A stretch of 30,424 nt of DNA from Candidatus Poribacteria bacterium (lineage in GTDB: Bacteria; Poribacteria; DTPJ01; WJIO01). The notes beneath the pieces were generated by a model. That model saw nothing but the letters and a program-made list of their open reading frames with translations. It was not told the origin of the DNA and searched no databases. Position 1 is the first letter of the stretch, and every line of letters begins with the position of its first letter. Shown in pieces: positions 1 to 30,424 of the stretch. The DNA lies in assembly GCA_014730235.1 (NCBI GenBank), contig WJIO01000115.1:1-30424 (forward strand), read 5' to 3'. The translations under genes and the position numbers were made by a program.

Positions 1-1373
1 AAAGAATACTGGTGGTAGATGACCAGGAAGAAATAAGAGATTTATTGGAAGATGTATTAGACCAACGTGGTTCAGAATCGGTAATGACTTCTTCAGCAGA
101 AGAGGCTTTAGACTTACTGGAAAAAAGTGCAGATGGCGTTGATCTGGTAATCCTTGATTATGATTTTGGTTCCAAGATGAATGGTTTGGAAGCCCTTCCC
201 CAGATAAAAAAGATAAGACCCGATTTGCCTGTAATCATACTGACCGGCAAAGGCTCTATACCCGTGGCTGTTGAGGCTATGAAATTGGGTGCTGACGATT
301 TTGTGGAAAAAAACTTCTATCTGGAAGAGCAGATCGAAGCAAGCCTTCGCAGGATTGATAACCTTCTGGATTTACTAAAGACCAGCAAGGAACTTCGACG
401 GGAAGCGGAATATTATCGAAAAAGCATGCGGAATCATTATAACATAGTAGGTGAAACACCTCAGATTCAGGAAGTATTTAAACAGGTAAAAGAAGTTGCT
501 TCTATCCCCAGACCGGTATTAATAAGGGGAGAGCGCGGTACTGGCAAGGAGTTGGTTGCAGCGGCTATTCACCAGAGCGGAGCAAGGCGAAAGGGTCCAT
601 TCATAACCATCAACTGCGCTGCCCTGGCCGAAGGACTCTTGGAGTGTGAGTTATTCGGTCAGGAAGAAAACGCTTTTACCGGCTCATCGTTTCGGGAAGG
701 TCGCTTTGTTCTGGCCAATAAGGGCACTTTGTTTCTGGACGAAATAGGCAACATGTCCACAGAATTCCAGTCCAAGATGTTGAGGGTGCTGGAATATCAG
801 CAATTTGAGCGCGTTGGCGGAGAAAAAACCATAAAGGTAGATGTAAGGGTTATTGCCGCCACCAACGCCGATCTGGAAAAAGACATGAAAGCCGGAAAAT
901 TCAGGGAAGACCTTTATGATAGACTGGCCTTTGAAACAATCTGGGTGCCGCCTTTAAAAGAGCGTAAAGATGATATAGAGCAGCTTTGTTACCATTTTAT
1001 GAAAAAGATGGCCGAGGAAGTCCCCGGGATAAAGCCAAAAAAGATTTCTCCTGAAGCTCTGGAAATGTTAATGGAATATGACTGGCCAGGAAATGTCCGG
1101 GAGTTAAAGTATGTAATTGAACGCCTCACATACAAAAGCGATGGCAACACGATTTTCCCCCATCATCTACCGGAAGAAATCAGAGTAAAAGGTATTGAAG
1201 AATCAGTATCCGGTGAGTCCTTCTCCGATAGAGTCAATAATTTCCAAAAGCGATTGCTTCTGTCCTCCCTGTTAAAATCCGATTGGGATCTGAAACAAGC
1301 AGCTGCAGAATTGGATATAGAACAGGAAGAGCTTCAGGAACTCTGCAATAAATATAATCTCGGGGAAAAATAA
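1..1373 (+). CDS. NtrC-family sigma-54-dependent response regulator, 5' end outside window
   Basis: This is a response regulator that activates sigma-54 promoters in an ATP-dependent way. The frame is open to the left edge: codons before the GTG at 12 read R-I-L in front of V-V-D-D, the usual receiver start, so the true start lies upstream. Residues are numbered from that GTG. The receiver domain covers about 1-115, with the likely phospho-acceptor D49 and K100. The AAA+ domain covers about 143-375, with Walker A GERGTGKE (173-180), Walker B FLDEIG (D243, E244), FREDLYDRL (298-306) and GNVREL. The sigma-54 contact loop, normally GAFTGA, reads NAFTGS (220-225). The C-terminal 45 residues resemble a Fis-type helix-turn-helix but match the consensus poorly. 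The partner kinase is not visible. The family call is secure; the target genes are unknown. Confidence 0.93.
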   Translation, partial: RILVVDDQEEIRDLLEDVLDQRGSESVMTSSAEEALDLLEKSADGVDLVILDYDFGSKMNGLEALPQIKKIRPDLPVIILTGKGSIPVAVEAMKLGADDFVEKNFYLEEQIEASLRRIDNLLDLLKTSKELRREAEYYRKSMRNHYNIVGETPQIQEVFKQVKEVASIPRPVLIRGERGTGKELVAAAIHQSGARRKGPFITINCAALAEGLLECELFGQEENAFTGSSFREGRFVLANKGTLFLDEIGNMSTEFQSKMLRVLEYQQFERVGGEKTIKVDVRVIAATNADLEKDMKAGKFREDLYDRLAFETIWVPPLKERKDDIEQLCYHFMKKMAEEVPGIKPKKISPEALEMLMEYDWPGNVRELKYVIERLTYKSDGNTIFPHHLPEEIRVKGIEESVSGESFSDRVNNFQKRLLLSSLLKSDWDLKQAAAELDIEQEELQELCNKYNLGEK

Positions 1374-1384
1374 ATATAAAAACA

Positions 1385-1414
1385 TTGTCATTCCTGCTTC
1401 CGCAGGAATGACAA
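1385..1414. repeat. Core hairpin repeat (TGTCATTCCTGC family), solo copy
   Basis: The perfect inverted repeat TGTCATTCCTGC / GCAGGAATGACA (1386-1397 and 1402-1413) has a 4-nt TTCC loop and one further T-A pair outside. The same core recurs at 17862-17933, 19195-19222 and 29988-30018. It lies just 3' of the sigma-54 activator gene, so in RNA it could act as a 3' stem-loop, but no U-tract follows. Unlike the 19.1 kb copy, it shows no recognisable terminal repeats around it. Confidence 0.85.
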
Positions 1415-1449
1415 ATTCTACAATTGACCATAAAAAAAAGCAACTATTG

Positions 1450-1479
1450 TAAACACATTTTTAATTTTTTAAGGATTAC
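1450..1479 (+). repeat. 30-bp interspersed A/T-rich repeat, copy 1
   Basis: This 30-nt stretch begins TAAACACATTTTT and ends GATTAC. By eye it matches the reverse complement of 24699-24728 at 28 of 30 positions. That second copy is the left end of a small inverted-repeat element next to apbE. I see no inverted partner end at this locus, so it looks like a solo end or decayed copy. Confidence 0.65.
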
Positions 1480-1573
1480 ATAAAATATGTTATTTAGCAA
1501 TTAAGCCACTTATAATGCAATTCAGTGCTTATGTGGTTCTAAAATCAATATTTAATCACCGATTACAACCTAA

Positions 1574-2701
1574 ATGCTTAGAGACCTTTTTTATAACTAC
1601 ATCCCCGACTTGCTTGGAAGCCTGTATTTCAACTTCAACCTTAACCTCATTCCCTCCAGAGATCACCCCCTTGATATCCAGGACATAAAAAAAATCTGCA
1701 TACTAGCAACTTCCGGCATTGGAAACCTTATTATGTTGACACCCATGATCAGGAGTTTAAGGCGCGGCATTTCCGATGCAAAAATATCAGTGTTAGTTGC
1801 TCCCAACGGTGCAAGATATGTTTTGGAGGGAGGGGAATTGGTAGATCAAATATTTGTGCTGGATGACAAAAAGGTATTTAAGAAAATACGTGAAGAATGG
1901 CCCGACTTAACTATAGCCGCAACCCATAGGGGTTACATGAGAGCTAAAAGAGCTTTCAGAACCGGGGCTATGTATCGTATCGGCTTTGATTATGATTATG
2001 AGGATAAAACCAATACCAGTTTCTTTCTGACTCATACTATTTCTTTGGACAATTCAAAACCTGAGGTAGAGCAAGGGCTCAATTTACTTAGACCATTGGG
2101 AGTTCCACCCATCCGAAAGCTGTATATGCACATCGGGGAAAAAGATAGAGATTTTGCCGATGATTTACTCCGCGCCTCAGGTATTAATAATAGTGATCTT
2201 TTATTTGGCTTACATATAGGCCCCGGGCCGGATGACAAAGTTCGGGGTTGGCGGTGCTGGCCTCTGGAAAATTTTGCTGAATTAAGCGATAGGCTTGCAC
2301 AGGATTATGGCGTAAAGGTTTTAATATTTGGCGGTAAATCGGAAAGTAAAACAGCAGAGATAGTAATTAATAAAATGAATAATAAGCCGCTTTTACTGGC
2401 AGGTAAAACAACTCTAAACCAAACAGCTGCAGTTATGGAGCGGTGCAATTTATTCATAAGTAATGACAGCGGTCCCATGCACATAGCCGCTGCATCCGGT
2501 ACAAAGGTTATAGGCATATTTGGCCCCACCGATTCAAAAATTCACGGCCCTTATGGTGAAAGCTGCTATACAGTGGAGAGCTCGATTGACTGCCGCCCAT
2601 GCCACCATCCCCACGATCCTCCAATTCAATGTGATAAAAGGGAATGTCTGGAATCCATAAGCGTTGACATGGTAATGGAAAAAGTCAGATCAGTTATGTA
2701 A
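1574..2701 (+). CDS. Glycosyltransferase family 9 (ADP-heptose:LPS heptosyltransferase-like)
   Basis: This 375-residue protein has the two-lobed GT-B layout of heptosyltransferases that extend the LPS inner core at the inner membrane. An N-terminal SGIGNLIMLTPMIRSL loop (47-62) matches the family's nucleotide/acceptor region. The C-terminal half carries LHIGPG (213-218), a KVLIFGG strand and the donor-binding signature NDSGPMHIAAASG (297-309), followed by GIFGPTD. Near the C-terminus are four cysteines (CRPC...C...C), common in GT9 relatives but of unknown role. The start ATG at 1574 has no clear Shine-Dalgarno. The gene stands alone on the plus strand, and its stop overlaps the convergent gene at 2694 by 8 bp. 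It could transfer a sugar other than heptose. Confidence 0.9.
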   Translation: MLRDLFYNYIPDLLGSLYFNFNLNLIPSRDHPLDIQDIKKICILATSGIGNLIMLTPMIRSLRRGISDAKISVLVAPNGARYVLEGGELVDQIFVLDDKKVFKKIREEWPDLTIAATHRGYMRAKRAFRTGAMYRIGFDYDYEDKTNTSFFLTHTISLDNSKPEVEQGLNLLRPLGVPPIRKLYMHIGEKDRDFADDLLRASGINNSDLLFGLHIGPGPDDKVRGWRCWPLENFAELSDRLAQDYGVKVLIFGGKSESKTAEIVINKMNNKPLLLAGKTTLNQTAAVMERCNLFISNDSGPMHIAAASGTKVIGIFGPTDSKIHGPYGESCYTVESSIDCRPCHHPHDPPIQCDKRECLESISVDMVMEKVRSVM

Positions 2702-3290
2702 ACAAAAGTTCAATTCCCATGGCCTTGCTGTTGATAAATTCCGGCAGTTCGTCTCTATACATGGATATAAAAAAGCGACACAGCCTGGATATGCTTTTAC
2801 TCATAAGTATTTTATCTGTAGTTCCATATTCACAGCCAATGCGAAATACTGTCTTTAAAACATACTTTGCCACAGCAGATACTAACAGCTTAACTGCCTG
2901 AGATCGACTGCCGCCTGTTTTAGCATCTATAAATTCGTTATAGAACATAACATCGGTATTGACAAATATATTAAAACCATATTCCCTGGCCACAGCAAAA
3001 AGTCTCTCATACCATCCCTGGTATGTGCTTATCTTATCTTTTAGCCAATATGGATAATTGTCAAAATCCACCAGATGAGCAATATCATCTATGGATATTG
3101 CGTTATAGCCTATCTCAGAAACTTGCTGAATGAACTTTCTGAAATCTACTTCGATTTTTTTAAATAAACTATTATCAACTTTGTTGTCTGTTTCCAGTTC
3201 GTGAAAATTTATTTTCGACCAATTGGTAACCTTATTGCTTTTTCTCTGAAAAAAAGCACCTATAGCATCAATAATATACAGCTTTTCCAT
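2694..3290 (-). CDS. Hypothetical protein, possibly truncated TIM-barrel (glycosidase-like) domain
   Basis: I do not recognise this protein with certainty. The first ~125 residues alternate strands and helices as in a beta/alpha barrel: LYIIDAIGAFF, then YNAISIDDIAHL, then FNIFVNTDVMF. This resembles the start of carbohydrate-active barrel enzymes. The last ~70 residues are basic and lose the pattern, and at ~200 residues it is far too short for a complete barrel. The 3' end runs 8 bp into the convergent GT9 gene, consistent with erosion from that side. The start was set at ATG 3290 because AAAGGTG lies about 9 nt upstream; a GTG at 3302 is the alternative. It may be a decaying gene or a small real domain; I cannot tell which. 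Confidence 0.55.
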   Translation of the reverse strand: MEKLYIIDAIGAFFQRKSNKVTNWSKINFHELETDNKVDNSLFKKIEVDFRKFIQQVSEIGYNAISIDDIAHLVDFDNYPYWLKDKISTYQGWYERLFAVAREYGFNIFVNTDVMFYNEFIDAKTGGSRSQAVKLLVSAVAKYVLKTVFRIGCEYGTTDKILMSKSISRLCRFFISMYRDELPEFINSKAMGIELLFT

Positions 3291-3452
3291 CGTTAAGAAC
3301 ACCTTTATATAAATACCCCAGGGATACCAAATGTTATAAAATATAAGCTTAAAGATTAAATGATTTCATAACATTCATCGAGTAAAAGCTGTAGTTATGC
3401 TATGATTATTTGTAATTTTCTGAGAGGAAATTATGATTGATGGATGGATATA

Positions 3453-4733
3453 TTATGAGGTATTGGTTTGAGATTTATTTTTTAGATTTTCAGCAAAAGC
3501 CAGGATAGCTTCCTCAACTTCAGGCCAGACTGGGTTGGATGTATTAATTATATCGTGTTCACCATTTATCATGATATACCTTACCTGGCTTCCGTTTTTC
3601 GCATCTAAACGCTTTTTAAGCTTAAATGTCAACTCCGGCTTCACCAGTTCATCTTTTTGGCCCTGGATTACCAGTACAGGTAGGTTTAAGCTTTTAGCAT
3701 TTTTATAAGCTTTCTTGCCCAATCCAAGCACCTGGTTTACCATTGCAACAGGAATAGTAGTATTACGAATATCTTCCTGAATTTCAGGATCGTCCAGGTC
3801 TACATCAGGCAAAAAATCCCTGATATTCGATTGGATCTTCGGATCGGAAATATCAATCTCCTTGAGGGGTTGAAAATATCTTGGAAGAAAGGGTTTCAGT
3901 ATAGTTCCAATGAATCTCTTTAAAGGTGAGAAAATACGCCAGAAAGGTGCAATTAATATCAGTCCATCTGGAGGAGAATTGCTTGATGCGACAATAGATA
4001 CAGCGCCGCCCATAGAGTAGCCAAGCAATAAAACCGGGTAGTGTTCCTTCTTCAGCTTTTTGAGGGATTTCTTAACAGCCTGAACCCATTCTTCGTAACT
4101 CCGCTCATCGAGAGTCATTATATCGGAGCCAAATCCGGGAAGCAGAATTCCCTCAACAGTCCAGCCGGCATCATGAAGAAAATCACCCAAAGAACGCACT
4201 TCAGCAGGTGTGCCGGGAAAGCCGTGAATCAGCAGAGCCGCAGGTTTTTTACCTTGCATGAAGAAAGGTTTGTGTTCATCTCCCTGAAAAGCCTTAAAAG
4301 GTTTTGGATTAACTGCCGGTGGAACTGATTGGGCATGAATAAAATCAAAGAAAAACAGAAATCCTCCCTGTATAATGACACCCCAACCATGTCCTCGCCA
4401 CGCAGCCTCAGAGCGAAAATATACCAGTATAGCGCCAACAACCATATAAATAACGTCAAGCCCGAAATTCACCAGCAGTATTCGCTTTAAATTTCGGGCT
4501 TCCCTGGACATTTGCTGGCGCGTGTCATGGGTAAAGCGCTTGCGTCTGGTGCGAAACATACCAACCAGTGCAATCGCTGCGTCTATAGCACCCCAAACAG
4601 CCGCCTGTATCCCAAAGCCTCTCCAGAAGCTGTCGCCTGTTAATATAAGAATTAATCCAGCAGAAATGCTTAATCCACTCCATACAAGCAGACGGCGGGA
4701 TATGGTTATTTGTAAATCCCAGATGGATTTCAT
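3453..4733 (-). CDS. Membrane-anchored alpha/beta hydrolase (esterase/lipase-like)
   Basis: This 426-residue protein joins a hydrophobic N-terminal domain to a serine hydrolase. Membrane segments are visible at about 15-33, 42-60, 85-105 and 115-133. They are separated by a basic loop (RTRRKRF), which should face the cytoplasm. The hydrolase begins near 163 with LLIHGFPGTP (oxyanion region). The nucleophile elbow is GYSMGG (S240), and the likely acid and base are D361 (QGQKDE) and H393 (GEHD), so the triad is complete. The core resembles carboxylesterase Est30 and monoglyceride lipase types. It starts 9 bp after the aldo/keto reductase stop and is probably co-transcribed with it. The substrate is unknown. 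The fusion to a four-helix membrane domain is unusual for this hydrolase type. Confidence 0.85.
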   Translation of the reverse strand: MKSIWDLQITISRRLLVWSGLSISAGLILILTGDSFWRGFGIQAAVWGAIDAAIALVGMFRTRRKRFTHDTRQQMSREARNLKRILLVNFGLDVIYMVVGAILVYFRSEAAWRGHGWGVIIQGGFLFFFDFIHAQSVPPAVNPKPFKAFQGDEHKPFFMQGKKPAALLIHGFPGTPAEVRSLGDFLHDAGWTVEGILLPGFGSDIMTLDERSYEEWVQAVKKSLKKLKKEHYPVLLLGYSMGGAVSIVASSNSPPDGLILIAPFWRIFSPLKRFIGTILKPFLPRYFQPLKEIDISDPKIQSNIRDFLPDVDLDDPEIQEDIRNTTIPVAMVNQVLGLGKKAYKNAKSLNLPVLVIQGQKDELVKPELTFKLKKRLDAKNGSQVRYIMINGEHDIINTSNPVWPEVEEAILAFAENLKNKSQTNTS

Positions 4734-4742
4734 GGAAATATG

Positions 4743-5603
4743 TTATCCCGTTTTATAGCGTTCAAGATGACCATCTTTTGCATATTCGGAAACTTTATCC
4801 AGCATCTGGTTACGTTTTTTTTCCGTAAGCGGTTGCCATCTTCGGGCAGTCTCAATATTCTTTTTTAGAACTTCAATCGAATCCATGCCGCTTACCAATG
4901 TAGCTACAGGCATTGAAAGGGAATATGTAATAGCTTCATCGGCTGAGATCCCTGTTTTTAATATCTGGTTGCTTGCCAGGCTTTTCATGCCGATAACACC
5001 GATTTTCCGTTTTATAAGTATTGGCAGTATTTCTTTCGTAAAGCTGCGATAATGGTAATCCAGCAGGTTAATCGGCATTTGCACCGTATCCCAGTCAAAA
5101 TCCTTATCCAGCATTTCCTTAAAAAGCTGTGGCCAGCGATGCCCTGTAAAGCCTATATAGCTTATTTTACCCTCTTCCCGGGCTTTAACAGCTTCTTCAA
5201 TAGCACCCTGGGAAAAGATTTTTTCTGGTTCCCCTTCATGTATTATTTCATGAAACTGAAGAAGATCAATATGATCCGTCTGAAGCCTGCTCAGACTTTC
5301 ATCCAGTTGACGCCGAAAAGTAGCCGCATCCCGACCGTGATTCTTGGTCATAAGAAACACCCGTTCCCGGTAGCCGTCTTTTAGCGCAGAACCCATAAAC
5401 CGCTCACTTTCACCATCGTTATAACACCATGCGTTGTCCAAAAAATTTACCCCTTCGTCAATAGCCATTCTTATAATCCGAAGGGCAAGCTGAGGGTCTC
5501 GGGCTTTGCCTATATGATATCCCCCAACTCCGATAATTGTTACATTAACGCCTGTTCTTCCCAGGACTCGCGTTGGAATTTTGTTGATATATTTCCCTTC
5601 CAT
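4743..5603 (-). CDS. Aldo/keto reductase
   Basis: This is an NAD(P)H-dependent oxidoreductase of the aldo/keto reductase superfamily, 286 residues with a single (beta/alpha)8 barrel. The tetrad is readable: D56 and Y61 in FLDNAWCYNDGESE, K87 in LMTKNHG, and H118 in LLQFHE. YIGFTGHRWP follows on a later strand. The C-terminus ends shortly after the barrel, without the CxxC-type Fe-S tail seen in some bacterial relatives. The ATG at 5603 is preceded by AAAGGGG at good spacing. The gene lies between the receiver-phosphatase gene (57 bp upstream) and the hydrolase gene (9 bp downstream), so it may be at the tail of the selB operon. The substrate cannot be read from the sequence. Confidence 0.93.
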   Translation of the reverse strand: MEGKYINKIPTRVLGRTGVNVTIIGVGGYHIGKARDPQLALRIIRMAIDEGVNFLDNAWCYNDGESERFMGSALKDGYRERVFLMTKNHGRDAATFRRQLDESLSRLQTDHIDLLQFHEIIHEGEPEKIFSQGAIEEAVKAREEGKISYIGFTGHRWPQLFKEMLDKDFDWDTVQMPINLLDYHYRSFTKEILPILIKRKIGVIGMKSLASNQILKTGISADEAITYSLSMPVATLVSGMDSIEVLKKNIETARRWQPLTEKKRNQMLDKVSEYAKDGHLERYKTG

Positions 5604-5660
5604 ATTTTTCCCCTTTGAGTAGCTTCTGGCTTTGCTGAATATAAGTTTCCGCTTGAATCA

Positions 5661-6824
5661 TTATTCCTTGTAACCAATAGCCAGAAGAGTCATATCATCC
5701 GGGTTAGTTAGCCCTTCTGCAAAAGCCTCAGCGGCGCACATAATTGCCTCAACAAAAGGTTCGGGCTCCAGATGTGTATTGTTTGATATTGCCTTGTTAA
5801 GTTCCTCCGCATGAAACTGTTTTGATTCTCTGTTCATCAGTTCCAGAAGGCCGTCTGTAAATAAAAACAACATATCCCCGTTTTTTAATTCATTTTCATG
5901 ATCCTGATATATAGTGTTGGGTATCATGCCTAATGCCACAGATTGTTCGCTTTGCATTTCATAGAACTCATCATTGCTTCTCTGAATGAGGAAAGGTCTT
6001 GGATGTCCGGCATTGGAATATATAATCTTTTTCCTTCTGGTATCAATCACCATAGAAAAAGCCGTTACGAAAACCCCCAGATCACCTGAATCCATAAGCC
6101 TATGGAACTGCTGATTTATTTGTGATAATAAATAACCCGGGCTGGCAAGGCTTGAACTAAGGCTTGTTAATAGAGTCTTTATAACGCCTGTGATCATGGC
6201 TGCCTGGGGGCCGTGTCCCATTACGTCGGATATAAATATCTCCACAAGACCGCCGGATAAGGGTCTTATATCAAAAAAATCCCCACCAACAGCAAAAGTT
6301 GGTATATATTTGTGAGCGAAGTTCAATTCCGTTGAATCTGGATATTCCTGAGGTAAAAATGCAAGCTGTACCTCCCGGGCCATAATAAGCTCATCTTCTA
6401 ATCTCTGGTTGACTCTTTTTAGTTCATCGTAAAGGTATTTTACCCTTAGTAGTGACTTAACCCGGGCCAGAAGTTCATACCGCTCAAACGGTTTACGTAT
6501 AAAGTCATCCGCACCGATGTCAATAGCTTCAATTTTCTTTTCTGGCTCTTTTTCATAGGCTGTAACCATAACAATCGGTAAAGCCCGGGTACTTTCCCGT
6601 TGCCTAAGTCTCCTGCATACTTCATAGCCGTCCATACCAGGCATCATTATATCCAGCAGTATAAGATCGGGTTTTTCTGAGCTAACCTTATCCAGGGCTT
6701 CCTGTCCGTTATATGCAGGTATAACCTGATAACCTTCCGATTTCAGATTTAGTTCCAGAAGCCTGACATTACGGGGGACATCATCTACCACTAAAATTTT
6801 TGCAGGTCCTTGCGGATTTCTCAT
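5661..6824 (-). CDS. Response regulator with SpoIIE/RsbU-type PP2C serine phosphatase output
   Basis: This 387-residue protein pairs a receiver (about 9-125; acceptor D58 in LILLDIMMPG, K111) with a short coiled coil (about 125-155) and a SpoIIE-type PP2C domain (about 165-387). Metal-site motifs are present: VGGDFFD (179-185), SDVMGHG (199-205), FTDGLLE and NPDDMT near the end. Family members dephosphorylate STAS-domain anti-anti-sigma factors under control of phosphorylation. No STAS protein or RsbW-like kinase lies in the window, so the target is elsewhere. AAAGGT precedes the ATG at 6824, and the upstream receiver gene ends 17 bp before it. It sits downstream of a hybrid kinase and a free receiver, which suggests it is the output of that relay. 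Confidence 0.93.
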   Translation of the reverse strand: MRNPQGPAKILVVDDVPRNVRLLELNLKSEGYQVIPAYNGQEALDKVSSEKPDLILLDIMMPGMDGYEVCRRLRQRESTRALPIVMVTAYEKEPEKKIEAIDIGADDFIRKPFERYELLARVKSLLRVKYLYDELKRVNQRLEDELIMAREVQLAFLPQEYPDSTELNFAHKYIPTFAVGGDFFDIRPLSGGLVEIFISDVMGHGPQAAMITGVIKTLLTSLSSSLASPGYLLSQINQQFHRLMDSGDLGVFVTAFSMVIDTRRKKIIYSNAGHPRPFLIQRSNDEFYEMQSEQSVALGMIPNTIYQDHENELKNGDMLFLFTDGLLELMNRESKQFHAEELNKAISNNTHLEPEPFVEAIMCAAEAFAEGLTNPDDMTLLAIGYKE

Positions 6825-6841
6825 TTTTATAAACCTTTAAA

Positions 6842-7222
6842 TTATTGATCTGAATTGTTCTGGAGCGTCCTTGCAATAATACCGGGAACTTCCCGGGTGT
6901 TAATAGGCTTACTTATATAGTCGTCACAACCAGCTTCCAGAATCCTCTCCCTGTCTCCTTTCATAGCGTATGCAGTAACGGCGACTATTGGTATATCTTT
7001 TGTTTCAGGTTCATCTTTTATCCTTTTTGTTAGTTCAAGACCATCAATATGGGGAAGTTGAATATCCATAAGTATCAGATCGGGCTTTTCTTTTGATAGA
7101 TAATTCATTGCCTCCTCACCTGATGCGGCTTCCGCTACTTCATATTTATTGGATTTGAGAAGTATCTTCAAAAGTCGGCGATTTCGGTCATTATCCTCTA
7201 CCACCAGTATTTTATGTGACAT
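6842..7222 (-). CDS. Single-domain response regulator (CheY/DivK-like receiver)
   Basis: This 126-residue protein is only a receiver domain. The acidic pocket is KILVVEDND, the acceptor is D53 (LILMDIQLP), the switch region is VAVTAYAMKGDRE, and the conserved lysine lies in YISKP. The N-terminal DNDRNRRLLKILL and the TAYAMKGD segment resemble DivK-type receivers that shuttle phosphoryl groups inside relays and have no DNA-binding output. Its ATG overlaps the stop of the hybrid kinase gene by one base (TAATG at 7224-7220), which points to translational coupling. The natural reading is a phosphotransfer partner of the kinase or a competitor of the downstream receiver-phosphatase. Confidence 0.95.
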   Translation of the reverse strand: MSHKILVVEDNDRNRRLLKILLKSNKYEVAEAASGEEAMNYLSKEKPDLILMDIQLPHIDGLELTKRIKDEPETKDIPIVAVTAYAMKGDRERILEAGCDDYISKPINTREVPGIIARTLQNNSDQ

Positions 7223-10200
7223 TATTGCTCTCCGTCTCCCTCATTATAGCTTTGTAATTCCAGCGTTTCCCCCTCTCTTGCCATATTATTTACGCGGAAA
7301 CGTTCTATTTTTCTTACTGCTTCCAGAAGATTTGTTTTTGCGTCTATTCCTTTGTATACAACAGATTGGACTTTACTATTCAAGGCCTGTTTGTCCTCCT
7401 GAGTAAGTTCTTTTATTGTGCATATAATTATAGGTATATCATCAGCTTCAGGATGCTGGCGAAGGTTTTGTATAACTTCAAAACCACTTATATCAGGTAA
7501 AAGAAGATCAAGAATAATAAGTTCAGGATGATAATCTATTGCTTTTTGTATTCCCGTATTTCCATCAAGGGCTTTTAGAACATCAATTCCCTCATTACTT
7601 AATATAGCTGATAATAAGCTTAGATCTTCATTTTTATCCTCAATAACAAGCACTTTAGGCGGTGTTTCCCTTGAATCTCTTGAAAACTCTATTCTGTTTA
7701 GTGTCTGCATAAGTTGGTCTTTGTCTATAGGTTTCACAAGATAACCAACTGCACCCATACTGAACCCGAAGCTTTGATCGTCAACAATAGAAACTATGAT
7801 AATTGGTATATCGCTTGTATCTTTTATAGTTTTCAAATCCTGCATAACCTGCCATCCATCTTTTTTGGGCAGCATTATATCAAGGGTAATGGCAAAGGGT
7901 TTTATCTCTTTTGCCATTTCCACAGCCAACTCCCCGTCAGAAGCAATAATTGTTTCATATCCGGCCTCAGCCATGTATATTCTCAACAGTTGGGCTGCCT
8001 GGGGATTATCCTCTACAATCAATATAGTTTTGTCTTTTGCTTCATCCTGGGCGTGGGCGGCGTCATGAAGTTTTTCCACTACGCTTTCGTGTGACTCAAT
8101 ATGAGTTAATCGGGATGGTAAAATCAATGGTATAGTAAAATAGAAAGTGCTTCCCTTACCCTTGCCCTCACTTTCAACCCAGATCTGACCACCATGAAGA
8201 TTTACAAGTCTCTTGGTGAGTGCAAGACCAAGCCCGGTACCTTCATACCGGCGGGAACGAGAAGAGTCCAACTGCCTGAATTCATCAAATATCTTATCCT
8301 GATCACCCGGTTCTATTCCTATTCCTGTATCTGCAACAGATATAAGAAATTCATTATCATGAAGCTCTGTTTTAATAGTTATTTTTCCACCGTTTGATGT
8401 GAATTTGGCTGCATTAGACAGTAGATTATACATTATCTGCTTAAATTTTACAGGATCTGCATTTATTTCCGGAATGTCTTCAGCAACTTTGGTTTCCAGT
8501 GTTATTTGCTTTTTATTTACGATATCACGAATTATCGACTGAACATCCTCGATAGATTCTGAAAGGGAGAATTTCTCAGGCTGTAACTCCATTTTCCCGG
8601 CTTCCACCTTGGATAGATCGAGAATATCATTTATCATACGGAGTAAATGTGTTCCACTTTCGTGTATATCTATTACCGATGCCTTCTGATCCTCATTTAA
8701 TGGCCCGCATAAACCATCCCGCAGGACTTCCGCAAAACCGATTATTGCGTTTAAAGGTGTTCTGAGTTCGTGGGACATATTGGCCAGAAATTCGCTTTTC
8801 ATCTGGTCTGCCCGTTTTAATTTTATGTTGGCCAATTCCAGTTCCTGGGTTCTTTCCTCAACTTTTTTCTCCAGAGTTAAATTTACATCCCTTATAAGAG
8901 AATGCAGGTCCGCGTTCTGTATCGCCATTGCTGTGCGGTTAGCAAATGAACCTAATATGGAAAAATCAAGTTGAGATATGGTATGACGGCTGGATAAGGC
9001 CAGAACCCCCAAAAGCTCATCACCTACAAGAAGAGGATAGCCCACAAAAGATATTAGACCTTGTTCCTCAAACCATTTTGAGTTATGTATATCTTTATCA
9101 GCGTATGTGTTATTAGTCATTGATGGCTTTTTGGTCTCGGCAATTTTACCAACTTTCAAGCCGCCGATAGGTATTCTCAAATACTGCTCATCCTCTGCAT
9201 ATATACCCACTGTTACCTTTAGATGAAGGCATTTCTCATTATCCAGGCAGATTGCCGAATGGGTACAGTTATCACATAGGTCGCCGCTGTCCACGATCCA
9301 TAATCTGGCAAAGGCTGCGTCAAAAGTATTTTTCAGGGTTTCCATTGTTAGATTAAGCACATCGCTTAAGTCCAAATGAGAAAGCATATTCAGAGATATG
9401 TTATCGAGGGATGTGCGCTTTTCCAAGTTTGAAACCATTTCGTTAAACGATTCCGCCAGCTCTCCCATTTCGTCCTTGGAATTAATCTGAACCCTCTTTG
9501 TAAGGTCTCCTGATGCTACTCGTTTTACCGTATCAGTAATCCATTCCAGCGGAGTAATAAATTCTTTCTTTGCTATATATAAACCCAGAAGGAAAAATGA
9601 AATTATAAGGGCAAGTCCCGGAAGAGATATAATCCATATCATCTTACGGACAGGGGCATAGGCATAATCAAGTTCCTGATAAACGATAACTGTCCAGGGT
9701 GTGGTAAAGCTGAATTCAGGTTGGTTAATCTCTATCTTGGCAAATCCAATTAACATATCCGGACCGTCATGTATATGAGCCACAAAAGAACCTGATTGAC
9801 CCATAGAAGTGCTGGGAAGCATACCGGGTAAGAGTTTTTGTTTTAGCGGTTGCATACCTTTAGAAAGCACTACCATACCTTTATCTGAGGCTAGTATACC
9901 TCTGCTGCCTTCACCTACATCTATATCGAAAACGCTTTCAAAAACCTGAGTTATGTCCAGAACTCCTTTTATTATTCCTACTAATTTTCCACTATTTATA
10001 TTATCAATCACAGGAACCTGAACTGATATTGAAAACATATCTGCGCTTTCATCATAGGTAGCGTCTGATAGATGTATTCTTCCCACACCTTTGGCATAAG
10101 CCTGCTGCCACCAGTCCTCATCAGCCTGCCAGTAATCGCTGGTTTTATTAGTTGCCGCTACAAGTCGTCCTGAATCATCGGTGGCCAGTATTTCACCAAA

Positions 10201-10608
10201 GGCATAACCCAGGGACCTAAATACATTAAAAGTCCGGGACAGGTTATTTTCCAATATACCTTTTATAAGATGGTGTTCCGAATCCAGATTATTCCATGTT
10301 TTTTCAATATTTGTTATCTCCCATTTTGAAATTTCCTCCGATGATAATTTTGACATAGCAGAGGCATTACGCAGATAGTTGACTGTCATTCCCAGAGTAG
10401 AAAGGTTCCTGATTGCCCTTATACTGGTTGTAAGTCTCAGGGATATATTTTCGCGAGCTTTTTCTGATAACTGTTGAAAACTTTCTCCGATCATCTCTCT
10501 ACGTTGAGATATACTGACAAAATACGTTATTGATATAGCTATAATCAGAGGTATTACACCTGTAACTATAAGGGTTATAATTAATTTGCCTTTTATACCT
10601 GGTCTCAT
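7222..10608 (-). CDS. Hybrid sensor histidine kinase (Cache-HAMP-GAF-HisKA-HATPase-REC-REC)
   Basis: This 1128-residue membrane kinase has a membrane helix at 9-31, an extracytoplasmic double-Cache-like sensor (about 35-315) and a second helix (323-345). Next come HAMP (about 346-400), a GAF domain (about 405-570) and a coiled coil. The HisKA domain has phospho-acceptor H613 in MSHELRTP. The HATPase has an N-box at N732, DTGIGI and GTGLGLALTK. Two receivers follow, with D910 and D1034. The GAF domain holds C445, C448, C454 and C460 (C-x2-C-x5-C-x5-C), which could bind a metal or Fe-S centre. Its ATG overlaps the selB stop as ATGA (10608-10605), and its own stop overlaps the next start. The ligand is unknown. 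Two terminal receivers plus two separate ones imply a multi-step relay. Confidence 0.95.
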   Translation of the reverse strand: MRPGIKGKLIITLIVTGVIPLIIAISITYFVSISQRREMIGESFQQLSEKARENISLRLTTSIRAIRNLSTLGMTVNYLRNASAMSKLSSEEISKWEITNIEKTWNNLDSEHHLIKGILENNLSRTFNVFRSLGYAFGEILATDDSGRLVAATNKTSDYWQADEDWWQQAYAKGVGRIHLSDATYDESADMFSISVQVPVIDNINSGKLVGIIKGVLDITQVFESVFDIDVGEGSRGILASDKGMVVLSKGMQPLKQKLLPGMLPSTSMGQSGSFVAHIHDGPDMLIGFAKIEINQPEFSFTTPWTVIVYQELDYAYAPVRKMIWIISLPGLALIISFFLLGLYIAKKEFITPLEWITDTVKRVASGDLTKRVQINSKDEMGELAESFNEMVSNLEKRTSLDNISLNMLSHLDLSDVLNLTMETLKNTFDAAFARLWIVDSGDLCDNCTHSAICLDNEKCLHLKVTVGIYAEDEQYLRIPIGGLKVGKIAETKKPSMTNNTYADKDIHNSKWFEEQGLISFVGYPLLVGDELLGVLALSSRHTISQLDFSILGSFANRTAMAIQNADLHSLIRDVNLTLEKKVEERTQELELANIKLKRADQMKSEFLANMSHELRTPLNAIIGFAEVLRDGLCGPLNEDQKASVIDIHESGTHLLRMINDILDLSKVEAGKMELQPEKFSLSESIEDVQSIIRDIVNKKQITLETKVAEDIPEINADPVKFKQIMYNLLSNAAKFTSNGGKITIKTELHDNEFLISVADTGIGIEPGDQDKIFDEFRQLDSSRSRRYEGTGLGLALTKRLVNLHGGQIWVESEGKGKGSTFYFTIPLILPSRLTHIESHESVVEKLHDAAHAQDEAKDKTILIVEDNPQAAQLLRIYMAEAGYETIIASDGELAVEMAKEIKPFAITLDIMLPKKDGWQVMQDLKTIKDTSDIPIIIVSIVDDQSFGFSMGAVGYLVKPIDKDQLMQTLNRIEFSRDSRETPPKVLVIEDKNEDLSLLSAILSNEGIDVLKALDGNTGIQKAIDYHPELIILDLLLPDISGFEVIQNLRQHPEADDIPIIICTIKELTQEDKQALNSKVQSVVYKGIDAKTNLLEAVRKIERFRVNNMAREGETLELQSYNEGDGEQ

Positions 10609-12515
10609 TTCAATTTCCGGTAATTTCCTTCTCGAACAGTTAAACCGATGGAATCACAGTATTCAAGAAAAGGCACTGCATATTTACGGCTTGTATCCAA
10701 AAGCTGTCTTAACTCTGATACAGTTACCCGGTTATTCTGCTTCAGGTATTGTGATAGTTTTTCTGTTCCTTTTTTCAAAGTATCATTATGTAAAACTATA
10801 TCAGGGCTTATTCTCACCAGTTTTCCTTTTATAACCAGAGCCTTAAATATATCCTGAACCTCTTTTTTTTCGTGAGCTTTTAAGGCCTCTCCAATTTCTT
10901 TTTCATCTGGCGGTGATAAATCTTTTTCTATAAACAGTTCTTGTATTTTTCGGCTCAATTCTTCTTGTCTTTCGTCAAAGACAATTTCATGTGTAGACAA
11001 TTTAATTATATTTCCATGCCGAAGAATTATACCCTTTTTAGTCAATCTTTCTGTCAGGTAATCAAAGGTAAATTCGTCAATCCCTGCCTTTGATCTAATT
11101 TGTGTATAATTTGCACCTTCTGCCAGAGGATTTTTATCATGAAATTCCGATATATTTGATATGATCTGTTCCTCAATACCTTCTATCCGGTTCAAGGAAG
11201 CGATAAAACGCTGATTATTTGATATATAACTTACAATTTGATCCATATTTTCCATTTTAACTAGAAGTTTTTGTATCTTTTCATAGGAATAAGGAAGATA
11301 ATATTTAAGGTCATTCTCGCGTATAAAAGGAGAAATGCTGTTTTCTGCCGCCAGTTTTACAATTTCGTTTTCTTCGGCTGATTCCCATTTATCAAGGAGT
11401 TCTATAGTTTCTTTTGCCAAACGTTTATGTTTGGATGGAAATGGGTTTAGTACATATCCGCCGCCCAGGGTCTCCTGGTTGGTAAAATCCCTTATTATGA
11501 ATTTGTCGTCTTTAAAAGCAAAAACTGGGCTTTCCAGTCGAAACTGTACATAACCCGATTCCTCCGGCAAAAGGCCTTCTTCGTGGGATAATAGAACGGC
11601 TCTACCAAAAACTTCCGTCGTTCCCAGGAAAAATCTTACCCTTATCCAGTTTTCAAATATCCTGTTGCATGTATCAACAATATGGACTACAGTGTCAACT
11701 CTTTCAGTTGATCGGGACAGCGTGCCGTCACAAACTACATGCCCCCGCTCTATTCCAGATTTACCTGTTAAAGATAAATTAAGGGCGACTCTCTGGCTTG
11801 GATACGCTTTATCAACCTGCTGTTCATGTACCTCTATACTTCTTATTCGGGCTTTACCATTACCAGGCATTATATTTACATTATCATCTTTGTTTATGCT
11901 GTTTCCTATTAGTGTGCCGGTAACTATAGTACCCAGGCCTGATATAACAAAAATCCGGTCAATTGGAAGACGGGAAACGCTGTGACTTTTTATATGTGAC
12001 TCAGTTAGCTCAATCTGTTCGGTAATAGCTTCTTTAAGCTCTTCGATACCATCAAGGGTTATGGAAGAAACTTCTAATACTGGTGCATCTTCCAGAGATT
12101 TCCCTTTGACAAGTTCCCGGGCCTGTTTAACAATTTCGTCCACCCTTTCCCGGGATACCATATCTATTTTAGTTATAACTATTATCCCTGAGGATATTTC
12201 CAGCAGGTCTATTATATTGAGATGTTCTACAGTCTGAGGTTTTACACCTTCTATTGCGTCAATAACCAGCAGGATCAGATCCATACCCCACACACCGATG
12301 AGCATGTTCCTGATAAACTTTTCATGTCCGGGAACATCAACCACCCCAACCCGAGAGCCGTCAGAAAGATCAAAATGAGCGAACCCAAGACCGATAGTAA
12401 GTCCTCGTCGCTTTTCTTCCTCCCAGCGATCTGTTTCTATACCCGTCAGTGCCTTGATTAATGCGGTTTTCCCATGATCCACATGTCCTGCTGTACCGAT
12501 TATAATATTACGCAT
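10605..12515 (-). CDS. selB: Selenocysteine-specific elongation factor SelB
   Basis: SelB is a GTPase that brings selenocysteinyl-tRNA(Sec) to the ribosome at UGA codons marked by a SECIS hairpin. G-motifs are intact: [11 protein letters not shown] (7-17), [10 protein letters not shown] (37-46, the SelB-type form), DVPGHEKF (60-67) and TKID (115-118). EF-Tu-like barrels follow. The C-terminal ~260 residues are winged-helix repeats that bind SECIS RNA; the last contains [13 protein letters not shown] and ends in a basic GNYRKLK. At 636 residues it has normal full length. It is the first gene after the promoter at 12561-12589, and its TGA overlaps the kinase start (ATGA). No selA, selD, tRNA-Sec or evident UGA-interrupted gene lies in the window. 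Confidence 0.97.
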
Positions 12516-12560
12516 ATTCTCAATTCTTTCCTCTATATTTCATATCACTATACGGTTTGG

Positions 12561-12589
12561 AGTATACATTATATAAATTTTATCGTCAA
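12561..12589 (-). promoter_or_regulatory. Sigma-70-type promoter for selB operon
   Basis: Read on the minus strand, a -35 box TTGACG (12589-12584) is followed by exactly 17 nt and a -10 box TATACT (12566-12561). Transcription would start near 12554, giving a ~40-nt leader ahead of the selB ATG at 12515. AGAGGAAAG lies in that leader. This is seen by inspection only. Confidence 0.75.
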
Positions 12590-12626
12590 GAAAAGAATTG
12601 CTAAATGATATTACAACAAGATATGA

Positions 12627-12655
12627 TTGACATGGATATAAATGTTTAGTAATAT
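12627..12655 (+). promoter_or_regulatory. Sigma-70-type promoter for the glycosidase-like/oxidoreductase genes
   Basis: A perfect -35 TTGACA (12627-12632), 17-nt spacer and -10 TAATAT (12650-12655) lie on the plus strand. The predicted start near 12662 falls downstream of an in-frame ATG at 12642, so translation must begin later, at 12702. The promoter is back to back with the selB promoter, about 38 bp apart. Confidence 0.75.
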
Positions 12656-12701
12656 ACGAATATTAGATATGCGAAGAAACCTTAAATCAAAGGGATATAA
12701 A

Positions 12702-14129
12702 ATGACAAATCCAATTAATATAGATTCCAGATTAGAATTGATGGTAGATGATCACATAATTGACAACCTGACAGGGGATGCCAGACTTACTATGCATCGC
12801 TCCACACCTCAAAACGTAGCAATAGATTTGGATAAATCCTGGGAAGGCAATAGCTGTGCATATATGACGGTATTTAAAGATGGTGAAATTTACCGTATGT
12901 ATTATCGTGGTTCCCACGCAGTTTACACAAAGGATAGTATAGACGAAACGCATCCTGAATATACATGTTATGCCGAAAGTTACGATGGCATTAACTACAC
13001 AAAACCCGGCCTGGGATTATTTGAAATTGCAGGAACACTGGATAATAATGTTATTATGACTCCAGAAACGGCAGGCCGCGCAACCCATAATTTTTGCCCT
13101 TTTATTGACACCAGACCTGATGTGCCTGATTCTGAAAAATACAAAGCTGTTGGCGGGTTAAGCGATGGTCTTTTTGCCTTTATGTCTGACAATGCTATAC
13201 ATTGGAAAAGACTCAAAGAAGAACCGATAATTACACAAGGGGCTTTCGACTCCCAGAATCTCGCCTTCTGGGATTCAGAGCGAAATGAATACAGGGCATA
13301 TTTCAGGGATTTCAGGGATGGTAGAGATATAAAAACATGCACATCCCGGGATTTCCTGAACTGGACTGATCCTGTATATCTCGAGTACTCCCCCGGCCGG
13401 GTAAGTCAGCTTTACACAAATCAGATAAACCCTTACTACCGCGCCCCTCATATTCTGTTGGGTTTTCCCACCCGTTATATTGATCACGGCTGGACAGAAG
13501 CCACAAAGGCCTTACCACAGCTTGAATACCGTCAAATTAGAGCCAGCAGATCAGTAAGAGAGGGTACTGCCTTAACTGATGGAATGTTTATAGTTGGTCG
13601 TGAAAGGCATAATTTCAAAGTCTGGCCTGAGTCCTTCATTCGTCCAGGATTAAAGTTAAAGGAAAACTGGTTCTATGGTGATAATTATCAAAGCCTGGGT
13701 TTACTTGAGACAAAGTCAAATATACACAATGCACCGGATGAGCTTTCCTTTTATACCAGTGAATCCAGCATGCAGGGGAACAGCACCCGTTGGAGAAGAC
13801 ATACCATAAGGATTGATGGCTTTGCGTCGTTGAACGCCCCATTAAGTTGTGGAGAAATGCTGACAAAACCACTGATTTTCAAGGGAGATAGGCTAATTAT
13901 TAACTATTCCACATCAGCAGCCGGAAGCCTTCAAGTTGAAATACAGGATGCCAAAGGCTATCCAATTTCAGGTTTTTCGTTGTCCGAATCAGAGGAAATG
14001 TTTGGCGATTCCCTCAGTCAGGCTTTCATCTGGAAAAACGGCAGTGATGTAAGTTCCTTAGCCGGAAAAACTGTAAGATTAAGATTCGTACTTAGAGATG
14101 CAGACCTTTACTCAATAAAATTTATGTAA
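12702..14129 (+). CDS. Five-bladed beta-propeller glycosidase-like protein (GH32/GH43-like)
   Basis: This 475-residue protein begins SRLELMVDDHIIDNL, a start I associate with uncharacterised proteins of Planctomycetes and Poribacteria related to the GH32/GH43 propeller fold. Blade-like repeats are visible: WEGNSCAYMTVFKDGEIYRM, then SQNLAFWDSERNEYRAYFRD with TSRDFLNWTDP, and later a DELSFYTSES segment. The last ~100 residues look like a beta-sandwich (LTKPLIFKGDRLIINYS). No signal peptide is seen, so it is probably cytoplasmic. Start ATG 12702 has AAAGGGAT at 12689-12696. The upstream ATG at 12642 would precede the predicted transcription start. It is followed 79 bp later by a sugar-type oxidoreductase. 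Catalytic acids cannot be assigned with confidence. Confidence 0.75.
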   Translation: MTNPINIDSRLELMVDDHIIDNLTGDARLTMHRSTPQNVAIDLDKSWEGNSCAYMTVFKDGEIYRMYYRGSHAVYTKDSIDETHPEYTCYAESYDGINYTKPGLGLFEIAGTLDNNVIMTPETAGRATHNFCPFIDTRPDVPDSEKYKAVGGLSDGLFAFMSDNAIHWKRLKEEPIITQGAFDSQNLAFWDSERNEYRAYFRDFRDGRDIKTCTSRDFLNWTDPVYLEYSPGRVSQLYTNQINPYYRAPHILLGFPTRYIDHGWTEATKALPQLEYRQIRASRSVREGTALTDGMFIVGRERHNFKVWPESFIRPGLKLKENWFYGDNYQSLGLLETKSNIHNAPDELSFYTSESSMQGNSTRWRRHTIRIDGFASLNAPLSCGEMLTKPLIFKGDRLIINYSTSAAGSLQVEIQDAKGYPISGFSLSESEEMFGDSLSQAFIWKNGSDVSSLAGKTVRLRFVLRDADLYSIKFM

Positions 14130-14208
14130 ATCAATTAACAGGTGAAGCCCATTTTTTTCCAATAAAATTTAAAACCCGTTTGTTTGTAATTACTTAAGGA
14201 GGCATAAA

Positions 14209-15321
14209 ATGGATAAGCTTAAAATAGCTTTAGTAGGTGCAGGACGAAGAGGAAGCGGTGCATATCTACCGATTATAGCCAAGATGGACGAAGACCTGGA
14301 ACTGGTGGCCGTATGTGATCTGGATTCCCAGAAAGCAGAAGAGCAGGCCAGCAAATATGGCGTAGAACATTTCAGCGATATTACGGAAATGGTAGAAAAA
14401 GCCAAACCGGATATTGCCGCCGTTGTGATTAATCCAAATCGCAACCACGAAGCTGGTATCCCTTTGTCTAAAATGGGAGTAAGTTATTGCACAGAAACAC
14501 CTATTGACACAGACCTTGGCAAAGCCGATGAAATGATCAAGGCGGCGAAGGAAAATAATACAAAGCTGGAGGTATGTGAAAATTATTATCGTGTGCCCGG
14601 AGAGCGTATTAAACGCGCTTTAATTCTTGAAGGTGTGTTTGGAAAAGTTCTGGCAGCTTATAACGATTTTAACGGACACGGTTATCACGGTGTCGGACTT
14701 ATCAGAAGCTACATTGGTTTTGACGTAAAAGTAACAAGGGTCATCGGAATGAGAAAGAATTTTGAAGTGCAGGAACATTCCTATCGCGGCGGATCGTTTA
14801 ACAAGGAGGACTGGCAACATGGTCTTATTGAATTTGAGAACGGTTCTGTTGGCATATTCAACTTCAGCGGTCTTTCCTACGGTTCACCTTTGCGCTGGCA
14901 TAACACCACTAAATTCTATGCTGAACGCGGTATGTGCGTGGGAGACGGCAGACGCAGCTACAGTTATAAAGAGCAGATAGCCATACTAAACAGTGATGCC
15001 AACGAAAAACTCCCCATAATCGTAGAAAAGCGCACTACAAAGGCCAAGGATGGTGCAGAAACACTGGATGCCTTAATAGCACGAACAGATCCGGACACTG
15101 GATTGGAAGTTGTATGGAAAAACCCACTCAGCAAATATTCCCTGAGTGATGGTCAGCTTAGTGTTGCATCCGAGTTGATGAGTATTGCCAATGCCCATAA
15201 AAATGACGTAGAGCCTGAGTATGGTGCTCTAAATGGTAGGCTGGATCAGGAAGTGGCTCTGGCTATGGCAAAATCCTGGAACAACGATAACATACCGGTT
15301 GAATTGCCCCTTATATCATAA
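14209..15321 (+). CDS. Gfo/Idh/MocA-family NAD(P)-dependent oxidoreductase
   Basis: This 370-residue protein has an N-terminal Rossmann fold (KIALVGAGRRGSG, 5-17) and the substrate domain of the Gfo/Idh/MocA family, which oxidises or reduces sugars and cyclitols. VAVCDLDSQKAEE ends the second strand, and VVINPNRNHE contacts the cofactor. At the position of the usual EKP motif the protein reads E96-T97-P98, so the catalytic lysine is replaced by threonine. HGYHGVGLIRSYIGF (157-171) is the probable active-site helix. The start has a near-perfect TAAGGAGG. It probably shares the promoter at 12627 with the propeller gene. Its 3' end overlaps the convergent vWA gene by 11 bp. Whether it keeps dehydrogenase activity without the lysine is open. 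Confidence 0.9.
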   Translation: MDKLKIALVGAGRRGSGAYLPIIAKMDEDLELVAVCDLDSQKAEEQASKYGVEHFSDITEMVEKAKPDIAAVVINPNRNHEAGIPLSKMGVSYCTETPIDTDLGKADEMIKAAKENNTKLEVCENYYRVPGERIKRALILEGVFGKVLAAYNDFNGHGYHGVGLIRSYIGFDVKVTRVIGMRKNFEVQEHSYRGGSFNKEDWQHGLIEFENGSVGIFNFSGLSYGSPLRWHNTTKFYAERGMCVGDGRRSYSYKEQIAILNSDANEKLPIIVEKRTTKAKDGAETLDALIARTDPDTGLEVVWKNPLSKYSLSDGQLSVASELMSIANAHKNDVEPEYGALNGRLDQEVALAMAKSWNNDNIPVELPLIS

Positions 15322-17182
15322 TTCTCCGGTGATATAGCCACCATTCTACTGTAAGTATCAACAGAGCTATAAGAATTAAAAAAAACCATATCTCTTGTCT
15401 CACTGCAATTTTTTCGGTGGAGCTTGCTAACTGGCTTTGTTCAGTAGTAACTCTTTCTTTGGCTCTTATGTCGGATTCTGCCGGATCAAGAAGATTCACT
15501 GATACTTTTTTTGTAAAACTTTCACCCTCAAATTCATAAACGCCTGCTGTATAGGTTTCACCAAACAGCAATTTATTATTCTCCGGTTTTATATAAACGC
15601 TTGAACCATCGGGTTTATTTACCTTTATTGTCTGGTTTTCATGTTTTTCAGGTAGTGAAATTTCAGCCAAATCCCCTGTTTTTAATGTGCTTGATGGTGA
15701 TGTTTCACCGTAAACTGCCCATCTGATTAAATTTGCCGTAAAGATAGGAAAATCCGGAAGCATAGAAAAATCACTTGAGGTAACAGGATATATTGGAAAG
15801 GTTAATACAGCGACCCGACGATCTGACTGCCGACCGGCCCAAATCATAACTCCTGTGTCCGATTCCAGCAGAGGCATCATCCATGAAGGCATAGTGTAGT
15901 TATAATTTTCAGCAGTTCTCAAGCTTGATAAATCAAGGAATCGCATCACAGGATGAAATCTATCCCAATTGATTATTTTAGGGGATTGAGAAGCTGATAC
16001 AAATTCACCAAAAGGAAGGTTCCGCCTCGGGTTTACAATAATAGTATGTTTGTCAGGAATTTCCGAAGGTACATAGCTGTCGAAAATCACCAAATCATAA
16101 TTTTTGCTGAGTCTATTAGTAGAATATAGTTCTGGTTTGATTTTTGTGAAATTGATTGGCAAGTCTGAAGTTTTTATAGCGGCTTCAAGAAACGGATTAA
16201 CACGACTTACTAAGGCCACCTCAATAACCTCTGGATTGTCAATAACATAATAAGCCTGATTATCCAGAATCAGATCGTCATTGCTGTCAATTCTAGCTTT
16301 TATGACACCTTTGTTATATACAATATCCTCTATAACTAAAGACCTTCGCTCCTGAGGTGATAAATTTAACTCCTGTATATAGATCAATTCATCGTCATGA
16401 TATAATTCAAGAATTAAATTTTCCTTCTTCAAGTCCGTGAAATTTTGCAAGGCTATGAAAATCTGGCTTGTTGATGGATAATAATGACTATGATCTAAAG
16501 CCATGGATACTATCCCTACATTTTGTGCATCAGGATTGCCAAAACTTATGAAATTTAAATTAATATTATCAGAGATTGTTTTATCGGATATTCCTGCTTT
16601 ATTATCACTGTATATAAATATGTTTACTTCCTGATTTTCACCGACCAGTGATGATGCCAGTCCCATCGCACCTTTTATATCGGTAGTGGTATCTAATGGT
16701 TTAATATCCAGTATTGTATCCCTTAATTTGTCCTTATCAGAGCTGAAACCAGAAACGATTCTTGGTGGATTTCCCGCTGTTATTATTGCCGCTTTGTTTT
16801 CATCAGAAAAACTGCTTATCACTTCCAGAGCTGAGTTCCTCGCTTTTTGTAAACGACTTTGCCCTTTATCCCTGGCTTTCATACTTGCTGAATTGTCAAT
16901 TATAAGTATATTATTATTTCCCGAAAACTCCCAACCGGTGAAATATGGCCTGGCAACAGCTAATACGGTCAAAACTAAAAATATAATCTGCAATGGAAGG
17001 AGTATATTTTTCCGAAGCCTTTGGAATGGCGTATTGGCCTTTATATCCTGCATAACCTGTTCCCACAATAGATTGCTGGAAATAACGTATTTCCTGAGCT
17101 TTAGTTTGAGAATATAAAGTAATACCAGAGGAGGGATAAGGAAAAGAAGTAAAATAAGGGAATAGGGTTTAAGTAAATCCAT
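15311..17182 (-). CDS. BatA/von Willebrand factor type A domain membrane protein
   Basis: This 623-residue protein starts with an N-terminal BatA-type membrane region: a helix at 7-28, a cytoplasmic LKLRKYVISS segment, and a second helix at about 59-78 ending in ARPYF. A von Willebrand A domain follows, with a complete MIDAS start DNSAS (96-100) and DTTTD (about 163-167), so it probably binds a divalent cation. A long beta-rich extracytoplasmic portion leads to a last helix near 597-615 and a basic tail. Such proteins are found in Bat-type operons with MoxR ATPases and DUF58 proteins, but none of those is present here. It lies 89 bp after the 137-residue helical protein gene, with a long hairpin between them. 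The role in envelope assembly or stress is inferred only from the family. Confidence 0.85.
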   Translation of the reverse strand: MDLLKPYSLILLLFLIPPLVLLYILKLKLRKYVISSNLLWEQVMQDIKANTPFQRLRKNILLPLQIIFLVLTVLAVARPYFTGWEFSGNNNILIIDNSASMKARDKGQSRLQKARNSALEVISSFSDENKAAIITAGNPPRIVSGFSSDKDKLRDTILDIKPLDTTTDIKGAMGLASSLVGENQEVNIFIYSDNKAGISDKTISDNINLNFISFGNPDAQNVGIVSMALDHSHYYPSTSQIFIALQNFTDLKKENLILELYHDDELIYIQELNLSPQERRSLVIEDIVYNKGVIKARIDSNDDLILDNQAYYVIDNPEVIEVALVSRVNPFLEAAIKTSDLPINFTKIKPELYSTNRLSKNYDLVIFDSYVPSEIPDKHTIIVNPRRNLPFGEFVSASQSPKIINWDRFHPVMRFLDLSSLRTAENYNYTMPSWMMPLLESDTGVMIWAGRQSDRRVAVLTFPIYPVTSSDFSMLPDFPIFTANLIRWAVYGETSPSSTLKTGDLAEISLPEKHENQTIKVNKPDGSSVYIKPENNKLLFGETYTAGVYEFEGESFTKKVSVNLLDPAESDIRAKERVTTEQSQLASSTEKIAVRQEIWFFLILIALLILTVEWWLYHRRIMI

Positions 17183-17209
17183 TTTTTATCCACTTTGACA
17201 TAAAAGTGG

Positions 17210-17249
17210 TATAAGTTTTTGCAGGAAGTACCTCCTGCAAAAACTTATA
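17210..17249. repeat. Perfect 17-bp inverted repeat (hairpin) in the 17.2 kb intergenic gap
   Basis: Arms 17210-17226 and 17233-17249 are perfectly complementary around a 6-nt loop (AGTACC). The arm starts TATAAGTTTTTGCAGGA. The T-run lies in the 5' arm and the A-run in the 3' arm, the reverse of an intrinsic terminator, and no T-tract follows on either strand. It sits between the 137-residue protein gene and the vWA gene. It could still stabilise or attenuate the message. Confidence 0.8.
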
Positions 17250-17271
17250 AATATTATATTAGAAATTAGAA

Positions 17272-17685
17272 TCAGGCAACGCCAACTTCATCAAGCTGAG
17301 ATGATTCAAATTTCTTTCCGGCCATAGCTTCTTCTACTGCTTCCCGGAGTTCTTCTGCATCCAGAACATTGTATTCTTCTATTTTTTCACATTCTTTTAA
17401 AGCTTCTTCATATCTTTCTGTCTGCATCCAGAGCCTTGTTAGGTTCATGTGCATTTCCCGGAATACGCCAGGCCAGCTTTTATTGCCTTCATATTTTTCC
17501 AATAGTTCTGTAGTAAGTTTTTCTGTCTCTTTAACTGCCTCTTCTAATTCGTCATGTCTATCAAAGTTTGGATTCTTGTTCCTGGCGGTAAGCAAGTCTG
17601 AAACTCTATCGTAAGCCTGATAGGCTCTTTGTATTTCTCCATCTTTAGTTTTAAACAGTGCGATAATTTTTTCTTTTAGACCCAT
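17272..17685 (-). CDS. Small helical (TPR-like) protein of unknown function
   Basis: This 137-residue protein has no signal peptide or membrane segment and is rich in Glu, Lys and Leu. It is predicted all-helical: RAYQAYDRVSDLL, then a heptad-like stretch ELEEAVKETEKLTTELL, and then MNLTRLWMQTERYEEALKEC, which fits one tetratricopeptide repeat. I recognise no named family. The start is firm: GGAGGT sits 8 nt before ATG 17685, and a strong promoter lies at 17739-17767. It precedes the vWA/BatA membrane protein on the same strand, so it might be an adaptor for it. The ATG-proximal sequence shares no feature with known toxins or antitoxins. Confidence 0.75.
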   Translation of the reverse strand: MGLKEKIIALFKTKDGEIQRAYQAYDRVSDLLTARNKNPNFDRHDELEEAVKETEKLTTELLEKYEGNKSWPGVFREMHMNLTRLWMQTERYEEALKECEKIEEYNVLDAEELREAVEEAMAGKKFESSQLDEVGVA

Positions 17686-17738
17686 ATCAGGTACCTCCGA
17701 AAATAATTTTAAAATATAACTTTTTTCTTTGCCTTTTG

Positions 17739-17767
17739 ATTATATCAAAAACTTATACCTTAGTCAA
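17739..17767 (-). promoter_or_regulatory. Sigma-70-type promoter for the 137-residue protein gene
   Basis: On the minus strand, -35 TTGACT (17767-17762), exactly 17 nt of spacer and a perfect -10 TATAAT (17744-17739) precede the gene by about 55 nt. The spacer contains GGTATAAGTTTTTG (17759-17746). The same 14-mer occurs on the plus strand at 17208-17221, in the hairpin on the other side of the gene. Confidence 0.8.
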
Positions 17768-17814
17768 CCAGGGTTTCTTATCACCAAGCATAAAATTTAT
17801 GTCTGTGGAAACTC

Positions 17815-18001
17815 TGGCTCTTCCGGGTTTAGTGTGGTAAAGATAAGAAACTTCTTTATGCTGTCATTCCTGCGGAAGCAGGAATCTAGCCTTTATGGGG
17901 ATCTACTGGATTCCTGCTTCCGCAGGAATGACAAATGGAGGATATTTTTTTCTTAATTGGACAATGTCTTTTACACCTCCACATTAAAACTGGATAAGCC
18001 A
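17815..18001. mobile_element. MITE-like element A with nested inverted repeats
   Basis: This 187-bp unit has imperfect terminal inverted repeats (about 23 bp, 17815-17837 and 17979-18001; left end TGGCTCTTCCGG, right end GGATAAGCCA). Inside are two copies of the core palindrome facing each other as perfect 25-bp arms (17862-17886 and 17909-17933). It has no coding capacity. The left end and the run up to the core are clearly related to element B at 19.1 kb. Outside it, ACCAAGCATAAA (17783-17794) has an inverted counterpart at 18070-18081, so it may be nested within an older element. This explains most of the gene-free stretch 17686-18102; 18002-18060 shows nothing I recognise. Confidence 0.7.
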
Positions 18002-18102
18002 AAACTTCTGATACAGACTAAAAACTTTATTTGTTACTCCGTTCTTCGCAATAACACAGGGATGTAAAATTTATGCTTGGTTTGCTTATTTAAAAACCCT
18101 AC

Positions 18103-19080
18103 TTATTCATTAACAAAAAAGTGGTAAGTTGTAATCCATTCTTCGGACTGCCCCGGATCAAGTTCCATGTATATGTAAGGTTCAGGGCAAATTGTCCTGC
18201 TCATGGTCCAGAAGTTAAACATATCTAAGGGTTTATCACCATTTATCTTAACCCCGGCCCCGGTTTTTAAATTCTGGATTATTATCTGGTGGTGGTTTAT
18301 AGTATCGTTAAAACCTTCCAGTTCTGTAAATAATGAACCGGTTTCCAGATCTTTTTTGAAAACAAGGTTTTTGCCCTCAACTTCTATATAATCCTTCAAA
18401 TTCCGCTTTATTTCAGGTTCAAATGGAAAATTTATCTTATAATTTCTGCCTATATTTGTTTTATCGATCATGAAAAAGTTGTGGTTATACTGATGGGTTT
18501 TTATAACTTTTGAACCGGTATTTTTGAGCTTATGGTATATAGTAAACTCCGGTTCGTTCCTTGTCAGGTTTATCTTTTTCAGGTATGAATATCCCCATCC
18601 GTCATCGGTGTTGAATTCCTGCCGGAATTCTATCCAGTCAGTTCCCCTGTTTATTACCCACGATCCGGGTCTGAGGATTTTATATTTTTTGCCAAAGCTA
18701 TACACATCTTCATCTGGCTTTTCCAAAAGGCCTATGCCGATCTTGATAAAGGGTTCACCGGGTTTGGCTTCGGCATAACCCAACGCTGAACCATTGGTTC
18801 TGAATTCCTCCACAGGCCCGATAATATCGTCATGGTTTGCGGGATCATGGGTGTCCTTCCATTCCTCAAAATACGTGTGGTTTTTGTATTCAACCTGAGA
18901 TATAACACCAGACCAGTCAAACCGGGTTCCCCGATAATAACCTTCTTGGCCATCGGGCAGATATAAGTCTATTTTTATCTCAGAATTGACTAACGTTGCC
19001 CTGGGATATTGGTCATAATTCCCAGTTGCACCTGATAATGCTATTACCGATAAACCCATTAAAAATACTGCGCTTCGCAT
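18103..19080 (-). CDS. Secreted protein with possible mutarotase-like beta-sandwich fold
   Basis: This is a 325-residue exported protein. Its signal peptide is MRSAVFLMGLSVIALSGATG; there is no lipobox cysteine. The mature part is beta-rich, with many aromatic and acidic residues. Segments such as YYRGTRFDWSGVI near the start, DWIEFRQEF in the middle and HQYNHNFFMID are reminiscent of the galactose-mutarotase fold seen in aldose epimerase-like and carbohydrate-lyase accessory domains. The start was moved to ATG 19080 because AAGGGGGA lies directly upstream and the signal peptide begins there; an ATG at 19128 would add 16 charged residues in front of it. The gene is bracketed by MITE-like elements, so it is probably its own transcription unit. 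Function unknown. Confidence 0.7.
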   Translation of the reverse strand: MRSAVFLMGLSVIALSGATGNYDQYPRATLVNSEIKIDLYLPDGQEGYYRGTRFDWSGVISQVEYKNHTYFEEWKDTHDPANHDDIIGPVEEFRTNGSALGYAEAKPGEPFIKIGIGLLEKPDEDVYSFGKKYKILRPGSWVINRGTDWIEFRQEFNTDDGWGYSYLKKINLTRNEPEFTIYHKLKNTGSKVIKTHQYNHNFFMIDKTNIGRNYKINFPFEPEIKRNLKDYIEVEGKNLVFKKDLETGSLFTELEGFNDTINHHQIIIQNLKTGAGVKINGDKPLDMFNFWTMSRTICPEPYIYMELDPGQSEEWITTYHFFVNE

Positions 19081-19142
19081 GTCGATCCCCCTTAAGTCAG
19101 TGACATTTTCCTTGATATACCTTTTCAAAAGGAAAAATGAAA

Positions 19143-19274
19143 AATTCTGGTTCTTCCGGTTTTAAGGTGGTAAATATAAGGAAGTTCCTTATGCTGTCAT
19201 TCCTGCGAAAGCAGGAATGACAAGCTGAGAGAATTTTCAATTATAACCACCCTAAATCCGAAAGAACCAAAATT
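19143..19274. mobile_element. MITE-like element B with terminal inverted repeats and core hairpin
   Basis: Terminal inverted repeats of about 29 bp (19143-19171 and 19246-19274) match at roughly 25 positions; the left has GGTTCTTCCGG and the right CCGAAAGAACC. They enclose the core hairpin 19195-19222 (12-bp perfect arms, GAAA loop). There is no ORF. The unit fills the gap between the transglutaminase gene stop (19278) and the leader of the exported-protein gene. No clear target duplication is seen; the flanks are A/T-rich. Confidence 0.75.
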
Positions 19275-19277
19275 GTA

Positions 19278-21959
19278 TTATCTTGTAAGAATTATATGGG
19301 CATTGTCCTCTCGGGCGGCTGTTTCCATGAATTGCTTGAAGTTTTGATAATTATCAACCGGAATAATCGGCTTGTTAATCTTAAGGGATACGCTGTAATT
19401 AACTTCCGATTCCTGACTATTCTGATATTTTCGACTAAAAGATCCAAAACTGTGCTCTGTATTCCTGTCAGCAGGTAGAGAAATTCTGCTGAATTCTTCG
19501 GGTATGGAAATCTTTAAATCCTTGCCAACTTCCATGTTATAACCCAGATCAAAGTCATACTCCCTTTCTGAAAGTCCCACAAGAGCGGCATAGGAGGAAA
19601 AACCCTCGCTGGGCAGGGGAAATACCAGCATATCGTCAGTCTTAAGGCTGTAATCAGGACATGAAAAATCCACCTTTATACTCAGGGGTTTTTCAAAGTC
19701 TTTCAGGTCAGATATAGACACCTTTTGAATTTGTATACCCGGATACCTCTGGTTAAGTATGTTTTGCAAAAAATCCTGCCGTTTATGGGGTTTAATCAGG
19801 CTATATATCTCCCTTAGATACATGTCGGCCTGGCCTGTAACCACAGTTTCCTCCCATCCGCTTATGTCACCCTCGGCTGAAAGGGAAATCTGGCTGTCCG
19901 AATATGTTTTATTCATGAACGATGGAAATACCGGGGTTTCTACAAACTCACCTTTTTCCTTGCCGATAACAAAGGCTTTGCGTCCCTGGTCACCCGCTGG
20001 TAGATCGCCGTATTTGCATGTGGCCACTGTAGGATCAAGCCAGACGTAGCTTCCATCCTCAGCCGGGACGGCGGCTATTACATGGGAGAATTGGGCTATC
20101 GACGGCAGGTATTTATCAACTCTTCGATGAGGGGCCGGGCTTATAAGCACCTGATGTGCCTCAATACCCGCCTCTTTCAGCATTGTAACCAGAAGCGTAA
20201 CTTTATCTTTGCAGTCGCCGTACCTATGTCTCAAGACTTCCGATGCAGAATATGGCTGGTACGCTCCTTGTCCAAGTTCAATACCAACATAGCGAATTTC
20301 CGAAGCCACAAAACGGAATATGGCCTTTACTTTTTCCTCAATAGTTGGTTTATTTTCTATTAATTCCGCAACTTTCACCTTAACAGCTTGGTCTGCATTT
20401 TCCTGAGGTTCGGCCAGTTCCTTATACCAATCATAAACGTCATCCCATGAATCGGCGCTGGAAAATAGTAATAACGGTGCTACTTCCTGGAACGGCGGCA
20501 TAGCCACCTCCAGGTCAACAGGTTGGTTATTTTTTGAAATCCATATATATGTCATCCTTCCATCGTCGTCTTCGGTTATTACCGGTTCAATATCCGCATT
20601 ATACAGCTTCCACTTGATCTCAATATCTTTCCTTATACGCAGAACGCACTTGGCGTTAAGAACCGGCTCGATCCACTGAAAATTCATACCTCCGTATATC
20701 CAGAACCTTTCAGTTGCTGCCGTTGCGTCGGTAATGGTCGCTTTGTACTCTATAATGGCATCGGGCTGCAAGGCTGGCATGGAGATAATCTTCAGCATGG
20801 TATCAGAATATAAATTATATTCCGATAATCCCGGCGGCGTAACGTCATGGAAAGCATCATCGGCAGCCTCTACAACTGTGCCATCGGGCAAAATAGTTCT
20901 GGCCACGTTTACTCCTATATTTTGCGCTCTTACGTTAAAGGGAATGGCTATCTCTCCGAATTCGGCAATCCCTCTTTTATCCAGTATCTTTACTATCTGA
21001 TGTACGGTGTAACGGGTAAGGCCTTCGTTGGTTATCTCGTAGCTGAGTTTATCCAGCAAAACCACAGCACCATCCCCCGGATATTCTTCAGCATCCGGGG
21101 CGTTCTTTATGTATTCGTCAACGTCCTCTTTTACTATCTCAACCGGTGGAATAGCATAATAACTCAGGGTACTGTATTCCTGGGCAGCCAGAGCATTGGT
21201 GGGATCCATCTTGAGAACAGTCTCAAACTCTTTTATGGCATCTTCATAACGCTCCATCTTTTTATAGACCGTACCCAGGTAGTTATGGGCATCCTTGTCT
21301 TTGGGGAAGTGTTCCAGGGTTTTCTGAAATTCGGCTATAGCTTCCTCATATCTACCGGCATCGCGATATACCCGCCCGAGATAATTATGGGTATCCCTGC
21401 TTTCCGGATCGTCCATCTCCGGGTCTAAGGCCACAGCCTTCTGAAGGGTTTCTATAGCCTGGTCATAGCGACCTAGCATACCATAGGACAAACCAAGCTG
21501 GTTCAGGCTATACAAGTTATTTGGCTCTGCCTCTACTGCCTTTTCAAATTCTTTAGCAGCTTCCTTCCATTTTTCCTGACTTATGTATATATAACCCCTG
21601 TAGTTATAAGCATGGGCATAATTTGGGTTTATCTCAGTAAGTTTACCGAATTCCTCCAGGGCCAGGTCGTTGTTACCCTGACTGGCATGGGCTTCAGCTA
21701 ATTTTCTTCGGGCATTTATGTTGTTTGGGTCTAATCCCAGGGCTGCGTTATATTCCTCCACAGCCTGATTATATTCCCCCTTCTTCAGCAGTTCATCGGC
21801 CTGCTGAATATAAAACCTCACCTCACCCATAGGCACTGGTTCTGGCTTTGTTGTCCTGAACATGGAACAACCGGAAAATGTCATGAATAATATCAACACT
21901 AAAACAAGTTTTATTAAATTGCCGAAATGTGATCCGACATGAAGTTTAATATTTTTCAT
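19278..21959 (-). CDS. Lipoprotein with TPR repeats, DUF3857 and transglutaminase-like domain
   Basis: This 893-residue envelope protein has a lipobox signal peptide (LFMTFSGC, lipidated C31). About six tetratricopeptide repeats (46-265) end in helices such as ALGLDPNN and VLKMDPTN. A DUF3857 beta domain follows (about 300-490), then a transglutaminase/protease-like core (about 540-650) with the full triad: C583 in YGDCKDK, H626 in FSHVIA and D642 in WLDPT. A C-terminal beta-rich region (DUF2135/DUF3858-like) follows. The TPR part should bind partner proteins; the transglutaminase fold may act as a peptidase or crosslinker. The domain pair is common in Bacteroidetes and Planctomycetes, without a settled function. 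It follows the MFS gene by 14 bp and is probably last in the operon. Confidence 0.9.
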   Translation of the reverse strand: MKNIKLHVGSHFGNLIKLVLVLILFMTFSGCSMFRTTKPEPVPMGEVRFYIQQADELLKKGEYNQAVEEYNAALGLDPNNINARRKLAEAHASQGNNDLALEEFGKLTEINPNYAHAYNYRGYIYISQEKWKEAAKEFEKAVEAEPNNLYSLNQLGLSYGMLGRYDQAIETLQKAVALDPEMDDPESRDTHNYLGRVYRDAGRYEEAIAEFQKTLEHFPKDKDAHNYLGTVYKKMERYEDAIKEFETVLKMDPTNALAAQEYSTLSYYAIPPVEIVKEDVDEYIKNAPDAEEYPGDGAVVLLDKLSYEITNEGLTRYTVHQIVKILDKRGIAEFGEIAIPFNVRAQNIGVNVARTILPDGTVVEAADDAFHDVTPPGLSEYNLYSDTMLKIISMPALQPDAIIEYKATITDATAATERFWIYGGMNFQWIEPVLNAKCVLRIRKDIEIKWKLYNADIEPVITEDDDGRMTYIWISKNNQPVDLEVAMPPFQEVAPLLLFSSADSWDDVYDWYKELAEPQENADQAVKVKVAELIENKPTIEEKVKAIFRFVASEIRYVGIELGQGAYQPYSASEVLRHRYGDCKDKVTLLVTMLKEAGIEAHQVLISPAPHRRVDKYLPSIAQFSHVIAAVPAEDGSYVWLDPTVATCKYGDLPAGDQGRKAFVIGKEKGEFVETPVFPSFMNKTYSDSQISLSAEGDISGWEETVVTGQADMYLREIYSLIKPHKRQDFLQNILNQRYPGIQIQKVSISDLKDFEKPLSIKVDFSCPDYSLKTDDMLVFPLPSEGFSSYAALVGLSEREYDFDLGYNMEVGKDLKISIPEEFSRISLPADRNTEHSFGSFSRKYQNSQESEVNYSVSLKINKPIIPVDNYQNFKQFMETAAREDNAHIILTR

Positions 21960-21973
21960 TTTATACTCCCAAC

Positions 21974-23242
21974 CTACAAATCTATTCTCTGAGTTCGAGG
22001 TTCTTTAACTCCTGTAATAAAAATCAACAATCCAATAGAAATTATAATAGATGTAATAATAAAAACAGTCGGCAGGTTAAACATATCACCGATTAATCCA
22101 CCCATCAGCGGGGCAACGGCTGTAAATGGTGCTCTTATGGTGTTTGTCAGTCCGATATAAGTAGGTCTTTCCTCTGGCTCTGAGAACTCCAAAACAATAC
22201 TTAACCTTGCAATTACACTGGCGCTTAGAGACATTCCGGTAACAGCAAAGACGACGTAAAACATATATGTAGAATTGGCAAATGCGGCTATTAATGTACT
22301 CAGTACAGAAAACAACGCGCTGGCCTCCATTACTATTTTATGTCCCTTTCGGTCTCCAAGATAACCCCATAAGGGATTGGTTATAGTCTGGAAAAAAAGG
22401 GTTATAGCGGTAAATAATCCAATATCGTCGCCGGAAAGCTTAAGCCTGTCTATGGCATGCACTGTAAAGAAACCCGAGGCCATTGTCGCCATACTTATGA
22501 TTACCATTGCTATAAGAAAACGAAAGTAGTTCCGATTGGTTCTAGTTATATTTAACAATTCGCCCAGATAGCTTTTTAGATCAGAAGGACATTTAACGAC
22601 AGGATATTCAGGCTCTCTGGTCAATCCAACAAAAACAAGGGATATGGATGTGGATATAAAGGCCACCATGAAACACGCGCTGAAATTTCCGGGGAAAGCG
22701 GTCTTTTCCAGAAGATATCCGGCGATCAACGCACCAATTACACCTAATCCGTTTCCGATAAAATTACTCAGTCCGAAGAACTTACCTCTTGTCCTTTCGG
22801 GTATAATTTTACCCATCATATCAAGCCAGGCCGGGGTATTAATTCCGCCGGCGAGGCAAAACACGCCGTATAATATCATAAAAGATGCCAGCTTCCACAT
22901 ACCCGGAATGCTTTTGGGCATGATAAACAACACCATAAAAAGCCAGGGAACACGTTCAAATAAACCAACAGCAAGGACAAAAGGTTTCTTGCGGCTGAAT
23001 TTCTCAACATATCTTGCTGACAGAAGCTGGGGCAGTAACCAACCGATGACGTTTATGGTGGGTATCATGCCGATCAGTATCTTTGATGAGGTAAATTTGC
23101 TAACAAATGCAGGTAATATAGTCAGTTGGGATGTAAAGCTCAGGGCTAAAGTGTAAAGGGCAAAGTCAATAACATTGACTGAGAAATTCCATTTTAGGTT
23201 CCGCTTTACAAAGGCATCAAATTCGCCCAGTTTGTTATTCAT
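21974..23242 (-). CDS. Major facilitator superfamily transporter
   Basis: This 422-residue integral membrane protein has about 12 hydrophobic segments. FSRKKPFVLAVGLFER fits the loop 2-3 motif of the family, and a second copy, LGDRKGHKIVMEASALF, lies between helices 8 and 9. TRGKFFGLSNFIGNGLGVIGA is a typical helix 5 motif. The substrate is unknown; the family includes sugar and drug/proton antiporters. Start ATG 23242 lies 2 nt after the stop of the 124-residue protein; a TTG at 23248 would overlap that stop as a TTGA. The next gene follows after 14 bp. Its place between a small helical protein and a transglutaminase lipoprotein does not suggest the cargo. Confidence 0.9.
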   Translation of the reverse strand: MNNKLGEFDAFVKRNLKWNFSVNVIDFALYTLALSFTSQLTILPAFVSKFTSSKILIGMIPTINVIGWLLPQLLSARYVEKFSRKKPFVLAVGLFERVPWLFMVLFIMPKSIPGMWKLASFMILYGVFCLAGGINTPAWLDMMGKIIPERTRGKFFGLSNFIGNGLGVIGALIAGYLLEKTAFPGNFSACFMVAFISTSISLVFVGLTREPEYPVVKCPSDLKSYLGELLNITRTNRNYFRFLIAMVIISMATMASGFFTVHAIDRLKLSGDDIGLFTAITLFFQTITNPLWGYLGDRKGHKIVMEASALFSVLSTLIAAFANSTYMFYVVFAVTGMSLSASVIARLSIVLEFSEPEERPTYIGLTNTIRAPFTAVAPLMGGLIGDMFNLPTVFIITSIIISIGLLIFITGVKEPRTQRIDL

Positions 23243-23244
23243 AC

Positions 23245-23619
23245 TCAACCAATGCTGTATTTTAGAAGCTTTGCTTCATTTTCATAAGTAGCCGCCAGTT
23301 TCAAAGCCGTCTGCGCTTCACGTTTTTTTCCCTGTTCCTTTAGCTCAGATGCCCTTTTATTCATTATCTTATATCCTTGTTCGTAACCTTCCAGCTTGAT
23401 TTTACCTATTTGCTGAGAATCAAAGGTTTTTTTTATCTTCTGTGCGTAGTCCAGGGCCAATTCCAGAGACATCTCCATACCAGAAACGTTCCCTAATCTG
23501 GCATATCGTCGGGCAAAATCCATGTTTTCGTCAACCAGTTCCTGCATCTCTTCTACGCTGTAATCATAGCCTTCCTCTTTTTTCTTCTTCTTTTTTCTGT
23601 GAAACAGCAAATTAAACAC
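23245..23619 (-). CDS. Small basic helical protein, unknown function
   Basis: This 124-residue protein has a short hydrophobic start, a polybasic run HRKKKKKK and three or four amphipathic helices with heptad character (EEMQELVDENMDFARRYAR, ELALDYAQKIKK, ALKLAATYENEAKLL). The helical pairs look TPR-like, but I recognise no family. The start is uncertain: GTG 23619 overlaps the queE stop by 8 bp, while TTG 23610 has AGAGGTG 6 nt upstream and would shorten the overlap to nothing. It is embedded between queE and the MFS gene with overlapping ends, so it is probably translated together with them. The lysine run is encoded by a long purine tract that could be slippery. Confidence 0.65.
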   Translation of the reverse strand: MFNLLFHRKKKKKKEEGYDYSVEEMQELVDENMDFARRYARLGNVSGMEMSLELALDYAQKIKKTFDSQQIGKIKLEGYEQGYKIMNKRASELKEQGKKREAQTALKLAATYENEAKLLKYSIG

Positions 23620-24250
23620 CTCTTGTCCGGGGACTCCAGATGTATTTATGAATCTGAAGCTGGAATCTGGCTTTCAGCTTATCCTTCAGCATCCATTCAA
23701 CCAGATTACACGGCTCCAATATTCCAAAAACCGGTGAAAGCAAAACTTGTGTATTTTGGAGCAATTCATATCGTTTTATAACCTGAAGTACCCATATGTA
23801 ATCCTGCTTATGGCTTATGACAAACTTAACCTGATCCTTCTGATCCAGATAATTTATGTTTTCCCATAGATTACGATCTTGCATGGCACTGCCGGGGCAT
23901 TTGATGTCCATGATTTTTACCACTCGGTGATCTAACTTATCCACAGGCAGGCTTCCGTTGGTCTCTATCAGTATTGTATAATTACATTCTAATAGTAACT
24001 TTATAAGTTCATTAACTTCATCTAACTGCAACAGCGGCTCCCCGCCAGTTATTTCCACAAGATTACAGTCGTAGCTTTCAATCATCTCAATTATCTGATC
24101 AATAGAAAGCTCCTGTCCATCTTCATAGGCATACCTGGTGTCGCAGTATAAACATCGCAGGTTACAGCCCGAAGTTCTGACAAACACGCATGGAAGTCCT
24201 GCATAGGTGCTTTCACCCTGTATACTGTAGAATATTTCGCATACTTTCAT
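23612..24250 (-). CDS. queE: 7-carboxy-7-deazaguanine synthase QueE
   Basis: This radical SAM enzyme converts 6-carboxy-tetrahydropterin to 7-carboxy-7-deazaguanine in the queuosine (and deazapurine) pathway. The 212-residue length is normal. The N-terminus FYSIQGES is typical of QueE. The cluster-binding cysteines are C29, C33 and C36 in SGCNLRCLYCDT, and EITGGEPLLQ is the SAM-contact motif. IETNGSLPV and IMDIKCPGSA follow in the usual order, and the end QIHKYIWSPRTRGV matches the family's QLHK...W motif. Its ATG overlaps the rseC-like stop by 4 bp, and its 3' end overlaps the next gene. No queC, queD or queF is present, so the rest of the pathway lies elsewhere. Confidence 0.95.
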   Translation of the reverse strand: MKVCEIFYSIQGESTYAGLPCVFVRTSGCNLRCLYCDTRYAYEDGQELSIDQIIEMIESYDCNLVEITGGEPLLQLDEVNELIKLLLECNYTILIETNGSLPVDKLDHRVVKIMDIKCPGSAMQDRNLWENINYLDQKDQVKFVISHKQDYIWVLQVIKRYELLQNTQVLLSPVFGILEPCNLVEWMLKDKLKARFQLQIHKYIWSPRTRGV

Positions 24251-24684
24251 GAGGCTTTTCCGCTATGGATTATATCCGTTATTACAGCGCTGCAGGAGTT
24301 ATGCTTTTTCAGACGGTTATTATACAGCCTTGCGGGTATAAAAGCCAATATAAATGTTAAAAAACCTGCTCCAGCGGACATTAGTTCGATATTTCCCTTA
24401 TAATCAATATAACTGCATATTAAATAAGCTATTCCCATTCCCAGCACAAAAAATATCAGTGGAAGCCCAAAGACCATAAACACGGCGAAGAAGTAGATGT
24501 CAGAATATATCTGGAAGCGAACAGTATCACCGATTTTCGCACCGATGTTATTTTGCGCGTCAGTCAGCATATGACCGCCCTGTTTTATGCATTTCATTAT
24601 ACATTTAGAGCAAGCTTCATGTTCTTCAAGCTGTATAACGGCTTTTGTCCCCTTTGTTTCTATTACTAAACCTTTTTCTAACAT
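24247..24684 (-). CDS. RseC/SoxR-reducing-system family membrane protein
   Basis: This 145-residue protein has the RseC family layout: a beta-rich N-terminus with a cysteine cluster C25-x2-C28-x3-C32 (EACSKCIMKC), GAKIGDTVRFQI, then two membrane helices (about 64-86 and 100-118) and a polar tail. RseC relatives are linked to sigma-E control and to the Rnf-like reducer of SoxR. The neighbour upstream is apbE, whose product attaches FMN to Rnf/Nqr-type subunits, which supports a link with a membrane electron-transfer complex. The cysteines could ligate Fe-S or be redox active. Its start has a poor ribosome site, and an inverted-repeat element separates it from apbE (94 bp), so transcription may be weakened here. 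Confidence 0.82.
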   Translation of the reverse strand: MLEKGLVIETKGTKAVIQLEEHEACSKCIMKCIKQGGHMLTDAQNNIGAKIGDTVRFQIYSDIYFFAVFMVFGLPLIFFVLGMGIAYLICSYIDYKGNIELMSAGAGFLTFILAFIPARLYNNRLKKHNSCSAVITDIIHSGKAS

Positions 24685-24698
24685 AATTTATCTATTTC

Positions 24699-24789
24699 GT
24701 AATCGTTAAAAAATGAAAAATGTGTTTAGAAAATACCTTTATAATGATGGTAAATGACAACTAAATTATATCCATTTTTTAACGATTAC
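24699..24789. mobile_element. 91-bp inverted-repeat element overlapping the 3' end of apbE
   Basis: Perfect 17-bp terminal inverted repeats (GTAATCGTTAAAAAATG at 24699-24715, its reverse complement at 24773-24789) bound a 57-bp A/T-rich centre. The right end lies inside apbE and supplies its last two codons and TAA stop (24779-24781). The left 30 bp recur at 1450-1479, and 16 bp of the end recur at 30088-30103. It has no ORF. This fits a tiny non-autonomous transposable element. Confidence 0.7.
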
Positions 24790-25819
24790 ATTCCATATTA
24801 AATTCCGCCGGAATAACCTCACCGATTCCACTGGATTTTAATATCTTCATATTCCTTTCATCTAAACCTGTTACTATTATAACCTCAACCCCGGGCATTT
24901 CTTCAGCCATTTTCATCCCTTTATCTGCGCCCATAGGAAATATTGCAGTGGCCAGGGCATCGGCTTCGGCTGTTGTGTCTGCAATAATCGTCGCGCTCAT
25001 TATATCAGTAACAGGAAAGCCTGTTCGGGGATTCAATATGTGGCAGTATCTAACGCCGTCCACCTCAAAATAGTTTTCATAATCGCCGGAGGTAGCCACT
25101 GCTTTATCCTTAAGCTTTAAAACCCCAAGCAGTTTTGATGAATCCCTTGGATGTCTTATTCCTATTGTCCAGAAATCTTTACCCGGTGGCTTACCTGATG
25201 CGTATATATCCCCACCTGCATTAACCAGAAAATTCTTTACACCTCGTTCTTTAAGAATCTGGATTGCTCTGTCAACGGCATAACCTTTGGCTATGCCGCT
25301 TACATCAATCTTCATCCCTTTTTCATGGAGAAAAACGGTGTTTTCCTGACTATTTAATTTCAACCGGGTGTAATCCACAAACTTAATTGTTTTTGCGATG
25401 ATGTCATTTGGGGGTATTTCATGCTTATCATCACCAAATCCCCATAGATTTATCAGCGGGGCAATGGTTATATCCAAAGCACCTTCGGTTTTGTTTGCCA
25501 AATTGAGGGCCAGGGTTAAAACATTTATTGTATCTTCACTGACTTTTACGGTTTCAATTCCGGCTTTATTATTTATGCGGGAGATTTCGCTGTCTTCGCT
25601 ATAGACATTCATGAGTCTATCTATTCTTTCAATCTCTTTAAAAGCCATATCTATATCTGAATTCGATTTTCCGGAATTCCCTACCACTGTTATTTCGACT
25701 ATAGTGGTCATAAGGAAACTGGACTCCCGGTGTTTTCTTTCACATGCTGTCAGACATGATAGTGTCAGTAATATTGACAGGAGGCAATATGCAAATGATA
25801 TGGTTTTTTGCTTTCTCAT
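24779..25819 (-). CDS. apbE: FAD:protein FMN transferase ApbE (lipoprotein)
   Basis: ApbE covalently attaches FMN from FAD to Ser/Thr residues of exported flavoproteins such as RnfG/RnfD and NqrB/C. This 346-residue protein has a lipobox signal (SCLTAC, lipidated C26), placing it on the outer face of a membrane. Family motifs are present in order: ALDITIAPLINLWGFG (114-129), GIAKGYAVD (175-183), NAGGDIYASG (200-209), SGDYENYF (244-251), HILNPRTG (260-267) and TTAEADALAT (282-291), the last with Mg-binding acid. The gene starts 16 bp after the upstream HExxH lipoprotein gene. The C-terminus is set by the inverted-repeat element, which supplies the stop. No target flavoprotein or Rnf subunit lies in the window. 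Confidence 0.95.
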   Translation of the reverse strand: MRKQKTISFAYCLLSILLTLSCLTACERKHRESSFLMTTIVEITVVGNSGKSNSDIDMAFKEIERIDRLMNVYSEDSEISRINNKAGIETVKVSEDTINVLTLALNLANKTEGALDITIAPLINLWGFGDDKHEIPPNDIIAKTIKFVDYTRLKLNSQENTVFLHEKGMKIDVSGIAKGYAVDRAIQILKERGVKNFLVNAGGDIYASGKPPGKDFWTIGIRHPRDSSKLLGVLKLKDKAVATSGDYENYFEVDGVRYCHILNPRTGFPVTDIMSATIIADTTAEADALATAIFPMGADKGMKMAEEMPGVEVIIVTGLDERNMKILKSSGIGEVIPAEFNMECNR

Positions 25820-25835
25820 TTTTAACTTGAAAATT

Positions 25836-26450
25836 CTACCAATGCTTTATAACGTTGAGAATATCTCTAATTTCCTCAATGGATTTGTCCTTTGCGCCTA
25901 TGGTATCATACCAATTTCTTATAGCTTTTTTCTGGGCATCGGTTCTTGGTGGATCTGCAAAGGTTATCAGGTTAATAAAGGCCTCTTCCCTAGCAAAAGT
26001 TCTATGGTAAGGATCTTTCAAAAGCCATTGAACCAGTGGGTCGCTGTCATCGGGATATGCCCTGTTTATGAATATTTCGTATTCCTTGGTTCTTCGATTA
26101 TGAAGATGAAACATCTCATGGAGAATCCATTGCTCCAGGGAAATATCTGTCGCGAAAAATTCCTCTCTATCCACAGGAACGTATATACCAAAAGGATGTT
26201 TACCAGTAGGATCAGGACCGGCAAATCCTTCCGGGGGATCGGGTTCTCCAAATACCATAGGGCGTTTAATTTCTTTTGATTCCCTGATAACAGCATCTTC
26301 CAGAAACAAATCGGGGAAAGCCTTTCTTAGCTTTAATGCAATATCATCAACGCTTTCCGGGCCCTTGTCTAATGGCCCATTTTCAACTTTTGCGCATCCA
26401 AAAGCAAATACAACGGCGATGAAAAACAAACATTTTGTTGAAAATCCCAA
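25836..26450 (-). CDS. Lipoprotein with HExxH zinc-metallopeptidase-like motif
   Basis: This 204-residue lipoprotein carries a zinc-protease-like motif. With the start at TTG 26450 the signal peptide is short and classical: GFSTKCLFFIAVVFAFGC, lipidated C19. GAGGAG lies 6 nt before that TTG. An ATG at 26507 would overlap the preceding gene by 34 bp and put 19 polar residues ahead of the signal. The mature part contains ILHEMFHLHN with H111, E112 and H115; E155 or E156 in FAREEAFINL could be the third ligand, as in gluzincins. I cannot name the family. It lies between the alpha/alpha-barrel gene (23 bp) and apbE (16 bp). It may be a peptidase or only a metal-binding relative. Confidence 0.75.
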   Translation of the reverse strand: MGFSTKCLFFIAVVFAFGCAKVENGPLDKGPESVDDIALKLRKAFPDLFLEDAVIRESKEIKRPMVFGEPDPPEGFAGPDPTGKHPFGIYVPVDREEFFATDISLEQWILHEMFHLHNRRTKEYEIFINRAYPDDSDPLVQWLLKDPYHRTFAREEAFINLITFADPPRTDAQKKAIRNWYDTIGAKDKSIEEIRDILNVIKHW

Positions 26451-26473
26451 ATTTAACTCCTCGTTTTTAGTAA

Positions 26474-27844
26474 TTACCTTGCTGTATAATCTGCTAAAAG
26501 TGGGCAATTATCCTTATCTTCCGCCAGTAAAGCTGTACGGGTCAGGCCATGTATAAGAAAGCTGGGACCCATCTGGGATTCATACCAGTCTATACCAGCA
26601 GCTCCTCCAGGCAAATCACCATCAAAGTATATATCTATTAATTTCTCTGCCAGCTTTAAGGCAGATTCCAGCCAACGGTTTTCATCAGTAATGTCATAGA
26701 GATCAGCAAGCAGACCAAGACCCAGGCCAGCATCCATAGCCGGAACGGCCACATCATGAGGAAATGGCTTATCTGCGTAATGTTTACCAACAGCCTCAGC
26801 CCACGTTAAAAGTCTTTTATCCTCAGTAAATCTATAAATACACAGGCATACCAGAGCCACGTATGAAGCCGGCCAGATGCCGTAACGGCTACCCCATATG
26901 GGCATGTTAGTAAAAGTCCCATCCTTCTCTTTTTTGTAAGTCGTTATAAAGATACCTTCATCAGGCTTATGTGGAGCATTAAAAAAGCCATCTATGTATA
27001 TTAAAGCCCTTTGGCGCATCTGCGAAACCAATTCTGGTTCATATTGTTCCAGCAGGTCGGCTGATTCTAGTAGACTTGCGGCTAACGAAACAGTTTGACC
27101 CGGCGCATTGGTCTGGTAAAACCGATCCTGGGTATGGGGAGAACGGCTTTCAATGAGAAGTAAACCCTTATCATCTCTTTTTTCCCACCAGTAATCGCAC
27201 ATGCGGATTATCTGATCAAGAAAATCAGAACGTTTTGTTTTGGCATATGCAAAAGACCAGTCGAATATATAAAAACCGCTGTGGCGTGGAAAGTCGCAGG
27301 AACGTTCACCCCAGCCCTGACGTGTTTCTGACATTATGCTGGCATGGCGGGAATATTCTGTTCTCTCCTCGTCCTTCCAGTGATAGTCCAGACCTTCACC
27401 AAAACGTTCCACACACCTTGGGTTATACTGATAAAGCTTTTCCCAAAGCCACAGCGGAATCTGACGAAGCTGGTCATGGGTATTGCCTGCAACCCGATCC
27501 TCCAGAAGATGCCAGAAGGCATGTTCACCCCAGGGAAAAAGCCCTGTGACCGTATGGGTACAGTGGATCGCAAAGCGTTCCAGGTACTGCTCTGCGGCCC
27601 GGGTATAATTTTCTATGTCCATGGCAAGCATAGTCATCAGGAGAGCTTCGTCGTGGATAAGGTTACTGCCGGGATATGACCGATCTCCTGACCTCTGTCC
27701 TTGGATAGGCGGCGGAAGCTGATCCGGTATTTTATAATCCGTTAGGGTTAATACTGATGGAAATAATCCTTTATAAGGTTTACTCGATTGAATCAGAATA
27801 TCAATAGCTTTTTGTGTCTTTGATAGTATTTCTTTTGTATTCAT
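26474..27844 (-). CDS. Six-hairpin (alpha/alpha barrel) carbohydrate-active enzyme-like protein
   Basis: This 456-residue protein has no signal peptide and is rich in aromatic and helical segments in the spacing of an (alpha/alpha)6 barrel: ALLMTMLAMDIENYTRAAEQYLERF, then WLWEKLYQY, WSFAYAKTKRSDFLDQIIRMCDYWWEKRDDKGL, LAASLLESADLLEQ, then DENRWLESALKLAEKLIDIYF. The repeated helix-plus-Gly turn pattern matches glycosidases, epimerases and polysaccharide lyases of the six-hairpin class. No specific family signature was certain. The ATG at 27844 has AGGTGA 6 nt upstream, and the phosphatase gene ends 2 bp before it, so the two are tightly coupled. It probably acts on oligosaccharides in the cytoplasm. 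Confidence 0.72.
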   Translation of the reverse strand: MNTKEILSKTQKAIDILIQSSKPYKGLFPSVLTLTDYKIPDQLPPPIQGQRSGDRSYPGSNLIHDEALLMTMLAMDIENYTRAAEQYLERFAIHCTHTVTGLFPWGEHAFWHLLEDRVAGNTHDQLRQIPLWLWEKLYQYNPRCVERFGEGLDYHWKDEERTEYSRHASIMSETRQGWGERSCDFPRHSGFYIFDWSFAYAKTKRSDFLDQIIRMCDYWWEKRDDKGLLLIESRSPHTQDRFYQTNAPGQTVSLAASLLESADLLEQYEPELVSQMRQRALIYIDGFFNAPHKPDEGIFITTYKKEKDGTFTNMPIWGSRYGIWPASYVALVCLCIYRFTEDKRLLTWAEAVGKHYADKPFPHDVAVPAMDAGLGLGLLADLYDITDENRWLESALKLAEKLIDIYFDGDLPGGAAGIDWYESQMGPSFLIHGLTRTALLAEDKDNCPLLADYTAR

Positions 27845-27846
27845 GT

Positions 27847-29040
27847 CTAATCACCTATTTTTATTACCACCAAGCTTGTATCGTCTCTCTGCACTACCCC
27901 CTGGCGAAAGGTGTTTAATTCTCTAAAGATTTTATCTTTAAGCTGTGAGGCCGAAAGGGATGTATAATCCACTATTATTTGTTGTAGCCGCTCTTCGCCA
28001 AATTCCTGATTTTCAGAATTCTCAGCTTCGGTTATACCATCTGTATAAAGCACCAGCAGATCACCGACTTCCCAGCTTTTACCTTCGGGATTAAATTCCT
28101 GGTCTTCCAGCACTCCCAGAAGGCAGTAGTTGGATTCCAGAGTATCCAATTCTCTGGATTTGCAATGATAATGGTAAGGGTATGGATGTCCAGCATTGCA
28201 GAAATTCAGAGTTCTGTCCCTTACATCCAAAGTAAGATGACAGAAGCTCATGAAAAGATTACCATGAACAAAACTATAAACCATATCGTTAAGGGCTGAC
28301 ATACTGGCTTTTATTGAGCTATCAGTTCTTAGCTGGGTATGGAGACAGCTTTTCGCAGTGGATACCATCAATCCGGAATGAAATCCATGTCCCATTACAT
28401 CACCCATTACAATTCCGACCTTTTCGTCGGGTTGAAGGAAATAATCGTAATAATCGCCGCCCACCAGTTCAGCCGGATAACATGCGCCTGATGCTGATAT
28501 GGTTAACCCATCAGGAGTCTTTATATTCAGGTCTTCTGTGGGCAGCATATTCATCTGGAGTTCTCTGGCTCTGGTCATGTCCTGCATCATGCGCTCGTTC
28601 TGACGTATGATCTGAATTTGGCGTTCCATATCTTCTCTGAAACGCTGAACAACAACTTTCATGACGTTTTTCAGAAGCTCAATATCCTCCTGAAGGGCCT
28701 GGTAGAACTCTCCCTGTCCAACTTCAAGCTTTAGAAGAACGGAATTTCCAATGGATGAAACTGACGCGCTCCTGGGGCCTTCATCCATGACTGCCATCTC
28801 GCCAATAAACTCACCCCCACCGCGCTTGGCAATCTCCACTTCAGATTTATGAACTTTAAGCTGGCCCTCTACGATGAAATATACAGCATCGCCTTTTTCA
28901 CCTTCTTCAAATAACATTTCATCAGGGGAAAACCGCACCTCTTTTACCAGATCAGCTATATTTTCCAGAGAGGGAACAGAAAGTTCGCTGAATAATTCTG
29001 TTTTCTTCAGAAAATTAACTCTCTCAGAATGTGTAAGCAT
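27847..29040 (-). CDS. Cyclic-nucleotide-binding domain fused to SpoIIE-type PP2C phosphatase
   Basis: This 397-residue signalling protein has an N-terminal cNMP-binding domain (about 12-125) with an intact phosphate-binding cassette, FIGEMAVMDEGPRSASV (78-94; E81 and R90 conserved). A coiled coil follows (about 130-165), then a PP2C serine phosphatase of SpoIIE/RsbU type (about 180-397) with VGGDYYDYF (193-201), GDVMGHG (213-219), YTDGITEAEN and QRDDTSLVV. This predicts that cAMP or cGMP controls dephosphorylation of a STAS-type antagonist, but no such partner is nearby. It lies 6 bp after the creatininase-family gene and 2 bp before the six-hairpin enzyme gene, an unusual operon. It is the second PP2C of this type in the window (other at 5661). 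Confidence 0.93.
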   Translation of the reverse strand: MLTHSERVNFLKKTELFSELSVPSLENIADLVKEVRFSPDEMLFEEGEKGDAVYFIVEGQLKVHKSEVEIAKRGGGEFIGEMAVMDEGPRSASVSSIGNSVLLKLEVGQGEFYQALQEDIELLKNVMKVVVQRFREDMERQIQIIRQNERMMQDMTRARELQMNMLPTEDLNIKTPDGLTISASGACYPAELVGGDYYDYFLQPDEKVGIVMGDVMGHGFHSGLMVSTAKSCLHTQLRTDSSIKASMSALNDMVYSFVHGNLFMSFCHLTLDVRDRTLNFCNAGHPYPYHYHCKSRELDTLESNYCLLGVLEDQEFNPEGKSWEVGDLLVLYTDGITEAENSENQEFGEERLQQIIVDYTSLSASQLKDKIFRELNTFRQGVVQRDDTSLVVIKIGD

Positions 29041-29046
29041 ATATCT

Positions 29047-29940
29047 CTACCCTTTATAATTTATATGCCAGTTAGGATACCATCGGGAATTTTCCGGCGG
29101 CGCTTCCTGTCCGGGTGCAACGTCCTTCATAGCCGACATGTCCTTGATAAGAGGACGAATTCCCCTGTTCCATATCTCTTCAACCTGATCAAAGGTCAGC
29201 GGCTTTTGCTGCGGCTTTACCTGATTGTATTCATCCAGCAGTTTTTTGCCAATTTCTCCCAGATTATCAGCAGCTTCAGCCACCATAATTTCTCCCACTT
29301 TCCGGTTGGATTCTAACACCAGGTCTCCCATGGCAAAGTTTTTGCCGGGAGTATCAGGGGATGGAGCACGGGATATATCCACACAATCGGGATCAGTGGC
29401 CCAGAGCAAGGATGTTTCACCCCGGCCTGCGTGTCCACCCGAACCCTTGCCGTCCTCAAACCGCGATTCGACAGCTACCCCGAATATTACCTCCATGCGC
29501 ATGGATATGTGAGGTTGTATAATTTCCAGGAAATTCTCCACATCTTCAACGAAAGGCCCGGCATGACCGGAGAATATTACAGCTCCGCAAAATCCCAGCA
29601 TATCGGCAGTACGCACATGATAAAACATGTTCTTTAAAAACATCCATACAGGAACAGCAGTCAACCAAGGACGAACTTCACCAATACGGGCATAAGCCCA
29701 GGCCCCTTCAATGCCCTGTTCGTGAACATGCCAATAGCTGGCCGGGGCCACGATACCTCCATATTTATGAGCCGCCAGACATGAGGCAGAATGAGCCCTG
29801 AGGGCGTCCATACCAAGAGCATTCTGGGGGCCGTGAGGTTCGCATAAACCATAAGGTAAATATACTATCGGATGCTCTTCAATAGCCGATTCCAATTCAT
29901 CCGGGAACATCTTTTCCCAACGAACTTCTCTTTTTCTCAA
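29047..29940 (-). CDS. Creatininase-family metal-dependent amidohydrolase
   Basis: Members of the creatininase family are binuclear-metal amidases, including creatininase, the MftE peptidase and FAPy deformylases. The metal ligands are present: E34 and H36 in LCEPHGP, D45 in LGMDALRA, H126 in FSGHAGP and E175 in GRGETS, with a second His at 170. At 297 residues it is close to family length. The start was moved to TTG 29940: GGAGG lies 8 nt upstream and the protein then begins near the family's usual position. An ATG at 29973 would add 11 charged residues and has a weaker site. It is first of the tightly packed run that continues to 19278. The substrate is unknown. Confidence 0.85.
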   Translation of the reverse strand: MRKREVRWEKMFPDELESAIEEHPIVYLPYGLCEPHGPQNALGMDALRAHSASCLAAHKYGGIVAPASYWHVHEQGIEGAWAYARIGEVRPWLTAVPVWMFLKNMFYHVRTADMLGFCGAVIFSGHAGPFVEDVENFLEIIQPHISMRMEVIFGVAVESRFEDGKGSGGHAGRGETSLLWATDPDCVDISRAPSPDTPGKNFAMGDLVLESNRKVGEIMVAEAADNLGEIGKKLLDEYNQVKPQQKPLTFDQVEEIWNRGIRPLIKDMSAMKDVAPGQEAPPENSRWYPNWHINYKG

Positions 29941-29987
29941 TTTTTTATCCTCCTCTTTGGCTAAAAAGGTCATGAAAATTTCCCAAG

Positions 29988-30018
29988 CATGTCATTCCTG
30001 CTTTGCAGGAATGACATG
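29988..30018. repeat. Core hairpin repeat, copy upstream of creatininase-family gene
   Basis: Perfect 14-bp arms CATGTCATTCCTGC / GCAGGAATGACATG (29988-30001 and 30005-30018) have a TTT loop. This is the same core as at 1386, 17862 and 19195. It lies in the leader or promoter region of the minus-strand gene that begins at 29940. Confidence 0.85.
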
Positions 30019-30063
30019 TTGAAGTAGATATGCTCTTATTTAATCAGTAGAATTTTCTTATTT

Positions 30064-30103
30064 CCACACTAAACCCGAAAGAACCTTCATTTTTTAACGA
30101 TTA
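30064..30103. repeat. Right ends of two repeat families side by side
   Basis: Bases 30064-30085 contain CTAAACCCGAAAGAACC, matching the right terminal repeat of element B (19246-19268). Bases 30088-30103 read CATTTTTTAACGATTA, matching the end of the 91-bp element near apbE. The left end of the MITE-like unit is not seen, so it is a truncated or rearranged copy lying between the 3' end of rsmA and the creatininase-family gene. The remainder of 30104-30154 shows nothing recognisable. Confidence 0.65.
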
Positions 30104-30154
30104 AATAAACTAAGAGAAAAATAAGCTTTGCTATCCTGTTTTAATTTAACATAT

Positions 30155-30424
30155 TTAGATAGAAAGAATCAACCTGCTTATAGTGTTTGTCAGTTCTGCA
30201 AATTCAGAACAGCTCAGGGTTTCGCCTCTCCTTTTAGTGTCAATTCTGTTTTCTTCAAGGGCCTTATCCAGTATATACTTTTTTACACATAGTAAATTCG
30301 AGTCTACAGATAGCATCAGGGAATTTCGCAAAGTTTTTCTTCTGTGTTGAAAAGCAGAATTAATGACTTTAAAAAATAGATTTTCATCATATAATTTGAC
30401 TGATGGTTCAGACTTTATGTTTAT
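30155..30424 (-). CDS. rsmA: rRNA adenine dimethyltransferase RsmA/KsgA, C-terminal part
   Basis: An open frame enters from the right edge and ends at TAA 30157-30155; 89 residues are visible. They match the C-terminal helical domain of RsmA/KsgA, which dimethylates two adenines in helix 45 of 16S rRNA. The key stretch is FKVINSAFQHRRKTLRNSL, the family's F-x-RRKxLxNSL signature. It is followed at the expected distance by RRGETLSCSEFAELTN, the conserved R-x-E-x-LS-x-x-x-F motif. The methyltransferase core and start lie beyond the window. The 214 bp to the next minus-strand gene hold repeat elements, so they are probably separate transcripts. Confidence 0.93.
   Translation of the reverse strand: MNIKSEPSVKLYDENLFFKVINSAFQHRRKTLRNSLMLSVDSNLLCVKKYILDKALEENRIDTKRRGETLSCSEFAELTNTISRLILSI

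Follow-up and report, generated by a model that had tools for sequence, protein, structure and literature searches.

Organisation of the selB locus

The DNA analysed here (the window, 30,424 nucleotides) is an entire contig of a Candidatus Poribacteria MAG of 5.53 Mb, which is assembled in 451 contigs, is 91.6% complete and has an estimated contamination of 4.77%. Four consecutive genes, all on the minus strand, encode SelB, a hybrid kinase, a free receiver and a receiver-SpoIIE phosphatase; the last three are referred to here as the trio. The features of the locus are as follows.

12561..12589 (-), promoter-like site upstream of selB, TTGACG-17-TATACT, 10 of 12 (promoter scan)
10605..12515 (-), selB, selenocysteine-specific elongation factor, 636 aa (TIGR00475, 366 bits)
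7222..10608 (-), hybrid sensor histidine kinase, 1128 aa (Pfam; 59% identical ortholog in genome G001; alignment)
6842..7222 (-), free single-domain receiver, 126 aa (Pfam; same-position orthologs 46-60% identical)
5661..6824 (-), receiver-SpoIIE (PPM/PP2C-type) phosphatase, 387 aa (Pfam; phylum-wide orthologs; catalytic residues)
4743..5603 (-), aldo/keto reductase gene, 57 nt downstream of the phosphatase (Pfam)

Family scans bore out the identities given to the four genes in the initial annotation (SelB, hybrid kinase, REC and REC-SpoIIE), and the junctions it described agree with the coordinates. selB (12515-10605) and the kinase gene (10608-7222) share the 4 nt ATGA, the kinase and free receiver (7222-6842) overlap as TAATG, and 17 nt separate the free receiver from the phosphatase (6824-5661). 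The four genes are thus packed like an operon and may share a transcript. It is possible that the aldo/keto reductase gene forms the tail of that transcript; no evidence ties it functionally to the other genes.

It had also been proposed that one good promoter precedes all four genes. The position of the promoter-like site upstream of selB is plausible. Overall, however, the scan did not rise above chance, returning 27 promoter-like sites where shuffled sequences gave 28.1 +/- 6.0, and one site within selB itself (11896-11869) scores equally well. The terminator scan was not above shuffles, and the region upstream of selB contains three pairs of short inverted repeats whose meaning is not clear.

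Selenocysteine decoding in the window genome

The SelB polypeptide matches TIGR00475 well above the cut-off (366 against 242 bits), its domains are full length, and its nearest named relatives are all from Candidatus Poribacteria. It is encoded by the only full-length selB gene of the genome, and the remaining selenocysteine machinery is present outside the window: tRNA-Sec on contig C397 (79 bits), selA on contig C246, and a selD with an in-frame TGA inside its AG(U)ACK motif. The window genome therefore decodes selenocysteine. Two of its genes belong to the SelA family and exceed the TIGR00474 cut-off (C246:1704-2852 and C64:7849-9198; loci L066 and L067). The stronger (530 bits) aligns only from about profile position 68, and none of the frames immediately upstream supplied the N-terminal part; the weaker (424 bits) is full length.

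No selenoprotein gene was indicated beside the module among frames ended by TGA with at least 40 further open codons, the sole candidate in that scan being an RseC-like frame at 24247-24684, and Rfam and tRNA scans of the window gave no matches. Elsewhere in the phylum, a partial SelB-like frame of 458 aa (288 bits) lies upstream of the full selB in genome G033 (L064:12325-13701); the genes between the two repeat in size, which points to either a tandem duplication or an assembly repeat.

The kinase, receiver and phosphatase form a conserved unit

Pfam matches give the kinase the domain order dCache-like sensor, HAMP, GAF, HisKA, HATPase, REC, REC, the dCache match (42.6 bits) being below its 45-bit cut-off. 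The small protein that follows is a single REC domain, and the phosphatase is a REC-SpoIIE protein whose two domains are both matched by RssB of Pseudomonas aeruginosa (PDB 3EQ2, 3F7A), the nearest solved structure to do so. Alignment with relatives showed that the catalytic residues are intact throughout: the kinase keeps its phospho-histidine and both receiver aspartates, the free receiver keeps its aspartate, and the phosphatase keeps the metal-site aspartates of the PPM fold as well as its receiver aspartate. These features, and a sensor histidine kinase gene beside a receiver-PP2C phosphatase gene, an arrangement kept in relatives, are those of an RsbKY-type system.

The trio is a genuine unit, its order recurring across Poribacteria. 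It was found in this order in genomes G001, G057, G016, G029, G007, G004, G043, G037, G027, G045 and others, where the genes are mostly separated by short gaps or overlap. Genus g8 departs from this in having several hundred bases between receiver and phosphatase, a gap that at some loci holds a further weak STAS-like frame, and G074 has no separate receiver at the usual place. What precedes the kinase gene depends on the lineage. The window has selB there, G001 a CBM9 protein and G057 an SSF transporter; the place is taken by a GAF-SpoIIE phosphatase in G029, G007, G035 and G004, and by a universal stress protein in G010, G037, G027, G043 and G045. selB therefore occupies a variable slot.

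A probable input module for partner switching

STAS and RsbW-type proteins are components of the partner switch. Trio loci were read in 19 relatives, and in 14 of them genes for STAS-domain and RsbW-type (HATPase_c_2) proteins adjoin the trio. The earlier suggestion that the SpoIIE-type phosphatase feeds partner switching is very probably correct, because these genes sit in the orthologous loci. Neither gene lies next to the trio in the window genome, G057 or G016, and in G001, G029 and G074 the trio lies near a contig end. The window genome has STAS-RsbW pairs on contigs C333 and C355, away from the trio, which by orthology most likely acts on a STAS protein in trans. Neither a sigma factor nor any other target of the module was identified.

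We consider it likely that the trio is the input module of a partner-switching response with an RsbK/RsbY-like layout, and that selB is an unrelated neighbour brought in by rearrangement. The kinase would sense a signal and autophosphorylate on its histidine, and the phosphate may then pass directly to the free receiver, to the receiver of the phosphatase, or to both, the two receivers fused to the kinase probably acting as internal brakes or as sinks for phosphate. The phosphatase would dephosphorylate the STAS protein, which could then engage the RsbW-type kinase/anti-sigma factor and so free the target of the latter. That Poribacteria carry a widespread RsbKY-like input module of this kind, with an extra free receiver, is a testable statement. 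No description of such a module in this phylum turned up in the literature searched, a library that is itself incomplete.

The closest characterised systems come from three other bacteria. RsbK of Bacillus cereus has a near-identical layout: in this membrane hybrid kinase a sensor precedes HAMP, GAF and the kinase core, an inhibitory receiver is fused at the C terminus, and an HPt domain is absent (PMC4574943). Its partner in this sigma-B input, RsbY, combines a receiver with a PP2C phosphatase and has a STAS protein as its substrate (PMC4574943), as we infer for the poribacterial enzyme. The window system differs from RsbK/RsbY in the dCache-like sensor and two fused receivers of its kinase and in the free receiver encoded between the other two genes; beside the trio, no gene for an RsbM methyltransferase was seen. 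In Mycobacterium smegmatis a histidine kinase, RsfS, is likewise adjacent to a receiver-PP2C phosphatase, RsfR, which dephosphorylates an anti-sigma antagonist, although RsfS is of the CHASE3 type (PMC10950880). Phosphorylation lowers RsfR activity (PMC10950880) and raises that of RsbY, and in the window phosphatase it may do either. The output protein of the HptB-HsbR-HsbA system of Pseudomonas aeruginosa is also a receiver-PP2C protein; however, HsbR has an extra anti-sigma kinase domain and, unlike the trio, is fed via a separate HPt protein, HptB (PMC6482189).

Direct phosphotransfer or phosphorelay

The trio was initially described as a multi-step phosphorelay. A relay of this type (His-Asp-His-Asp) requires an HPt domain, and Pfam detected none in any trio protein. 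The trio might still be a true relay if it borrowed an HPt encoded elsewhere, and the two intact receivers fused to the kinase, together with the four HPt domains present in the genome, would be consistent with this. Every one of those HPt matches, however, sits in a large open frame on another contig, and RsbK functions without HPt according to its authors (PMC4574943). Furthermore, sponge Poribacteria (G010 among them) and G004 retain the free receiver and phosphatase although their kinase lacks fused receivers, which favours direct phosphotransfer. We therefore regard a borrowed-HPt relay as unlikely, and the description as a phosphorelay is unsupported. By analogy with RsbK, the fused receivers of the window kinase may instead play an inhibitory role.

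selB as a probable incidental neighbour of the trio

The initial annotation raised the possibility that selenoprotein synthesis and an environmental signal are co-regulated at this locus, with a single transcript tying selenoprotein capacity to whatever the kinase senses. The ATGA overlap between selB and the kinase gene lends itself to this reading, as does the fact that no other selenocysteine gene lies beside selB in the window, and Clostridia likewise have selA-selB followed by a two-component pair. At the distances covered, however, the gene order is not conserved in relatives, an outcome that the initial annotation had named as refuting the idea. SelB was searched for in 58 Poribacteria genomes. 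Both selB and the gene for the orthologous phosphatase are present in 51 of these, and the two genes are close together in the window genome alone (1 of 51). These comparisons are with other families, the nearest relative compared, G001, being from the same order but a different family. Eight other genomes carry both genes on one contig, 464 kb to 3.9 Mb apart, and in the rest they are on separate contigs. No trio follows selB in any of 20 Poribacteria selB neighbourhoods read directly, or at any other Poribacteria locus among 80 named loci. In G001, selB comes after a GFO/IDH/MocA gene and is convergent with a HAD-like gene, and the trio is on a different contig behind the CBM9-domain gene.

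The two are also found singly: the trio is present in G016 (95% complete), which lacks selB, and G003, G023, G040 and G055 have selB without a phosphatase at E <= 1e-60. The regulators found near selB in Clostridia and in other Poribacteria are of the OmpR or NtrC type and do not correspond to the trio. Co-regulation of selB with the module thus appears very unlikely, and no published link of selB to two-component genes, or of Poribacteria to selenocysteine, that bears on this arrangement was present in the titles and abstracts searched. The more modest alternative in the initial annotation, mere sharing of a promoter, is the best fit.

With selB and the trio widely separated in relatives, the adjacency in the window seems to be a chance local arrangement of genes rather than a regulatory circuit linked to selenium; a tempting but unsupported link between selenium and stress is thereby removed. 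A receiver-phosphatase query gave 87 matches in the window genome, mostly to receiver domains, and with so many matches signalling genes can be expected as common neighbours. It is probable that selB came to lie upstream of the module by rearrangement in the window lineage, where the overlap may yield co-transcription and some translational coupling with no dedicated selenium circuit. That selection has conserved the overlap across the window's own family, translationally coupling SelB supply to a stress-signalling module, seems highly improbable.

Least credible is an assembly chimera at the selB-kinase junction, for although the MAG is fragmented and carries some estimated contamination, the join is a natural 4-nt overlap of two complete frames with no jump in sequence composition, and selB and the kinase have a common closest relative in G001 (57-59% identity); this explanation was dropped.

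Other selB neighbourhoods and window genes

In seven loci from Alkaliphilus and related Clostridia (L089, L090, L091, L092, L094, L095 and L110), an OmpR-type regulator and a HAMP histidine kinase come after selA-selB on the same strand; this two-component pair recurs beside selB but is of another family than the trio. A Germane-domain gene follows the kinase (family-scanned in L089). In other Poribacteria a histidine kinase and an NtrC-type sigma-54 activator are directly divergent from selB (L070:3736-6786 and L079:4873-7796). As these OmpR- and NtrC-type neighbours belong to other families, no single conserved selB link is indicated.

Within the window, the gene divergent from selB (12642-14129, plus strand) has no Pfam or NCBIfam match, and its start may be at 12702, after a promoter-like site TTGACA-17-TAATAT at 12627-12655. 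A second SpoIIE-type phosphatase, encoded at 27847-29040 on the minus strand, carries a cyclic-nucleotide-binding domain where the trio enzyme has its receiver.
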